Source: Fretibacter rubidus (GTDB lineage Bacteria; Pseudomonadota; Alphaproteobacteria; Caulobacterales; Maricaulaceae). Taken from it: 64,000 nt of DNA. Positions 1 to 64,000 of this stretch are shown one piece after another. The stretch covers positions 3,100,001-3,164,000 of the forward strand of contig NZ_CP163423.1 of assembly GCF_041429785.1 (NCBI RefSeq). The letters are read 5' to 3'. The translations under genes and the position numbers were made by a program. Every line of letters begins with the position of its first letter. The first letter of the stretch is position 1. The notes under the pieces were generated by a model. That model saw only the letters and a list, made by a program, of their open reading frames with translations. It had not been told where the DNA came from and did not search any database.

Positions 1-120
1 CTTAATATCTTGCTCCAAGAGCAAAGCAAAGAAGGGGCTATTGCCTTGCCTAAGGAACTCCAAATCAGGCTTGATAATACGCTAAGTCGCTTAGAAAAAA
101 ATATGGCTGGCACGGAATAA
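1..120 (+). CDS. C-terminal fragment of an unknown protein, cut by the window edge
   Basis: An open frame runs from base 1 to a TAA at 118-120 and gives the last 39 residues of a protein (ending RLEKNMAGTE). The fragment is charged and probably helical. No family can be assigned from so little. It converges on the Gly-tailed protein gene that follows, with a perfect hairpin between them. It may be another member of the protease/TPR module to its right, but that is only a guess from position. Confidence 0.55.
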   Translation, partial: LNILLQEQSKEGAIALPKELQIRLDNTLSRLEKNMAGTE

Positions 121-131
121 CCCTGCCAGCC
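105..131. terminator. Hairpin between convergent genes
   Basis: Arms GGCTGGCA (105-112) and TGCCAGCC (124-131) are perfectly complementary over 8 bp with an 11-nt loop that contains the stop codon of the left gene. There is no clear T-run on either side, so intrinsic termination is plausible but not certain. Confidence 0.4.
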
Positions 132-143
132 AAGGAAACCGCC

Positions 144-887
144 TTAGCCGCCGCCAGTGCCAGTGCCCGTTCCGCCACTAGTGCTGCCCCCGGTGCCGCC
201 GCCTGAACCACCGCCAGTGCCGCCGCCTGAACCGCTCCCCTGACCAGGGTCTGGATCATGACCTCTGTCACCGTTGTTCAGGACAGGATCAATAATAATA
301 TCAGTCTGCAATAATTTATCGCCCTCTTGCTGCGAGATGGTAATATGCAAATTATACTTCAGCCCTGGCGGGTTTGAACGGCAGTGATTGGCCAGCACAA
401 GGATGTTATTATTATCCAGCGTGCAGACTTTTTCAAAATTACGCGTGAAATCATCACGGTCATTTTCGACGCTATATTGAATGTTATCCGTGAAGACCCA
501 ATTATCTTGAGGCAAGTAAAAGAGGAACCAAACGGGACGGTTAATTTTAAAGTCGAGCGGACTAGGGGGGCGCGGACCTTGGGACCCGTCCGCGGCAAAT
601 GCGGTAATATAATCGCCCAGCATAGAATCGAAATCCTTGGCCGTATAAGCCCCGTCAAGATGACCATCAATATTATCGCAATGGGCGGTAAATTCTTCGA
701 TCAACGCATCGCGCCGCATTTCAATCCCATCTTTTTTCAGGCGGTCACGTTTTATCATACCGTCTTCTATACCGATTGATATGGGCAGCAATATCGGCCC
801 CGCACCGTCGTAATCGCGTTGGAAGTCATCCCATTCTTTGAGATATTCTGCATTGGCGCGTAGATCGCCCTTGGTTGGTTTGTTCAT
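144..887 (-). CDS. Hypothetical protein with Gly/Ser/Thr-rich C-terminal tail, partner of the protease upstream
   Basis: 247 residues, no signal peptide and no membrane segment. Residues about 1-100 are charged and probably helical. Residues about 115-201 look like a beta-rich domain (WVFTDNIQYS, KYNLHITISQ, TDIIIDP). Residues 216-247 are almost only Gly, Ser and Thr, a flexible tail encoded by short imperfect DNA repeats. I do not recognise a named family with confidence. The gene lies 59 bp downstream of the trypsin-like protease gene on the same strand and is probably co-transcribed with it, which suggests a partner or a substrate; the exposed low-complexity tail would suit a cleavage or tethering segment. 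That role is inference. Confidence 0.7.
   Translation of the reverse strand: MNKPTKGDLRANAEYLKEWDDFQRDYDGAGPILLPISIGIEDGMIKRDRLKKDGIEMRRDALIEEFTAHCDNIDGHLDGAYTAKDFDSMLGDYITAFAADGSQGPRPPSPLDFKINRPVWFLFYLPQDNWVFTDNIQYSVENDRDDFTRNFEKVCTLDNNNILVLANHCRSNPPGLKYNLHITISQQEGDKLLQTDIIIDPVLNNGDRGHDPDPGQGSGSGGGTGGGSGGGTGGSTSGGTGTGTGGG
150..236 (-). repeat. Low-complexity GC-rich repeats encoding a Gly-rich tail
   Basis: Imperfect short repeats built on CCGCC/CCAGTG units, including a 17-bp unit (GTGCCGCCGCCTGAACC) present twice near 193-232. They encode the Gly/Ser/Thr tail of the protein on the minus strand. Such tracts tend to vary in length between strains. Confidence 0.6.
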
Positions 888-935
888 TCTATCCTCCGTT
901 ATTATTTATTTTTATGTCAAAGTGTATGCGCCCGC

Positions 936-951
936 CGTGATGACCATCACG
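936..951. repeat. Perfect 7-bp-arm palindrome at the protease stop codon
   Basis: CGTGATG (936-942), two bases, CATCACG (945-951). It overlaps the end of the protease gene and sits about 50 bp before the next start. A related sequence, ATGACGGCCATCACG, lies at 2953-2967 in front of the protease gene. It could be an operator or a processing hairpin. Confidence 0.35.
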
Positions 952-2890
952 CAAAAACATTATTCACATCAATCTCCTTATAAGCTTCGTTTAGATGCTC
1001 CACCGCCATCGCCAGATTAGCAGCCTCGCCTGCATTGAAAATCTTATGTCCAGCAAAATGCACACCGAGAAGCTGCCCTGTTTTCAAATCCAATATTGGC
1101 GAGCCTGAGTTCCCGCCCATGGTCGAGGCATTATGGCAAATCGCGTCCATAGGAAAATCCACGCTATCGCACGCGTCAACTCTGACCTCAACGCCCAGCG
1201 GGCAATCCGTGTCTGATGAGTGTCGGAACACCCGTCCTTGGCTGATGCGTTTCACCGCGAAAATGGGGTTATCTTCGACCAACTCTGACAGAGTTGGGTC
1301 ATCAGGTTTATGCGTATCGGGGTAGCCAATTACGACAATATCACGTTCCAGCAAATCCTCTGTCTCGACGGCATGAATAGCAATAGGCGCGCGGTGCGTC
1401 ACAGATTCTGACAGCGTATAAATCGCGATGTCCATATTGGGGATGAGGTAAGGAGCCTCCCCGTTAAAAGGCATAAAGTCAGAGGCGTCATTGTCTTTCT
1501 CTGCGATAAACTCAATCCCGCCTCGCGCATCGCCCGTGAGGTACTGCCCGTAAAAGCCGTGCACATGACGGTTGGTCATGACATGTCTGTCGCTAATTAG
1601 AAAACCCGTACCAAGCGAATAATCATCGCGTGTTGGCTTTCCCTCTTGCGCAAACCCAAGCCGCCCCACTGCAGCATAAGCCGGGCGCAGCACAGCATAG
1701 CGTCCCGTAAGCATACTGAGCTGTGACGCCGCCAATGTGCCAGCCGAAGATAGGGGTGCAGGCGATAAGGCAAGCAGCGGACTACCCGCAAAAACCACTC
1801 CCGCTGGTTCAATTTTTGACGGGCGCTGAGGTCTTCTAGACCGTGTTGGCGATTTGCCTGTTGCAGCCGCGCCCTTTGCAATTTCACTCTGGCCAATACG
1901 GCTCTTAAAAGCCGTCCAAGCCACAAGCGCCAATAATGCCGTGCCAATCGCAAGAGCCGCAATGACCCATGGGGGTAAAAACAGATTGACAACAGCCCCA
2001 TCAGGGTCGACGGGATTTGCCGCGAGCCATGCCGCCGTCTCACCCTCCGCTTTAGTGATGTCACTCTCTAGCGTTTGGCTTTTCGCAGTTAGTGTTATGA
2101 TCTCTTGGCCTATCGCATCAATATCTACGCTGGCGACATCCACGTCCGGGCCAGTAACGCGCGCTTGAAGGTCAGAGATAGCGGTTTGAAGGCCGTCTAT
2201 GCGAGTGTTCAGTTGGCTAAGCGGGGCGGCGTCCAAATCCGTTTTAGCTCGGTTTTTCTTGGCGCTTTCCAAGCGCGTCATTAGCGGGCCCGTCGCGATG
2301 CTCAGCCTGTCTATGCTGCCGAAAATCTCATCAGGAATGGTTGGTGACACTTTAATAATAGCGGCAGGTGATGATTTTATCTGTTTTGGCGTAGGGTCGA
2401 CTGTTTCAACCTTTGGCGATTTAACAGGTTCAGGCGGAACATATTCACTCATCTCATTTAAAGCGAGAAACGCATTAGCACTTTGGGGAAAGTCAGCAAT
2501 ATTGCCGTCGTGTAAACTCAGGACAACAAAATTGACAGATTGAAATCCCACAACTGGGTCTGCCAAATTATAGCTGATGGTTTGGCCCTCGCGCGGATAA
2601 CGCTCGACAGGCGTTTCACCAACTTTCACACCAGACGGGCCGTAAAAGATGATTTTGAAGTCTTTTAGCGTCGCTGGCTGGTTTGTATTGTCATAAATGA
2701 CTGAGTAAGCAGACTGAAATTGATAGGGCTTATTATAACGAATTGTAAGTTCAGTAAGAGGCGCCGTCTCCGCTTGGGGTGCCTCTATTGAGGGTGCCTC
2801 TGTTGGAGGCATCTGCGCACTAGCTTGCGCAAAGACTATAAACAAGCTTGATAATATCAGCCATATGCGCGCGATATACGATTGTGTCAT
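947..2890 (-). CDS. Membrane-anchored trypsin-like serine protease
   Basis: 647 residues. Residues 1-26 look like a signal peptide (hydrophobic core, AQASAQ end). Residues about 45-150 are beta-rich, about 190-285 may form a coiled coil, and 305-328 form a membrane helix. A basic linker (RSRRPQRPSK) follows, then a trypsin-fold domain. The catalytic triad is visible: His442 in TNRHVHG, Asp487 in NMDIAIYTL, and Ser595 in GGNSGSP. The acidic stretch before the helix and the basic one after it suggest that the protease domain faces the cytoplasm, which is unusual for a protein with a signal peptide. The gene is upstream of the Gly-tailed protein and divergent from the TPR/SLOG-like gene. The family assignment as a trypsin-like peptidase is firm; the substrate is unknown. 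Confidence 0.85.
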   Translation of the reverse strand: MTQSYIARIWLILSSLFIVFAQASAQMPPTEAPSIEAPQAETAPLTELTIRYNKPYQFQSAYSVIYDNTNQPATLKDFKIIFYGPSGVKVGETPVERYPREGQTISYNLADPVVGFQSVNFVVLSLHDGNIADFPQSANAFLALNEMSEYVPPEPVKSPKVETVDPTPKQIKSSPAAIIKVSPTIPDEIFGSIDRLSIATGPLMTRLESAKKNRAKTDLDAAPLSQLNTRIDGLQTAISDLQARVTGPDVDVASVDIDAIGQEIITLTAKSQTLESDITKAEGETAAWLAANPVDPDGAVVNLFLPPWVIAALAIGTALLALVAWTAFKSRIGQSEIAKGAAATGKSPTRSRRPQRPSKIEPAGVVFAGSPLLALSPAPLSSAGTLAASQLSMLTGRYAVLRPAYAAVGRLGFAQEGKPTRDDYSLGTGFLISDRHVMTNRHVHGFYGQYLTGDARGGIEFIAEKDNDASDFMPFNGEAPYLIPNMDIAIYTLSESVTHRAPIAIHAVETEDLLERDIVVIGYPDTHKPDDPTLSELVEDNPIFAVKRISQGRVFRHSSDTDCPLGVEVRVDACDSVDFPMDAICHNASTMGGNSGSPILDLKTGQLLGVHFAGHKIFNAGEAANLAMAVEHLNEAYKEIDVNNVFA

Positions 2891-2956
2891 TCAGTCCCCC
2901 GCTCAATGATAGCTTATAAAGACAGTATTTCCAGATAAATCATATCCGCACCATGA

Positions 2957-2974
2957 CGGCCATCACGGTGGCCG
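2957..2974. promoter_or_regulatory. Inverted repeat in the divergent promoter region
   Basis: CGGCCA (2957-2962) and TGGCCG (2969-2974) are complementary, 67 bp upstream of the protease start and 69 bp before the TPR gene. The surrounding 152-bp gap is AT-rich towards the TPR gene. This is a possible shared operator for the two divergent units; only the symmetry and the position support it. Confidence 0.3.
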
Positions 2975-3042
2975 CCCTGTAAAACCTATAGTTTAATTTG
3001 TAATTGTTTTAATTTGTTTCCATTCACGTTAAGAGTTGACGT

Positions 3043-4590
3043 ATGAACGCTTTGCCAAAAACACGTTTGCAAGATCACGATTATATTCGTATCTATGAGC
3101 AGGGCATCAAAGCTTTGCAGTCAGATCCGTCAAACCAAGAGATACAGCACAAAGTTGTTTTAGCCTTGGCGCGGGCGGGCGCTTTGGATTTAGCCATATC
3201 GGAATATGCGCGTTACGGGCTGAATACCGTCACAGCTCATGAAGATATTATGGCGCTAAACGGGCGGCTGTCCAAAGACCTTTATTTGCGAGCATCTGGC
3301 CAGACAGCGACCAAACACGCCCAAGACGCCGCAGACCTTTATAACGCAGCTTTTGAGAGCACTCAGGGCTATTATTCAGCGATTAATGCGGCGACCATGG
3401 CCTTGATAGCGGATATGCCTATTGATGTTGTTCATAGGCGCGCGCGCAATATTTTATCCCTACTCCCAAACCCTGAACGGCTAACGCCGACAGACCATTA
3501 TTTCATAGAGGCCACACGTGCGGAGTGTTACCTTCTTTTGGGGGAGAACAATAATTGTAAAGCGAGCCTAAAAGAGGCGGTTAGTTTCGATCCACTAAAT
3601 TACGCTGCTCACGCGACGACGTTAAAACAGTTCAAGATGATTTGCGAAAAACGCGGCGAGACGCTTGATTGGTTGGCTCCTTTTGCCCCACCGCGCGCAG
3701 TCCATTATGCAGGCCACATTCGCCTTACGCCAGAAGCGCAAAAAGGGCTTAAAACGACTATTGCTGACTATCTGCAAAAACACGATATCGGGTTTGGCTA
3801 CGGCGCGTTGGCGGCGGGGTCAGATATTATTATCGCAGAAGCAATGCTAGATGAGGGCGTAGAGCTAAACCTGATTATGCCCTGCGGGGTTGATGATTTT
3901 TGTGAGCACTCTGTGATGCCGTTTGGGGCAGATTGGTTACCACGGTTTCAGCGCTGCATAGAACGGGCAAGCTCTGTACGAATAACAGCTCCCAAAGCCC
4001 CTTGGCCAGATGCGACGCTTAATCAATTAACAGCGCAGATTGCAATGGGGCAAGCTGTAATGCGTGGGCGGGCGCTATCCCGTGACCCTGCGCAGTTATT
4101 AGTATGGGACGGTGAAACCGGCGCTTCTTATACCGCCGTTCACGCTAAAGATTGGGGTCACCACAACCGACAAACATTATCAATATCTGTGCCAAAACAA
4201 AATAGAGCTGCGTCGCCTACCAAACCCGCAGAAGCCAAACCGCAATTCGTGCTAAAATCCTCCAGCTCAGATAGCATACAATTCTATTCAAATGCGCCGA
4301 GCGCCGTAAAAGCCGCCGAACAATTGCGCGAAACCATCCCCCACTGCGCTACCGCTTTGCATGTCAAACTGCCAAACCAAGACCCGGACGCGATTTGCGA
4401 TAACATTATAAAAAACGGTGCACCGCAAAGCCTTCTGGCATCCGAGGCCTTTGCAAGCCTTTTGGCGTTCAGCAACAATGCCGAGAATAATATTCACTTT
4501 GCCGGACTTGTTGATCAAGACGGCTCTGAAAAAGACGGCACTTTGCAAGATGAGACCGAGCCAATGCGGTGCTACGCCCTCGGACGTTAA
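3043..4590 (+). CDS. TPR protein with SLOG-like domain and degenerate nucleotide-cyclase-like C-terminus
   Basis: 515 residues, predicted cytoplasmic. Residues about 13-210 are helical repeats of TPR type. Residues about 218-312 carry GFGYGALAAGSDIIIAEA then VELNLIMPCGVDDF, a Rossmann-like pattern that I associate with SLOG-type nucleotide-binding domains linked to TPR arrays in alphaproteobacterial cyclase proteins. Residues about 400-513 match only the second half of a class III cyclase domain (FYSNAPSAVKAAEQL, ATALHV, LLASEAFASLLAF, MRCYAL). The N-terminal half, with the two metal-binding aspartates, is missing, so catalysis is unlikely. The gene diverges from the protease gene and converges on a Crp-like regulator gene 10 bp away. 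The TPR call is good; the SLOG and cyclase relationships are from pattern memory. Confidence 0.7.
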   Translation: MNALPKTRLQDHDYIRIYEQGIKALQSDPSNQEIQHKVVLALARAGALDLAISEYARYGLNTVTAHEDIMALNGRLSKDLYLRASGQTATKHAQDAADLYNAAFESTQGYYSAINAATMALIADMPIDVVHRRARNILSLLPNPERLTPTDHYFIEATRAECYLLLGENNNCKASLKEAVSFDPLNYAAHATTLKQFKMICEKRGETLDWLAPFAPPRAVHYAGHIRLTPEAQKGLKTTIADYLQKHDIGFGYGALAAGSDIIIAEAMLDEGVELNLIMPCGVDDFCEHSVMPFGADWLPRFQRCIERASSVRITAPKAPWPDATLNQLTAQIAMGQAVMRGRALSRDPAQLLVWDGETGASYTAVHAKDWGHHNRQTLSISVPKQNRAASPTKPAEAKPQFVLKSSSSDSIQFYSNAPSAVKAAEQLRETIPHCATALHVKLPNQDPDAICDNIIKNGAPQSLLASEAFASLLAFSNNAENNIHFAGLVDQDGSEKDGTLQDETEPMRCYALGR

Positions 4591-4600
4591 TAGAGCTATC

Positions 4601-5251
4601 TTAATAGGCGTGTATCGCAGCTTTTAAACGCGCGGGATCAAGAATAACAAGCGCGCCCGCTTCGCGCTCAATAATGCCCTTTTTCTGCAAATCACTGACC
4701 GTGCGTGAGACAGTCTCGCGTGTGGAGTTGACGCGCAAGGCAACGTCGACAAATACTGGGTTCGGGCGGATGATATGATGCTCTGGCATAATACCGATGA
4801 CATTAGAAAGACGGGCAAGCTCTGCGCAAACACGGCCTTTGGCGGATAAAGTAAACGCCTCTATCAATCGCCGTGTCATCATATCCAGACGTCTCGCAAG
4901 ATCATTGGCGAGATGTAGGCCCAGCGCCTTTTCCCTTGTGATGACATCGCGCATTGTATTTGTGCTAACCATAACTGCGCGCACGTCTGTCTCCGCGCTG
5001 ATCTCGAAACTAAGGCTCGTATCAGCCAGTAATGAAACATGGCCAAAAAACTCACCCAGCTCGAAATATCCAACCCATGTCGCTGTACCGTCTTCAGAGT
5101 AGGTCACGGCTTTGGCACGGCCAGACAATATATAGCCCACAGACTCTACTTCTTCCCCCTGCACGGCGATGATATCACCCGCAGCGAAAACGCGCGTCTG
5201 TGTACGGTCAGCAACCGCCGCATACCAATCCTGTGTTTCCCCAATTGTCAC
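4601..5251 (-). CDS. Crp/Fnr-family transcriptional regulator with atypical ligand pocket
   Basis: 216 residues, usual family length. Residues about 15-115 form a cyclic-nucleotide-binding-type beta roll, then a dimer helix, then a winged helix-turn-helix (NSTRETVSRTVSDLQKKGII). In cAMP binders the pocket reads GExxGE...RSA. Here it reads GEFFGHVSLLADTSLSF, with His71 in place of the second Glu and Leu80 in place of the phosphate-binding Arg. No Fnr-type N-terminal cysteine cluster is present. It therefore probably senses something other than cAMP, or nothing at all. It converges with the TPR gene. Confidence 0.9.
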   Translation of the reverse strand: MTIGETQDWYAAVADRTQTRVFAAGDIIAVQGEEVESVGYILSGRAKAVTYSEDGTATWVGYFELGEFFGHVSLLADTSLSFEISAETDVRAVMVSTNTMRDVITREKALGLHLANDLARRLDMMTRRLIEAFTLSAKGRVCAELARLSNVIGIMPEHHIIRPNPVFVDVALRVNSTRETVSRTVSDLQKKGIIEREAGALVILDPARLKAAIHAY

Positions 5252-5304
5252 GCCTTAACGCTACCACCATTTAACCCTTGAACTAAAGCGAAATTTCAAA
5301 ATCT

Positions 5305-5835
5305 CTAATGACTATCATCAATAGATTTTGCAGCAATAGCTTTGCGTCTTTGTCGCGCCGCACGGTGGGACAGAAGCGGACGCCCGCTATAGCCGCCAAA
5401 ACACAGGGCGCGGTCATAAAGCGTCAAGGCGGCAGCAAGGCTAACGTTAAGGCAAAACTTTGTTGGGATTTTAACAATCGCGGCACATCGTGCTTGCGCA
5501 GCAGGTGATAGAGAGCCTTTTTCTGGGCCAAGGATATAGGCGCAATTTAGGCTGTGGCGAAAACTGGGAAGGTCTTCGGCGTCCTCTGTCAGTTCAATGC
5601 CAATTAATTCGCATCCCTTAGGCAGGGTCATAGCCTCGACATTATCCCATTCATAAAGCGGTAAATGTGTGTGGCTGCGCGATGTGTCAGTGGCTTGTGT
5701 TTTATAAAGGTCCACGGCAGCATCCACGGTGAAGGCAAAGCTGGCGTCAAAAGCATGAGCCGTTCGCATGACGGCGCCCAGATTATAATCCTTGGAAATA
5801 CCCTCAACCCCAATACCGAAATAACCGCGTGTCAT
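5305..5835 (-). CDS. TrmH/SpoU-family RNA 2'-O-methyltransferase
   Basis: 176 residues, the length of a stand-alone SpoU catalytic domain. It transfers a methyl group from S-adenosylmethionine to a ribose 2'-OH in tRNA or rRNA. The three SpoU motifs are present: NLGAVMRTA near the N-terminus, YILGPEKGSLS in the middle, and IPTKFCLNVSLAAALTLYDR near the end, which together form the trefoil-knot AdoMet site. It has a basic C-terminal extension. The start lies 1 bp after the stop of the upstream transporter gene, so it is probably the last gene of the PlsC-LplT operon. The exact target nucleotide cannot be told. Confidence 0.88.
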   Translation of the reverse strand: MTRGYFGIGVEGISKDYNLGAVMRTAHAFDASFAFTVDAAVDLYKTQATDTSRSHTHLPLYEWDNVEAMTLPKGCELIGIELTEDAEDLPSFRHSLNCAYILGPEKGSLSPAAQARCAAIVKIPTKFCLNVSLAAALTLYDRALCFGGYSGRPLLSHRAARQRRKAIAAKSIDDSH

Positions 5836-5836
5836 C

Positions 5837-7156
5837 TTAGTCCTCTGTGACGTATCGCCTTATCGGACGAATAGTGCGGTATATAGCGTAAGCGGCAACT
5901 ATGGCGCTACCCAAAACAATCATCAAAAAAGGTAGCTTCGGCGCAACTTTTAAGGCGGCCAACCCGATAAGACCGAAGGTCGTTAAATTGACAAATAGGT
6001 TCAGCAACACAGACCCAGCGCTCATTAATCTGGCGCGCGCCGCTGGGTCTGCGCGTCTTTGTGCCATGGCTTGTAAGGGGACAACAAACATGCCGTTGAA
6101 GATGGACGCGCCAATAATCACAGCCATGAACATGGGGGTTTGTGGGTTTGCGAGAAAATCAGACACAGGACCAAAGGCTTCCGCCCCCGCATAAGTCGGG
6201 CTCGGTAACAAATATAATGCGAGCACAAACAGGGTAACTCCTGATATACCCAGCGCCGATAGGCCAACAGATTCTGGCCCCCATAATTTCCAATTGCCTG
6301 CAATCATCGTAATCATGGAGCCAATTAAAATCGACACAGTGGAACTGGCTAGCATGATCATCAAGACACCTTCTTCATATCCCATGACGCTGGCAACATA
6401 ATCGGGGAATGTCGTCACAAAAACGGTCGACAATCCATAAAACCATGCAATACCCAATAGTGGGCGGAGGACGTCTGGACTTTCAAAGGCGCGCTTTAGA
6501 ACGTTTATGGTCGCGGTGACGGGTTCATAATTAATTTTCAAATCCGGTTTGGGCGCAGGCGCAGGCGGTGTCATTTCTGCCGCAATCCAGCCAATAATCG
6601 CAAGCGCCACTAAAATGGCCGATATCATTGGAGTTCCAAATTTCAGCACGCCCAGACCAATCACTGTGCCGACCAAAAGAATTGCAAATTGAAATCCGCT
6701 CATTAGGGCATTGCCCGTAATTAATTCCTTTTCATCAAGCCATTGCGGCAAAACCGCATTTTTTGTCGGCGAGAAAAACGCCGATTGCGCACCCATCAAT
6801 CCTAAGCACAGCGCAAGAATATGCACATTTTTGAGCGCAAAGCCGACAGCGGCCAGCAGCATAATCAGCACTTCGGCGCGCTTCACCCAACGGAAAATGA
6901 CGCCGCGGTCAATCTTATCCGCAATCTGTCCCGCAATCGCACAAAGAACTGTAAATGGCCCCGTGAAAATCAGCGCCGCGACTGGTACGCGAATGGCGCT
7001 CGGCAGGTCGGACATAAAGACAAAACCGCCAAAGGTAATCAGCGCAATCAAAGCATTTTTAAGCGTGTTGTCGTTAAATGTGCCCGCTTGGAATAAAATA
7101 AACAGCGGCGCAAAGCGGCGCTGGGTGAGAAGCCGTCCGGCCTGTTTTGCGCTCAT
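5837..7156 (-). CDS. LplT-like MFS transporter (lysophospholipid flippase type)
   Basis: 439 residues with about 12 membrane helices. The N-terminus, RRFAPLFILFQAGTFNDNTLKNAL, has the FNDN signature of the LplT branch of the major facilitator superfamily, which flips lysophospholipids inward for re-acylation. The start overlaps the stop of the PlsC-type acyltransferase gene by 4 bp. That pairing matches lplT-aas of enterobacteria, where transporter and acyltransferase act together in membrane lipid repair. Function is inferred from family and neighbour. Confidence 0.85.
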   Translation of the reverse strand: MSAKQAGRLLTQRRFAPLFILFQAGTFNDNTLKNALIALITFGGFVFMSDLPSAIRVPVAALIFTGPFTVLCAIAGQIADKIDRGVIFRWVKRAEVLIMLLAAVGFALKNVHILALCLGLMGAQSAFFSPTKNAVLPQWLDEKELITGNALMSGFQFAILLVGTVIGLGVLKFGTPMISAILVALAIIGWIAAEMTPPAPAPKPDLKINYEPVTATINVLKRAFESPDVLRPLLGIAWFYGLSTVFVTTFPDYVASVMGYEEGVLMIMLASSTVSILIGSMITMIAGNWKLWGPESVGLSALGISGVTLFVLALYLLPSPTYAGAEAFGPVSDFLANPQTPMFMAVIIGASIFNGMFVVPLQAMAQRRADPAARARLMSAGSVLLNLFVNLTTFGLIGLAALKVAPKLPFLMIVLGSAIVAAYAIYRTIRPIRRYVTED

Positions 7157-7986
7157 GATTGTCCTTGCTGGCCGGAGCCGTTCTGCTTTGCTTCATCAGC
7201 TTCGCGTTTTTCGCGCTTGGCTTTGGCCACGTGATTTTCTTTAAGCTTGCCAATGTTGTCAGGATTGAGTGCGCCGAGGTCGTTCAGGTCTAACATGGCC
7301 TTTGAGCGCGTCTCTATTCGGTCTTCTAGCACGCGCATGAATTCATCCTTGGATAGGCCTGGCATGATGGGCTCTAAAAACTCAATCGCGGCTTTGCCCG
7401 GGTATTTCTTCCAGTCATTTTGGTTCCAGCGCTGTCCCAAATTGGTCGCGGCGGGCACGACAGGGCATCCAAAATCAGCGTATAAGTGATAAACCCCTTT
7501 GCGGTAGCGGTGCTGCGTCCCAATTTCAGAGAGGTGGCCTTCGGGGTAAATCAGAATACGACGGCCTTGTTCGCGTACAATTTGGCTTGTCTCGCTCATG
7601 CGTTTGCGGGCATCTTCGCCGCCGCAATTATCGACCACAACAGCGTTCATTTTGGCTAGAATATGTTTCAGCGTATAAAATTTTTCAAGGTGGTCACCCG
7701 TCACAAATGACAGATCAAAAAACTCGGAAAACATCACAATACCGTCGCCGTAGCTTTGATGTTTGGCCGCAATAATCACAGCCCCCTCACGCGGAATGTT
7801 ATCATGCCCCGTCACGCTGACATCGATGCCCGCAACCCAGCGCATAAAAAATTTGATGGTTTTGGTATAAGCCAGCAAGCCATACATCATCGCTTTACGC
7901 CCTGGGATAAGGGATAAGATAACGCAGAAAATAGCAAACACAGCCGTCAGACTGTAAAATAAGACATTAAAGACTAAAGATCGCAT
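7153..7986 (-). CDS. plsC: PlsC-type 1-acylglycerol-3-phosphate O-acyltransferase
   Basis: 277 residues. An N-terminal membrane helix (residues about 1-28) is followed by the acyltransferase domain. Motif I is HQSYGD (His76, Asp81, the HX4D catalytic pair), motif III is YPEGHLS (usually PEGTR, here altered), and motif IV is CPVVPAATN. The enzyme acylates lysophosphatidic acid or another lysophospholipid at the inner membrane. The C-terminus is long and basic/acidic (KAKREKREADEAKQNG). First gene of a three-gene minus-strand run with lplT-like and trmH-like genes. An alternative is a dedicated lysophospholipid acyltransferase, given the LplT neighbour. Confidence 0.85.
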   Translation of the reverse strand: MRSLVFNVLFYSLTAVFAIFCVILSLIPGRKAMMYGLLAYTKTIKFFMRWVAGIDVSVTGHDNIPREGAVIIAAKHQSYGDGIVMFSEFFDLSFVTGDHLEKFYTLKHILAKMNAVVVDNCGGEDARKRMSETSQIVREQGRRILIYPEGHLSEIGTQHRYRKGVYHLYADFGCPVVPAATNLGQRWNQNDWKKYPGKAAIEFLEPIMPGLSKDEFMRVLEDRIETRSKAMLDLNDLGALNPDNIGKLKENHVAKAKREKREADEAKQNGSGQQGQS

Positions 7987-8073
7987 GACATGACTATGCC
8001 ACGGAAAAATGGGCGGTCAACACATCATAAGATGCGTATCAACGCCGTGCTCTATGCTTTTTGATTGCAAGGC

Positions 8074-8099
8074 TGCGGGCCTTTGATACAAAGGCCGCA
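8074..8099. promoter_or_regulatory. Long inverted repeat before the SDR gene
   Basis: TGCGGGCCTTTG (8074-8085), a 3-base loop, then CAAAGGCCGCA (8089-8099). It forms an 11-bp stem with a single bulged G, ending 23 bp before the SDR start codon. There is no T-run behind it. It is either an operator for a dimeric regulator or a 5'-leader hairpin. Confidence 0.4.
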
Positions 8100-8122
8100 C
8101 GATAAACAGATAGGATTATATC

Positions 8123-8908
8123 ATGAAATTATCTTCCGATATTACAGCGATTGTCACAGGCGGTGCCTCTGGCCTTGGCGAAGGCACAGCCCGCACTTTG
8201 GCTGCTAATGGCGTCAAAGTTGGTATTTTTGATTTAAACGAAGAACGCGGTAAAAAGGTCGCCGATGACATTGGCGGTATCTTTGCAAAGGTGAATGTAT
8301 CCGATAATGACAGCGTCGATGAAGGCTTTGATCATATTCGCGCCGCCCTTGGCCAAGAACGTATCATGGTCAACTGCGCTGGCATTGGCGGCGGCATTAA
8401 AACGGTGGCCCGCAAACGCGACACAGGCGAGATTGTCCCCCATGATCCGGCAGCCTTTATTCGTATTATTAATATCAACCTGATCGGGTCGTTTCTATGC
8501 GCGTCTAAATCCGCCGCGGGCATGATGACGCTAGAGCCAACCGAGCCTGACGGAGAACGCGGCATTGTTATCAACACCGCCTCTGTCGCGGCGCAAGACG
8601 GGCAGATCGGGCAACTAGCCTATGCGGCCTCAAAGGGTGGTATCCTGTCGATGGCCCTACCCATGGCGCGGGATTTGGCGCGCGAAGGTATTCGGGTCAA
8701 CACCATCTTGCCAGGCTTTTACGAGACGCCAATTTATGAGCAGATGAAGCCAGAGGTCAAAGAAGCCCTGCGCGCCCATGTCCAATTCCCCAACCGTTTC
8801 GGGCAGCCCGATGAATATGGTCAACTAGTCAAGTTCATGTGCGAACATGTCTATATGAACGCCGAATATGTGCGCACCGATGCAGGGGCCAGAATGCCGC
8901 CACGGTAG
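8123..8908 (+). CDS. SDR-family oxidoreductase, 3-hydroxyacyl-CoA dehydrogenase (HSD10) type
   Basis: 261 residues, classical short-chain dehydrogenase length. The cofactor motif TGGASGLG lies at residues 12-19, Asp37 after beta-2 (IFDLNEE) favours NAD over NADP, NCAGIGG follows, and the catalytic YAASK is at 167-171. The overall pattern (LIGSFLCASKSAAGMM, GQIGQLAYAASKGG, LPGFYETP) resembles 3-hydroxyacyl-CoA/17-beta-hydroxysteroid dehydrogenase type 10, which acts on short or branched acyl-CoAs. It stands alone, with a strong inverted repeat upstream and a strong terminator downstream. The substrate is inferred. Confidence 0.85.
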   Translation: MKLSSDITAIVTGGASGLGEGTARTLAANGVKVGIFDLNEERGKKVADDIGGIFAKVNVSDNDSVDEGFDHIRAALGQERIMVNCAGIGGGIKTVARKRDTGEIVPHDPAAFIRIININLIGSFLCASKSAAGMMTLEPTEPDGERGIVINTASVAAQDGQIGQLAYAASKGGILSMALPMARDLAREGIRVNTILPGFYETPIYEQMKPEVKEALRAHVQFPNRFGQPDEYGQLVKFMCEHVYMNAEYVRTDAGARMPPR

Positions 8909-8938
8909 TAGGTGCCGCCGCCCTAGATCTTTAATTTT

Positions 8939-8969
8939 AAAAAGGCCGCAATATACTTGCGGCCTTTTT
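8939..8969. terminator. Bidirectional intrinsic terminator
   Basis: A 13-bp perfect stem, AAAAAGGCCGCAA (8939-8951) with TTGCGGCCTTTTT (8957-8969), around a 5-nt loop. It serves the SDR gene on the plus strand and the gamma-glutamyltransferase gene on the minus strand, whose stop codon overlaps its edge. Confidence 0.92.
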
Positions 8970-10777
8970 TATAAGCCTGTCGCCACACCTTCGCGGCGGG
9001 GGTCCGCCCCACCAATGAGTGTGCCGTCAGCGTTGCGATAAATAATATGTAGCCCACTAAATTCGCCTTTGGATTTGCGCACCTCATGACCTTTGGCCTC
9101 AAGCGCGGCTACGATATCTTCTGCCATACCAAAGCTAGCGGCGGGACTCCCCCGGTCGATTTCTTGCGTGTCCTCATCAACAAGGCCTTGGGCCTCTAGG
9201 CTAACGCGGCCATTGCGCGCGATAACATTGGGTAGCTCAATCGCCTGTTGCGGGCTTAGGCCCCAATCCAAAATTCCAACAATTGATTTGGCCGTATAGG
9301 CAATTATGGAATTACCCCCGGGCGAACCCGTGGCAAACAAAAACTCGCCGTCAGGATTAAACACTATCGACGGCGCCATCGATGACCGCGGGCGTTTACC
9401 CGGCGCGGGCGCATTGGCAATGGCGATACCCGCGTCATCAACCGTGCGAAACGAAAAATCCGTCAATTGATTATTGAGCATAAAGCCAGCCGCCATGCGT
9501 TGACTACCAAAGGGCGCTTCAATGGTGGTGGTCATCGACACAACAAGACCGTCAGCGTCCACAACCGTAAAATGCGACGTGCCAGGGCTATCGGGGGTGG
9601 CGTCTTGACCACGGAGAAAAGCGGCAGGGTTGCCCGCCTTATATTCCCCCAATGCAGTATCGCCAATCATGGCGGCACGGGCGCTCAAATAATCTTTATT
9701 CAGGAGCAATCCCGTTGGTACATCAACGAATTTGGGATCAGCGGCATATTTATCGCGGTCAGAGTAGGCAAGCTGGCTTGCCTCTATAAAGTGATGCCAA
9801 CCTTCTGTGCTTTGCCCTAATGCAGTCATATCCACAGTCTCTAACTGCCCTAAGATTGATTGCACAGCCAAGGCGCCAGAGGCAGGGGGCGGCGCACCAC
9901 ATATAACATGCGCACGGTATGTTGAGCAGAGCGCTTCACGCTTTATCGGCCGATAAGACGCCATATCTGCTTCTGTCAAAACACCTGGCAGGGGCTCTTG
10001 TTGCACGGCATCGATGATAGCTTTCGCAATGGGACCCTCCAAAAGCGCGCGAGGATTATTTTGTATAGCGCGCAGCGTGTCCGCATAGGCGGGATTATCG
10101 CGAATAAACCCTTCGGGGATTGGGGTCTTGCCGTCTTCTAGAAAGAAATACTCACGCGCCGCCTCTTGGCGATTTAAAACCAATCGTCCCATGCGTGCCG
10201 TGATAGATGCCATGCGCGGGCTGACCGCAAAGCCGTCTTCGGCCAGCGTTATCGCCGCGTCCATTTGCGGCCCCCATGGCAATGTCCCGTAATCTTCATG
10301 CGCCATATGCATCATGACCACAGCCCCCGGAACGCCAGTAGAGCGTCCCGACGCAATCCCGTCAAAGTAACGTAGTGGTTTGCCTGTGCTATCCAAAAAC
10401 ATCTCTGGCGTGACACCGCTGGGTGCTTCCTCACGACCGTCATAGGTCCAAACTTTTGCCGTTTTCGGATCATAAACCACCATGAAAGCGCCGCCGCCAA
10501 GGCCCGAGCTTTGCGGCTCCACAAGACCCAGCATCGCCTGCACAGCAATCGCTGCATCAACGGCAGAGCCGCCCGCGCGCAGGACATCAACGCCAGCCTG
10601 TGTTGCCAAAGGGTTGGCCGCCGCGACCATGCCTTTGGACAGAGACGGGGTTGGTTTGATTAAGGAGGCTGCGGGTTTGACCGCCTGACCTGCCTCTGAC
10701 GTCGGGCCTTGCGCGGCGGGTGAGCAGCCCGCAAGTGTCAGCGTTGTACTCAGCATAAGCGTTGCGATAAATTTCAT
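8969..10777 (-). CDS. ggt: Gamma-glutamyltransferase, predicted lipoprotein
   Basis: 602 residues from the ATG at 10777, which has GGAGG six bases upstream; a longer frame reaching 10843 lacks such a site. The N-terminus MKFIATLMLSTTLTLAGC is a lipoprotein signal with lipobox LAGC. The precursor self-cleaves before the nucleophile Thr400 in GTSHFTVVDADG. MVAAANPLATQAGVDVLRAGG and PPPASG are further family motifs, and GSPGG is close to the end. It transfers or hydrolyses the gamma-glutamyl group of glutathione and similar peptides in the periplasm. It is monocistronic and divergent from the CDF exporter. Confidence 0.93.
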   Translation of the reverse strand: MKFIATLMLSTTLTLAGCSPAAQGPTSEAGQAVKPAASLIKPTPSLSKGMVAAANPLATQAGVDVLRAGGSAVDAAIAVQAMLGLVEPQSSGLGGGAFMVVYDPKTAKVWTYDGREEAPSGVTPEMFLDSTGKPLRYFDGIASGRSTGVPGAVVMMHMAHEDYGTLPWGPQMDAAITLAEDGFAVSPRMASITARMGRLVLNRQEAAREYFFLEDGKTPIPEGFIRDNPAYADTLRAIQNNPRALLEGPIAKAIIDAVQQEPLPGVLTEADMASYRPIKREALCSTYRAHVICGAPPPASGALAVQSILGQLETVDMTALGQSTEGWHHFIEASQLAYSDRDKYAADPKFVDVPTGLLLNKDYLSARAAMIGDTALGEYKAGNPAAFLRGQDATPDSPGTSHFTVVDADGLVVSMTTTIEAPFGSQRMAAGFMLNNQLTDFSFRTVDDAGIAIANAPAPGKRPRSSMAPSIVFNPDGEFLFATGSPGGNSIIAYTAKSIVGILDWGLSPQQAIELPNVIARNGRVSLEAQGLVDEDTQEIDRGSPAASFGMAEDIVAALEAKGHEVRKSKGEFSGLHIIYRNADGTLIGGADPRREGVATGL

Positions 10778-10905
10778 AGAAGCCTCCATAAGTCTTAATA
10801 GCCTAACTTTAATCCATAGGGATAGCTCTGATTTAAGAGGCACCTTTTACCATATCTCTTATCGACTCTGGCAAAAAGGTTATGCTATAACACTACTTCT
10901 TTGTT

Positions 10906-11943
10906 ATGGAGCGGCACGGCGTGTCAATAGACCCCTCAGATATGACACAGTCCAAAACAAGGGAAAAGCCTGCGCTGGACGCTATGGATAAGCCGCTTAT
11001 GCGGGGGCGTCCTGGACGCTTAGCGCCAGAGGAATCAGCGCGTATTACCCGCCGCATCACTATTCTGGCGGTTACAATTGGTTTGTTTTTGGCGCTGGGA
11101 AAAGTCCTTGTCTACCGAGAAACTGGCTCTGTTGGTATTCTATCATCACTCGTTCATTCTGGGCTTGATCTCGTTGGTGCTATTTCAACCTTCGCGGCGG
11201 TACGTTATGCGGCGCGACCGCCCAATGCCACCTACCGATTTGGACGTGGTAAAGCGGAAAGTTTTTCTGCTGTCTTTCAAGTCTGTCTTATAGTCTTTGC
11301 CGCTAGCCACCTTCTAGAGGAAGCATGGGAGCGGATGTTATCCCCCGAACCCATAACGCAAAGCGGTTTTGCCATTACAGCGATGCTTGTTTTCATCGCC
11401 ATTACGACATGGCTATTGATAGCGCAAAGCTGGGCGATACGGGCAACGGGGTCTGTCGCCATTCGCGGGGACCGAGCGCATTATTTAGCGGATCTATTAG
11501 GCAATGCGATTGTCATTATCGGGCTTTTGTTAACGCGGTACACTCCGTTTGAACGCGCTGATACAATCGTTGGGATATTAATGGCGTTATGGCTTTTATA
11601 TACGGCTTACCGCGTGGCGAGCATTGCTTGGTCACAACTCCTTGACCGAGAATTACCGGACGCCGAGCGGGATATGATTAAGGCGCTGGCCCTGCAAGAC
11701 CCCCGTGTGCGCGATGTGCAAGACCTACGCACCCGCGCGTCTGGCCCGCATATCCATATTCAAATGCGGCTTGATTTGGACGAAGCCTTATCCCTATCCG
11801 ATGCGCATGACATTGTTCTATCAGCAGAAAAACGTATGATGGCGGCCTATCAAGCCGCAGACATCTTAATCCATCCACATCCCATTGGCTGTCACGCGAC
11901 ACACGGCAATGTCCGCTTTCGCGAAGATATGCCGTCTGTGTAA
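10906..11943 (+). CDS. Cation diffusion facilitator (CDF) metal exporter
   Basis: Up to 345 residues with six membrane helices and a cytoplasmic C-terminal domain. The transport site is His84/Asp88 (VHSGLD) and His192/Asp196 (AHYLAD). FieF/YiiP has Asp-Asp-His-Asp here, while HDHD is the arrangement of zinc transporters of the ZnT type. The FieF second-site histidines are replaced (RFGRGKAE instead of HFGHGKAE). The C-terminal domain keeps HIHIQMRLD, SDAHD and LIHPHP. The listed ATG at 10906 contains the only GGAG, which would better serve a GTG at 10921, so the true start may be 15 bp later. Likely a zinc exporter. Confidence 0.9.
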   Translation: MERHGVSIDPSDMTQSKTREKPALDAMDKPLMRGRPGRLAPEESARITRRITILAVTIGLFLALGKVLVYRETGSVGILSSLVHSGLDLVGAISTFAAVRYAARPPNATYRFGRGKAESFSAVFQVCLIVFAASHLLEEAWERMLSPEPITQSGFAITAMLVFIAITTWLLIAQSWAIRATGSVAIRGDRAHYLADLLGNAIVIIGLLLTRYTPFERADTIVGILMALWLLYTAYRVASIAWSQLLDRELPDAERDMIKALALQDPRVRDVQDLRTRASGPHIHIQMRLDLDEALSLSDAHDIVLSAEKRMMAAYQAADILIHPHPIGCHATHGNVRFREDMPSV

Positions 11944-12024
11944 AATCAGACTGTGACTGTCATTTTATCGTAATCGTTAATCCCCTTTAACCTTTCGTTA
12001 CCCATCTTTTAATAGACTGCTCGG

Positions 12025-12702
12025 ATGCGTGTTCTTTATCACTGGCCGCTCGACCCCGGGTCACGACAAGCCCGTATCGCTTTGGCCGAGACAAAATTAA
12101 AATTCAAACTGGAGCCCGTGAACCCATGGGCACCAGATGCGACATTTGCGAGCGTTTGCGCGGAAGGGGTTCCGCCCTGCCTGATTGACGTCATATCGGG
12201 CGGCAAAGTCACGATTTCGGGCGCACGCGCAATTTGCGAATATTTGGCCGAGACGTCCAAGAAAACAAGCTTGCTGCCCGACAGCGCGACAGACCGCGCA
12301 GAAATGCGCAGGCTTTGTGACTGGATGGCTAATAAATTTACCGATGATGTTCAGGCCTATATTATGCATGAACGGGTCGAAAAAACGCTGCTGGGTAACG
12401 AGGCCCCGCATCCGCCAACATTGCGCGAAGGCCGTGAGCATTTGCAGTTTCATCTCGATTATTTTTCATGGCTCCTAGAGCGCCGTGACTATCTTGCGGG
12501 TCACCGATTTTCACTGGCTGATATTGCCTGTTTTGCGCATTTGTCCTGCCTTGATTTTGTCGGTGAAATCCGCTGGCGCGATAATCCAACACTTAAAGAC
12601 TGGTATCAAAAAATTAAATCAAGACCCAGCGTGCAGCCCCTATTAGGGGATCGCGTCGGCGGTATGATACCGCCGCGCCATTACCGGGATTTGGATTTTT
12701 AG
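12025..12702 (+). CDS. fzlA: FzlA, FtsZ-binding GST-like division protein
   Basis: 225 residues, glutathione-S-transferase fold. The N-terminal thioredoxin-like half begins VLYHWPLDPGSRQARIALAE and keeps the PxCLID/SGARAICEYL segment. The C-terminal helical half contains RDYLAGHRFSLADIACFAHL. The tail, IPPRHYRDLDF, matches the conserved FzlA tail that in Caulobacter contacts FtsZ and curves its filaments during constriction. A generic GST would not need this tail. It is preceded by an AT-rich gap with several TTAA half-sites. Its stop codon overlaps the stop of the convergent MDR gene by 4 bp. Confidence 0.85.
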   Translation: MRVLYHWPLDPGSRQARIALAETKLKFKLEPVNPWAPDATFASVCAEGVPPCLIDVISGGKVTISGARAICEYLAETSKKTSLLPDSATDRAEMRRLCDWMANKFTDDVQAYIMHERVEKTLLGNEAPHPPTLREGREHLQFHLDYFSWLLERRDYLAGHRFSLADIACFAHLSCLDFVGEIRWRDNPTLKDWYQKIKSRPSVQPLLGDRVGGMIPPRHYRDLDF

Positions 12703-13718
12703 ACGCCGTCGCGCAAATCTAAAACCGTTTTCCCGATGTTTTGACCCGACATCATATGATGGGCGGCGTCTGGCAGGGCTTGAAGGCCTTTAAAGACCGT
12801 TGGGTCAAGACTGATATGTAAATCACCCGCATGCATCATATCAAATAAGCGCGTCGCGGCATCACGATGATGCTCGGATAAGAGCGCATTCATAAACCCG
12901 CGAACTGATGCCCCTTTCCAATAGAGCCTCTCATAAATACGAGGCGCCAAGACAGGCTTCGCCCCCTCGACAATTTCACTGGCATAGCCCGAAACGACCA
13001 GTCGCCCGAGAGGCGCGATATTGTCAATTAGCGCATCAAATATTGAGCCGCCAACAGTGTCGACGGCAACATCAATAGCGTCTTTATAATGTTCACCCAA
13101 CACATCAGCGACGCTATTGGTTTTGTAGTTGATGCACCGCTCGGCTCCTAATGATGTAACGAACTCACATTTGGCGTCGCTACCCGCAATCCCGATCACA
13201 CGGCACCCCATATTGACTGCCAGCTGTACCCAAATATGGCCTAACCCGCCTGCAGCCGCCGTAATGACAACGGTCTCCCCTGCCTGTAACATCGCAACCT
13301 GTTCCAGCGCCACAAGCGCGGAAATGCCCGTCGGAACGATGGCAAGATAATCGGGTGTCGCCGTTGGAATTTTATAGGCCTTGGCCGCCTCTATAATTTG
13401 ATAATGTCGGTAAGCCCCTCCCAGGCCCGTTGTCGCCACCGCGTCACCCACAGACATCTTCACACCCTCACCAACCGCGTCAATGAGGCCAACGGCTTCG
13501 ACCCCTAGGTCAAAAGGTGGCGTCAGTGGAATATATCCAATCGCGCCTTGCATCGCCATAGCGTCAAATAATCCGTTGACGCCCGCAAAATGATTACGCA
13601 GGCGAATTTGGCCTGGCTTTGGATCTTGCAAAATATCATCAACAATACGGGTTGCAGATTTATAATCTCTGCCTAATTGGTGAACGATAATTTTTTGAGG
13701 GGGTATTGGTTGAGTCAT
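12699..13718 (-). CDS. Zinc-independent MDR oxidoreductase (quinone/prostaglandin-reductase-like)
   Basis: 339 residues from the ATG at 13718; a TTG at 13760 would add 14 residues but they do not resemble the family, whose members begin close to QKIIVHQLGRD. The N-terminal GroES-like half is followed by a Rossmann half with AAAGGLGHIWVQLA, the nucleotide motif of medium-chain reductases. The structural and catalytic zinc cysteines are absent, as in NADPH:quinone oxidoreductases and the ZADH2/PTGR3 group. It probably reduces an alpha,beta-unsaturated carbonyl or quinone with NADPH. It converges on fzlA with a 4-bp overlap. Confidence 0.85.
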   Translation of the reverse strand: MTQPIPPQKIIVHQLGRDYKSATRIVDDILQDPKPGQIRLRNHFAGVNGLFDAMAMQGAIGYIPLTPPFDLGVEAVGLIDAVGEGVKMSVGDAVATTGLGGAYRHYQIIEAAKAYKIPTATPDYLAIVPTGISALVALEQVAMLQAGETVVITAAAGGLGHIWVQLAVNMGCRVIGIAGSDAKCEFVTSLGAERCINYKTNSVADVLGEHYKDAIDVAVDTVGGSIFDALIDNIAPLGRLVVSGYASEIVEGAKPVLAPRIYERLYWKGASVRGFMNALLSEHHRDAATRLFDMMHAGDLHISLDPTVFKGLQALPDAAHHMMSGQNIGKTVLDLRDGV

Positions 13719-13798
13719 AAAACGATTGTAAGTTTGACCACGAGGCTCGCTTTGCCACAAATCATAGGCGCGGTCTTTATGCCGTTTTAAAACTCAAT

Positions 13799-14572
13799 CT
13801 AAAACGTCGCCCCAACGGCATGTAATTTCGCGCCGTGTTTATTGAGCCATTTTTTAGCCGGTTTCACGTCATCACAAATACTATCGACAACATCCCAAAA
13901 GGCTTGGCTGTGATTGGCCTCTATAAGGTGCCCGCATTCATGGGCAGCTACGTAATCCAGCACAAAAGCCGGCGCACAAATCAGCCGCCAGCTATAAGAT
14001 ATTTGTCCCTCGCCGCCCCGCGTAATACAGGATCCCCAGCGAGAGCTTTGATCGCGTACAGATACCTTTGAAACCCGCTTGCCCAACATCGCGGCATAGT
14101 GATGGGTAGCGGCCTCTAATTCCTCACGCGCGTCACGAATAAGCAGGCGGCGCACCCGGCCCGCTAAGCTTTCCTGATCAGGGCTGGGTACAATCACTTC
14201 ACGCCTCATATGGTTTATCTTCGGACGGCCGCGCGAATTACCGCCCATCTCCGCTGGATTAATCAGCGTGTAATCCAGACCACGAATTAAAATCGGCTGA
14301 CCATGTTCAAAGGGCATCGGCGCAGGCAGGGTTTCAAGCTGAACATTGATCCAGTCGGCATTATCGCGCGCAAATTGTTTGGCTTTGGCAATTGCGCGCG
14401 GCCCCGGCACAATGACCGCCACTTCGCGGTCAGACGGGCGCACTTTTAGGCTAATGCGTTTGGCGCGTGTTGATAATTTATAGAGTATGCGCGGGTCATC
14501 AGGGTCACGAAATTCAGACGGAACAGTCTCCGCTGGCGATGTGTCCCCTGTTAATCGCGAGAGAAAGCTCAC
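13799..14572 (-). CDS. YgjP/DUF45-type zinc metallopeptidase
   Basis: 257 residues. The N-terminal half (YKLSTRAKRISLKVRP, VIVPGPRAI) is the typical beta-rich lead of the YgjP/WLM group. The zinc site is HECGH at 211-215, with a further ligand region NHSQAFW; RWGSC precedes it, as usual for the family. No signal peptide, so it is cytoplasmic. The start overlaps the stop of the SCO1/SenC gene by 4 bp, so they form an operon. The physiological substrate of this family is not known to me. Confidence 0.88.
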   Translation of the reverse strand: MSFLSRLTGDTSPAETVPSEFRDPDDPRILYKLSTRAKRISLKVRPSDREVAVIVPGPRAIAKAKQFARDNADWINVQLETLPAPMPFEHGQPILIRGLDYTLINPAEMGGNSRGRPKINHMRREVIVPSPDQESLAGRVRRLLIRDAREELEAATHHYAAMLGKRVSKVSVRDQSSRWGSCITRGGEGQISYSWRLICAPAFVLDYVAAHECGHLIEANHSQAFWDVVDSICDDVKPAKKWLNKHGAKLHAVGATF

Positions 14573-15207
14573 TTACCGCTATCCAGTAAAAACTTTAGCC
14601 GCGTTGCCATTTCCGGCACAGTCGTGGCGCGGGTAAACAGGTCTTTAAATTTGCCTTGGTCATCAAGCAATATCATCAAATCTGAATGATCAAAGGTATA
14701 TTCAGCCGCACTGCTAGGGTCGTCCACCTTTTGCGCATAGACTTTATAGGCGGATGTCGCGACGTCCATTTGTTCTTGCGTGCCCGATAATCCGATAAGG
14801 TTTTTCGCAAATCCGCGCGAGGTCACATAAGGCGCAAGGCTTTCGGGTGTGTCGCGTTCTACGTCCACACCGACAAAAACATAATTCACCTTTGTTCCCG
14901 CAGGATCTGCGCGTTCTTGCACCATACCCATATTTTGAAGCGCACTAGGGCAGACATCAGGACAATAAGAAAAGCCGAAATAAAGCAGTGTCGGTTTACC
15001 GACCAGATTATCTTGTGTGAACACATCGCCGTTTTGATCAATAAGCGTGAACGGCCCGCCGAGCTGCGCCTCGCCCAAGGCAACAACTGTCCCTGATTGT
15101 GCAATATCATTGCCTGCATTGCCGCAAGCCGATAACGCAAAAAGGCCCAAACAGCTAAGCGCCCCAATACGTAGTGTCTTTGTAGCATTGCGTAAGGCGT
15201 TTGACAT
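14569..15207 (-). CDS. senC: SCO1/SenC-family copper chaperone lipoprotein
   Basis: 212 residues from the ATG at 15207, which has GAGGAG just upstream; the frame extends further but without a ribosome site. Signal peptide with lipobox LSAC, then a thioredoxin-like fold. The copper-binding CxxxC (FGFSYCPDVCPS) and the distal His of FDHSDLMILLDD are present. SCO proteins deliver copper to or reduce the CuA centre of cytochrome oxidase. It is divergent from the RegB-type kinase gene, the arrangement known for senC and regB in Rhodobacter, but the next gene is a metallopeptidase, not regA. Confidence 0.92.
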   Translation of the reverse strand: MSNALRNATKTLRIGALSCLGLFALSACGNAGNDIAQSGTVVALGEAQLGGPFTLIDQNGDVFTQDNLVGKPTLLYFGFSYCPDVCPSALQNMGMVQERADPAGTKVNYVFVGVDVERDTPESLAPYVTSRGFAKNLIGLSGTQEQMDVATSAYKVYAQKVDDPSSAAEYTFDHSDLMILLDDQGKFKDLFTRATTVPEMATRLKFLLDSGK

Positions 15208-15292
15208 AAACCGCTCCTCTATTGCTGCCTTGTTTAAAGTGTTACGGCAGGCTGTCATCAGATATAGTGCCAAGATAAGAGGCTTTTTACCA

Positions 15293-16654
15293 ATGTCTAT
15301 AGATAGCCCCGTTAATTACAGCCAAAGCGATGCGGCGTCTTATCACGGCGTCACTCCGCCTGACACAAACGCTGCGGGCAAAAAAAGACGCCGCAAACAG
15401 CCCCATTCGGGACAGCTTCGCCGCTCGACACTGATTACACTCCGCTGGATTGCGATTGCAGGGCAAGCTTTGGCCCTTGTCGTGGTCTCCGAAGCCTTAG
15501 GCTTTTCCTATCCTTATTTGGCGTGTTCTATTCTTGTCGGATTATCAGCCGTTTTAAACCTAGCCGTCACAGCGGCCTTGCCACTCGACCGCCGTGTGGG
15601 AGATGTCGAAGCCGTCGCGCAGCTTGGCTTTGATGTTTTGCAGCTCTCGGCCCTATTATGGCTGACGGGGGGGATGACGAACCCCTTTGCATTATTATTT
15701 GTTGCGCCCGTCGTCACTAGCGCGACAACATTATCACGGCGCGTGATTTGGATTATTTTCGCGCTTGCCGCAGGGGCGTCTTTCTTTCTACTTCATTACA
15801 GCTATCCGTTACCGTGGATGCCGCCGGGCGGATTTACGCTGCCCTTTCAGTTCACATTAGGCTTATGGGTCGCGCTTCTCGTGGGAATGGTTTTTACATC
15901 AGGCTATGCCTGGCAAGCGTCTCGCGAAGCAAGGCGTATGTCCGACGCGTTAACCGCACTGGAAACCGTGCTGGCGCATGAGCAAAAACTAGCAGCCCTA
16001 GGGGGGCTTGCCGCCGCCGCCGCGCATGAATTGGGAACGCCGCTCGCTACGATACAACTCACCGCCAATGAAATGGCGCGCGAATTACCAAGCGACAGCC
16101 ATTTGGGCGAAGACGCGCGGCTGCTCGTTTCGCAAACCCAACGCTGCCGCGAGATATTAAAACAGCTATCGTCGCGCGGGGATGCGGGCGACGCCATGCA
16201 TGATGTGCTTAGCCTTGAGAGTTTATTGGAAGAAGCCTCAGATCCGTATTTTGGGCTTGGCTCACAGATTGACATTAAAACGCACGGTGACGGCCCTGCT
16301 CCAGACATTCGCCGCCAAGCAGAAATCCTGTTTGGGCTAAAAAATTATATTGAGAATGCCGTAGAATTTGCCGAGAGCACGGTACAGCTTATTGGGCAAT
16401 GGTCGCCCGATTATATCACCATCCAGATTATTGATGATGGCCCAGGGTTTGATCCGGCCGTGCGTGGCCGCCTTGGCGAACCTTATGTGTCGGGCCGCGG
16501 GGAACGTGAAGAGGCGGGTGGGTTAGGTCTTGGGTTTTTCATTGCCAAGACCCTGATTGAACGCACAGGTGGACGGGTCGGCTTTGATAATAAACCCAAA
16601 GCCTCTGGCGCCGTCGTCACTATTACATGGCCCCGCGCCGCGATTGCGGACTAG
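15293..16654 (+). CDS. regB: RegB/ActS-family redox sensor histidine kinase
   Basis: 453 residues from the ATG at 15293; the open frame extends upstream across the senC promoter but that part is not credible. A basic N-terminus precedes about six membrane helices, with the quinone-binding heptad-type motif [11 protein letters not shown] (126-136). The phospho-acceptor is His245 in [15 protein letters not shown]. Cys285 in [13 protein letters not shown] is the redox-active cysteine of the family. HATPase motifs DDGPGFD and [12 protein letters not shown] follow. It senses the respiratory quinone and redox state and phosphorylates RegA, which is not in this window. The stop overlaps hslV by 4 bp. 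Confidence 0.93.
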
Positions 16655-17229
16655 GCCTCGTCTAGCGTTTCCACCGTCAGATTATTATTAGTAAAGACGC
16701 AAATACGGTCAGCAATGGCCATGGCTTTGCGCGCCAGAGTTTCGGCGTCAGTTTCGTATTCGTCCATCGCCAATGCCGCTGATAGCGCAAAATTGCCGCC
16801 AGAGCCAATGGCGGTGATACCGCTACCGCTGTCAAGCTTATCAGGCTCCACAACATCGCCGTTACCTGTCAGGACGAAGGTTTCCTTAGAATCGGCTACA
16901 ATCATCATCGCTTGTAATTGACGCAGATATTTATCCGTACGCCAATCTTTGGCCAGTTCCACACAGGCGCGCGCTAGCTGGGTTGGGTATTGCTCAAGCT
17001 TAGCCTCTAGCCGTTCAAGCAGAGCAAAGGCATCGGCCGTCGCTCCCGCAAAGCCCGTAATCACGCGGCCCCCCGATAATGTCCGGACCTTGCGCGCGCT
17101 CGCTTTCATCACTGTGTTACCTGCGCTGACTTGGCCGTCGCCGACAATGACGACTTTGCCGCCTTTGCGTACAGTAAGGATTGTGGTTCCGCGCCATAGG
17201 CTGGCGTCTGCATAATCATGAGGTGTCAT
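16651..17229 (-). CDS. hslV: HslV, protease subunit of the HslUV complex
   Basis: 192 residues from the ATG at 17229, eight bases after AAGGAG; the frame extends 11 codons further without support. A short prosequence ends in WRG, and the catalytic threonine is Thr15 ([21 protein letters not shown]). The [10 protein letters not shown] and [12 protein letters not shown] blocks are typical. HslV forms a double hexamer capped by the HslU ATPase and degrades proteins in the cytoplasm. Usually next to hslU, but here hslU is 9 kb away on the other strand. It is divergent from leuS and converges with regB. Confidence 0.96.
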
Positions 17230-17368
17230 AAAAGCTCCTTTCTTCACAGATGGGAAGCCCAACAGAGGCCGTCAAGGCAAGCGTTGTGGCTGTGGATTTC
17301 GCCCTAGCCAGAACGGGGGAAATTGATATAGACGTAGCGCTTAAGACCCGCCCATCAAGAGTGCTAAT

Positions 17369-19963
17369 ATGTCCAATGATCAAAACCGATATAATGCCGC
17401 CGAAGTCGAGCCGCGCTGGCAGACAATCTGGGAGGAGCGCGACGTTTACCGCGCCGATAACGACGCCGCTGGCGAGACCTTTTACGCGCTTGAAATGTTT
17501 CCTTATCCGTCGGGTCGTATTCACATGGGCCATGTGCGCAATTACGCCATGGGCGATGTCGTCGCGCGTTATAAAAAGGCACAAGGCTTTAACGTGCTGC
17601 ACCCGATGGGATGGGACGCCTTTGGTATGCCCGCTGAAAATGCCGCGATAGAGAAAAATGTCCATCCCAAAGGTTGGACCTATGAAAACATCGAGGCGAT
17701 GAAAGGCCCGATGAAACGCCTCGGCTTTGCGCTTGATTGGTCACGCGAATTCGCCACATGCGACGAAGCCTATTACAAGCAGCAGCAATATATCTTCCTC
17801 AAGTTTTGGGAAAAAGGTCTGGTCTACCGCAAGACGGCCAAGGTCAATTGGGACCCGGTCGATAATACGGTGCTCGCCAATGAACAGGTCATTGACGGCA
17901 AAGGCTGGCGCAGTGGTGCCGTTGTCGAACAGCGCGACATGGACCAATGGTTTTTCAAAATTACGCACTACGCCGAAGAATTGCTAGAGGGGCTGGACAC
18001 GCTCGACCGCTGGCCCGAGAAAGTGCGGACAATGCAGGCCAATTGGATTGGGAAATCTGAAGGCTTGCAGATGCGGTTTAAAGGCGTGGATTGCGATGAC
18101 ATAGAGATTTACACAACTCGGCCTGACACACTGTATGGCGCATCATTTATTGCGCTCTCGCCTGATCACCCGCTTGTCAAAGCTATGGCCAAAGAGAGCG
18201 ACGCGGTTGAACACTTCCGCCTCGACTGCGCGAAAATCGGGACAACCGAAGAAGCGATTGCGACGGCGCCGAAGCTGGGTTTTGAAACAAAGCTCAAGGT
18301 CAAGCATCCCTTTATCGAAGGTAAAACCCTCCCCGTTTGGATCGCCAATTTTGTCTTGATGGGCTACGGCACGGGGGCCGTGTTCGGCTGTCCCGCTCAT
18401 GACCAACGCGACCTAGATTTTGCGCGTAAATATGACTTGGACGTGACGCCTGTTGTCCTGCCCGAGGGCGAAGATGCCGCCAGCTATGACGTTGGCACAG
18501 AGGCCTACACAGGCGAAGGCACATTATTTAATTCTGGCTTCCTTGATGGCCTGAATAAGGACGACGGCATCCGCAAAGCGATTGAGGCCATTGAAGAGAT
18601 GGGTCTTGGCACAGGCACAACCCAGTACCGTTTGCGGGATTGGGGCGTGTCACGGCAGCGTTATTGGGGGTGCCCTATTCCTGTGATTAAATGCGAGGCT
18701 TGTGGGCCGCAGCCTGTGGCGAGCTCGGATCTGCCCGTCAAACTGCCCGATGATATTAATTTTGACAAACCCGGCAATCCGCTGGACCGTCACCCGACGT
18801 TCCGCACAGGCACAGATGATAACCCTGTCACTTGCCCCAAATGCGGAGAACGCGCGGAACGGGAAACCGACACATTAGATACCTTCGCCGATAGCAGCTG
18901 GTATTTCGCCCGCTTTGCGGGCGGGTCTGGTCATGGCGAGCCGTCAGATGTGCCATTTGACAAAGACGCCGCGAGCAAGTGGTTACCCGTTGATCAATAT
19001 GTCGGCGGTGTTGAACATGCGGTTCTGCATTTATTATATGCACGCTTTTTCACGCGGGGGCTTCGCGATTGCGGATTGTTAGACTTACCTAGCGGGGAGC
19101 CTTTCTCGGGGCTGTTTACCCAAGGTATGGTGACCCACGCCGTCTATACGGATAGTGATGGGGCCTATGTAAATCCAGCGGATGTTGTTGAAGACGGCAA
19201 TCAGCTTTTACATATCGATACCAAAAAAATCGTGTCCAAGGGCGACGTCATTAAGATGTCAAAGTCCAAGAAAAACACCATTGACCCGAATGAGATTATC
19301 GAGGGCTATGGCGCCGATGTGGCGCGCTGGTTTGTGCTCTCGGACTCACCGCCAGAGCGGGACGTGGAATGGTCCGAGGCTGGCGTCATGGGCGCATGGC
19401 GCTTTAGTAAAAAAGTTTACAGCCTAGTTGAGGCCACCACGGTTCAGGGCGGCCCCATGACGGTCGCGACTGACGCCAACGGTGACGCCCTCGCCTTGCG
19501 TAAATTTGCGCATAAAGCCATGGATAAAATCACGGCGGGGATTGAAGCGTTTCGCTTTAACACCTCTGTCGCCCAAATTTATGAGCTAACCAATGCGCTG
19601 TCCAAATATAAGGGGCAAGACGCCGCACGGCTGGAAGCGCTGGGTATTTTAATCCGCGCGATTGCACCGTTCATGCCGCATCTATCGGAGGAGTGCTGGG
19701 CCAAGCTGGGCGGGGATGATCTGTGTTACCTTGCGCCGTGGCCTGTGGTTGACCCAAAGATGCTAGTCGAGGACGCGATAACCATGCCCATTCAGGTCAA
19801 CGGCAAACGCCGCAGCGAAATCACTGTGCCTGCCGATGCGAGTAAAGACGATGTCGAGGCGCTAGCCATGGCAGACGAGGCCTTGCAACGCGCCATTGAC
19901 GGGTTGACCGTACGCAAAGTCATTGTTGTTCCCAAGCGCATTATCAATATAGTGGCCAATTAA
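17369..19963 (+). CDS. leuS: Leucyl-tRNA synthetase
   Basis: 864 residues, normal length. Class Ia enzyme: HIGH motif as HMGH (52-55, in [16 protein letters not shown]) and KMSKS at 629-633. The CP1 editing domain includes [12 protein letters not shown] and [16 protein letters not shown] zinc-ribbon-like insert has CEAC and CPKCGE. It charges tRNA-Leu and removes misactivated amino acids. First gene of leuS-lptE-holA, 12 bp ahead of lptE, a conserved alphaproteobacterial operon. Confidence 0.98.
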
Positions 19964-19975
19964 AGGGACAAATTT

Positions 19976-20482
19976 ATGACGACACTGCGCGCAACGATTT
20001 TGGCTTTTATCGCCCTCACCTTAACGGCGTGCGGCTTTACGCCGATGCATGCGCCCGCAGGTTTATCAGACGCGGCGTTTAACAATGTCCGCATAGAATT
20101 GGCGGCCGGGATCCCCGTTCAAGATAAAGAGGCGGCCTTTTGGGTGCAGCAAGCCCTAAAGACGCGCCTTGGAAACGGCGATAGTGCAAAACACATCCTG
20201 CGCGTCAAACCCGAAGCCAACCGCGCAGGCATTGGTATTTCGGGCGTCGATGTCGCGACGCGTTATGATTTGGGCCTGAATGTGTCTTATGAATTAATTG
20301 ATATGAAATCGGGCAAGCTATTGGATAGCGGTTCTGTCAAAGCCATTTCAACCATTGCGGCGTCGACTGACCCATATGCGTTGACGGCAGCCGAAAAAGC
20401 CACTGTCCGAAATTTAGCGTCGGACGGGGCAGACCGCGTGCTGGTCAGGCTTGCAGGCTATTACGCTAACGCGGCTCAATGA
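19976..20482 (+). CDS. lptE: LptE-type LPS assembly lipoprotein
   Basis: 168 residues. Signal peptide ending in lipobox LTAC, then GFTPMH, the common start of mature LptE. The mature part is a compact alpha/beta domain. LptE plugs the LptD barrel in the outer membrane and helps insert lipopolysaccharide. Position between leuS and holA is the standard context and supports the call, since sequence conservation in this family is low. Confidence 0.88.
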   Translation: MTTLRATILAFIALTLTACGFTPMHAPAGLSDAAFNNVRIELAAGIPVQDKEAAFWVQQALKTRLGNGDSAKHILRVKPEANRAGIGISGVDVATRYDLGLNVSYELIDMKSGKLLDSGSVKAISTIAASTDPYALTAAEKATVRNLASDGADRVLVRLAGYYANAAQ

Positions 20483-20492
20483 AAACAGACTC

Positions 20493-21545
20493 ATGAAAAT
20501 TACGGGGGCTAGAGCCGAGCGGTTCTTAAGCAAGCCGCCTGATGACCTGATTGGGGTTTTGCTCTTTGGGCCTGACCGCGGCCTAGTGCGTGAACGCGGC
20601 GCAGCGCTGGCCAAATTATTTATCAAAGACCCTGACGATGCGTTCGCTGTCACGCAATTAACCGCCGATGATTTGACGGGTGACGTCGCGCGGCTATCTG
20701 ATGAAATGAGCGCCTTATCATTGCTGGGTGACGCGCGTCTGGTGCGACTGCGTCTAGACCACGAACGGGCTGGTGCCGCGATTTCTAAAATCATCAAAGA
20801 GCTAGACGCGAACCCAGAGCGCGCCGAGGCCAAATTAATTATTGAGGCGGGCGACATGACCACGCGGTCCGCCATTCGGAAAGCCTTTGACGCGGCGGGC
20901 AAATTTGCGGCTGTGGGGTGTTATACTGATAGCGCGGCCGATGTTGGCAATATGGTGCGGGGCACACTGAATGATTTGGGCATAAAGATAGAGCCAGACG
21001 CGCTTGCGATGTGGGTGCCACTTCTGGAAGGTGACCGAGGGCTAACCCGCGGCGAAATTGAAAAAATGGCCGTCTATAAAGGTTACGGCACGGAGGCAGG
21101 CGCAAGTGTTACGATTGAAGATATTAAATCCGTTGCAGCAGGCGGGCAAAGCGCGTCCATTGATGATATTATTAATTTCACCATGGGCGGCAAGGTCGAT
21201 GACGCCGACACAATGTTTCGCCGCGCTGTTGCAGGGAAACTCAACACCGTCGTCATCCTGTTTTCCCTACAACGCCATATCTCGCGGCTTTTAGAGGCCC
21301 AAGGAAAAATGCAACGCGGGGATAGCGCGGAAAACGCTATACGGTCGTTACGCCCCCCCGTTTTTGGCATGGCGCAACGCGATTTTGTAAGACAATTGAA
21401 CCTTTGGCCGAGTAGCGCGTTGCAAAGAGCATTGAGCCAAACGCTTGATGTGGAGAAAAATGTTAAAACAGCGGCGAGTCCTGCGGATGCTTTAGTCGGG
21501 CGACTCCTGCTTGCCCTATCAAGTTTTGCGGCACGCCGACATTAG
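20493..21545 (+). CDS. holA: DNA polymerase III delta subunit
   Basis: 350 residues from the ATG at 20493, ten bases after the lptE stop. An upstream extension of 14 codons overlaps lptE and is unlikely. The clamp-loader wrench subunit: VLLFGPDRGLVRERGAAL near the N-terminus and the degenerate AAA+ arrangement without a functional Walker A; the C-terminal collar helices include FSLQRHISRLLEAQGKMQRG. It opens the beta clamp at replication and repair. Confidence 0.93.
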   Translation: MKITGARAERFLSKPPDDLIGVLLFGPDRGLVRERGAALAKLFIKDPDDAFAVTQLTADDLTGDVARLSDEMSALSLLGDARLVRLRLDHERAGAAISKIIKELDANPERAEAKLIIEAGDMTTRSAIRKAFDAAGKFAAVGCYTDSAADVGNMVRGTLNDLGIKIEPDALAMWVPLLEGDRGLTRGEIEKMAVYKGYGTEAGASVTIEDIKSVAAGGQSASIDDIINFTMGGKVDDADTMFRRAVAGKLNTVVILFSLQRHISRLLEAQGKMQRGDSAENAIRSLRPPVFGMAQRDFVRQLNLWPSSALQRALSQTLDVEKNVKTAASPADALVGRLLLALSSFAARRH

Positions 21546-21576
21546 CGCGGACGCCCTTTAAAGAAGAAAGACTGTC

Positions 21577-22404
21577 ATGGAACAAATAGAAGCCTATTGG
21601 GCGCAAGCACGCGAAACATTTCCACTGCTTTTGACAGGCGCAATGACACTTAGTGCCGCCTTGGCTATTTTAATCATCGGTTGGATTGTCGCAAAAATTG
21701 CGCGCGGCATTATTCGTAAGCCAAGCTTTGGCGGACAACGCCTAGACGCAACATTACGGCCTGTTTTTGCAACGACGGTATTTTATACCATTGTGGCGAT
21801 GACGCTTTATGCGTTTTTGACCAAACTTGGCGTACCGGCTCACAGCTTACTCGCCGTTTTTGGTGCCGCAGGTCTGGCGATCGCTTTTGCACTCAAAGAC
21901 ACATTGTCCAATATTGCGGCGGGAGTGATGATGATTGCGCTACGGCCCCTACAAGTCGGTGATTTTGTCGATACACCCAACGCTATGGGATCAGTCACAG
22001 AGATTGGTTTGTTTTCTACATCCATTAAAAATGTTGAGGGTGTTTATATTTTTGTTCCCAATAGTCAGGTCTGGGCGACACGTGTGCAAAATTTTGGCCG
22101 CCATACAGAACGTAGATTAATGGTTGATATTGGTGTTAGCTATGAAACCGATTTGAAAAAAGCGCAGGCTATATTGCTTGAAACCCTTGCCGCCCTCCCC
22201 GATGTGCAATCTCTCCCGACCCCGCCGGAATGTTACGTTATGACCTTTGGCGATAGCGCAATCACCCTGTCATCGCGCGCATGGTTACCAGCAGACAATT
22301 GGCTGGCCCGCGCATCAGACGCGCGCATTGCCTTAAAAGAAGCGCTTGATAAAGCCGGCATTGAGATACCGTTCCCGCAACGTGTCGTTACGATGAAAAA
22401 GTAA
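21577..22404 (+). CDS. MscS-family mechanosensitive channel
   Basis: 275 residues, small-conductance type. Three membrane helices in the first 120 residues, with the pore helix rich in Ala and Gly (VFGAAGLAIAFALKDTLSNIAAGVMM), then the beta domain (RPLQVGDFVD, VPNSQVW) and the alpha/beta C-terminal vestibule. It releases solutes on osmotic downshift. It follows holA by 31 bp and may share its transcript. Confidence 0.93.
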   Translation: MEQIEAYWAQARETFPLLLTGAMTLSAALAILIIGWIVAKIARGIIRKPSFGGQRLDATLRPVFATTVFYTIVAMTLYAFLTKLGVPAHSLLAVFGAAGLAIAFALKDTLSNIAAGVMMIALRPLQVGDFVDTPNAMGSVTEIGLFSTSIKNVEGVYIFVPNSQVWATRVQNFGRHTERRLMVDIGVSYETDLKKAQAILLETLAALPDVQSLPTPPECYVMTFGDSAITLSSRAWLPADNWLARASDARIALKEALDKAGIEIPFPQRVVTMKK

Positions 22405-22445
22405 TTAGGGACATTTGAAATCGGTACAACCGAACTCACCTATCG

Positions 22446-23177
22446 CTAGTGATGTCGCATCCAGCCTGTTAGCGAATAGCGTGAGGCGAGCACGCCAGGA
22501 CGCACTTTAGATACGCGGTGCGGAACTGGCACGGCGAAAATAGATAGGGCATTAAATTGCGGGACAAATGTATCTGTGATGCTTTGGTTGGGCTCTAAAA
22601 ATTCAAGATTGCCGCCCCATTTGCGTTGCCATCCCGCACACATCGACAACACATAAGCGCAGTGACGATTTTTGCCAGACACATTGTCATCATGTTCAGT
22701 TAGCATATGACCGCTGCGATAACGGGTGGCTTGAATGTCGCAATAATCAATACCTTTACCTGTCACCTCGCGCATATAGGTGATGAAAGTCTCGTGCGAT
22801 AAGGCGGTGAATATTTCACTCAGGATTTTTGGAACAGGCAGTTTTTGTTGTACCCGGTCATAGAGTGGGTAGTTTTCATAAAGATAAGAAAATTGTGACA
22901 AAGCCCGTTTCTGTGCTTGCGTCTTTAGCTGCCGTATTGCCTTTGCCCCAAGGCGTTTTTGCTCAGACGGTGAAATATCGACATGCCGACCATGGGCATC
23001 ATTCATGACAAGTCGCCAATCAAGCACCTTTAATGCCGTGAGTAGCTCCATCGAAACATTATCGTGAAGCACATTGTCTATGCGAATACGTCCTGCCGCC
23101 GCAAAGCGACCCGTCAGAGATTTTTGCTGCGCCGATAGCGCAGCAAAATTTATAATATCCGTCACATCACGCGACAC
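22446..23177 (-). CDS. 2-oxoglutarate/Fe(II)-dependent oxygenase (prolyl-hydroxylase-like)
   Basis: 243 residues. The double-stranded beta-helix iron site is visible: His162 and Asp164 (EHDDN) and His220 (VPHRVSKV), with Arg233 (RYSLTGWMR) positioned to bind 2-oxoglutarate. WGGNLEFLEP is the usual strand between them. The pattern resembles the Tpa1/OGFOD1 group of prolyl hydroxylases that act on ribosomal protein S12 in eukaryotes; the bacterial target is unknown. It starts 8 bp after the M3 peptidase gene and is probably co-transcribed with it. Confidence 0.87.
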   Translation of the reverse strand: MSRDVTDIINFAALSAQQKSLTGRFAAAGRIRIDNVLHDNVSMELLTALKVLDWRLVMNDAHGRHVDISPSEQKRLGAKAIRQLKTQAQKRALSQFSYLYENYPLYDRVQQKLPVPKILSEIFTALSHETFITYMREVTGKGIDYCDIQATRYRSGHMLTEHDDNVSGKNRHCAYVLSMCAGWQRKWGGNLEFLEPNQSITDTFVPQFNALSIFAVPVPHRVSKVRPGVLASRYSLTGWMRHH

Positions 23178-23185
23178 AAACTTAC

Positions 23186-25399
23186 CTATTCTTCGGGAAC
23201 AGGAAAGCCGCGGTCACGCAGTAGCGCACTGATATCCGCGTCACGCCCCTTAAACAGGCGAAAGGCTTCTGCAGGGTCAATGGCATTACGCGGCGCAAAT
23301 AGATATTTGACGAGCTTATCGGCGACCTCTTTATCGTAAAACCCACCCGGCGCCTGCGCAAAGCTTTCTGCTGCGTCAGATGTTAGAACATCAGCCCACA
23401 TATAACCGTAATAACCGGCGCTATAGCCCTCGCCGCTAAAGATATGCCCAAAATGCGGACTACGGTGACGCATCACAATTTCGTCGGGCATATTAAGGTC
23501 AGCCAGCGTTTCACGCTCAAAGGCATCAGGGTCAATACCGGTCGGATCAGTTGTATGGTAGCGCATGTCCACCAAAGCAGACGCCAAATATTCTGTTGTC
23601 GCGAAACCTTGGTTAAAGGTCGCGGCGTCTTTAATTTTCTGGCGCAAATCAGCGGGCATAGGCTCGCCTGTTTTATAATGCACTAAATAATTATTCACGA
23701 CTTCATCTGTCGATAACCAGCGCTCCAGGAGTTGCGACTGGAACTCTGTGTAATCTCGCACACCGCCATTCAACGTTGGATAGGCCACATTCGATGATAG
23801 AAAATGCAGCGCATGGCCCATTTCGTGGAAGAACGTATTAGCGTCATCCCAAGAAATAAGAACAGGCTCGCCTTCCGCCCCTTTTACAAAATTAGAATTA
23901 TTCGACGACAGCACATTTTTTGGCCCGTCAAATGTTGTATGAGACCGGTAGCTTGTCGCCCAAGCGCCAGAACGTTTGCCTTGGCGGGCAAAGGGGTCAA
24001 GATACCAGAGGCCAATATGGTCGCCGCTATCCTTATCTGTCACGTCCCAAACTTTAACGTCTGGATGAAACACAGGAACAGAGCCTTCGGGAACAGGTGT
24101 AAATTCAAAATTAAACAGCTCGCCCGCGGTGAAGAACATCGCTTCTGTGAGTTTACCAAGCTGGAGATATTGCTTCACCTCATCACTATCCAGATCATAT
24201 TTATCGCGGCGTACTTTTTCAGCATAGAAGCGGTAATCCCACGGCTGGATTGTGATGTCGGCCCCCTCGGCGTCCGCGACCGCTTGCATATCGGCAACCT
24301 CTTCGGCGACTCGCGCAATCGCGGCAGGCCAGACGGCTTCCATCAGCTCGATCGCGCGTTCAGGCGTGCCAGCCATACGGTCAGCGAGGCGCCACTGGGC
24401 GTAATTATCATAACCCAGCAGACCCACACGTTCATCGCGCAGCTGCAAAATTTCGGCTATGATAGCGTTGTTATCCGTCGCGTCACCGTTATCGCCGCGC
24501 GAGTAATAGGTGCGCCAGACTTTTTCGCGCAAGTCACGCTCAGTTGAATAAGTCAAAAACGGCGACATGGACGACCGGGTGTTGGTCACAATATATCCGT
24601 CCATATCACGGGCTTTGGCAGCAGCCGCAGCGGCTTTAATATAGCTATCAGATAGGCCGCCGAGCTGATCTTGAGTGAGCGGCGTAACATAGCCCTCTTC
24701 ATCAGCCAGCACATTGTTACTGAACGTCGTGTGGAGCGTCGCAAGACGTTGATTAATTTCGGCATAGCGCGCTTTGTCAGTCTCATTCAGGGTTGCGCCG
24801 TTACGGGCAAAGCCATCATAGACCAATTTGACTAGTCGCTGCTGATCAGGGCGCAGAGAGTCCACAGCGTCGCTATCGTGCACCGCTTTCACGCGCTCAA
24901 ATAGGGCTTCATTTTGGGTAATCTTGGAACTAAAGGCGGATAAGATTGGGGCCATTTCCCCCTGGACAGCACGAAACTCTGGGCTGCTCATATTAGAGGC
25001 CCAAATCCCCCAATAGGTATAGATGCGGTCAAGGTCAGATCCTGTGCGCTCTAATGCGACAATGGTGTTCTCAAAGGTCGGCGCATCAGGGTTTGCCGTT
25101 ATCATATCAATCTCGGCAAGGCTGCGTTCCATACCGTATTCAAGGGCAGGCTTTAGGTCTTCAAGCTTCACCGTCTCAAAAGCAGGCACACCGCCATAAG
25201 GACCCGTCCAATCCGCCAAAACAGTGTTAGATTTTAACGCATCAGGAAGCGCAACGTCGGGAAAGGTAAAGCTTGCCTCTGTTTGGGTTCTCATCGCGGG
25301 CTCTTTCGGCGCACTATCGCCGCCGCAAGCCGCGAGGCCAAAGCCCAGAACAAGCGCAGAAGCGCCCAGTAAAATATTTGTTTTTAAAATCTTGCGCAT
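23186..25399 (-). CDS. M3-family oligopeptidase (Dcp/OpdA type), lipoprotein
   Basis: 737 residues. I chose the ATG at 25399 because GGAG stands six bases before it and the signal peptide begins there; the open frame reaches 25729 but runs into the divergent gene. Lipobox LAAC gives a lipid-anchored protein. The zinc site is HEMGH at 525-529 (NTFFHEMGHALH), with a glutamate further on. The C-terminal part GYSAGYYGYMWADVLTSDA is a family hallmark. It cleaves short peptides, here likely in the periplasm. A 2OG oxygenase gene follows 8 bp later. Confidence 0.94.
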   Translation of the reverse strand: MRKILKTNILLGASALVLGFGLAACGGDSAPKEPAMRTQTEASFTFPDVALPDALKSNTVLADWTGPYGGVPAFETVKLEDLKPALEYGMERSLAEIDMITANPDAPTFENTIVALERTGSDLDRIYTYWGIWASNMSSPEFRAVQGEMAPILSAFSSKITQNEALFERVKAVHDSDAVDSLRPDQQRLVKLVYDGFARNGATLNETDKARYAEINQRLATLHTTFSNNVLADEEGYVTPLTQDQLGGLSDSYIKAAAAAAKARDMDGYIVTNTRSSMSPFLTYSTERDLREKVWRTYYSRGDNGDATDNNAIIAEILQLRDERVGLLGYDNYAQWRLADRMAGTPERAIELMEAVWPAAIARVAEEVADMQAVADAEGADITIQPWDYRFYAEKVRRDKYDLDSDEVKQYLQLGKLTEAMFFTAGELFNFEFTPVPEGSVPVFHPDVKVWDVTDKDSGDHIGLWYLDPFARQGKRSGAWATSYRSHTTFDGPKNVLSSNNSNFVKGAEGEPVLISWDDANTFFHEMGHALHFLSSNVAYPTLNGGVRDYTEFQSQLLERWLSTDEVVNNYLVHYKTGEPMPADLRQKIKDAATFNQGFATTEYLASALVDMRYHTTDPTGIDPDAFERETLADLNMPDEIVMRHRSPHFGHIFSGEGYSAGYYGYMWADVLTSDAAESFAQAPGGFYDKEVADKLVKYLFAPRNAIDPAEAFRLFKGRDADISALLRDRGFPVPEE

Positions 25400-25475
25400 A
25401 ATCATCTCCATTTTGACCATATGTGGGACCAAAAGCTCGTAATGACAAGAGGGCGCGCGCGGGTTAGACTGAGGC

Positions 25476-26540
25476 ATGACCACAATGAACAAAGACCAAA
25501 TTGACCAGGCCGAGGCCCAAGGCATTATCACAGCAAAGCAAGCGGCCGCCATGCGAAAACTGGTAGAGCGAGACGGAGCCGTCACCCCGCCAAGCGCTAA
25601 CGCGGCTGTCATTGGCGATGAAGACAATATGCGCTTTGTGCGCGGATTTTCCGATGTCTTTATCGCCATCGGGATTGGGCTGCTCGCGCTGGGCCTTTGG
25701 GGGTTAGCTGGATTATTTGGCGGCGGCACGACCTATCTTTTGGCGGCAGGGGCTATGGCGCTAATGGCCGCCTATTTTGGGCGCAAAACACGACAGCATT
25801 TACCCACGCTGATTACGGCTTTGGCATTTTTGCTATTCACCCACAAAGGGCTAGGCGGAATGGTTGGCGAGAGCAGCCCGGTTACCGCGTCCATGATTAC
25901 AATTGTCGCTATGCTAGCTTATTACTATTTTATCCGCCTTCCGTTTTGCATCGCGCTAATTGCTATATCGATGATTGTTCTTGTTTTCACATTAGCGGAG
26001 CAAATGGTGCCTGACGTCTTGGCAGGTAACCGCAGTTGGTTTTTTGTGGCCTGTGGGTTCATCACATTAGGGGCGGCCATTTTTTACGACATGAAAGACA
26101 CGCAGCGCCTCACGCGATTTGCCGATAATGCCTTTTGGCTCCACCTCACGGCGGCCCCTCTGATTGTTCACGGCCTTGCCTTTCGCGCAGCCGTGGCCAA
26201 ATCAGACACACTGTTTGACCTTGTGCCTGTCATAGAAGTGACCCGAGGCGATGCCGCCGGTTTGTTGATCATAGTGCTTTTAATTGGGGTATTGGGACTA
26301 GCCCTTAATCGACGCGCTTTGTTGGTCTCCTCGCTTGGTTATGCAGGCTTTGCGATTGTGTTTTTATTTTCTGGCGCGGGCGTAAATTTTGGTATGAGCC
26401 TAATTTTAGCCTTACTATTGCTGGGTGCGGCGGTCGTCTTTTTAGGCGCAGGCTGGCACAGCGCGCGAAATACTTTGATTAAAGTCCTGCCAAAGTGGAC
26501 AATCTTTCCGCCAAAATATGAACCTCAAACCAAGGTGTGA
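25476..26540 (+). CDS. Multi-pass membrane protein of unknown function
   Basis: 354 residues. An N-terminal soluble part of about 50 residues (IDQAEAQGIITAKQAAAMRKL) precedes about ten hydrophobic segments. The short helical lead before a polytopic region resembles DUF2157-type proteins, but I cannot name a function. Divergent from the M3 peptidase gene and 70 bp upstream of hslU; it may share a transcript with hslU. Confidence 0.75.
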   Translation: MTTMNKDQIDQAEAQGIITAKQAAAMRKLVERDGAVTPPSANAAVIGDEDNMRFVRGFSDVFIAIGIGLLALGLWGLAGLFGGGTTYLLAAGAMALMAAYFGRKTRQHLPTLITALAFLLFTHKGLGGMVGESSPVTASMITIVAMLAYYYFIRLPFCIALIAISMIVLVFTLAEQMVPDVLAGNRSWFFVACGFITLGAAIFYDMKDTQRLTRFADNAFWLHLTAAPLIVHGLAFRAAVAKSDTLFDLVPVIEVTRGDAAGLLIIVLLIGVLGLALNRRALLVSSLGYAGFAIVFLFSGAGVNFGMSLILALLLLGAAVVFLGAGWHSARNTLIKVLPKWTIFPPKYEPQTKV

Positions 26541-26610
26541 GACATAAAGGCGTGAGAAATAAAACAGGCGCCTGTCTTGAACGGCCCCATCTGGCGCTTA
26601 TCTATCACTC

Positions 26611-27918
26611 ATGACAGATTTTACCCCTCGCGAAATAGTTTCAGAACTCGACAGTCACATTGTGGCCCAAGCCGACGCCAAGCGCGCCGTCGCCATTGCG
26701 CTGCGTAATCGCTGGCGCCGCCGCCGCGTTGGCGACAGTTTGCGCAATGAAGTCACGCCGAAAAATATCCTGATGATTGGCCCAACAGGTGTCGGTAAAA
26801 CCGAAATATCACGCCGCCTGGCGACGCTGGCCCAAGCGCCCTTTATCAAAATTGAAGCCACAAAATTTACCGAAGTTGGCTATGTCGGCCGCGATGTTGA
26901 ACAAATCATCCGTGACCTTATTGAGGCGTCAATCACACTCATGCGCGACCTTAAACGCGCGGACGTGACCGCCCAAGCAGAGCTAGCCGCAGAAAACCGT
27001 ATCCTAGATGCTTTTATTGGTAAAGATAGCGGCGAAGCCACGCGCAGAAAGTTTCGCGAACAACTGATTAAAGGCGAACTTGACGACAAAGAGGTCGAGC
27101 TTGAGTTCGCCGATACCGCGAGCCCGTTTCAGGGCATTGATATTCCGGGACAGCCAGGCGCATCGATGGGGATGCTTGATCTGGGCTCTATATTTGGCAA
27201 GGGCATGGGCAAGACCAAAACCCGCACCATGAAAATTCGCGACGCCCACGCGCCACTACTGGCCGAAGAGGCCGATAAACTGCTTGATGATGAGAGCATT
27301 ATTCGTGACGCGGTCGAGCGCGCCGAGAATGACGGTATCGTGTTCTTAGATGAAATTGACAAAATCACGGCACGGTCAGGCGCACGGAGCGGCGGCGAAG
27401 TGTCCCGCGAAGGTGTGCAGCGCGATTTGCTGCCCTTAATAGAAGGCACGACAGTGTCGACAAAATACGGGCCTGTGAAAACAGATCATATATTATTTAT
27501 TGCGTCCGGTGCGTTTCATGTCGCCAAGCCGTCCGATATGCTGCCTGAATTGCAAGGCCGATTACCGATCCGCGTGGAGCTTCGCGCACTAACCGAGGCT
27601 GATTTTGTCCGCATACTGACAGAACCCAAAGCGAGCCTGATTAAGCAATATAAAGCGCTAATGGAAACCGAAGGCGTGACATTGGATTTCACTGATGACG
27701 GCGTAGCAGAAATTGCGCGGGTTGCGGCAGAGGTCAATGCCAAGGTTGAGAACATTGGCGCGCGGCGTTTGCAAACCGTGCTGGAGCGTTTGCTTGATGA
27801 CATCAGCTTTAGCGCGACAGAGCGGTCTGGCGAGACCGTCACAATTGACGGAGATTACGTCAAGAAAAACGTATCAGAGCTAGCCAAAGACCAAGACTTG
27901 TCCAAGTTTATTTTATAG
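26611..27918 (+). CDS. hslU: HslU, ATPase subunit of the HslUV protease
   Basis: 435 residues, AAA+ unfoldase. Walker A GPTGVGKT at 57-64, the pore loop GYVG at 90-93, Walker B FLDEID with Asp247 and Glu248, and the sensor region [26 protein letters not shown]. The C-terminal end LSKFIL is the tail that docks into HslV. It unfolds substrates and feeds them to HslV, which is encoded 9 kb away. The last 11 bp overlap the convergent MATE gene. Confidence 0.98.
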
Positions 27919-29257
27919 ATTTCATCTGACGCGTGATGGTTGGGTAATATAGCCCAAGTGTCAGCGCGCGGGCGACGTAATAGATTAGGAACGCCGTCCA
28001 TAATCCGTGTGGCCCAAAGCGGGGCTGTAATATGTGGTGCACGCCCAAATAAATTAGCACAGCCATAATACCCGCGTTTCGCATCGCGCGTGTCTGGGTC
28101 GTGCCAATAAAAATACCGTCCATCTGATAGGCCGCGAAACCTAAAACAGGGACGAGCGCGCAATAGGGCAAATATGTCATCGCCGTATCCACCACCGCAG
28201 GGTCTTTGGTCAGGACCGCAATGACGTAAGGCCCAAGCCCCATTATTAGCAAGGCAGACAGCACAGCAAAGGCGGCAGAAAATTCTGTTGTCAATCTTAC
28301 AGCGCGGTCAAAGCGGGCTTTGTTTTTGGCTCCAAACGCCGCACCCGTCACCGCTTCTGCCGTATGGGCGAAAGCATCCAGCACAAGGGCGATCATGGTG
28401 ATAAATTGCATCAAGATGTGATTAGAGGCGAGAAACACTTCACCCTCTGACGCAGCCGCATTACCAAAAAAGGTAAAGCCCACCGTCAATGTCATCGTGC
28501 GGATAAAAATATTGCTATTGGATATGCCGAGCTTCTTGAGCGCCGATACATCTAATAACCGCTTGCGTGACAAGGCCCCGTCTCTCAAGCCGCCGCGTTT
28601 TTTAATCTCGGCCCAGGCAAGGCTTAGCCCGGCCGCAAGGCCAACCCATTCGGCAATAGCCGACGCGATGCCAACGCCGTATAAGCCCCATCCAAGCGCA
28701 ATCACAAATAAGGGCGATAGAATAATATTCACGATGTTCAGCACAATCTGCATCGATAGTGCGCGACCCGCCCGTGAAATACCAACAAACCAACCCATCA
28801 AAGCAATCGAGCCGAGCGTGGCGGGTAAGCCCCAAAGGCGCGCGCGAATATAACTCGCTGCGCTGTCCTCAATCGTTGGGCTCGCCGTGAAAACCTTAAA
28901 CGCGACGGCGAGTAGTATTGTTTGCAGGGCAAACACCAAAAGCCCGATAAAAAATCCTAGCGGCACAGCGCGAAAGAGATGGGCTTGCACTTCGATCTGG
29001 TCATTGGCCCCGTCACTTTGCGCGGCCAATCCAGCGGTGCTCATCCTCAGGAACCCAAAACCCCAATAGGCGATACCGTAGATGACTGCGCCCAATCCGA
29101 TACCCGCAAGCGCAGTTGTGCTTGTATAGCGTCCGATGACCAATGTATCGACAATGCCCACAACTGGGGCCAAAGCATTGGCAAGCATAATAGGCCAGCT
29201 TTGCGCAAAGACAGCACGGCGCGTAAGCGGCTGATGGATCGGGACGGCGTCAGCCAA
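27908..29257 (-). CDS. MATE-family efflux transporter (DinF-like)
   Basis: 449 residues with twelve membrane helices in two halves. [19 protein letters not shown] in helix 1 and [21 protein letters not shown] are typical of the DinF branch of the MATE family, which exports drugs or oxidised compounds against a sodium or proton gradient. The start appears to be TTG at 29257, one base after the stop of the thioesterase gene; a later ATG would cut helix 2. Last gene of the GNAT-thioesterase-thioesterase-MATE operon. Overlaps hslU by 11 bp. Confidence 0.9.
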
Positions 29258-29258
29258 A

Positions 29259-29681
29259 TTACCCGTCCGACGGGATAAGGAAATTGCCGTGCAGCGCCGC
29301 TATCGGGTTATCGTAATCTTCTTGCCACGCCCGAACACGCACATTGACAACCCGCGACCCACGTTTGAAAACAGCGGCGCGCGCATAGGTGTCCACGGGT
29401 CGTCCGCGGCGTAAATAATCGATGTTAATGCCAATGGGTTTTGGAAGATTGGAGAGGTCTTCCTCTGATGCACTATGGATAAGCTCCGCGATAGCAGCCA
29501 GTTCCATAAACCCGCCAATAGCCCCGCCGTGCAGAGCGGGCAGCACAGGGTTGCCGATATTATCGGCTGAATAAGGAAGTATGAGCGTTAGTTCTTCGCC
29601 AATGAAAATGGGTTTTGCCCCCAGGGTCTGCGCGTAAGGAACGGCTTCTAGCGCACGTGTTATGAGTGTGTCAGAGGTCAT
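29259..29681 (-). CDS. PaaI-family hotdog thioesterase
   Basis: 140 residues, single hotdog domain. LPALHGGAIGGFMELAAIAEL is the helix that holds the HGG motif of the PaaI family, whose members hydrolyse acyl- or aryl-CoA thioesters. The IDYLRRGRPVDTYARA strand follows. Overlaps the preceding thioesterase gene by 4 bp and ends one base before the MATE start. Confidence 0.9.
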   Translation of the reverse strand: MTSDTLITRALEAVPYAQTLGAKPIFIGEELTLILPYSADNIGNPVLPALHGGAIGGFMELAAIAELIHSASEEDLSNLPKPIGINIDYLRRGRPVDTYARAAVFKRGSRVVNVRVRAWQEDYDNPIAALHGNFLIPSDG

Positions 29682-30166
29682 GACGACGCCTCTTTTGGCT
29701 TAGACTTTGAGCCTGAGGACATCGCTGTCGCCATAAAGCTGGCTTGGGCCATAGCAATTGGCTCATCCTCATTTTCATTCTCAAAAGCGACAGCGCGTAC
29801 AAAGGCGACATGACGCGTGGCTTTGTAACAATGGGCGCGGGCCATAATTGTCTGGCCCGGTGTGGCGGCGCGCATATAATCAATTGATAGGTTCAGCGTC
29901 GCTGTCGCGGTTATACGTTCAAAGCCCGCCAACGCCGCAAGACCGCAAGCTTGGTCCAGCAAGGTCGTCACAGCCCCGCCGTGAATAACACGTGTGCGCG
30001 GGTCGCCAATAGCGGCTTTATTATAAGGCAGCGAAAGTGTTGCGCGCCCCAAGGCCACCGAGACAAATTTCATCCCAAGTTTCGCCGCATGAGGCGTACC
30101 TTCAACCATCATCGGGGCCATGGCCCATAATCTTTGTAAATGGGCCTCTGGATCAAATTCATCCAT
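29678..30166 (-). CDS. PaaI-family hotdog thioesterase, second copy
   Basis: 162 residues. RVIHGGAVTTLLDQACGLAAL is the HGG helix and IDYMRAATPGQTIMARAHCY the following strand. It is similar in layout to the next gene and probably arose by old duplication; the two may form a heteromer. The substrate is not evident. Four bases after the GNAT gene. Confidence 0.9.
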   Translation of the reverse strand: MDEFDPEAHLQRLWAMAPMMVEGTPHAAKLGMKFVSVALGRATLSLPYNKAAIGDPRTRVIHGGAVTTLLDQACGLAALAGFERITATATLNLSIDYMRAATPGQTIMARAHCYKATRHVAFVRAVAFENENEDEPIAMAQASFMATAMSSGSKSKPKEASS

Positions 30167-30170
30167 GCTT

Positions 30171-30653
30171 TTAATCTTTCAAATCAAGCGCCATATAGCG
30201 CGAACACCCCATAGGGTTGTCATAATAACGGTCTATGTCTTTAAAGCCCAAAGCTTCATAAATTTTATTAGCGTGAGTAAGACCCGCGTCTGTATCTAGA
30301 AACATCTGGCTGTACCCTAACGTTTTGGCTTGGCTTATAGCCCGTTCTGTCAAACGTTGGCCTAGCCTATGCCCCCGTCCAGCAGGACGGCAATAAAGAC
30401 GCTTTAATTCGCATATCCCTGGTTTGAACGGCTTTATGCCGCAAGCCGCCACAGCCTCGCCGTCCAGCCGTACAAGCAAAAGCGCGTCATATATGTCGGG
30501 AAATGTCGCAAATTCTGCATCCGTGCCTTGAAAGCATAAAGACTGCCCCAGATAATCCTCTATAAAGGCCATATAATCAATGAATACGGCCTTCACAGCC
30601 GCAATGTCATCTTTGGTTTTGGCGTTAATTATGGAAATTTGGCTCATAATCAT
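30171..30653 (-). CDS. GNAT-family N-acetyltransferase
   Basis: 160 residues. The acetyl-CoA loop is RPAGRGHRLGQRL (the Q/RxxGxG/A motif), flanked by ELKRLYC and by AKTLGYSQMFLDTD, with ANKIYEALGFKDIDRYYDNP at the end, a common GNAT C-terminus. It transfers an acetyl group to an amine of unknown identity. First gene of the four-gene run. A second ATG two codons later (30647) is equally possible. Confidence 0.9.
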   Translation of the reverse strand: MIMSQISIINAKTKDDIAAVKAVFIDYMAFIEDYLGQSLCFQGTDAEFATFPDIYDALLLVRLDGEAVAACGIKPFKPGICELKRLYCRPAGRGHRLGQRLTERAISQAKTLGYSQMFLDTDAGLTHANKIYEALGFKDIDRYYDNPMGCSRYMALDLKD

Positions 30654-30716
30654 GGCTTAAGACGCGAGGCACGCATTGACAAGCAATCACTCGCGCAATG
30701 TATGGCGGGGGTAAGC

Positions 30717-33509
30717 TTAAGTGCCTGCCGCAAGTTCAAGACGGTCGATCAAGCCTGCGTTTACACGCCCTGTTTCGGGTAAGCCGTTCGCGCGTTCAAA
30801 GCTGATAATTGCAGAGCGCGTTTTTGGACCAATAGCGCCATCAGGCGCACCGACATCATAACCGAGGTCAGACAGCAGGGTTTGGGTCTTTGCGATAGTT
30901 TGCTTCGCATCAACAGAGGCATTAGATGACGTCTTGGCTGTTTCACCCCACGGCATATTTTTGAATATGCCGTTGGCGAGCGCATCAATTTGACGAGGTT
31001 TAAAGGCCGCCACTTTACTTGTTGCCTCTGATACGATCGCTTCTGGCAGCTCCGTTTTCAAAATCGCAACACGCGCAGCGGCCGTTTGGTCGCCCTGCCC
31101 CGCAGCAACACTATACCAATAAAAAGCTTGCTTTGGATCGACGGGCACACCTTGACCCGATTCAAATAATACGCCCAAATTAAATTGGCTGTCCACGACA
31201 CCGCGTTGGGCGGCTTCTTGGAACCAATAGGCGGCAGCCGTCATATCCATCTTTGCGCCGCCGCGGCCTTCAGCAGAATAAAGTGCCAAGTCATGCATAG
31301 CGATGCGGTTTCCGCCTTTGGCGGCACGTTCAGTTAACGTGCGCGCAATGTCTAAATCCGTCCCAACGCCTTGGCCTGCCTCATAGAGTTTTGCAAGGCG
31401 GTAAAGCGCAGCGGGCTGGTCTTGATTGGCTGCCAAGCGAATAAGCGCTACTGCCTCTTCGGTTTCGCCCATTTCTAATTTTGACAAGCCAAGCTGTAAT
31501 TGCGCAATTGCGTCCCCGCTTTGGGCGGCGCGTTCTAATGCGGTACCCGCCGCTGCGTTATTATCCAGCGCAGGCGCTTTATTATCAGCATAATCCCCGA
31601 TGGACGGAACCGTTTGCAAATTACCATCCACGCTTAGTGTTTGAGAGCCGTCATTATTACTATTTTCCGCAATAGGGAGCGGCGCGCCAAAGGGGTCTTG
31701 TAGGGTCGGATCATTCGCCGGTTTAAAAACGGTTTGCGAGGCGACTAAACTCATGACACCCACAGCAGCGACCATGGCACCGAGACGTTTGTTCCGCGGC
31801 GTCAATAAAGTTGACGCACCGTTAGATGATTTTGCCGCTTTAGGGGTTTTTACCTTTTTAGCTTTCTTGCCTTTTTTAGATTTGAACACACCAGGACGAG
31901 CCGATTCCATAGATTCGACGTTACCATTAGCGTGGCTTTCTGCATAAGCAGGGTCAGCATAAGGCAAAGGTGTCTCGTCCAACGGCAACATATCCGCTGG
32001 CGTCGTATAAGCTTGAGTTGGATAGGCTTGGTCCTGATAGGTTTGTTCGGGATAAGCCTGTTCTGGGTAAGGTGGCGCCGCATCATTGGGATAGGCTTGG
32101 GCCTCTTGGCCATAAGTCGCTATGGCTGGATTATTATAGGGAGCGGATGGGGGCGCGTAAGGATTATGACCTGTCTCCTCATAGGTTGGCTCCAGATTAT
32201 GCGGAACCGCAGGAGACGGAGTTGCGTAATGGGCAGGGTCATAAGGCACAGCTTCGCTGCTCGTGGCCTGTTCTGTTAAGGCCATTGGCTGCGGAGCGGC
32301 GTAATCTTGTGACTGATAAGGTGTGGCCGTGGCTGCAGGCCTTGTATCAAGCGTTGTATCAACGGCAAGATGAGGCGGGGCAATCGGTTCAGCCTGCGGC
32401 GTCGGCCTATCAGGACTAAAGGCGTCCTCTGAATAGGCGTGATGGACAGGACGTTCTTGAGGTGAGCCGCCCTCAGGACGTCCATCTTGCGGCGCCGTTA
32501 TACTCGGCTGAGCCAGCGGCAACGCCTCCGCATCTGTTGCTAGGTAAGGGACAGCTGTGTCAGAGCGCGGAGTTTCAACCAAGCTAGGCGCAGTTGGGTA
32601 ATGCGAATTTTCCGCCAAGGACGATACTGGCGCACTGGTCAGGCCGTATTCAAGCCCCTCAATACGCGATGTAAGAGAATTAACAGACCGGTTCAGATGG
32701 CTATCGGTTGTATGGATTTGATCTTCAAGAGCATCTAGGCGGCGTTGTAAATTAGCCTTAAAGCTATCCAGTTCGGCTTGGGTACTAAGCGCGATCTCAT
32801 TGACGCGATCTTTGATCATGGCCTCGCCGTCTTCGGCGCGCTCATTTAAATCTTCCGCTAACGCGACAACTTTATCACCCATTTGGGTCATGGCTTTGGC
32901 GTTTTCAGCCTCGAGTTCTGAGAGGCGCAGCATCATACGCTCGTCAGTTTCCATAATAGCGCGAGAGAGCCTCGTTTCTGTGCTATCTTGGGCTTTTTTC
33001 ATCGCAGCCATAGCTGCCATACGTGTTTTTTCCTCATGGCTCAACCGAGCATCAACAGCCAAGGCAAGGTCAGAAATATTACGGTTTATGGACGCAATAG
33101 CGTCACGTTGAACGATCTCACTCTGGTCAAGGCGCGCATTCGCGTCATCAATAGCGCGAGCGAGATTTTCCAGAGTTGGATTTGAGAGCGCTTGCGCCAA
33201 TCCCTCTGTGACGGCGCGTTGATTGGCAGCCATTTGGGATTGAAGCTTTTGTGTCAAGGCAGTGACATGATCTGTCAGCGCGGCGCGACTATCAGCATTA
33301 TGACTATGGGTGGCATTGGCAAGGCGGTCAAAGTCATCAGTCAAAGCTTTGACTTGACGTTGTGTCTTGCTTTCAGCTTTTTTCAGACGGGCCTCAATTG
33401 CACTTAAATCATCATTAAGTGCTTTTAAGGTCAGACGGCCAGAGGCTTTAACCGCAGAGGCTTTGCTCTGAGTTTTAGGCTTCTTCGGCGTTTTCGGCGG
33501 TGTCGCCAT
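30717..33509 (-). CDS. PodJ-like polar organiser with Sel1 repeats and peptidoglycan-binding domain
   Basis: 930 residues with a layered plan. A basic N-terminus (PPKTPKKPKTQSK), then a long coiled coil to about residue 290, a Pro/Ala/Tyr-rich disordered stretch to about 545 with repeated AYPEQ/TYQDQ units, a Lys-rich patch, one membrane helix (about 573-595), then Sel1/TPR repeats (about 655-800, e.g. YRLAKLYEAGQGV) and a PG_binding_1 domain near the end (LSDLGYDVGAPDGAIGPKTRSAI). This is the layout of Caulobacter PodJ: cytoplasmic coiled coil, transmembrane, periplasmic Sel1 plus wall-binding. PodJ marks the new pole and recruits polar factors. A CtrA-type box lies upstream. Orthology to PodJ proper is not proven. 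Confidence 0.8.
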   Translation of the reverse strand: MATPPKTPKKPKTQSKASAVKASGRLTLKALNDDLSAIEARLKKAESKTQRQVKALTDDFDRLANATHSHNADSRAALTDHVTALTQKLQSQMAANQRAVTEGLAQALSNPTLENLARAIDDANARLDQSEIVQRDAIASINRNISDLALAVDARLSHEEKTRMAAMAAMKKAQDSTETRLSRAIMETDERMMLRLSELEAENAKAMTQMGDKVVALAEDLNERAEDGEAMIKDRVNEIALSTQAELDSFKANLQRRLDALEDQIHTTDSHLNRSVNSLTSRIEGLEYGLTSAPVSSLAENSHYPTAPSLVETPRSDTAVPYLATDAEALPLAQPSITAPQDGRPEGGSPQERPVHHAYSEDAFSPDRPTPQAEPIAPPHLAVDTTLDTRPAATATPYQSQDYAAPQPMALTEQATSSEAVPYDPAHYATPSPAVPHNLEPTYEETGHNPYAPPSAPYNNPAIATYGQEAQAYPNDAAPPYPEQAYPEQTYQDQAYPTQAYTTPADMLPLDETPLPYADPAYAESHANGNVESMESARPGVFKSKKGKKAKKVKTPKAAKSSNGASTLLTPRNKRLGAMVAAVGVMSLVASQTVFKPANDPTLQDPFGAPLPIAENSNNDGSQTLSVDGNLQTVPSIGDYADNKAPALDNNAAAGTALERAAQSGDAIAQLQLGLSKLEMGETEEAVALIRLAANQDQPAALYRLAKLYEAGQGVGTDLDIARTLTERAAKGGNRIAMHDLALYSAEGRGGAKMDMTAAAYWFQEAAQRGVVDSQFNLGVLFESGQGVPVDPKQAFYWYSVAAGQGDQTAAARVAILKTELPEAIVSEATSKVAAFKPRQIDALANGIFKNMPWGETAKTSSNASVDAKQTIAKTQTLLSDLGYDVGAPDGAIGPKTRSAIISFERANGLPETGRVNAGLIDRLELAAGT

Positions 33510-33527
33510 GGACCAGTCCTTGAATGA

Positions 33528-33560
33528 TGCGTCTGGCTGTCACAGATAAAGTCAGACGCA
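33528..33560. repeat. Inverted repeat in the leader of the PodJ-like gene
   Basis: TGCGTCTG (33528-33535) and CAGACGCA (33553-33560), 17 bases apart, 19 bp before the start codon. The arms are exact over 8 bp and carry extra near-matching bases outside. It could form a leader hairpin or bind a dimeric regulator. Confidence 0.4.
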
Positions 33561-33591
33561 ATGATGCAAGATATGTGTCCACCGATTGTGG

Positions 33592-33606
33592 TTAATCACT
33601 GGTTAA
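33592..33606. promoter_or_regulatory. CtrA-type box, TTAA-N7-TTAA
   Basis: TTAA at 33592-33595 and 33603-33606 with exactly seven bases between, the full CtrA consensus, about 83 bp upstream of the PodJ-like start. CtrA is the Caulobacterales cell-cycle master regulator. Position between the PodJ-like gene and the upstream secreted-protein gene makes it relevant to the former. Confidence 0.6.
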
Positions 33607-33638
33607 TGCCGTTAACCTTTTTATGTAAAAAGACTGTT

Positions 33639-35408
33639 TTATGGCTGTATTGGCGGGAAAAAGCCTGGTGCACCAGCAATCAGCTTGCTCTCGGCCCGAT
33701 CAAACGGCTCTGTCATAGAGCGCGGGGCATCAGCAAAGGCACGCAAAGCATCTGACATATCCCAGCTTTCAATAAAGGCCCCTCTTGCAGCATAAATCTG
33801 CGCGAGGCCTTGATAGGCGGCATAATCATAAGGGTCTTTGGCAATCGCTTGATTTAAAAGCGTCTCAGGGTCTAAATCGCTTAGCCCCGCTGTCACGATT
33901 TGATTGCGTTTCATCTTTGCAAGACCCAACGCTGTTACGCGCAGAACAACGCTTGGAGCGTCTGGATCCGCCACAGCTTCTTGCAAGGTCATAAGAGCCG
34001 CTGTCCGTGTTCTAGCTGTCGCTACCCCGTCAAAAGCCTTAATTAAATCCGCGATATCAGGTTCTTCAACGGCAAGACTGCGCGCACGCCTTAGCATATC
34101 ACAGAGACCGTCCAACGCTTCACACCCACCCAACCTGTCGGCCATAGCTCTGGCGGATAACCAAACGGCCAAAACGTCACCTATATCTAAACGCACGCCC
34201 ATAGCTGCGAGCGTCGCTTCGGGGTCTGGCGGGCCGCCCAAAGCCCGACCATAAAGCGCCTCATTCATCACAAAAGCAAGCGGACTAACCGCCTCCATTT
34301 CTGTTACTGACAAAGCCGTTTGAGGCAGTGGAAAAGGAACGTCATCAGCGACCACATCAGTCAAGGTCCAAGTCTCGAACTGTCCGGCGGGCGCATTAGG
34401 CGTCTCTGTGTAGAGTTTTAAATATGTCGGCGCGGATTTTATATCGGTCAGTGTGGACAGGATTTCGGGATGAATTGCTAGGCTATGATAAAGCCACGAC
34501 ACAAGGCTATAGCCTTGGGAGGGTGTATCAAAACTGGGGCCGTTGAACTTACCCGTAAAGACAGTTTTATTATCAAACGTCCCTGTTTTAGTCGTGTCGT
34601 CTTTCTTTATAATCAAGCTGCCCTTTGGCAAGGCGCTCGCAGCAAATCCCAGCGAGGCTTCAAGATAAAACGCATTTAAGCCTTTCGCTTTGTCCGCAGT
34701 AGGAAGCGATAGACCATTGCGTTTAGGGCTTGGTCCAATGTCTAAATGACGGAGTGTGCCGCCGCGTGTCATACGCCGCACAGTATCGATATTTTTATAA
34801 CGCGCCGCATAGAGCGACACATTGGTAAAATGTTCTGGCGCATCAGCGTGAAGCGTTAAAAGGCGGTGCGTCTTGAAATCAATAATTTGCATCGGGCCGT
34901 CACCGCGTGCACTCGCCGCATAATCTGGCCCAATTAAAACACTCACCATATCGGAAGGGCTTTCAATGCCCGTCATACCGTCGGCTTTGACAACTTTATA
35001 ACGCAGTTTTAATTGCGGAGAGGTGCCATTTCCGCGCGCTGTCAGATAAGCATCCGCTGTTTGGAAAAAGCCGTATTGCCCTGGCGCGGGTTCAAAAGTG
35101 ATTGTCTCTACAGGCTCAGGACGTGACACAACAGGCAGGGGTATATCACTCATCATCTGGCGGTTGGATGAGCTGTCCTGTGCAGTGGCGTCTTCGTCAA
35201 TACTCTTGTCGTCGTCAGTGTCGCTAATGTCACTGATAACTTGCGGTTGTTTGGCAGCTTGGGTCGGTGCGACAATTAAAGACATGACGACCCTATCACG
35301 CGGCGTCAGCATAGCCGGTGAGTTATCAGCGGTTTGCGCCAAGGTTGGCATTGCAGAGGCACCAACACCAACAGCAGCCATGAAGATAAGCTTTAACCGC
35401 GCCTTCAT
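33639..35408 (-). CDS. Secreted protein of unknown function
   Basis: 589 residues from the ATG at 35408, where a signal peptide begins (KLIFMAAVGVGASAMPTLAQ); the frame extends 23 codons upstream from a GTG but that part is not signal-like. An acidic, disordered stretch (SDTDDDKSIDEDATAQD) follows, then a beta-rich middle and a helical C-terminal part with TPR-like spacing (YDYAAYQGLAQIYAARG). I recognise no family. It lies 129 bp upstream of the PodJ-like gene on the same strand and may work at the envelope or pole, by position only. Confidence 0.75.
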   Translation of the reverse strand: MKARLKLIFMAAVGVGASAMPTLAQTADNSPAMLTPRDRVVMSLIVAPTQAAKQPQVISDISDTDDDKSIDEDATAQDSSSNRQMMSDIPLPVVSRPEPVETITFEPAPGQYGFFQTADAYLTARGNGTSPQLKLRYKVVKADGMTGIESPSDMVSVLIGPDYAASARGDGPMQIIDFKTHRLLTLHADAPEHFTNVSLYAARYKNIDTVRRMTRGGTLRHLDIGPSPKRNGLSLPTADKAKGLNAFYLEASLGFAASALPKGSLIIKKDDTTKTGTFDNKTVFTGKFNGPSFDTPSQGYSLVSWLYHSLAIHPEILSTLTDIKSAPTYLKLYTETPNAPAGQFETWTLTDVVADDVPFPLPQTALSVTEMEAVSPLAFVMNEALYGRALGGPPDPEATLAAMGVRLDIGDVLAVWLSARAMADRLGGCEALDGLCDMLRRARSLAVEEPDIADLIKAFDGVATARTRTAALMTLQEAVADPDAPSVVLRVTALGLAKMKRNQIVTAGLSDLDPETLLNQAIAKDPYDYAAYQGLAQIYAARGAFIESWDMSDALRAFADAPRSMTEPFDRAESKLIAGAPGFFPPIQP

Positions 35409-35581
35409 ATGAGTCCGCAATTTGGGCCATATTCTGGGGTGTGCGTTGTACAATGATACCATGCGACCACTTTTCACGAAGTACGCGATGGGTCAAGGCT
35501 TTGCCCCAGTTGAGCGAAAATCATCAAGCCCGTTGTTTTATCAAGGTCAAACTCCGTTATGCATGATGTTGCATATTACGT

Positions 35582-35595
35582 TGACGTTAACGTCA
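35582..35595. promoter_or_regulatory. Perfect 14-bp palindrome, probable MerR operator
   Basis: TGACGTTAACGTCA at 35582-35595, 20 bp before the MerR gene. MerR-type regulators of acyl-CoA pathways (LiuR group) are known to bind TTGACGTTAACGTCAA-like sites in proteobacteria, and here the flanking base gives TTGACGTTAACGTCA. It is probably the site of autoregulation and of control of the beta-oxidation operon that follows. Confidence 0.6.
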
Positions 35596-35615
35596 CCGTT
35601 ATGTTATGAGGCCGT

Positions 35616-36179
35616 ATGAGCAGACAAGACTTCATCCCCCGCGACAGTATTGCGCAAGACACACAGTCTTTGCCGCATGTGCCCGACGCTGGCTTTTGGG
35701 GCATCAAAGACTTTGCCAAATTATTCAGTGTGACGCCGCGCACCATCCGTTTTTATGAGGATAAAGGCCTGATCACGCCCAGTCGCGAAGCAGGCTCGCG
35801 TGTGTTTACACCCCGTGATTATGTGCGTGTTGAACGTATCCTGCGCGGTAAACGTCTCGGCTTTTCATTGGACGATATTCGAGAAGTTTTTGAAGTGGCT
35901 GATGGCCACGTCACAAGCCGTATCGAGCTGATGCGCCGTAAAGACAATTTTCGTAAAGTCGTTAAATCGCTGGAACGTCGTCGCCATGACATTAAACAGG
36001 TGACGATGGAAATGGACATGATGTGCCAGGATATCGAAAGTTTTATACAAACAACCCCTGATGATGAGGCAGGCGCTGTCTTTAAACATGCCGCCGCCTA
36101 TGCCGCAGCCTTTGCGCAAACATTTTCCGATGATGAATACCCTTTAGGCTATCCCGCCACCGCTCAGATGAGCTCTTAA
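35616..36179 (+). CDS. MerR-family regulator of the beta-oxidation operon
   Basis: 187 residues. The DNA-binding domain begins at about residue 27: WGIKDFAKLFSVTPRTIRFYEDKGLITP, the MerR helix-turn-helix, then REAGSRVFTPRDYVRVERILRGKRLGFSLDDI. A long dimerisation helix follows (RKDNFRKVVKSLERRRHDIKQVT). It has no metal-binding cysteine signature; a LiuR/acyl-CoA-type ligand is more likely. It lies 27 bp upstream of the first acyl-CoA dehydrogenase gene, in the same direction, with a perfect palindrome ahead of it. Confidence 0.92.
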   Translation: MSRQDFIPRDSIAQDTQSLPHVPDAGFWGIKDFAKLFSVTPRTIRFYEDKGLITPSREAGSRVFTPRDYVRVERILRGKRLGFSLDDIREVFEVADGHVTSRIELMRRKDNFRKVVKSLERRRHDIKQVTMEMDMMCQDIESFIQTTPDDEAGAVFKHAAAYAAAFAQTFSDDEYPLGYPATAQMSS

Positions 36180-36206
36180 TTATTTCAACCCTTAAAAGGA
36201 TGTCTT

Positions 36207-38000
36207 ATGCCCAGTTATAACGCCCCCATTCGCGATATGCAGTTTGTTATTCACGAAATGCTCAACGCAACAGAAACGCTGACGAAATACGCTAAGTTTG
36301 AAGATGCGGAACGCGACCTATTTGATGCCATTATGGAAGAAGGCGCTAAGTTTACCTCAGAGGTGCTAACCCCGCTAAACGCGGTCGGTGATCACGAAGG
36401 CTGCGTGCGTCACGAAGACGGCTCTGTCACAACACCAACAGGGTTCAAAGAAGCCTTTAAGACAATGGTTGAAAATGGCTGGTTGTCCTTGGCACAAGAC
36501 CCTGAATACGGCGGTCAAGGCTTGCCGGGCCTCCTGCATATTGCGTCTGGTGAAATGCAATCAGCGGCCAATATGGCCTTCGCCATGTATCCGGGCCTGA
36601 CCAACGGCGCGATTAAAGCCATTGAGATTGGCGGCAGCGACGAACAGAAGCGTTCATATCTTCCCAAAATGATCCAAGGTGAATGGACGGGAACAATGAA
36701 TTTGACCGAGCCGCATTGCGGGACTGACTTAGGCATGTTGAAAACCAAAGCGGTGCCCCAAGCAGACGGCAGCTATAAAATCTCAGGTCAAAAAATCTTT
36801 ATCTCGGCTGGCGAACACGACATGTCTGATAACATTGTCCACCTTGTGCTCGCCCGTATCGAAGGCGCGCCCGAAGGCGTGAAAGGGATCTCCCTTTTCA
36901 TCGTGCCCAAGTTCACATTGGACCCAGACGGGAACCCAGCGGATCGCAACACGGTGACTTGCGGCTCTATTGAAGAGAAAATGGGCATCCACGGCAATTC
37001 AACCTGCGTTATGAATTACGATGACGCTGAAGGTTACCTCATCGGGGAAGAAAACAAAGGCCTAAAGGTTATGTTCGTCATGATGAACCGCGCCCGCCTT
37101 GATGTCGGTATGCAAGGTCTAGCCCAATCTGAAGTGGCCTATCAAAACGCCGCGGCCTATGCCAAAGACCGTACACAAGGCCGGGCTTTGACGGGCCCTG
37201 TTAATGATAACGGTCCAGCCGACCCCATCATTGTCCACCCTGATGTGCGCCGCATGTTAATGGAAACAAAGGCCTTTAACGAAGGCGCGCGCGCGCTAAT
37301 TTATTGGGCAACAATGCTGGAAGATATGGAAGGTGTTCACGAGGACGAAAAGTTCCGCGAAAAAGCGGACGATTATCTTGGTCTTTTGACGCCCGTCATC
37401 AAAGGTTACCTCACCGATATGGCCATGCGCACGACAATTGATTGTCAGCAAATCTTTGGGGGTCACGGCTTTATCGAAGAATGGGGCATGAGCCAATTTG
37501 TCCGCGATACCCGTATCGCGCTTATCTATGAAGGCGCAAACGGCGTGCAGGCGTTGGATTTGGTCGGCCGTAAGCTAGCCCGCAAAGGCGGTCGCGCCCT
37601 TATGAGCCTAAACGCTGAAATTGACGGCTTTATTGCGGAGAATGAGTCCAATGAAAATATTTCAGAATTCACCACAGGCCTGAAATCAGCCAAAGCCAAA
37701 TTGCAAGACGCCACTATGTGGTTGATGCAAAATGGTATGACCAACCCGAACAATGCGGGTGCAGGGTCTGTTGATTATATGCACATGATGGGCCTGACGA
37801 CTCTGGCTTATATGTGGGGCAAGATGGCCGTCACAGCACAAGCGGCAATTGATAATGGCTCTAATGAAGATTTCTATCCGAACAAGCTTATCACGGGTCG
37901 TTTCTTTATGGCGCGTATGTTGCCGCAAATTGATGCGCATCTCGCAAAGCTTAAGACAGGCGCAGAGCCTGTCATGGCCCTTGATGCGGCGGCATTTTAA
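36207..38000 (+). CDS. Acyl-CoA dehydrogenase with C-terminal extension
   Basis: 597 residues, longer than classical members because of an extra C-terminal domain, as in the alphaproteobacterial FadE-like/DmdC group. FAD-dependent first step of beta-oxidation. TMNLTEPHCGTDLGML is the substrate/flavin motif, GFIEEWGMSQFVRDTRIALIYEGANGVQALDL carries the catalytic Glu442. The stop TAATG overlaps the next start. It starts the beta-oxidation operon after merR. Confidence 0.95.
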   Translation: MPSYNAPIRDMQFVIHEMLNATETLTKYAKFEDAERDLFDAIMEEGAKFTSEVLTPLNAVGDHEGCVRHEDGSVTTPTGFKEAFKTMVENGWLSLAQDPEYGGQGLPGLLHIASGEMQSAANMAFAMYPGLTNGAIKAIEIGGSDEQKRSYLPKMIQGEWTGTMNLTEPHCGTDLGMLKTKAVPQADGSYKISGQKIFISAGEHDMSDNIVHLVLARIEGAPEGVKGISLFIVPKFTLDPDGNPADRNTVTCGSIEEKMGIHGNSTCVMNYDDAEGYLIGEENKGLKVMFVMMNRARLDVGMQGLAQSEVAYQNAAAYAKDRTQGRALTGPVNDNGPADPIIVHPDVRRMLMETKAFNEGARALIYWATMLEDMEGVHEDEKFREKADDYLGLLTPVIKGYLTDMAMRTTIDCQQIFGGHGFIEEWGMSQFVRDTRIALIYEGANGVQALDLVGRKLARKGGRALMSLNAEIDGFIAENESNENISEFTTGLKSAKAKLQDATMWLMQNGMTNPNNAGAGSVDYMHMMGLTTLAYMWGKMAVTAQAAIDNGSNEDFYPNKLITGRFFMARMLPQIDAHLAKLKTGAEPVMALDAAAF

Positions 38001-38464
38001 TGACCATGCGCTCAGCTAAAACCCTCACTATTGCCGCTCTGTTGACAGGGTCCCTTTTGGGGGCCTGTCAGACAACCGCTTCCGCCCCTGTTGTGTGCGA
38101 TGTGAGCGCCGCTGATATTGAAGCCGTGCAGACACAATATCGTGCACAATTTGAGACCGTAACCGAAAGTCTTGCGGCATCTGGCGTGAATGGTGATAAA
38201 GCTCCTCGCCTTAAAAAGCCTTTCAAAAAAGACATTACTGAAACTGTGTCTGTATCGGCGGATAATTCAAACGCAGCCATTGGTTACGCGTGGCGGATTG
38301 AGTTAGCGGACGGATGCGAGCTTGACGCGCGCACGGGTACGAACACACAAACCGCATCAAAAGATGCCAAGCCTTTGGATGTGAAAGCCATATCGTTTTC
38401 GGGTGAGAAGCTACCCGACGGAACGTCACGCTTTGACCCGCTTAAAATTATCATCGCCAAATAG
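38000..38464 (+). CDS. Small lipoprotein of unknown function within the beta-oxidation operon
   Basis: 154 residues. Signal peptide with lipobox LGAC, mature start CQTTASAP. The start overlaps the stop of the acyl-CoA dehydrogenase by one base, so translation is coupled; a second ATG lies at 38006. Mature part has two further Cys (VVCDVSA and DGCELDA) that may form a disulphide. No family recognised. Finding an outer-membrane or periplasmic lipoprotein embedded between two acyl-CoA dehydrogenase genes is odd; a role in lipid handling is only inference. Confidence 0.78.
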   Translation: MTMRSAKTLTIAALLTGSLLGACQTTASAPVVCDVSAADIEAVQTQYRAQFETVTESLAASGVNGDKAPRLKKPFKKDITETVSVSADNSNAAIGYAWRIELADGCELDARTGTNTQTASKDAKPLDVKAISFSGEKLPDGTSRFDPLKIIIAK

Positions 38465-38500
38465 ATATACACCAATAATTAAATATAGAGGGAGGCCTTT

Positions 38501-39658
38501 ATGGCTGCTGTCGATTTCAAAAACCCAGACTGGTATGACGAAGAAGATATCAATATTTTCCGTGAGGCCGTTAACGGATTTTACTCGCGCGAAATGGCGC
38601 CACATTCAGAATCGTTTCGTAAGAACAAAGTCGTTGATCGCAAGTATTGGAATATGGCGGGCGATATGGGCTTGCTGAACTGTTCTATGCCCGAAGAATA
38701 TGGCGGTGGTGGTGGTGATTACCGTCATGAAATGATTATCATGGAAGAGCTGGTCAAAGCCAATGTCGACGGGTTTGGCCTGTCCCTTCATAACGCGATT
38801 GTTGCGCCTTATATCCTGCATTACGGCACGGAAGAGCAAAAACAAAAATGGCTCCCACGTATGGCATCTGGTGAGTTGGTTGGCGCGATTTGTATGTCAG
38901 AGCCTGGCACAGGATCGGATCTGCAATCTGTGAAAACGAATGCCAAGAAAGACGGCAACGGTTGGATTTTAAACGGCCAGAAGACATTTATCACCAATGG
39001 CGGTACGGCCAACCTCCTGGTTGTGGTGGCAGACACAGGCGGTGAAGGCAAAATGTCCAAGTCGCTTTTCGTGGTTGAAACAGACGACGCAGAAGGCTTT
39101 CGCCGTGGGCGTATCTTGGATAAGGTCGGTATGGACGCCCAAGACACAGCCGAGCTCTTCTTTGATGATTTAAAGCTACCCGCCGACAGCCTCCTCGGCC
39201 CTGAGCCGGGTCACGGCTTTATCCAATTGATGAAAGAGCTGCCCCAAGAGCGCCTTAACATCGCTGTACAAGGTGTGGCTCAAATGGAAGCGGCATTAGA
39301 AACAACGATTGAATATTGCAAAGACCGTAAAGCCTTTGGCAAATCTATTATGAGTTTCCAAAACACACAGTTTGAACTCGCCGAATGTAAAACCATCACC
39401 CATATCGCCAAGACATTTGTCTATGATTGCGCCGAAAAACACCTGCGCGGTGAGCTGGATACGGTCACGGCCTCTATGGCCAAATATTGGGTCACTGACA
39501 AAGAGTGTGAAGTCATTGACCGCTGCCTGCAACTGCACGGTGGATACGGTTTCATGAATGAGTACCGCATTGGCCGCATGTACCGCGATAGCCGCGTTCA
39601 GAAAATCTACGGCGGCACAAATGAGATCATGAAGCTTTTGATTGCGCGCTCTCTTTAA
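38501..39658 (+). CDS. Acyl-CoA dehydrogenase, long-chain (LCAD) type
   Basis: 385 residues. CMSEPGTGSDLQSVKT is the flavin/substrate motif. At the place of the common catalytic Glu the sequence has Gly (KIYGGTNEIMKLLIARSL), as in mammalian long-chain and isovaleryl enzymes, which use a Glu on another helix instead. That residue is Glu250 here (ELPQERLNIA). The whole C-terminal half (MAKYWVTDKE, LQLHGGYGFM) is close to long-chain acyl-CoA dehydrogenase. Overall substrate range is inferred. Confidence 0.94.
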   Translation: MAAVDFKNPDWYDEEDINIFREAVNGFYSREMAPHSESFRKNKVVDRKYWNMAGDMGLLNCSMPEEYGGGGGDYRHEMIIMEELVKANVDGFGLSLHNAIVAPYILHYGTEEQKQKWLPRMASGELVGAICMSEPGTGSDLQSVKTNAKKDGNGWILNGQKTFITNGGTANLLVVVADTGGEGKMSKSLFVVETDDAEGFRRGRILDKVGMDAQDTAELFFDDLKLPADSLLGPEPGHGFIQLMKELPQERLNIAVQGVAQMEAALETTIEYCKDRKAFGKSIMSFQNTQFELAECKTITHIAKTFVYDCAEKHLRGELDTVTASMAKYWVTDKECEVIDRCLQLHGGYGFMNEYRIGRMYRDSRVQKIYGGTNEIMKLLIARSL

Positions 39659-39690
39659 GCCAACCCCAAGGAAAGGAGCATCAGACGACG

Positions 39691-40293
39691 ATGTATCCAC
39701 CCCCTTATTATACCGATAATGCGCCCGCCTTTACGGCGGGTGTTATGCGTGAGCATAGCTTCGCTGTGATGACTATGGTGGGCGATAACGGTCTATGCGC
39801 AACACACCTTCCTTTTGTGCTGAAAGACGAAGGCACCCACGGGACACTTTACGGCCATATCGCAAAATCAAATCCAAAGGCGAAACTGCTTGATGGGCGG
39901 CGCGAGGCTATGGTCGTTTTTTCTGGCCCTAATGCCTATATCTCAGCCAGTTGGTATGATCATCCTGATAGACAAGTTCCGACATGGAATTATATTTCTG
40001 TTCAAGCGAGCGGCAGGCCTGTTGCCTTAGAGGCACAGAATTATATGTCTGAAATGGCGGTCTTAGTAGAACAATATGAAACTGAAAACGCATGGTCGAT
40101 TGATGACGCACAAGATTATGCCGCCCGGATTATGGCAGGCATTGTTTATTTCAAAATGCCGATTGATACCGTTCAAGGCTTTCGCAAAATAAGCAGCAAT
40201 AAACCCAAATCTGAGCGCGAGATAATCGCCGCACAGCTAGAGAATAACAACGAACATGCCATGGCTGATGCTATGCGCCAATTAAACGCCTAA
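39691..40293 (+). CDS. PaiB-like FMN-binding protein
   Basis: 200 residues. Begins MYPPPYYTDNAPA, then THLPFVLKDE, HIAKSNPKAKLL, FSGPNAYISASWY and VPTWNYISVQASG, all motifs of the PaiB family, which has a split-barrel flavin-binding fold. Often annotated as a negative transcriptional regulator, but no DNA-binding domain is visible. It stands between the LCAD-type gene (32 bp away) and the thiolase gene (31 bp away). A flavin-related or redox role is as likely as regulation. Confidence 0.9.
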   Translation: MYPPPYYTDNAPAFTAGVMREHSFAVMTMVGDNGLCATHLPFVLKDEGTHGTLYGHIAKSNPKAKLLDGRREAMVVFSGPNAYISASWYDHPDRQVPTWNYISVQASGRPVALEAQNYMSEMAVLVEQYETENAWSIDDAQDYAARIMAGIVYFKMPIDTVQGFRKISSNKPKSEREIIAAQLENNNEHAMADAMRQLNA

Positions 40294-40324
40294 TAATTAG
40301 AATAGACCTTAAGGAGACCCCACC

Positions 40325-41536
40325 ATGACTGATGCTTATATTTTTGACGCCGTGCGCACGCCGCGCGGTAAGGGTAAGAAAAACGGCAGCCTGCACGAAA
40401 TTACGGCGCTATCGCTTCTCACCCAGCAGCTAGAAGCTATTCGTGATCGCAACGATTTGGATACATCCAAGGTCGACGATATTGTCATGGGCTGTGTGTC
40501 GCCCGTGGGTGAGCAGGGCGCAGATATTGCGCGCACAGCCTCTATTGCCGCAAATTACGCGCAAACAGCCGCGGGTGTAACCATCAACCGTTTTTGTGCA
40601 TCAGGCCTAGAAGCCGTCAATATGGGCGCGGCCAAAGTAATGTCCGGCATGTCCGACATGGTTGTCGCCGGCGGTATCGAGTCAATGTCACGCGTGCCCA
40701 TGGGCAGTGACGGCGGCGCTATGGGTGTCGACCCCAGCTTTGCCTTTGACCATTATATGGTGCCCCAAGGGATTTCAGCAGACCTAATTGCGACCAAATA
40801 CGGCTTCTCCCGCGATGATTGCGATGCCTATGCCGTGGAGTCACAAAAACGGACAGCGCGTGCTTGGGATGAAGGCCGATTTAAAAAATCAATCGTGCCT
40901 GTGAAAGATCAGCTTGGCGTTACAATCCTCGCCAAAGACGAACACATGCGCCCAACAACCGACATGCAAAGCCTCGGTAGTTTAAACCCGTCCTTTGTTG
41001 GTATGGGTCAAACCATGCCTGGTTTTGATTTTGTCGCTGTGCAAAAATATCCAGAACTTGAAACGATTAAACACGTTCACCATGCGGGTAACAGTTCTGG
41101 TATTGTTGACGGTGCGGCCGCTGTGCTTATCGGCACAAAAGAAATGGGTGAGGCGCTTGGCTTAAAACCCCGCGCGCGTATCAAGGCCTTTGCCGAAATT
41201 GGCTCAGAGCCCACTATCATGTTGACTGGCCCTGAATTTGTGGCCGCCAAAGCCCTAAAGCGTGCTGGTATGTCCGTTGACGATATCGACCTTTATGAGC
41301 TGAACGAGGCGTTTGCCGCTGTGGTGCTGCGCTTTATGCAAGCCCATAATGTCAGCCATGATAAAATGAACGTGAACGGCGGCGCCATCGCGATGGGTCA
41401 CCCGCTAGGTGCGACAGGGGCGATGATCCTCGGCACAATGGTGGACGAGCTTGAGCGCTCTGACAAAGAGACATCACTTATCACGCTATGTGTGGGCGGC
41501 GGCATGGGCTCTGCCACCATCATTGAACGCGTTTAA
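40325..41536 (+). CDS. fadA: Acetyl-CoA C-acyltransferase (thiolase)
   Basis: 403 residues, degradative thiolase. Nucleophile Cys91 in [11 protein letters not shown], His359 in GHPLGATGA, and second Cys389 in LCVGGGMG. It splits 3-ketoacyl-CoA with CoA in the last step of the beta-oxidation round. Next gene is the FadJ-type multienzyme, 27 bp on, the usual partner in the trifunctional complex. Confidence 0.96.
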
Positions 41537-41563
41537 TTAGATTAAGATTACAAGAGATAGAAC

Positions 41564-43891
41564 ATGAAACATTTTAAATTAGACCTAGATAGCGACGGCA
41601 TTCTGCTGATCACATTTGATAGCCCCGGGCGCAGCATGAATGTGCTGTCCAATGACGTTATTGCAGAAATGCAAGAATTCACCGACAAAATTGCCACAGA
41701 TGACGCCATCAAAGGGGCCGTAATTACATCAGGCAAAAAAGCCTTTTGCGCGGGCGCAGATTTGGAAGAAATGGGCGGTAATTTTGACGCCGTCAAAGAG
41801 CTGATGAAGACCGACCCAGAAGCGGCGAAAAAACAACTGTTTGAAGGCGCGTTTCAACTCAACAAAACATTTCGCGCGCTTGAGACTTGCGGAAAGCCTG
41901 TAGCGGCCGCCGTAAACGGTCTTGCGCTTGGTGGTGGTTTTGAAATTGTTCTGGCCTGTCACGCCCGTTTTGGCGCGTCTGATAATCCGTCCGTGAAATT
42001 CGGTCTACCCGAAGCCTTAATTGGCTTGTTGCCAGGTGCAGGCGGTACGCAACGTCTCCCCCGTCTTGTGGGCTTGATGGGAGCGTCAGCCGTCTTGCTG
42101 CAAGGCAAGCAGCTGTCTGTGTCTGAAGCTCAAGGTATGGGCGTATTGCAAGGCTCTGCGCCAGCCGCTGACCTTATCGATACAGCCAAACAGTGGGTAA
42201 AAGACAATCCTAAAGCCAAAGCGCCTTGGGATGCTGACCGCTTTAAATTCCCCGGTGGTGCGCCCTATACACCGCAAGGCTATCCTATGTTTGCTGGCGC
42301 GTCCGCCATGGTGCGCAAAGAAAGCTACGGCAATTACCCTGCCATGGCTAATATTCTAAAGGCCGTTTACGAGGGATCACAAGTCCCGATGGACGCCGCG
42401 CTTCGGATTGAAAGCCGTTATTTCTGTGACCTTTTAATGCGCCCTGAATCCGCCAATATGGTGCGCTCGTTATTCCTATCCAAACAAGCTTTGGAAAAAG
42501 GCGAAGCGCGTCCCAAAGGTCAAAGCAAAGGCGAGCTTAAGAAAATTGCCGTTATCGGCGCTGGTTTCATGGGCGCAGGTGTCGCCTATGTTTCAGCCCG
42601 CGCTGGCCTTGACGTTGTCCTCATCGACCGTGACCAAGAAGCCGCCGATAAAGGTAAGCAATTTACCATTGATGAGCAAAACAAGCGTCTAAAACGCGGT
42701 AAAACAACACAAGAAAAAGTCGATGCCATCGTCAACCGCATTGAGGCAACGACGGATTATTCAAAGCTAAAAGATGTCGAGCTTGTCGTTGAAGCCGTTT
42801 ATGAAAACTCAGAGCTTAAAGCCAAAATCACAAAAATGGCCGAAGATGTATTGGGCGACACGGCGGTGTTTGGATCAAACACATCAACCATCCCGATTAC
42901 GGATTTGGCGACGGCGTCATCGCGGCCTGATAACTTCATTGGCATCCACTTCTTTAGCCCCGTGCATAAAATGATGCTGGTGGAGATTATCAAAGGCGAA
43001 AAGACATCAGATTACGCCATTTCGCGCGCGATTGATTTCGTATCTAAGATTCGCAAAGTCCCGATTGTTGTCGAAGACACGCGTGGATTTTACGCCAATC
43101 GTTGCGTCATGCGATACATCCAAGAAGGCTATAATATGCTGTCTGAAGGTGTGAAGCCTGCGTTGATTGAAAACGGCGCGAAAATGGCGGGTATGCCCGT
43201 TGGGCCGTTATCACTACAGGACGAAGTCGCGATTGATCTCGCCTATAAGGTGATGCAGCAAACCAAACATGATTTGGGTAGCCAATATGTCGAAGGCAAA
43301 GGCGACGTCATTATTGACAAAATGCATTCATTAGAGCGGTTTGGTCGTAAAAACGGCAAAGGCTTTTATGTCTATGAAGGCCGCACAAAGCATCTCTGGC
43401 CAGAACTGGGTCAATTTGCGGTGGACGGATTGCAAGACCCGCAGCCTGATGTCAGCCAAATTAAAGACCGCCTGATGTATGCCCAAGCCATTGAGGCCGC
43501 GCGCACCATGGCCGAAGGCATTGTCCACGACCCGCGCGAAGCGGATCTGGGCTCTATCTTTGGGTGGGGCTTTGCACCGTTTACGGGTGGTGCCATCAGC
43601 TTCATCGACACCATTGGCGCGAAGCATTTTGTAAAACGCGCCGATGAGTTGCTCGAGGCTTACGGGCCGCAGTTTCAAGTCCCGCAACTGCTGCGTGATA
43701 TGGCGAAATCTGGCGAGACGTTTTACGGTAAATTTGGCCGCATTGAAGACGGCGGGACTTATACCAAATCTGCGCTGAGCAAGATGTTAGAAAAAGACGT
43801 CGTCAAGCTAGCCAATGATATGGGTATTAAGGCTTCGGTTGATGATCTGAAAGCTGACACCATCGCTAAAATCCTAGAAAAGCAGGGTTAA
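41564..43891 (+). CDS. fadJ: Enoyl-CoA hydratase / 3-hydroxyacyl-CoA dehydrogenase fusion (FadJ/FadB type)
   Basis: 775 residues. Residues about 1-300 are a crotonase domain: AFCAGADLEEMG forms part of the oxyanion hole, NGLALGGGFEIVLACH and GLPEALIGLLPGAGGTQRLPRL carry the two catalytic glutamates. The dehydrogenase half starts with VIGAGFMGAGVAYVSA at about 330 (Rossmann, NAD), then SNTSTIPITDLA, GIHFFSPVHKM with catalytic His, and a duplicated C-terminal domain (GRKNGKGFYVYEG, EAARTMAEGIV). It performs the hydration and the second oxidation. fadJ versus fadB cannot be told apart by eye. Confidence 0.95.
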   Translation: MKHFKLDLDSDGILLITFDSPGRSMNVLSNDVIAEMQEFTDKIATDDAIKGAVITSGKKAFCAGADLEEMGGNFDAVKELMKTDPEAAKKQLFEGAFQLNKTFRALETCGKPVAAAVNGLALGGGFEIVLACHARFGASDNPSVKFGLPEALIGLLPGAGGTQRLPRLVGLMGASAVLLQGKQLSVSEAQGMGVLQGSAPAADLIDTAKQWVKDNPKAKAPWDADRFKFPGGAPYTPQGYPMFAGASAMVRKESYGNYPAMANILKAVYEGSQVPMDAALRIESRYFCDLLMRPESANMVRSLFLSKQALEKGEARPKGQSKGELKKIAVIGAGFMGAGVAYVSARAGLDVVLIDRDQEAADKGKQFTIDEQNKRLKRGKTTQEKVDAIVNRIEATTDYSKLKDVELVVEAVYENSELKAKITKMAEDVLGDTAVFGSNTSTIPITDLATASSRPDNFIGIHFFSPVHKMMLVEIIKGEKTSDYAISRAIDFVSKIRKVPIVVEDTRGFYANRCVMRYIQEGYNMLSEGVKPALIENGAKMAGMPVGPLSLQDEVAIDLAYKVMQQTKHDLGSQYVEGKGDVIIDKMHSLERFGRKNGKGFYVYEGRTKHLWPELGQFAVDGLQDPQPDVSQIKDRLMYAQAIEAARTMAEGIVHDPREADLGSIFGWGFAPFTGGAISFIDTIGAKHFVKRADELLEAYGPQFQVPQLLRDMAKSGETFYGKFGRIEDGGTYTKSALSKMLEKDVVKLANDMGIKASVDDLKADTIAKILEKQG

Positions 43892-44595
43892 TGATGAGCG
43901 ATCTTGTCAACTATACGTTAAGCGGCGGTGTTGCTACCATCGCCATGGATGACGGCAAAGCCAATGTGTTATCTACGCAAATGATTGCAGATTTGGAAAC
44001 CGCCTTTGATAAGGCGGAATCAGACGATGCAATTGTGGTCCTAACGGGTCGCGAGGGTATGTTTTCTGGCGGGTTTAACCTCAAGGAAATGCAGGCTGGG
44101 CCAAAAGAAGCTATGGTTTTGACCTCGAAGGGGTCAAAGCTTGCCCGCCGTATTTTGGAATTTTCACGCCCCGTAATTTTATTGGCGACGGGACATACCA
44201 TTGCCATGGGCGCGTTTTTAGCCCTGGCCTGTGATTACCGCGTGATTGTCGATGGTGATTATAAGATTGGGCTTAACGAGACATTGATTGGCATGACGAT
44301 GCATAATTTTGGTATCGAGCTTGCCCGTTACCGCCTATCCAATGTTTATTTCAATCGCTGCTGTATTAATGCCGAAATTTTCAATCCCAAAGGGGCCATG
44401 CATGCGGGCTTTGTTGACCGTATTATCCCTACTGAGCAAGCCGCCATGGCAGCACCCATGATTGGTCAAATGTTTGGGCAACTTGACGCAACAGCGTTTA
44501 AGAATACCAAACGTCGGTCACGCAAAGAGATTTTCGCAATCCTCGACCAAGCCATTGCCGATGATTTAGATCCCGAGAAAATCCACGCTGTTTAA
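43891..44595 (+). CDS. Crotonase/enoyl-CoA isomerase-like protein
   Basis: 234 residues, start overlaps the fadJ stop by one base (another ATG at 43894). The oxyanion-hole half is present (GMFSGGFNLKEM, ATGHTIAMGAFLALACDYRV). In true hydratases a Glu follows the glycines; here the corresponding site is hydrophobic (AMGAFLAL), while a Glu in LNETLIGMTMHNFGIE remains. One acidic residue fits delta3-delta2 enoyl-CoA isomerases better than hydratases. It would help the operon handle unsaturated fatty acids. Last gene before a strong terminator. Confidence 0.88.
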   Translation: MMSDLVNYTLSGGVATIAMDDGKANVLSTQMIADLETAFDKAESDDAIVVLTGREGMFSGGFNLKEMQAGPKEAMVLTSKGSKLARRILEFSRPVILLATGHTIAMGAFLALACDYRVIVDGDYKIGLNETLIGMTMHNFGIELARYRLSNVYFNRCCINAEIFNPKGAMHAGFVDRIIPTEQAAMAAPMIGQMFGQLDATAFKNTKRRSRKEIFAILDQAIADDLDPEKIHAV

Positions 44596-44612
44596 ACAAA
44601 CAAGACGCCACA

Positions 44613-44650
44613 AAAAAGGCCGCGCTTCAGTTATGAAGCGCGGCCTTTTT
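44613..44650. terminator. Strong intrinsic terminator of the beta-oxidation operon
   Basis: A 17-bp perfect stem, AAAAAGGCCGCGCTTCA (44613-44629) and TGAAGCGCGGCCTTTTT (44634-44650), with a 4-nt loop. It is symmetric and also serves csbD on the other strand, whose stop is 17 bp away. Confidence 0.95.
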
Positions 44651-44666
44651 ACGTCTATATTAGACT

Positions 44667-44837
44667 TTATTTTTCGAGCGCGTCTTTCGCGTCGCCAACA
44701 GCTTTTTGCACTTTGGCTTTACCTTGATCGGCAAGACCTTCGGCCTTTAGCTTTTGGTTATCTGTAGCATCGCCGACGGCTTCTTTCACTTTACCGGTCA
44801 GTTTATTGGCGGCTGATTTTACGTGTTCTGATTCCAT
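44667..44837 (-). CDS. CsbD-family small stress protein
   Basis: 56 residues, found by reading the minus strand: it begins MESEHVKSAANKLTGKVKEA with AGGAG upstream and ends ALEK before TAA. The GKVKEAVGDAT and KAKVQKAVGDAK repeats are the CsbD signature, a small, Lys/Ala-rich, probably helical protein induced by general stress in many bacteria. It stands alone, convergent with the beta-oxidation operon. Confidence 0.9.
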   Translation of the reverse strand: MESEHVKSAANKLTGKVKEAVGDATDNQKLKAEGLADQGKAKVQKAVGDAKDALEK

Positions 44838-44900
44838 TATCTTTTTCTCCTATGTTGTACTTAATCAACACATAAAGAGGGATAAGGTTCCGAAACCGCC

Positions 44901-46112
44901 TTAATTCATCCAGATAAGCGGGTGACGTAATGGAAAGTTTCGCCTGACTTCATAGACATCACTATCTGCAGCGAGGTCTTTTACCGTATCGTAATAAGAA
45001 CAATCCCCTAGGGCATCACCAGCTAGTAAAAGCGACGGGTGGCGCACAGGCCAATCATCCCAATACATGACATCTTGGGCATAAGGCCATAATGATTTAT
45101 CGGTGACATAGGGTTTTATAAAATCAAGGCCAAGGGACATGCTCTGCCCATTTGCTGCGCTATAGCGCCATAAATCATCTTCACGCGTCGAGGTAATCTG
45201 TGCAATGCCCGCCATAAGGTCGATCACAAACAGAGAATAGCCATAAGGTTTAGTCCGAGATAATTCTTTTGGAAATCCACCATTGGCATCCATCATATCA
45301 GCCAGATAGATATTTTTAAATTTATCTTTCACCAAAGCAGTGAGCGCCGCATCGCCCGTCAAATCAGCAAAAGCCGCAATTTGTAAAGACCATGCGATTG
45401 AATGATTGTTATGCCAATCACGTTCTTTGATGCCGTTAGGGTGGGTATTCATCCATTTTGCATAAATGTTGAACCAGGTCTTTATCGAGGCATAATCAGC
45501 AGGGTCTATCGCGCCTGCATCGCCCAACAATTTGGCCGCGCGCGCAACCTCGACTAAATGCAACGTATCAATAATGCCTATGGACCGCCCTGTATGACGG
45601 CCCTTAATCGCTTGTGCGTATAAAAGATTTGGGTTCATGCGCGTATCCGCATCAATAAACCAGGCCTTTAAATGTGTTGCGGCGGCGTCAGCATATTTTT
45701 GCTGGCCCGTGATAAGATAGGCTGATGCAAGGCTTCCTTGAATATCAGAGAACCTAATCATAGACAGGCGGTGTTTTGTGAAGTTATCAGGATTTGTTTG
45801 TCCATCGCGACGCTCATAAGGCGCATCAGGGTCACCGGGAACAGGCCACCAATAATCGCCTTCAGAATAAAAGTCATTGGGCCCGCCCGCGCTGCGGCTT
45901 GCGGTATTGGCAGTAACCGTTTCGACTTTAGCGGTCAGATAGTCATTGGCTTTGTTCAGGACGCGATCTGTGTCATCTGCGGTAATCGCACCAACATCAC
46001 AGGGTGTATTTGATGCAGCCTGCCCTGTAGTTTGGGACGCATTATCTGAGCAGGCGGATATAATTAAAGCTGTACTCAGCCCTATAAACTTAATGCCCGC
46101 TTTCAGCTTCAC
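44901..46112 (-). CDS. Alginate-lyase-family lipoprotein
   Basis: 403 residues from a GTG at 46112, five bases after the stop of the sugar dehydrogenase gene; the frame reaches 46319 but that part overlaps it. Lipobox ISAC. The mature part is an (alpha/alpha) toroid of the PL5/alginate lyase type: MIRFSDIQGSLASAYLITG, LLYAQAIKGRHTGRSIGIIDT and the conserved RDWHNNHSIAWSLQ, with likely catalytic His and Asn. It should depolymerise an acidic polysaccharide, perhaps alginate from brown algae. The pair with a PQQ-type dehydrogenase is unusual for a lyase locus; there is no TonB receptor next to it. Confidence 0.85.
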   Translation of the reverse strand: MKLKAGIKFIGLSTALIISACSDNASQTTGQAASNTPCDVGAITADDTDRVLNKANDYLTAKVETVTANTASRSAGGPNDFYSEGDYWWPVPGDPDAPYERRDGQTNPDNFTKHRLSMIRFSDIQGSLASAYLITGQQKYADAAATHLKAWFIDADTRMNPNLLYAQAIKGRHTGRSIGIIDTLHLVEVARAAKLLGDAGAIDPADYASIKTWFNIYAKWMNTHPNGIKERDWHNNHSIAWSLQIAAFADLTGDAALTALVKDKFKNIYLADMMDANGGFPKELSRTKPYGYSLFVIDLMAGIAQITSTREDDLWRYSAANGQSMSLGLDFIKPYVTDKSLWPYAQDVMYWDDWPVRHPSLLLAGDALGDCSYYDTVKDLAADSDVYEVRRNFPLRHPLIWMN

Positions 46113-46116
46113 AGAA

Positions 46117-47244
46117 TTAATCTTGCTTGGGAATAAAACGAATAAGGCGACTGTTTTCGCCGTCGACGGCCAAAACAAGTAACGAGCCATCAAAGCCCAT
46201 ATCAACGTCGCGAACGCGGGCGTTAATGTCAGAGAACAATATTTCTTCACCCACAGCGATCCCATTTTCAAGGTCAACGCGCCGCACATCACGCGAGGCC
46301 AGACCACCGACAATTGCATCTCCGTTCCACTCTGGAAACATCCCGCCGCGGTAAATAATCAGGCCAGACGGGGCAATGGACGGTGTCCAAACATGCACAG
46401 GGTCAGACATGCCAGCCATTTCTGTTAATGGCGTAATTTTGGCCCCATTGTAATCAAGTCCTTGGGAGACAATCGGCCAGCCATAATTTTCACCAGGCTG
46501 TATCAAATTTAACTCATCACCCCCGCGCGGCCCGTGCTCATGCGCCCAGAGGCTATTGGTGAAAGGATCAAAAAATAGGCCCTGCACGTTACGGTGACCA
46601 ATGGAAATATTTTGTGCCGGCGGGGGCGTGAGTTTTATAATTTTACCCAGATCAGATTTGCGGTCTTGCGCAGCCTCGCGAAACTCAAAGCCGTCACCCG
46701 TGGACAGTGCCACTGTCCCGCCCGGAAGAAAAGACAGGCTGCCCCCAAAATGCGCCGCGCCAGATTTCAAAGGGTTTGCTGTGAAAACCTCTGAGATATT
46801 GATAAGTTTATCCCCGTCCAGTTCGGCCACTATTACCGCCGTCCCGTTTTCAGCTTCCGTGCCGCGCGCATAGGATAAATATAGAAAATTATTTTCTACG
46901 AAATCTGCGCTCAACATAACATCAAAAAGACCGGCTTGGTTGCCGACAAATATATCGTCAGGCAGCCCTGTTATGATTGTGGTCTCACCATTTTGAACGC
47001 GCTTTAACGTTCCGCCGCGCTCTGTTATTAAAAAACCACCACCAGGTAAGCTCGCAAAAGCCCAAGGCGTATCCAAGCCTTCGGCCAATACTTCAGTGGT
47101 GTAATCCGCCATCATAGTTTTGGGTAGATCCGGTGCGACTTGTTTTTCCATACACGCGCTCAGGCCGACAGCACTCACTATGGCCAAAGTTGTAACAGAT
47201 TTTAAAAGACCGCAGTAATATGAATGGAATTTAAAAAATGACAC
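46117..47244 (-). CDS. PQQ-type soluble sugar dehydrogenase, lipoprotein
   Basis: 375 residues from a GTG at 47244, with AAGGA seven bases before; an ATG at 47295 is in frame but without such a site. A signal with lipobox LSAC. The beta-propeller begins AEGLDTPWAFASLPGGGFLITERGG, continues with GGSLSFLPGGTVALSTGDG, LWAHEHGPRGGDELNLIQPGENYGWP and VWTPSIAPSGLIIY, the pattern of the aldose sugar dehydrogenase (YliI) family with a PQQ cofactor. It oxidises sugars and passes electrons on at the periplasmic face. In operon with the lyase-family gene, so it may act on the released sugars. Confidence 0.9.
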   Translation of the reverse strand: MSFFKFHSYYCGLLKSVTTLAIVSAVGLSACMEKQVAPDLPKTMMADYTTEVLAEGLDTPWAFASLPGGGFLITERGGTLKRVQNGETTIITGLPDDIFVGNQAGLFDVMLSADFVENNFLYLSYARGTEAENGTAVIVAELDGDKLINISEVFTANPLKSGAAHFGGSLSFLPGGTVALSTGDGFEFREAAQDRKSDLGKIIKLTPPPAQNISIGHRNVQGLFFDPFTNSLWAHEHGPRGGDELNLIQPGENYGWPIVSQGLDYNGAKITPLTEMAGMSDPVHVWTPSIAPSGLIIYRGGMFPEWNGDAIVGGLASRDVRRVDLENGIAVGEEILFSDINARVRDVDMGFDGSLLVLAVDGENSRLIRFIPKQD

Positions 47245-47351
47245 GACATTATCCTTCAAAGGCAGACTCGGGTGTTTATATTTAGCATTGCGCATAATTG
47301 CTATCAGGCGCTATCATAATACGAAATTACATATAATAGAGTTATAGACAG

Positions 47352-47810
47352 ATGGCAGTTTTTATAAAGCGCGTTTTTGCCCTTCTCATCGCCAGTCTTG
47401 TGGCTGGTGTGACGGGATCTGTCATGTCGACCTATCGTACCATTATAGATTTGCGTGAAATCGGTGCGCCTATATCGGACGGTACCGCCTTTTCAACAGC
47501 TCTATATGACGTACAGCACTTCGCACCACTTTATACGCTATTTATCACCATCGCTTTTTTAATCGCATTCTTGGTTTCTGGCGGGCTTTACAAAACAATA
47601 AAATTTGGGCGCCCGATTATTTATATCGTCGCTGGCGCTACCGCAATTTTAGTAATGTTATATCTTATGAAACAGGTGTTTTTTGGCGTTCCGATTGTCG
47701 CGGGCGCAAGGGATAATACTGGACTGCTACTGCAAATACTCGCTGGTGGATTAGGCGGGCTGTGTTTTGCGCTCTTGTCTAAAACAAAAGCGCAAAGCAA
47801 AATTGCTTAG
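47352..47810 (+). CDS. Small membrane protein of unknown function
   Basis: 152 residues with four membrane helices (residues about 7-25, 55-78, 86-106, 127-144). No motif recognised. The gene stands alone, divergent from the sugar dehydrogenase gene and convergent with rho, whose stop it overlaps by 4 bp. Confidence 0.7.
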
Positions 47811-49111
47811 GTATTCATACTATCAAAGAAATCTGCATTGTTTTTAGTATCTTTTAATTTCGATATCAGAAATTCAATCGCGTCCATTGTGCCCATCGGG
47901 TTTAAGATACGGCGCAGGACATAGGTCTTTTGCAAATCAACAGGATTAATCAAAAGCTCTTCTTTTCGTGTCCCTGATTTGGTGACATCAATCGCGGGGA
48001 AAACGCGTTTATCGGCAACCTTACGGTCAAGTACAATCTCACTATTGCCCGTACCTTTGAACTCTTCGAAAATAACTTCGTCCATACGAGATCCCGTATC
48101 AATCAAGGCTGTCGCAATAATTGTAAGTGATCCACCTTCTTCGATATTCCGGGCGGCACCAAAGAAACGCTTTGGACGTTGCAGCGCATTCGCATCCACA
48201 CCACCTGTTAAAACCTTACCAGAGCTTGGAACGACAGTGTTATAAGCTCGGCCAAGACGCGTGATACTATCGAGCAAAATGACAACATCTTTACCGTGTT
48301 CAGTCAGACGCTTTGCTTTTTGAATGACCATTTCCGCCACTTGTACGTGACGGGTCGCAGGTTCATCAAAAGTAGAACTGACGACCTCCCCTTTAACGCT
48401 GCGCTGCATGTCGGTCACCTCTTCGGGGCGTTCATCAATGAGCAAGACAATAACGTAACACTCAGGGTGATTGGCCTCGATAGAGTGCGCAATGTTTTGC
48501 AGCAAGACAGTTTTACCTGTACGCGGCGGCGCAACGATCAAAGCCCGCTGACCTTTACCGAGCGGGGAGACAATATCAATGATCCGGCCTGAACGGTCTT
48601 TGCGTGTTGGGTCATCAATTTCCATTTTCATCCGTTCATCAGGATAAAGTGGGGTTAAATTATCAAAATGCGCTTTATTACGGGCGCGCTCTGGCGTTTC
48701 AAAATTAAGGGAATCAACTGTAGTGAGCGCAAAATAACGCTCCGCGTCACGGGGGCTACGAATTTCACCCGACACAGTATCGCCTGTCCGCAGGCCGTAT
48801 TTGCGAATTTGTTTTGGCGTAACATAGATATCATCAGGACCAGGTAGATAGTTCGCCTCTGGCGCGCGCAAGAACCCAAATCCGTCTTGTAAAACCTCTA
48901 GCACGCCAGATCCGTTAATTTGAATATCATCCTCAGCGAGGTCTTTTAGGACAGAGAAGAAAATCTCTTGCTTACGCATAGACCCTGCATTTTCAATCCC
49001 AACAGCTTCGGCAAAAGCAATCAATTCAGCGGGTTTTTTAACCTTTAAGTCTTCAAGGCTTATAGATTTAAGCGTTTCAAGGTCAGCAATGGTCACGTCT
49101 TGTGCGGGCAT
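47807..49111 (-). CDS. rho: Transcription termination factor Rho
   Basis: 434 residues. An N-terminal helical domain, then the cold-shock-like RNA-binding domain ([33 protein letters not shown]), then the ATPase: Walker [10 protein letters not shown] at about 190-200, [12 protein letters not shown] as the Walker-B-type block, and the Q/R loop region. Hexameric helicase that ends transcription. Position near the origin, oriented away from it, is common in alphaproteobacteria. Confidence 0.97.
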
Positions 49112-49241
49112 AATATGTCTTTAGGAAAGGGTCGTTGAGAGAAGTGATAGCGTTAGAGCAAAATTCAATAGGAATATATCACAAACAGCCGGACGGCGTA
49201 TAACTGTCCCTAATCCTAAAGCATTTGGTCGTCAAGCCTGT

Positions 49242-49685
49242 TTAAAAAGGTTTCACAATAGCCATAACGACGATGATAATCGTTGCCACAGCGGGTATTT
49301 CGTTAATCATGCGAAAGAACTTTTCAGATTTTGGGCGCTGGCCCGCTTTGAACCGTTTTCGCATTTTGGATAAGAATCCATGATATCCCATCAAAAAGAA
49401 TACCAAAACCAGCTTAATCCAGAGCCAAGCTGAATTTTTTAAGGTCTCTATATTATAACCGATTAAAACAAGACCCAGTAAAAACGCCACAATCATCGCA
49501 GGGTTCATGATAATGCGCATGAGTTTTTCTGCGGCCTCAATCATCTTGGCTTCTAATTCCCCACCGGGTTTAGACGCACTGTGATACACATATAGGCGCG
49601 GCAAATATAAGAGTCCTGCCATCCAAAAAATAACAGCACACAAATGAGCCGCTTTTACCCAAAGATAAAGATCAAACATAATCAC
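49242..49685 (-). CDS. hemJ: HemJ-type protoporphyrinogen oxidase
   Basis: 147 residues with four membrane helices. WVKAAHLCAVIFWMAGLLYLPRLYVYH has the conserved His and the haem-binding context of HemJ, and WIKLVLVFFLMGYHG the second conserved His region. It oxidises protoporphyrinogen IX to protoporphyrin IX in haem synthesis. The start overlaps the end of hemE; an ATG at 49679 would shorten the overlap. Two haem genes together support the call. Confidence 0.92.
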   Translation of the reverse strand: MIMFDLYLWVKAAHLCAVIFWMAGLLYLPRLYVYHSASKPGGELEAKMIEAAEKLMRIIMNPAMIVAFLLGLVLIGYNIETLKNSAWLWIKLVLVFFLMGYHGFLSKMRKRFKAGQRPKSEKFFRMINEIPAVATIIIVVMAIVKPF

Positions 49686-50724
49686 CCTCGCCTGTTCGCA
49701 AATGATTTATAACGGCATGAACATTATCAATTTTAACATCTGGTGATACGCCGTGGCCAAGATTGAAAATATAGGGTCCGCCAGCCCGCTTTGCATCATT
49801 TAGAACTGCCTGAACGGCTCGCCGCAAAACGTCGCCGCCGATGCGTAAGGCGAGTGGGTCGAGATTGCCTTGTATGGCTCGGTCCTGGCCAACATATTTA
49901 CGTAGTTCCGTGAGCGGCGTGTCAGTACCAGCAGCGACGCCTTGTGTTTTTATCGTGTCACAATAATGCGTAAGATTTAGGCCCGCCGCACGCGGAAACC
50001 CAATGATAGGAATATCAATCCCGGCATCACGCACACGGTTAATCATAATTTGTGTTGGCTTCACCACAAGCTTATCAAAAAGTGGTGCTGAAAGACCTTG
50101 CGCCCAGCTTTCAAATATTTTCAGCGCGTCAGCGCCTGCTTTTGCTTGACCAATGAGATAATCAGCAGAGCTGACCGCAATCGCATTTAATAAATCATCC
50201 ATGGCTTGAGGGTGTTCATAAGCAAACCGTTTAGCGACTTCCTTATCGGGAGTCCCGCGACCCTCGAGCATATAGGTTGCTACTGTCCAAGCCCCACCAC
50301 AAAAGCCGATAAGCGCTTTATCATCAGACAATTCACCACGTACGCGTGATACTGTTTCCCAAACGGAACTTATCCGTTCAGCAGCGCCGTCAATCGTTAA
50401 GCGCTTTACATCATCAACGCTCATAGGATCAAGGATAGGGCCAACGCCTTTTTCAAAGCGCACATCCCGTCCAAGACCAATCGGTATTAAAAGAATATCT
50501 GCAAAGAGTATCGCCGCATCCATATCATAGCGTTCAATGGGTTGGAGCGTTACACGTGCTGCTTTTTCAGGTGTAAAACAAAAATCAATAAACCCAGCAG
50601 TAGAGGCACGCACAGCTTTATATTCAGCAAGGTGTCGCCCTGCTTGACGCATCATCCATATAGGTGCGGGTGTTATGGTTTCACCGGATAGAACGCGAAG
50701 GATTTTAGGTGTTGCGTTTGTCAT
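49672..50724 (-). CDS. hemE: Uroporphyrinogen decarboxylase
   Basis: 350 residues from the ATG at 50724; a TTG 11 codons earlier is unlikely. PIWMMRQAGRHLAEYK is the family signature at the N-terminus, and GFCGGAWTVATYMLEGRG and LGHGVSPDVKIDNV follow. It removes four carboxyl groups from uroporphyrinogen III to give coproporphyrinogen III. It is the last gene on the left of the predicted replication origin and is transcribed away from it, as in Caulobacter. Confidence 0.97.
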   Translation of the reverse strand: MTNATPKILRVLSGETITPAPIWMMRQAGRHLAEYKAVRASTAGFIDFCFTPEKAARVTLQPIERYDMDAAILFADILLIPIGLGRDVRFEKGVGPILDPMSVDDVKRLTIDGAAERISSVWETVSRVRGELSDDKALIGFCGGAWTVATYMLEGRGTPDKEVAKRFAYEHPQAMDDLLNAIAVSSADYLIGQAKAGADALKIFESWAQGLSAPLFDKLVVKPTQIMINRVRDAGIDIPIIGFPRAAGLNLTHYCDTIKTQGVAAGTDTPLTELRKYVGQDRAIQGNLDPLALRIGGDVLRRAVQAVLNDAKRAGGPYIFNLGHGVSPDVKIDNVHAVINHLRTGEGDYV

Positions 50725-50834
50725 AAAACTCACAGGTCTAAGCCTCTTAAAACTCAAAAAATATTTTAAATAAAAGAGTGATAGTAATAGGGTGTGTGGC
50801 TATGTGAACAATCTTAAGACTTTGTAAAGACTGT

Positions 50835-50849
50835 TTAATAATATGTTAA
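50835..50849. promoter_or_regulatory. CtrA-type box within the origin
   Basis: TTAA (50835-50838), seven bases, TTAA (50846-50849). In Caulobacter, CtrA bound at such sites in Cori blocks initiation in swarmer cells. A looser pair at 51015-51018 and 51028-51031 has nine bases between and is less convincing. Confidence 0.6.
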
Positions 50850-50944
50850 AAAATGCGTTTATCCTTGTTTTTGGATAAGTGCAAATTGTTATCCTGACTA
50901 TGGGGATAAATATGATTTTAATAGCTATCTATGAACTGCGGAGC

Positions 50945-50953
50945 TGTGGATAA
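50945..50953 (-). promoter_or_regulatory. Perfect DnaA box
   Basis: TGTGGATAA, the reverse complement of the consensus TTATCCACA, near the centre of the gap. The other boxes listed with the origin carry one to three changes. Confidence 0.75.
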
Positions 50954-51131
50954 TATTGTGAGTATTATTGAACTTAATTTTATCCCCAATCTTACTCTTT
51001 TGCTCCTGTGTAAATTAACATCTGTGCTTAAACCTTCTGACGGTTGTATGTTTATGGGCATTGACCACAACAAGTTAAGGTGAGCGCCCTTATATGTGGA
51101 CAAATCATGTGAAGCTGGCATAACTTTAACT

Positions 51132-51974
51132 ATGCCGCGAAATCCAAATATATCGATTTATTTTCATGTCCATCTTGTCTCTGATTCAACAGGTGAAACG
51201 CTTGTTGGGACAATGAAAGCAACCACAGCGCAGTTTCGCAATGCCACAGCGCTAGAGCATTTACACTCGCTGGTGCGTTCAGAAGAACAAATGGAGCGCA
51301 CACTAAACGATATTGAAAATCGCCCTGGTGTTGTCCTTTACACGCTTGTTAATCCTGATCGCCGGCGCATGCTCGAAGAACGTTGCGCTATGTTAAATAT
51401 TCCTGCCGTGTCTATTTTAGATCCGTCTTTGGCTATGTTGGGACGCTACCTTGGTGCGCCTGTGCAACAGGCCGTCGCGGCGCAACACAACCTTGATAGC
51501 GATTATTATGACCGTATCGCAGCACTAGATTTTGCGATGGTTCATGATGATGGTCAAAATCAAATGGGGCTTAAAGATGCTGATATTATTCTCTTAGGTG
51601 TCAGTCGGACATCTAAAACACCGACAAGTATTTATCTAGCCAATCGGGGGTATAAGACCGGTAACATACCCCTTGTCCCGAATGTCCCGTGGCCTAAACA
51701 TATCGAGAGTTATAAAACCCCTTTTATTGTTGGTTTATTCGCGTCACCATCCCGTATCGTACAAATTCGCCAACAGCGTCTTGAAAATCTTCAGGCAGGC
51801 ACGTCAGATTATACGGATGAGCAGAGCGTGCGGGACGAGATGCAAAAAGCCAAACGCATGTTTATAAAAATGGGCTATCCTGTTGTTGACGTCACAAGGC
51901 GTTCCATCGAAGAGACGGCCGCGCAAATTATCAACTTGTACCAAGATTATAAAGACAATCAAAATGGCGCATAA
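51132..51974 (+). CDS. DUF299 bifunctional kinase/phosphorylase regulating PPDK or PEP synthase
   Basis: 280 residues from the ATG at 51132. HLVSDSTGETLVGTMKA at the N-terminus and the P-loop-like GVSRTSKT at 156-163 with PTSIYLANRGYKTGNIPLVP define the family. These proteins phosphorylate with ADP, and dephosphorylate with Pi, a Thr of pyruvate phosphate dikinase or phosphoenolpyruvate synthase. First gene to the right of the predicted origin, as in Caulobacter. Overlaps maf by 11 bp. Confidence 0.93.
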   Translation: MPRNPNISIYFHVHLVSDSTGETLVGTMKATTAQFRNATALEHLHSLVRSEEQMERTLNDIENRPGVVLYTLVNPDRRRMLEERCAMLNIPAVSILDPSLAMLGRYLGAPVQQAVAAQHNLDSDYYDRIAALDFAMVHDDGQNQMGLKDADIILLGVSRTSKTPTSIYLANRGYKTGNIPLVPNVPWPKHIESYKTPFIVGLFASPSRIVQIRQQRLENLQAGTSDYTDEQSVRDEMQKAKRMFIKMGYPVVDVTRRSIEETAAQIINLYQDYKDNQNGA

Positions 51975-52566
51975 CATTCCAATAATATTAGCATCAGGTA
52001 GTCAAATACGAGCGGACATATTGCGGGGTGCAGGCGTTGATTTTAAGGTCGTCACAAAAGCTGTTGATGAAGCGGCTATTAAATCGGCAATGTTATCAGA
52101 AGGCGCAGCGATTGCTGATATCGCTGACGCTTTGGCGGAAGCTAAATCAATGCGTGTATCCCGCTCTACAGAAGGCCTTGTCATTGGGGCAGACCAAATC
52201 ATGGAAATGGACGGGCAGCTTTTTGATAAACCCAAGGATATGGCAGAAGCCCGAGAGCGTCTTTTGCAAATGCGCGGTAAAACACATCACTTGATTGGGG
52301 CTGTCGTTATTTCTGAAAACGCGCGGCCGGTGTGGCGGCACCGAGCAAAAACGGCCTTAAGTGTGCGGGACTTTAGCGAAGCGTTTCTTGATGAATATTT
52401 GGCAGCAGAGGGCGAAACTATCTTAAAAGCTGTAGGCGCTTATAAATTTGAAGGCCGTGGATCTCAGTTATTTTCACATGTCGAGGGCGATTTTTTCTCA
52501 ATTCTTGGCTTATCACTTTTACCTGTGCTCGATTATTTACGGGTTAGAGGCTGCGTTAAAACATGA
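51964..52566 (+). CDS. maf: Maf-family nucleotide pyrophosphatase
   Basis: 200 residues from the ATG at 51964, which overlaps the previous gene by 11 bp. ILASGSQIRADILRGAGVDF is the Maf N-terminal signature, usually ASxSPRR; here Gln-Ile-Arg replaces Pro-Arg. VIGADQIMEMDGQLFDKPKD and VGAYKFEGRGSQLF follow. Maf proteins hydrolyse non-canonical or canonical pyrimidine nucleotides and have been linked to septum formation. Within the DUF299-maf-aroE-coaE-dnaQ operon. Confidence 0.92.
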   Translation: MAHNIPIILASGSQIRADILRGAGVDFKVVTKAVDEAAIKSAMLSEGAAIADIADALAEAKSMRVSRSTEGLVIGADQIMEMDGQLFDKPKDMAEARERLLQMRGKTHHLIGAVVISENARPVWRHRAKTALSVRDFSEAFLDEYLAAEGETILKAVGAYKFEGRGSQLFSHVEGDFFSILGLSLLPVLDYLRVRGCVKT

Positions 52567-53408
52567 CTCGCCCTATCCCCAAATTAGCGGGTGTTTGTGG
52601 CTGGCCTATTCACCATTCATTATCACCGCAAATGCATAGCTTTTGGTTACGCGAAATGGGGCTTGCGGGGGCTTATGTCCATTTTGCCGTTCGCCCAGAT
52701 GAAGCTGTCCGTGCCTTTCAGTCTTTGAAACAAACGTCCATTGCGGGTGTGAATGTGACCCTACCTTTAAAAGAGCTTGCCTATGAGGCGGCTGATATCG
52801 TTACAGATGATGCTAAGAAACTGGGTGTTGCCAATTGTCTCTACAAGCGAGACGGGCAGCTGATTGCTCATAATACGGATTTAGAAGGCTTTGCGACGCC
52901 GCTGATTCGTGCCCTTGGCCCGCGCACGATTGCGAATACCCCCGTGATTATCTACGGCACAGGGGGGGCTTCACGGGCGGTTATAGGTGCGCTATTGTCG
53001 TTAAATTGTCCAGAAATTCGCTTATGCGGTCGCACAGATAATCGCGCAGAAGCCGTGGTTGATGATTTCAATGTGCCAAGCCTTTACGCTGTGCCGTGGG
53101 CGATGCGTCATGACGGCATCGGGGGTGCAGGGGTTATTATTAATGCCAGTGCCGCCGGGATGAAGGGTTATCCTGCGCTGGATGTCGACCTAACGCTCGC
53201 CTCGCCTGGGGCGCTTGTTTATGATTTGATTTACACGCCAGAAGTCACGCCGTTACTCAAAGCCGCAAAAAGCCAAGGCTTACCCAGTATTGGGGGCCTT
53301 GATATGCTCATTGCGCAAGCGCGACCCAGCTTTAAGCTCTTTTTTGGGCAAACCCCACCCGAGACGCTAGACCCCACAGATTTGCTGCGCAAAACTTTAA
53401 ACTCATGA
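52563..53408 (+). CDS. aroE: Shikimate dehydrogenase
   Basis: 281 residues. Shikimate site: HSLSPQMHSFWL and GVNVTLPLKE with the catalytic Lys, then HNTDLEGF with the partner Asp. NADPH domain: GTGGASRAVIGAL. GGLDMLIAQA near the end. Converts 3-dehydroshikimate to shikimate for aromatic amino acids. Overlaps maf and coaE by 4 bp each. Confidence 0.96.
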   Translation: MTRPIPKLAGVCGWPIHHSLSPQMHSFWLREMGLAGAYVHFAVRPDEAVRAFQSLKQTSIAGVNVTLPLKELAYEAADIVTDDAKKLGVANCLYKRDGQLIAHNTDLEGFATPLIRALGPRTIANTPVIIYGTGGASRAVIGALLSLNCPEIRLCGRTDNRAEAVVDDFNVPSLYAVPWAMRHDGIGGAGVIINASAAGMKGYPALDVDLTLASPGALVYDLIYTPEVTPLLKAAKSQGLPSIGGLDMLIAQARPSFKLFFGQTPPETLDPTDLLRKTLNS

Positions 53409-54052
53409 GCCTAGCTGCCGCGGACAAACACAGATCAGCGCCGATAATCATTGGGCTAACGGGATCTATTGGGATGGGGAAAACAACGACGGCTGAAATG
53501 TTTGAGGACCTAGGCTGCCCGGTGTTTGACGCCGATGCCGCTGTACACCGTCTTTATGCCAAAGGCGGGCAGGCTGTGCCGCTGATACGGGCTGTTTTTC
53601 CTGACGCGGTTAACGACGGCGCCGTTGATCGGGCCATATTGGGCAAATATATGCGAGAAGACCCCTTGCAGCTCACTGTGCTAGAGAGCTTTATTCATCC
53701 CATGGTCACGGATATGCGCTCTCAGTTTTTACAGAGAGCTAAAGCATCGGCTGCGGATATTGTTGTTTTTGATATTCCGCTTTTATTTGAAACCGGTGGT
53801 GACGTCCTTGTTGACAAAGTTGTTGTTGTAACGGCCCCTGCGCATGTGCAGCGAGAGCGCGTGATGGCGCGGGAGGGGATGACCGAAGACTTATTTAAGA
53901 TGATATTGTCGCGTCAATTGCCAGATGCGCAGAAACGTATCCGCGCAGATTATACAATTTTTACGCACCGCGGACTAGAAGAAGCGCGCGAACAGGTGCA
54001 GGATATACTCACTGATTTAAGACAGAATGGAATAAATCGTGAACCATCCTGA
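53405..54052 (+). CDS. coaE: Dephospho-CoA kinase
   Basis: 215 residues. P-loop GLTGSIGMGKTTTAEMF, then CPVFDADAAVHRLYA for substrate binding and FDIPLLFETGGD, all family motifs. It phosphorylates the ribose 3'-OH of dephospho-CoA, the last step of CoA synthesis. Overlaps aroE by 4 bp; dnaQ starts within its last codons. Confidence 0.96.
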   Translation: MSLAAADKHRSAPIIIGLTGSIGMGKTTTAEMFEDLGCPVFDADAAVHRLYAKGGQAVPLIRAVFPDAVNDGAVDRAILGKYMREDPLQLTVLESFIHPMVTDMRSQFLQRAKASAADIVVFDIPLLFETGGDVLVDKVVVVTAPAHVQRERVMAREGMTEDLFKMILSRQLPDAQKRIRADYTIFTHRGLEEAREQVQDILTDLRQNGINREPS

Positions 54053-54779
54053 TACTATGAAGCGCGCGGAAAATGGCCACCGGGAAATTGTCTTTGATAC
54101 AGAGACAACGGGGTTTGACGCGCGCGGCGATGACCGCATCACTGAAATCGGCTGTATTGAGATTATTGACTTTTTACCGACGGGTCGCAGCTTTCATGCC
54201 TATTGCAATCCCCAACGCGAAGTCCCTGAGAAAGTTGTCGAGATTACAGGCCTGACAACCGAGTTTTTGCGTGACAAACCTTTGTTTAAATCCGTCGCGC
54301 AGGACTTTATTGACTTTCTGGGCGATAGCCCGCTGATTGCGCATAATGCGGATTTTGATAAAGGCTTTATCAATGCAGAGCTTGATCGCGCGGGCTTTCC
54401 CATGCTGCCAGATAAGCGCTTTATCGATACGCTGCGTATGGCGCGGGCTCAATTTCCAGGGAGTCCCGCGACGCTAGATGCCTTGTGTAAGCGTTTTGAT
54501 ATATCGCTTAGCGCGCGGGATAAGCACGGCGCCATCATTGATAGTGAGCTTTTGGCGGCGGTGTATTTAGAACTAAACGGGGGTCGGGAACGCCGCTTTG
54601 GGTTTAAAGACGCGCGTGCAACTGTAGACTCTGTCGTCGTGCCGATTGCCAGACCAAGACCAACGCCTTTGGCCCCGCTGTCTAGTCAAGATGAGCGCGC
54701 GTCCCACGCAGCGTTTATCAAAAGCCTCGGCGATGACATGGTATGGGAAACGCGTTATTGGTCTAAGAGCCGGGGGTAA
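54039..54779 (+). CDS. dnaQ: DNA polymerase III epsilon subunit (3'-5' exonuclease)
   Basis: 246 residues from a GTG at 54039 that overlaps coaE; an ATG at 54057 is an equally reasonable start and removes six residues. Exonuclease motifs: VFDTETTGFD (ExoI), HNADFDKGFI (ExoII), and KHGAIIDSELL (ExoIII, DEDDh type). Proofreads replication. Position next to coaE near the origin is conserved in alphaproteobacteria. Confidence 0.95.
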   Translation: MNHPDTMKRAENGHREIVFDTETTGFDARGDDRITEIGCIEIIDFLPTGRSFHAYCNPQREVPEKVVEITGLTTEFLRDKPLFKSVAQDFIDFLGDSPLIAHNADFDKGFINAELDRAGFPMLPDKRFIDTLRMARAQFPGSPATLDALCKRFDISLSARDKHGAIIDSELLAAVYLELNGGRERRFGFKDARATVDSVVVPIARPRPTPLAPLSSQDERASHAAFIKSLGDDMVWETRYWSKSRG

Positions 54780-54784
54780 TGAGC

Positions 54785-55489
54785 TCAGTTCTCGTTCAAA
54801 ACGGCGTCCACCCATTGAGGAACAATTTTACTGGCGGGGCCGAGCTGACTATCATCAAAATAATGCGATCCTTGAGAGCGCTCTAAATTTAGCTCTAGCG
54901 TCTGGGCGCCATATGCCGTGGCCATTTGGACAAAACCTGCCGCCGGATAAACGGCTCCGCTGGTTCCGATAGAAACAAATAAATCACAAGATGACAGCGC
55001 CGCCTCAATCCTATCCATATGATAAGGCATTTCACCAAACCAGACGATATCTGGCCGCGTTGTATCACTAGTCTTGCAGGTGATGCAAATCTGTCCCGTC
55101 TTAATATCTTGCGCGTGGTTCCACCGATGATTGCACGCGGTGCAAAACACTGACGTTAGCTGTCCGTGCATATGGATAACATCTGTTGATCCGCCGCGCT
55201 CATGCAAGTCATCGACGTTTTGTGTCACTAAGGTCACCGAGCCATCTTGCCTCAATAGCCTGTGCTCTAGTTTTGCAAGTGCGATATGGGCTGCATTGGG
55301 TTTTACGGTTTTTAGGGCTGCGCGACGCAGGTTATAAAACCGCTGCACAAGGTCTGGATCGCGGGCGTAGCCCTCGGGTGTGGCCACGTCTTCTATACGG
55401 TGGTTTTCCCAAAGGCCCCCTGCGTCCCTAAAGGTCTCAATGCCACTTTCTGCCGATATTCCGGCGCCCGTTAAGATAACAATGTTCAT
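54785..55489 (-). CDS. cobB: Sir2-family NAD-dependent protein deacylase (CobB type)
   Basis: 234 residues from the ATG at 55489; a TTG further up overlaps the terminator of secB. TGAGISAESGIETFRDAGGLW binds NAD, TQNVDDLHERGG and the catalytic His in HMHGQ follow, and the zinc ribbon is CTAC...CITC. It removes acetyl or succinyl groups from lysines. Convergent with dnaQ, 5 bp apart. Confidence 0.95.
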   Translation of the reverse strand: MNIVILTGAGISAESGIETFRDAGGLWENHRIEDVATPEGYARDPDLVQRFYNLRRAALKTVKPNAAHIALAKLEHRLLRQDGSVTLVTQNVDDLHERGGSTDVIHMHGQLTSVFCTACNHRWNHAQDIKTGQICITCKTSDTTRPDIVWFGEMPYHMDRIEAALSSCDLFVSIGTSGAVYPAAGFVQMATAYGAQTLELNLERSQGSHYFDDSQLGPASKIVPQWVDAVLNEN

Positions 55490-55521
55490 AGTGTATGATA
55501 CCGAATTTAAAGCCAAATAAA

Positions 55522-55543
55522 AAGCCGTCCAATTGGACGGCTT
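55522..55543. terminator. Intrinsic terminator after secB
   Basis: Perfect 9-bp stem AAGCCGTCC / GGACGGCTT around AATT, 19 bp past the secB stop. On the minus strand it is followed by TTTTATTT, a suitable U-run. Confidence 0.85.
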
Positions 55544-55562
55544 AATATAATTATATTTGGTT

Positions 55563-56099
55563 TTAATTCTTTGTTTCCGATGCTGCGCGGCGCATAAGCT
55601 CTTCGCGGAACATAGCTGCGAAATCCGGCGGCTCCAACATGATGGGCGGATAGCCTCCGTTTTGCGTCATTTGCGCCATAATCTGACGGGCAAAGGGGAA
55701 CAACAGACGCGGACATTCAATTAGGATAAGAGGCTGGATTTCATCAACGTTGACGTTTTGGAAGGCAAAAAGCCCTGCATATTCCAGCTCTGCGATAAAG
55801 GCGACTTGTTCACCGCGCCGTGCATCCGCCCGCAGCATCAGGACAACTTCGACGGTGTCATCGGCCAGCATTTGGCGACCAATTTCAATATTAATTGAAA
55901 TTTCTGGTGCAGCCATACCTGTACGCAGGCTTTCAGGGGCGTTGGGGTTCTCAAAGCTTTGGTCTTTTGTGTATTGTGCCAAAACGGACAACATTGGACC
56001 ACCTTGTTGCGCCTCTACCGCTTCGGTTTCAGGCGCGGCGGCGGGGGCTTTATCAGCTGGAGCTTTGTCCTCTTTTTTGTCTTTAGGTTTTTTGGCCAT
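55563..56099 (-). CDS. secB: SecB protein-export chaperone
   Basis: 178 residues, longer than the usual 150-160 because of a charged, Ala/Pro/Lys-rich N-terminal extension of about 35 residues. The core begins PMLSVLAQYTKDQSFENPNAP and continues with IEIGRQMLADDTVEVVL, FAFQNVNVDEIQPLILIECPRLLFPFARQI, which is SecB throughout. Homotetramer that holds preproteins unfolded for SecA. Next to the Tim44-domain gene and divergent from it, as in Caulobacter relatives. Confidence 0.96.
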   Translation of the reverse strand: MAKKPKDKKEDKAPADKAPAAAPETEAVEAQQGGPMLSVLAQYTKDQSFENPNAPESLRTGMAAPEISINIEIGRQMLADDTVEVVLMLRADARRGEQVAFIAELEYAGLFAFQNVNVDEIQPLILIECPRLLFPFARQIMAQMTQNGGYPPIMLEPPDFAAMFREELMRRAASETKN

Positions 56100-56350
56100 G
56101 CCTCATCCTTTAATATATGCGTTATAGTTTCACAGCCAAACGACTGACTATCTGCATATAGGGAAAGCGACCTATATATACCACCCGCCCGCTCGTTTTT
56201 CTTGTAATCGGGCGTAAGGGCTTGATTAACGTCTAAACAGAGCGCTAATGCGTAGGGATTTCATGTCGCAAGCCATTGCGAAGCTTGCAATAAACCCTAA
56301 GTTAAGGGTCGGTGGACTATCCCATCCAATACCCGTTTTATGGACTAATT

Positions 56351-57007
56351 ATGTTTGAAGTTATCTTATATGCTGCGATTGCGACAATTGTTTGCGTTAT
56401 GCTTTACACCGTTTTGGGTAAATCAGTCGGCCACGGCGAAGATAACCCTGTCGATATTTTCAATGATGATCAGCCAGATGCCCCTAAAATTATAGAGCCC
56501 GTCATTGAAACATCTTCGGTTGATGGTATGGGCGCCGTGATTGCCTTGGATAAGGGGTTTCGCCAAAAAGAGTTTGTTGAAGGGGCAAAGACGGCCTACG
56601 TCATGATTTTAGAGGCGTTTGCTGACGGGGACAAAGAGACACTTAAATCGCTGCTGGTTGATGATGTTTATAATGTCTATGCAAATGCCATAGAGGCTCG
56701 CGAAGATTTAGGTCATCGTCAGGTCACAGATTTGGGCCGCTTAATTGGCGCGAAAATTGTTCAGGGTGAAACGGATGGGAAATGGATGCGTGTATCCGTT
56801 GAATATGAAGCAGAATTAGCGTCCTCCATTGTGGACGCAGAGGGGGAGCTTGTCGAAGGTGACCCTGACGTGTTGGCGAATGTTTCAGAGATTTGGACTT
56901 ACACACGCAAAGCTGGCTCATCTGACCCTAACTGGCTTTTAGCGGATGTTGCGCCCTCGACTGGCGATGAGCTGGAAGCTGACCCAACGCCTGATACATC
57001 GGCCTAA
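56351..57007 (+). CDS. Tim44-domain inner-membrane protein
   Basis: 218 residues from the ATG at 56351. One N-terminal membrane helix (VILYAAIATIVCVMLYTVLG), an acidic linker, then a Tim44-like domain (FVEGAKTAYVMILEAFADGDKETLKSLLVDDVYNVY). In alphaproteobacteria such proteins are putative adaptors linked to protein translocation and the mitochondrial Tim44 ancestor. Its stop is in the same frame as mltA and only one codon before it, so translational coupling is likely. secB is divergent. Confidence 0.88.
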   Translation: MFEVILYAAIATIVCVMLYTVLGKSVGHGEDNPVDIFNDDQPDAPKIIEPVIETSSVDGMGAVIALDKGFRQKEFVEGAKTAYVMILEAFADGDKETLKSLLVDDVYNVYANAIEAREDLGHRQVTDLGRLIGAKIVQGETDGKWMRVSVEYEAELASSIVDAEGELVEGDPDVLANVSEIWTYTRKAGSSDPNWLLADVAPSTGDELEADPTPDTSA

Positions 57008-57010
57008 ACC

Positions 57011-58270
57011 TTGAGGTTTCGCGGGATTATTATTGGCTTTGCCATTATAAGTCTGGCGGCCTGCGCTACGGTTCCGGGTGTTGATGCGCCGCCGACCGAA
57101 CCCGCAGCGGATACAACGGGTGTTATTGTTGCCGAACCAGAGGCATCGCCAAAGTCTGCGCCTGCCGTCACGTCCCCTGTTCCTGCTGCGCCTGAACCAC
57201 CGAAAGACGCGCCGCCGCCTGTTGCTGACATTCGTGTTTATGAATCACCGCTCACGGACCTTGCCCATTGGCGTGCGGCGGACCACCGTCCCGCCCTGTC
57301 GTCGTTTCGGCGCAGTTGTCAGCGTTGGGAAAAAACAGAGAACAATAAACCTTTAAATAGTTACTTACCTGAATACGGAACATATGGAGATTGGTCGGGA
57401 GCGTGCGAGCTCGCGATGCTTGTGGGTGATAGCTCTAAAGACGCGCGCGTCTTTTTTGAAAACCAATTCGCCCCTGTGCCCTTATCAGCGCAGAACGGCG
57501 AGCGTGGTTTGTTGACGGGTTATTATCAGCCAGAGCTAGAGGTAAGGCGCGTCCCTACACCAGAGTTTTCTGAACCCATTTTAGCCGTACCGACAAAGGA
57601 CCGCTTTAAGACATTACCACGCTCTAAAATTACGCCGCGCACGTCACGCGTGATTGCTTATGGTCGTCCGCTCGAAGTCTTTTTTATGCAAATCCAAGGA
57701 TCGGGCCATATTCGTTTTGAAGATGGCCGTAAAATTCGCGCGGCTTATGCGGGTAATAACGGCTTTGATTATACGTCTATTGGCGGTGTGCTTATTCGGC
57801 GCGGCGATACGACTAAAGACCGGTCTGCCAAACGGGACATAGAAGCATGGATGCGAAAGGCTGGGCCGAAAGCCGCCCGCGATTTGATGAATGAAAACAA
57901 GCGCTATATTTTCTTTACAGAGCAAAAGATTGAAGAGGGCGAAGGCCCAATGGGCGGGATGCGTGTTCCCTTGACGGATATGGGGTCAATGGCCGTTGAT
58001 CCGCGCTATCATCCTTATGGCGCGCTGATTTGGTTGCAGGTCAAAATTCCACAAGAGGCCGGGGATTACCGCGGCACAGAACAGGGCCTTTTATTATCCG
58101 CGCAAGATACGGGCAAAGCGATTGTCGGCGCTTTGCGCGGTGATATTTATTTTGGATCTGGCGATGCGGCGGGGGCCAAAGCGGGCGTTATGAAACATAA
58201 TGGGCAATGGACATTATTATTGCCACGGGCTCTGGCGGAGCGGTTATTGGCGCAGCAGCGTCAGAGCTAA
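57011..58270 (+). CDS. mltA: Membrane-bound lytic transglycosylase A, lipoprotein
   Basis: 419 residues starting at TTG (57011), two codons after the Tim44 stop in the same frame; no other start allows the signal peptide. Lipobox LAAC, then a Pro/Ala/Glu-rich linker to about residue 75. The MltA domain has LLTGYYQPELEVRR and MQIQGSGHIRF, and the 3D domain at the end has AQDTGKAIVGALRGDIYFGSG, whose Asp residues are catalytic. It cuts peptidoglycan glycan chains to 1,6-anhydro ends at the outer membrane. Confidence 0.95.
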   Translation: MRFRGIIIGFAIISLAACATVPGVDAPPTEPAADTTGVIVAEPEASPKSAPAVTSPVPAAPEPPKDAPPPVADIRVYESPLTDLAHWRAADHRPALSSFRRSCQRWEKTENNKPLNSYLPEYGTYGDWSGACELAMLVGDSSKDARVFFENQFAPVPLSAQNGERGLLTGYYQPELEVRRVPTPEFSEPILAVPTKDRFKTLPRSKITPRTSRVIAYGRPLEVFFMQIQGSGHIRFEDGRKIRAAYAGNNGFDYTSIGGVLIRRGDTTKDRSAKRDIEAWMRKAGPKAARDLMNENKRYIFFTEQKIEEGEGPMGGMRVPLTDMGSMAVDPRYHPYGALIWLQVKIPQEAGDYRGTEQGLLLSAQDTGKAIVGALRGDIYFGSGDAAGAKAGVMKHNGQWTLLLPRALAERLLAQQRQS

Positions 58271-58272
58271 TT

Positions 58273-58761
58273 ATGTCCTTGCGACCCGAGGATAAAAAAA
58301 TTTGGCAAAAGGTGGCACGTACAGTTGCCCCCCGTCGTCGTGATAAAGGGAAGGGGTCTGCGAAGCCCGATCCGACCCGCGAAGACTTTGCTAGCCTCTT
58401 GCGCCTACCCCCATCAGAGAAGCCAAGCGCAAAGCCGCTTCCCAAAAGCCTTGATGTTAATAACGACAAACGGGTGCGGCGGGGACGGGTCGACATTGAT
58501 GCGACAATTGATTTGCATGACCTCACCCAAAGCCAAGCCCGCCCGGCTTTGGTGAAAGCTGTCATTCGGTCTTATAACCAGAACTTCACAACGCTTTTGG
58601 TCATCACGGGAAAAGGTATAAGGGGTGAAGGCGTATTGCGCCAAAATTTTCCCGAATGGATTTCGCAAGTCCCCATCCGTCCGTTAATCGCAACCTATGC
58701 GCCCGCTCATATTAAACATGGCGGCGGTGGGGCGTGGTATGTTTTTTTGAAATCTCGGTAG
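58273..58761 (+). CDS. Smr-domain protein
   Basis: 162 residues from the ATG at 58273, two bases after mltA. The N-terminal half is basic and disordered (APRRRDKGKGSAKPD). The Smr domain has IDATIDLHDLTQSQARPALVKAV and VITGKGIRGEGVLRQNFPEW, with HGGGGAWYVFLK at the end. Smr domains are nucleases of the MutS2 C-terminal type; stand-alone forms cut RNA in some species. Follows the Tim44-mltA pair as in relatives. Confidence 0.93.
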   Translation: MSLRPEDKKIWQKVARTVAPRRRDKGKGSAKPDPTREDFASLLRLPPSEKPSAKPLPKSLDVNNDKRVRRGRVDIDATIDLHDLTQSQARPALVKAVIRSYNQNFTTLLVITGKGIRGEGVLRQNFPEWISQVPIRPLIATYAPAHIKHGGGGAWYVFLKSR

Positions 58762-58865
58762 TCCTATAAGGGGCGGGACCCTGTATTTTAAAGCGCTTAT
58801 GACTGCGTCCTCTCACAGTTTCCTAACCATAGGAATGGCGCTGTTTTTATTTGTAATTAAGAACG

Positions 58866-58881
58866 ATTTGCACTTGCAAAT
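58866..58881. promoter_or_regulatory. Palindrome upstream of the TonB receptor, Fur-like
   Basis: ATTTGCA, two bases, TGCAAAT. The TGCAAAT half-site is the one used by alphaproteobacterial Fur-family (Fur/Mur) operators, and the gene behind is a FecA-like receptor. Probable iron-responsive operator. Confidence 0.5.
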
Positions 58882-58909
58882 ATAGTGTGGCCTGTTATCA
58901 GCCCCGTAA

Positions 58910-58924
58910 TGCGAACCATTCGCA
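58910..58924. promoter_or_regulatory. Second palindrome upstream of the TonB receptor
   Basis: TGCGAA, three bases, TTCGCA, 20 bp before the start codon. Similar in layout to the first palindrome at 58866. Two operators in tandem would suit strong iron repression. Assignment rests on symmetry and gene context. Confidence 0.45.
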
Positions 58925-58943
58925 ACAATAAAATTACGGATAT

Positions 58944-61220
58944 ATGATGTTTAGCTTACGCCGCGCCTCAATTGGCTCTGTCGCTCTCCCCGCCTTTTTG
59001 ATCATAACGTCATCGGGGTCTGCATTTGCACAGGATACCCAAAACGCCTCGGGAAATAATGTTTATAACGGTCTTGATGTTATCACGGTGACGGGTGCGC
59101 GCCAGTCGCCCGATGATATTTCGGGATCTGTGACGTTTATTGGCCCCGAAGAACTTGCCTTGCAAAGCTACTCAGATCTAAGCCGCGTATTGCGCTTGGC
59201 TCCGGGTGTGAATATTCAAGAAGAAGACGGCTATGGCCTGCGGCCTAATATTGGTTTGCGCGGATCGGGGTCGGACCGGTCGTCTAAGGTTCTTTTGATG
59301 GAAGACGGCGTGTTAATGGCACCCGCACCCTATTCTGCGCCAGCCGCTTATTACGTCCCCATGACAGGCCGCATGAACGCCGTGGAAGTGACCAAAGGCC
59401 CCGCGACGGTAAAATACGGCCCCAATACAACGGCAGGGGCCATCGCCTTTTTCTCGACCCCAATTCCAACGGAGCCGCGTGCCTTTGCCGATATTTTGGT
59501 GTCTGATCAAGGCCGTCAAAAAATACACGCTTATGCGGGCAATGAAATTCAACTCAACGGTTTTAAACTTGGCGGTCTTGTTGAAACTTACCAAGATCAC
59601 GCTGACGGGTTTAAAGAAATTGCGCGCGGTGATACGGGCTTTGCGATTGAGGATTATGTTGTCAAATTAGGACTGCGGTCTGATGATGACCGCCATAGCC
59701 TCCAATTAAAATATCAATATAAAGACGAGGTCTCGGACGAGACCTATCTTGGCCTGACGCAATCTGACTTTGACGCTAATCCTTATCAGCGCTATGCAGC
59801 AAGCCAGCTTGACGAAATGGTCAATGATCATACGACCTATCAACTCACCCATAATTTTACGATTAATCGTGATTGGACGCTGACAACGATCGGCTACCGC
59901 ACAGAGTTTGCGCGCAATTGGCGAAAGCTTGACCGCTTTGATAATTCAAGCTTATCGGGCCAAAGCGTCTGTCAAAGCTTAGATAGTATTTTATCTAATG
60001 AAGCTTTATGTGGTGCAGAGCTTGCGGTGCTGCGCGGTGATGCGGGTCTTGTGAGCGCGGATGATGTGTTGCAATTACGTGCAAACAACCGCGAATATTA
60101 CGCCCAAGGTATTCAGTCCGCGATTGGCGGCACATTTATTACGGGCGAGCTTACACATAATCTTGTTGCGTCTGTGCGCTATCATGAGGATGGCGTTGAC
60201 CGTTTCCAAGACCAAGATGGATACCGAATTGATAATGGCGCGATGGTTCTGACCACTGATAATGCACCCGGCACTCAAGCCAACCGCATTTCCGATGCGA
60301 CGGCGTTGTCGCTTTATATTGAAGATAGCATAACGGCGGGTCCGTGGACGGTAACAGCGGGTGTGCGGTATGAAGATGTCCGCTCGCAACAAGAGCGCTG
60401 GGATACGCCTGATCGAAACCTCACCCCGTCATCCGTGCGTGAAAACAATTACACAGAGTTTTTACCGGCCCTATCAGCAAGCTATGCGCTCAATGACGCT
60501 TTGACCGTCTTGGGCGGTATTCACCGCGGTTTTGCAGCGGCCCCTGTGTCCTCGCGTGTTGGTACAGACCCCGAAGAAAGCACAGTCTATGAAGCGGGCT
60601 TTCGTTTGCGCGGTGACAGCCTTGGTTATTCTGGATTTAAGATCGACGCGATTGGGTTTTTTAATGATTACTCTAACTTGCTCGGCGAATGCACAAATTC
60701 CACGGGCGGTAGTCAATGCGATATTGGCGATGCCTTTAACGGCGGCGCCGTTGATGTCAAAGGGTTGGAGTTAACGGCGTCCAACACTTACGACATAGGC
60801 GGAACTTTAACTCTGCCGCTATCGCTGAGCTATACTTATACAGATACTGAGTTCCTCACGACATTTTCAGATAGTTTTTGGGGAAGTGTCGCGGCGGGTG
60901 ATGCCCTGCCCTATGTCCCAAGCCACCAATTCACGGTGAGTGTCGGGCTTGAGGGCGAGCGGTTTGGTCTTAACGGTGTTCTCAACACAGTATCAGACAC
61001 ACGCAATGTCGCGGGGCAAGGCTCTATTAATAACAACGACTTAATCGGTGGTCGGACTTTGGTTGATTTATCAGGGCATTATGACCTGACAGAGCGTGTG
61101 GCTTTGCGGGTTAAGGTCGAGAACCTGTTTGATAAGGCCTATGTCGCTGCGCGCCGTCCTTATGGTCTTCGGCCTGGCAAGCCGCGCGAGATTTTTGTCG
61201 GGGCTACATTTGATTTTTAG
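58944..61220 (+). CDS. TonB-dependent receptor, FecA-like
   Basis: 758 residues; a second ATG at 58947 is also possible. Signal peptide ends SGSAFAQ. A TonB-box-like DVITVTGAR follows, then the plug (VLRLAPGVNIQEEDGYGLRPNIGLRGSGSDRSS, EVTKGPATVKYGPNTTAGAI) and a 22-strand barrel ending with Phe (VGATFDF). Two Cys (ECTNSTGGSQCD) sit in an outer loop. The plug is close to FecA, the ferric-dicitrate receptor, so ferric chelates are the likely cargo. No FecIR pair is next to it. Two palindromes upstream suggest iron control. Confidence 0.92.
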   Translation: MMFSLRRASIGSVALPAFLIITSSGSAFAQDTQNASGNNVYNGLDVITVTGARQSPDDISGSVTFIGPEELALQSYSDLSRVLRLAPGVNIQEEDGYGLRPNIGLRGSGSDRSSKVLLMEDGVLMAPAPYSAPAAYYVPMTGRMNAVEVTKGPATVKYGPNTTAGAIAFFSTPIPTEPRAFADILVSDQGRQKIHAYAGNEIQLNGFKLGGLVETYQDHADGFKEIARGDTGFAIEDYVVKLGLRSDDDRHSLQLKYQYKDEVSDETYLGLTQSDFDANPYQRYAASQLDEMVNDHTTYQLTHNFTINRDWTLTTIGYRTEFARNWRKLDRFDNSSLSGQSVCQSLDSILSNEALCGAELAVLRGDAGLVSADDVLQLRANNREYYAQGIQSAIGGTFITGELTHNLVASVRYHEDGVDRFQDQDGYRIDNGAMVLTTDNAPGTQANRISDATALSLYIEDSITAGPWTVTAGVRYEDVRSQQERWDTPDRNLTPSSVRENNYTEFLPALSASYALNDALTVLGGIHRGFAAAPVSSRVGTDPEESTVYEAGFRLRGDSLGYSGFKIDAIGFFNDYSNLLGECTNSTGGSQCDIGDAFNGGAVDVKGLELTASNTYDIGGTLTLPLSLSYTYTDTEFLTTFSDSFWGSVAAGDALPYVPSHQFTVSVGLEGERFGLNGVLNTVSDTRNVAGQGSINNNDLIGGRTLVDLSGHYDLTERVALRVKVENLFDKAYVAARRPYGLRPGKPREIFVGATFDF

Positions 61221-61253
61221 GCGGGTCGCCTAAAAGCATAAAAAAATACCAGT

Positions 61254-61285
61254 CAGGCCTTTAAACACAGGCCTGTTTGTGTTTT
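61254..61285 (+). terminator. Intrinsic terminator after the TonB receptor
   Basis: CAGGCCT (61254-61260) and AGGCCTG (61269-61275), a loop of eight, then TTTGTGTTTT. Confidence 0.8.
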
Positions 61286-61319
61286 AACGCGCCTGTATTA
61301 CCACAAAGATGAGGATCAC

Positions 61320-61658
61320 ATGTCAGGGTTACCCGGCCACAGTTTTAATGACCGTTTGAAAGAACAAAAAGCCGCTAAGTTGGAAATGCTTAAGCGCGCG
61401 AAAAGTAAACAACTCAGCGAGGAAGAGCTTGCTAAAAAGCTCGCTGAACGCGCTAAAATCAACGAAGCCCGTGCTAAGCGTGAAGCTGAAAAAGAAGTCA
61501 AACGCGCGAAAGAGCGAGCTGAGAAAGAAGCGCTCGAAGCAGAGGAATTGCGCAAGAAAGAACTGGCAGCAGCGGCGAAGAAAAAAGCCCAAGAAGAACT
61601 TGTTGCCGCACAAAAAGCGCGTCGGGATGCACGTTATGCCGCCCGTAAGCGTCGCTAA
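61320..61658 (+). CDS. Highly charged coiled-coil protein (DUF6481-like)
   Basis: 112 residues. After MSGLPGHSFNDRLKEQKAAK the chain is an almost uninterrupted Lys/Glu/Ala/Arg helix to the end (YAARKRR). This layout resembles the DUF6481 family, small proteins common in alphaproteobacteria and of unknown function; nucleic-acid binding is plausible given the basic excess. Own transcript: a terminator before it and one after it. Confidence 0.8.
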   Translation: MSGLPGHSFNDRLKEQKAAKLEMLKRAKSKQLSEEELAKKLAERAKINEARAKREAEKEVKRAKERAEKEALEAEELRKKELAAAAKKKAQEELVAAQKARRDARYAARKRR

Positions 61659-61677
61659 GATTATATATTAATCATAG

Positions 61678-61706
61678 AAAAAGCCCCGCGTCGTCGGGGC
61701 TTTTTT
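61678..61706. terminator. Bidirectional intrinsic terminator
   Basis: AAAAAGCCCCG...CGGGGCTTTTTT, a 6-bp GC stem extended by A/T pairs around CGTCGT. Between the charged protein gene and the convergent gloA. Confidence 0.92.
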
Positions 61707-61734
61707 GTGTCTCATGATGTAAAGCTTTAGCCGT

Positions 61735-62199
61735 TTACCAGTGACCCGTATTTGGCATAGAGGCCCACGGTTCTGCGGGGGATAGGTGTTCGCCTTTTTG
61801 TAAAAGCTCAATAGAGATGTTATCGGGACTGCGAACAAAGGCCATATGGCCGTCGCGCGGCGGCCGATTAATGCTCACACCCATATCCATCAGGCGCTGA
61901 CAGACATCATAGACATTATCAACGCGGTAAGCCAGATGACCAAAATTGCGGCCTTCGTCATATCCGGCCTCGTCCCAATTATGGGTCAGCTCGATCATCG
62001 GTAGGCCTGCTGGCAATGGGCGCTCATCACCTTTTAATCCTGAGCGCGCTAAGTCATCGGGTGAGGCCAGAAAAACAAGCGTAAAGCGACCCTTTTCGCT
62101 ATCTTTGCGGTTGACCTCTTTTAGGCCGAGACCGTCGCAGAAAAAATTGAGCGACGCATCAATATCACTGACGCGGATCATAGTGTGCAGATATTCCAT
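61735..62199 (-). CDS. gloA: Lactoylglutathione lyase (glyoxalase I)
   Basis: 154 residues, VOC fold. The four metal ligands can be placed: His5 (YLHTMIRV), Glu70 (MIELTHNW), His88 (FGHLAYRV), Glu131 (SIELLQ). FVRSPDNISIELLQKGE is typical of GloA. It converts the methylglyoxal-glutathione hemithioacetal to lactoylglutathione. It overlaps the upstream membrane protein gene by one base at the start and probably shares its transcript. Confidence 0.94.
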   Translation of the reverse strand: MEYLHTMIRVSDIDASLNFFCDGLGLKEVNRKDSEKGRFTLVFLASPDDLARSGLKGDERPLPAGLPMIELTHNWDEAGYDEGRNFGHLAYRVDNVYDVCQRLMDMGVSINRPPRDGHMAFVRSPDNISIELLQKGEHLSPAEPWASMPNTGHW

Positions 62200-62696
62200 T
62201 AGTTTAACTCTCCTGTTTCGCGCGCCATTTCATCATCAAAATTAACGGCTGCATGTTTGTGATAATGCCGCGCTGTGACATAGGCAATTAAAGCCCAGAA
62301 GGCGATGGTCAGAAACATCATCAGTAGCGCGTGAACCAAAAAACCGGGTGTGAAGGCTTCGTCGCGCCCCCCCATTTCCCACATCAAAATAGTGATACCG
62401 TTTAAGACACCCATGGCGGGCAGGGTGAAAATGGCCATAATTCCAGTCGCGACAGCAATGTGTAAATGACCCCGTGGATTGTGAAACCGTTTATAGGCGC
62501 GGACATAGCCGTCCTCAGACAGCGTTGGGCGCACCATGCCGTTCTCTTTTTTATAGTGGTAATCAGACACAGCATCCGCTGCGACAGTTTTATAACCAAA
62601 ATAAGCCCGCACAGCATAGATAAGGGAGATAACAAATATCATGCCCATGACCCAATTAAGAGAGCTTGCGGCGAAACGGTCCATTAAAATATCCAT
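62199..62696 (-). CDS. Membrane protein of unknown function upstream of gloA
   Basis: 165 residues from the ATG at 62696; another ATG at 62684 is possible and the frame extends further to 62750. About three membrane helices (WVMGMIFVISLIYAVRAYFGY, HIAVATGIMAIFTLPAMGVLNG, FLVHALLMMFLTIAFWALIAYV), with several His at the membrane edges (RFHNPRGHLHIAV, RHYHKHAAV) that could bind metal or haem. No family recognised. Coupled to gloA. Confidence 0.7.
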   Translation of the reverse strand: MDILMDRFAASSLNWVMGMIFVISLIYAVRAYFGYKTVAADAVSDYHYKKENGMVRPTLSEDGYVRAYKRFHNPRGHLHIAVATGIMAIFTLPAMGVLNGITILMWEMGGRDEAFTPGFLVHALLMMFLTIAFWALIAYVTARHYHKHAAVNFDDEMARETGELN

Positions 62697-62872
62697 TATT
62701 TTCAAATGGGACGATAAGGGACTAAGTTCAAGTCTTGATTTCGCGGTCAATCTGTCACAACCGACTGACGATGTTGTGATGGCGCGCGGTAATTGCCCCC
62801 TAGAGATATGGGCTGCATTGTTTTAACGTATATCCAGTCAATCTTTTAACCTGTTTGGATTACGGTTTTGCT

Positions 62873-64000
62873 ATGACATTCTTGACCCGCCTTGCTGCGC
62901 TTATTTGCGCTCTAATAATCACAGCTAGCCAGCCCGTTTTTGCGGCTGAGTCTGAAAATGTTGATACAGGCAAAGTCTTGGCCCAGCTCGTCAGTAGCCA
63001 CGATACCGCCTTGCCTGGTGCAACGATTGATGTGGCCCTTCGGACTGTGTTGGATGATAAATGGCATACTTATTGGCGAAACCCCGGCGATAGCGGGGAG
63101 CCCGTGCAATTGACATGGTCTTTGCCAGAGGGCGCGAGCGCGGGTGACATTGTTTGGCCCTTGCCTATGGCTATCGCGACGGGCCCGATTGTAAATTACG
63201 GTTTTGAAGGGGCACCCTTATTTCCTGTGCCGATTACCCTGCCCGAAGATGCCGTGATAGGCAGCTTTGTGACGATTGAAGCTGATGCCTATTATTTGGT
63301 TTGCTATGATATTTGTATTCCTGAACAGGCGACATTGAGCCTTGAGGTTTTTATTGGTGAGCCAGCGCTTGATGAGCGGTGGAATAATTTAATCACCCTT
63401 GCGAAAACTCGCGCACCCAAGCCAGGAAATATAAGCGGCGACATTTATCAGCAAGACAAAAACGTCCTAATTGATTTGCAAAACTTGCCGGAGGGTGATT
63501 TTCGCGAAGCTTTTTTCTTTAGCTATGACCAAGGCATTGTTCTACCCGCCGCTCCGCAAGAGCTGGATAAGACGGATACGGGCATCACCTTGGAAACAAC
63601 AGGTGATTTTTGGTGGGACGCTCCCAAAAGCGAGACGCTGGACGGCGTATTGCGGTTTGAGCAAAATGGTCGTGCTGTGGGTGAAGTCGTGCGTTTAAAT
63701 CTTGCCCAAGGTTTCCCCGCGCGTGTTGATAACATAAAGCCCGCCCAGCCCTTGAACATGGTCGCTTTACTGGGTGCGATGGGGGGGGCCCTCCTCGGCG
63801 GTTTAATCTTGAACCTGATGCCGTGTGTCTTTCCCGTGATATCGATTAAAGCGCTAAGCCTTACTAAGACCGCTCATGATAACCCAAAGACTGTGCGGGC
63901 TCAGGGTTGGTTTTATACGGCGGGGGTTATGGTGACCTTTATGGTTTTGACCGTCATATTGCTGATAATTAAAGCGGCAGGACAAGAGATTGGGTGGGGG
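62873..64000 (+). CDS. DsbD/ScsB-like thiol:disulfide transporter, N-terminal part (cut by window edge)
   Basis: The frame is open from the ATG at 62873 to the end of the window, 376 codons. Signal peptide ends QPVFAA. The periplasmic domain has KWHTYWRNPGDSGEPV and the CxxxC pair Cys144/Cys148 (YYLVCYDICIPEQ). The membrane domain begins with LGGLILNLMPCVFPVISIKAL, where Cys318 is the first of the two membrane cysteines of DsbD-type proteins. It carries electrons from cytoplasmic thioredoxin to periplasmic proteins; the C-terminal part is beyond the edge. Confidence 0.92.
   Translation, partial: MTFLTRLAALICALIITASQPVFAAESENVDTGKVLAQLVSSHDTALPGATIDVALRTVLDDKWHTYWRNPGDSGEPVQLTWSLPEGASAGDIVWPLPMAIATGPIVNYGFEGAPLFPVPITLPEDAVIGSFVTIEADAYYLVCYDICIPEQATLSLEVFIGEPALDERWNNLITLAKTRAPKPGNISGDIYQQDKNVLIDLQNLPEGDFREAFFFSYDQGIVLPAAPQELDKTDTGITLETTGDFWWDAPKSETLDGVLRFEQNGRAVGEVVRLNLAQGFPARVDNIKPAQPLNMVALLGAMGGALLGGLILNLMPCVFPVISIKALSLTKTAHDNPKTVRAQGWFYTAGVMVTFMVLTVILLIIKAAGQEIGWG

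Follow-up and report, generated by a model that had tools for sequence, protein, structure and literature searches.

Gene content and DnaA boxes of the hemE/COG1806 gap

The window analyzed here is a 64-kb stretch of the Fretibacter rubidus genome, bases 3,100,001–3,164,000 of a single contig of 3,450,490 bp. It contains a gap at 50725–51131, situated at 3.151 Mb of the chromosome, that is flanked by two divergent genes, hemE on the left and a COG1806 gene on the right (Table 1). The ATG start of hemE was picked by alignment to relatives; the listed open reading frame starts at 50757 with a TTG. The listed frame of the COG1806 gene starts at 51096 with a GTG. The PF03618 family, to which the latter gene belongs, corresponds to COG1806 or DUF299 (PMC1914354). 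Further to the right, ORFs for maf, aroE, coaE, and a DnaQ-type exonuclease are present, and rho lies on the left flank. The first-pass annotation had described a 407-bp AT-rich gap with diverging genes on both sides, and this description holds. The gap measures 407 bp and contains 135 G+C (33.2% GC), and when the 64 kb were scanned with 407-bp windows in steps of 20, the five windows of lowest GC all overlapped it. To the left of rho, ORFs for an alginate lyase (PF05426) and a glucose/sorbosone dehydrogenase (PF07995) occupy 44901–47295 on the same strand with an overlap of ~200 bp; the alginate lyase ORF probably starts further downstream than listed.

Table 1. Features in and around the gap between hemE and COG1806 (window positions)
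Feature	Position	Strand	Basis
Predicted oriC, hemE/COG1806 divergent intergenic region	50725–51131		Gene content, box cluster, parS and dif-like positions, skew
rho (left flank)	47807–49111	-	Pfam search
hemE, uroporphyrinogen decarboxylase	49672–50724	-	PF01208, E 2.1e-96; tblastn to relatives
AT-rich run adjoining trinucleotide array, probable unwinding element	50756–50775	+	Sequence
DnaA-trio-like array GAG.TGA.TAG.TAA.TAG	50776–50790	+	Sequence, family alignment, leave-one-out profile
DnaA-box-like site, TGTGGCTAT on +, 2 mismatches, 4 bp from trios	50795–50803	-	
Second tandem DnaA-box-like site, TGTGAACAA on +, 2 mismatches	50803–50811	-	
Imperfect CtrA-type site TTAA-N7-TAAA	50814–50828	+	Sequence; similar spacing in family alignment by eye
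Perfect CtrA-type site TTAA-N7-TTAA	50835–50849	+	Sequence; 0.07 expected per shuffled gap
Inverted pair of box-like sequences, TTATCCTTGTTTTTGGATAA	50859–50878		Right one (50870–50878) 1 mismatch
Second inverted pair, TTATCCTGACTATGGGGATAA	50889–50909		Right one, TGGGGATAA (50901–50909), 1 mismatch
Perfect DnaA box TGTGGATAA	50945–50953	-	Sequence
DnaA box TTATCCCCA, 1 mismatch	50980–50988	+	Contains hexamer TCCCCA
DnaA box, TGTGGACAA on +, 1 mismatch, adjoins COG1806	51095–51103	-	Sequence and alignment
COG1806/PF03618 gene	51132–51974	+	PF03618, E 7.7e-87; ATG at 51132
maf, aroE, coaE, and dnaQ-type exonuclease ORFs (right flank)	51883–54779	+	Pfam search

The gap combines an AT content above that of the genome with a cluster of DnaA boxes. 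One box is perfect, four more carry one mismatch (50870, 50901, 50980, and 51095), and another five carry two; an earlier count of six near-matches was roughly right. Dinucleotide shuffles of the gap yield on average 0.20 boxes with at most one mismatch, compared with the five observed, and 2.06 boxes with at most two mismatches, compared with the ten observed; neither five nor ten was reached in any of 2000 shuffles. In 895,490 bases sampled, which amount to 26% of the chromosome and include the 64-kb window, the only 407-bp windows with at least four boxes at one mismatch or less are those overlapping the gap, and the next best window has three. The expectation that this gap would rank first in a box scan is therefore borne out within the sampled part. 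Across the whole chromosome, exact TTATCCACA occurs 29 times compared with 10 times for the backwards-read pattern, and 1045 sites at one mismatch were counted.

The perfect box, which the first-pass annotation had stressed, is located on the minus strand as reported. Among the aligned gaps it is perfect in Fretibacter rubidus only, however, and is found with at most one mismatch in just three of the 12 other aligned gaps, so it was rejected as the core of the origin. The best-kept standard box is instead the one at 51095, which keeps to two mismatches or fewer in 11 of the 13 gaps aligned and to one or none in seven. The equivalent of the site at 50901–50909 has no more than two mismatches in nine of the 13. 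The inverted pair of box-like sequences noted earlier is present, but it ends at 50878 rather than 50879, and a second pair lies close by. The hexamer in the box at 50980 is the one given as the Caulobacter W-box consensus (PMC4285127). Judged by sequence, one perfect and one imperfect CtrA-type site are found in the gap, and at least one perfect TTAA-N7-TTAA occurs in nine of 13 family gaps. There are no GANTC (CcrM) sites at 50725–51131; most of the 33 gaps listed have between one and eight.

Chromosomal setting and relatives

The dnaA ORF begins at base 1 of the chromosome record (1–1635), ~300 kb from the gap, and the zero of the record is therefore not the predicted origin. No DnaA box, even at two mismatches, is found from -800 to +400 of dnaA, and an origin adjoining this gene was rejected on that ground; a better box cluster at dnaA had been named beforehand as grounds against the gap. 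The sole pair of perfect boxes less than 100 bp apart on the chromosome (3,193,323/3,193,347) was also rejected as an origin, as it sits inside an ORF (L080 8701–9591, minus strand). By eye, this ORF resembles a short-chain dehydrogenase.

Only three mismatch-free parS sites exist in the chromosome. They are located at 3,168,112–3,170,233, 17–19 kb to the right of the gap, and one further parS-like place with a single mismatch is found at 1,127,504. The three sites fall within an mnmE-mnmG-rsmG-parA-parB cluster on the COG1806 side (chromosome positions 3,166,680–3,172,928; rsmG identified by eye). Directly after parB comes an ORF of 1015 codons (L063 9032–12079) whose product matches a matrixin-type peptidase and contains RTX nonapeptide repeats. 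Searching with a dif-type pattern gave a single mismatch-free match at 1,508,481–1,508,502 and two more places at one mismatch. The dif-like site at 1,508,481 is close to a skew switch and probably marks the terminus, as judged from the sequence; replication arms from the gap to this site would be 1.81 and 1.64 Mb long.

A two-arm fit of GC skew over 44 stretches places the switches at ~3.124–3.140 Mb and ~1.41–1.51 Mb (R2 0.52). The first of these is 11–27 kb from the gap, at a coarse resolution and with noisy skew. The minimum of cumulative skew had been expected at about 50.9 kb of the window. Over the last 24 kb a local minimum does fall at 50,657, but the minimum of the entire window is at 15.6 kb, and the stretch at 3.200–3.220 Mb has the wrong sign of skew. 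Because the skew is weak, it agrees with the gap at a coarse scale only and cannot fix the position of the origin, and a skew minimum placed to the base was discarded for the same reason.

Among relatives, 59 of 61 genomes in the nearest set carry COG1806, as do 150 of 212 genomes drawn class-wide, with the lowest-scoring matches of the latter draw left out of the flank reading. A divergent hemE lies next to COG1806 in 162 of 178 loci (51 + 29 + 101 less three repeats, the Fretibacter rubidus locus included), and the other 16 have no hemE within the available flank. All 11 relatives searched have their nearest mismatch-free parS at a distance of 4.5–10.5 kb, measured from where the COG1806 match begins. 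This site lies to the hemE side in 10 relatives, and the nearest parS is on the COG1806 side in genome G009 (6 kb) and in Fretibacter rubidus (17–19 kb); genome G026 has an additional parS on the COG1806 side at 19 kb. This suggests that the switch of side in the subclade of Fretibacter rubidus results from an inversion across the origin or from relocation.

The location, the box cluster, the geometry of the parS and dif-like sites, and the arrangement in relatives support the earlier proposal that the gap is the chromosomal oriC, on sequence grounds. It is ordinary in kind, another example of the hemE/COG1806 origin that is established and widespread in Alphaproteobacteria (PMC1914354, PMC4468827), and it anchors the coordinates of the Fretibacter rubidus chromosome. 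The Cori of Caulobacter crescentus likewise lies between hemE and COG1806 and has a length of 404 bp (PMC1914354), compared with 407 bp here. Cori is also richer in AT than its genome and carries DnaA and CtrA sites (PMC1914354, PMC4468827). It differs in having two G-boxes (TGATCCACA) and five CtrA sites (PMC4468827, PMC4285127), whereas the Fretibacter rubidus gap has one perfect Escherichia coli-type box and one perfect CtrA-type site. Furthermore, parS is within 8 kb of Cori but 17–19 kb from the gap, with parAB and parS on the COG1806 side, and the 300-kb distance to dnaA is unlike Caulobacter as well. The origins of Rickettsia, Wolbachia, Ehrlichia, and Anaplasma share the hemE boundary and an AT-rich gap, mostly ~380–460 bp long, and most have DnaA and CtrA sites (PMC1914354). 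The other boundary gene is COG1806 in Rickettsia, as it is here, and COG1253 in the remaining three genera (PMC1914354).

A BUS-like module beside hemE

An alignment of 13 family gaps reveals a conserved block at ~50769–50850. From hemE outwards it consists of an AT-rich run, AAAGTAGTGATAGTnGTAG-like trinucleotides, GG or GCC, a TGTGACTATGTGnACAA-like sequence that comprises two tandem box-like sites, and then TTAA elements with CtrA-type spacing. In Fretibacter rubidus the corresponding module spans 50756–50811, with the AT-rich run, the trinucleotide array, GG, and two weak tandem DnaA-box-like sites, and it had not been described in the earlier reading of the gap. A leave-one-out profile of the block scores 41.4 bits at the module, compared with 17.4 bits for the runner-up in 895 kb searched on both strands. 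When the 13-gap profile was applied to 38 held-out gaps, 12 matched with p ≤ 0.05 and 26 were not significant; the 12 include three near-identical Asticcacaulis gaps and two matches at positions 134–135 that are probably something else.

The module resembles the basal unwinding system (BUS) of Bacillus subtilis incC, which also has an AT-rich run, 3'-GAT-5'-type trios, a short spacer, and tandem boxes (PMC8287927), and like incC it has a middle adenine in the last three trios of its array. The published search rule for BUS demands a DnaA box with two mismatches or fewer and, within 16 bp of it, three or more 3'-NAN-5' trios (PMC8287927). In the module, TAG.TAA.TAG at 50782–50790 ends the array, and box-like sites lie 4 and 12 bp beyond it, which agrees with this rule, and our own trio-plus-box score was equaled in none of 60 shuffles of the gap. 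Unlike incC, the module lies beside hemE and far from dnaA, its tandem boxes are weak, the middle base of related arrays is not fixed as adenine, and alphaproteobacterial DnaA mostly lacks Asn-187. The middle adenine is not kept among relatives (A 78, T 65, G 40, C 1 in the 40 clearest class-wide arrays), and for this reason the module is termed BUS-like.

A score for canonical TAG-like trios plus a box was below p = 0.05 in just 11 of 51 gaps (60 mononucleotide shuffles per gap). Its best matches were scattered, and a T-N-G pattern was therefore tried instead, on 75 gaps and then on 152. The 152 gaps are non-redundant; two loci with no hemE in the available flank (L044 and L097), three repeats (L104, L135, and L143), and 10 gaps at 80% identity were dropped. 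An array was defined as five trinucleotides, at least four of them T-N-G with a free middle base, in the 350 bases nearest to hemE. Such arrays occur in 40 of the 152 gaps on the strand that reads away from hemE, compared with 2.3 ± 1.2 in 15 sets of dinucleotide shuffles, and arrays in which all five trinucleotides are T-N-G occur in 19, compared with 0.1. The pattern on the complementary strand is found in no gap (1.1 expected). In the remaining 112 gaps the arrays are weaker, or there is none of the strict T-N-G type.

In the 40 clearest arrays, cytosine makes up a single one of 184 middle bases, which corresponds to 5'-T-D-G-3', while it accounts for 26% (187/720) of the middle bases of T-N-G elsewhere in the same gaps. 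Over the 25 nucleotides upstream of the array, 36 of the 40 have an A+T content of 64% or more (mean 0.76, compared with 0.51 for the gaps as a whole), and in 23 the array is followed within 34 nucleotides by a DnaA box that has two mismatches or fewer. Canonical N-A-N runs are a poor marker, common by chance, since they occur in 140 of the 152 gaps and in almost as many shuffled ones (131.3 ± 3.2). Related patterns are raised over shuffles (GNT 16/3.7, TAN 14/5.3, NAG 12/1.6, ANG 9/2.1, and CNG 8/3.9) and are read as echoes of the T-N-G arrays; TNC is not raised (2 compared with 2.4). An unsupervised motif search on split halves recovered the border between AT run and array from one half and the border between array and box from the other. 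Held-out gaps scored higher on the forward strand in 69 of 76 and 74 of 76 cases, a comparison with the opposite strand to which strand composition contributes.

These features point to a probable BUS-like opening of the DNA beside hemE. DnaA would bind the tandem sites at 50795–50811 as a platform and extend along the plus strand onto the array at 50776–50790, with one protomer per trio. By capturing the bases of the array it would open the AT-rich run at 50756–50775 beside the hemE start, where the helicase would be loaded. The boxes on the right (50870–51103), above all that at 51095, may feed or modulate the assembly of DnaA. The platform is adjoined by the CtrA-type sites (50814–50849), and CtrA bound there could hold DnaA away in cells that do not replicate, as it does in Caulobacter. 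Both tandem sites carry two mismatches, and a box with at most two mismatches is present at the second place in only seven of 13 aligned gaps, which counts against the mechanism. Taken jointly, we hold with high confidence that the gap is oriC, with opening at the hemE-side module as its probable mechanism.

Two other explanations of the gap and the module have to be weighed. The gap could be merely a divergent promoter region with regulatory sites for DnaA and CtrA, with the origin elsewhere, for example beside dnaA. Caulobacter promoters carry DnaA boxes too (PMC4468827), and the skew is noisy. Against this, there are no boxes upstream of dnaA, the box cluster is unique within the 26% of the chromosome sampled, the parS and dif-like sites have the geometry expected of an origin in the gap, and the arrangement is kept in relatives, so that we regard a promoter without an origin as very improbable. 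Alternatively, the gap is oriC, and its hemE-side block is kept as a promoter or leader of hemE and not as an unwinding module. The block lies ~30–90 bp upstream of the hemE start, and its tandem sites are weak. In Caulobacter, transcription of hemE is linked to Cori, which fits the same view. A promoter does not predict, however, that arrays are found behind an AT-rich stretch in 36 of 40 gaps and before a DnaA box in 23, and the confinement of the period-3 arrays to one strand (40 of 152 gaps, with none on the complement) also speaks for an unwinding module. A mere leader of hemE is thus unlikely, and the BUS-like opening is preferred.

DnaA residue 187 and the middle base of the arrays

In the structure of the Bacillus subtilis BUS complex, Asn-187 contacts the amino group of the middle adenine, and Arg-202 and Glu-228 contact the guanine (PMC10721633). 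A and C are the middle bases that serve this DnaA best; in vitro C is about equal to A, and in vivo it works better than either G or T (PMC10721633). We aligned 149 alphaproteobacterial DnaAs, a sample that is not random and contains low-scoring DnaAs picked on purpose. The residue at position 187 is Tyr in 80, Ser in 24, Asn in 19, Phe in 8, and Ala in 5; the rarer residues are Arg (4), Thr (3), His (2), Val (2), Gln (1), and Gly (1). Tyr or Phe is present in 88 of the 149, namely in 86 of 99 outside the order of Fretibacter rubidus and in two of 50 inside it. The DnaA of Fretibacter rubidus itself has an Asn.

A DnaA could be paired with 117 of the 152 gaps. For Asn-type DnaAs (17 gaps) the middle bases of the picked T-N-G trios are A 17, T 5, C 7, and G 1, and for the Tyr/Phe type (67 gaps) they are A 74, G 45, T 63, and C 4. 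The DnaAs with Ser, Ala, Thr, or Gly (26 gaps) go with A 26, C 4, T 12, and G 10, and those with other residues (seven gaps) with G 5, T 6, C 1, and A 4. Bases that carry an amine (A or C) make up 24 of 30 with Asn compared with 78 of 186 with Tyr/Phe (Fisher p 1e-4). Counted by lineage, the five Asn lineages have amine fractions of 0.80, 0.92, 0.67, 0.71, and 0.50, compared with an average of 0.43 over 58 gaps of the Tyr/Phe type (one-sided p 0.006, two-sided p 0.011); nine of the 67 Tyr/Phe gaps were dropped from this test for having fewer than two T-N-G trios, and some Asn lineages amount to two or three trios. A first covariation test, in which 69 blocks were used with the non-aromatic residues pooled and C counted alone, gave p 0.10. 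The relation between residue 187 and the middle base is a correlation only.

It could be explained by a re-coded DnaA-trio in Alphaproteobacteria, 5'-T-D-G-3' (3'-G-D-T-5'), in which A, T, or G is accepted in the middle and C is excluded because Tyr or Phe replaces the adenine-reading Asn-187. With Asn-type DnaAs, which occur in parts of the order of Fretibacter rubidus and in two families outside it, the middle base would tend back towards A or C, and the single-stranded origin code would co-evolve with the pocket residue of DnaA. The block picker is a heuristic that made wrong picks by eye (e.g. L054, L082, L113, and L125), and we therefore consider the re-coded trio evenly balanced between acceptance and doubt. 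The pattern might instead reflect shared ancestry of a few array types and not a code read by residue 187. The Asn-type DnaAs fall into ~5 lineages, the largest of which has one array type (GAG.TCG.TAG), the DnaAs with Ser, Ala, Thr, or Gly use all four bases, the blocks were picked by the heuristic, and the pooled test with C alone reaches no lower than p 0.10. Yet the Asn and Tyr/Phe types remain separated when lineages are counted, and C is almost absent from the 40 clearest arrays, which leaves shared ancestry a serious possibility of somewhat less than even likelihood.

The authors of the BUS study suspect that deviant trios without a middle adenine exist (PMC8287927). The T-D-G arrays are a concrete candidate for such trios across many alphaproteobacterial families, and much of the class may open its origin DNA with a three-letter repeat code that differs slightly from the textbook one. 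In the literature searched, mostly the main text of open papers, the single paper that mentions DnaA-trios together with alphaproteobacteria is titled for Epsilonproteobacteria; origins from Alphaproteobacteria that follow the middle-A rule may be among the 1755 BUS origins predicted in PMC8287927. Searches that require a middle adenine could misplace or miss T-D-G arrays. With the arrays tabulated and the DnaA residue swappable, the recognition of single-stranded origin DNA by DnaA can be put to a direct test outside the Bacillus type.

In the order of Fretibacter rubidus, the DnaA domain shows unusual divergence, with PF00308 E-values from 7e-67 to 3e-27. Residue 187 varies in this order as well (Ser, Asn, Ala, Thr, Tyr, Gln, Gly, and Arg), whereas it is mostly Tyr or Phe in the other orders.
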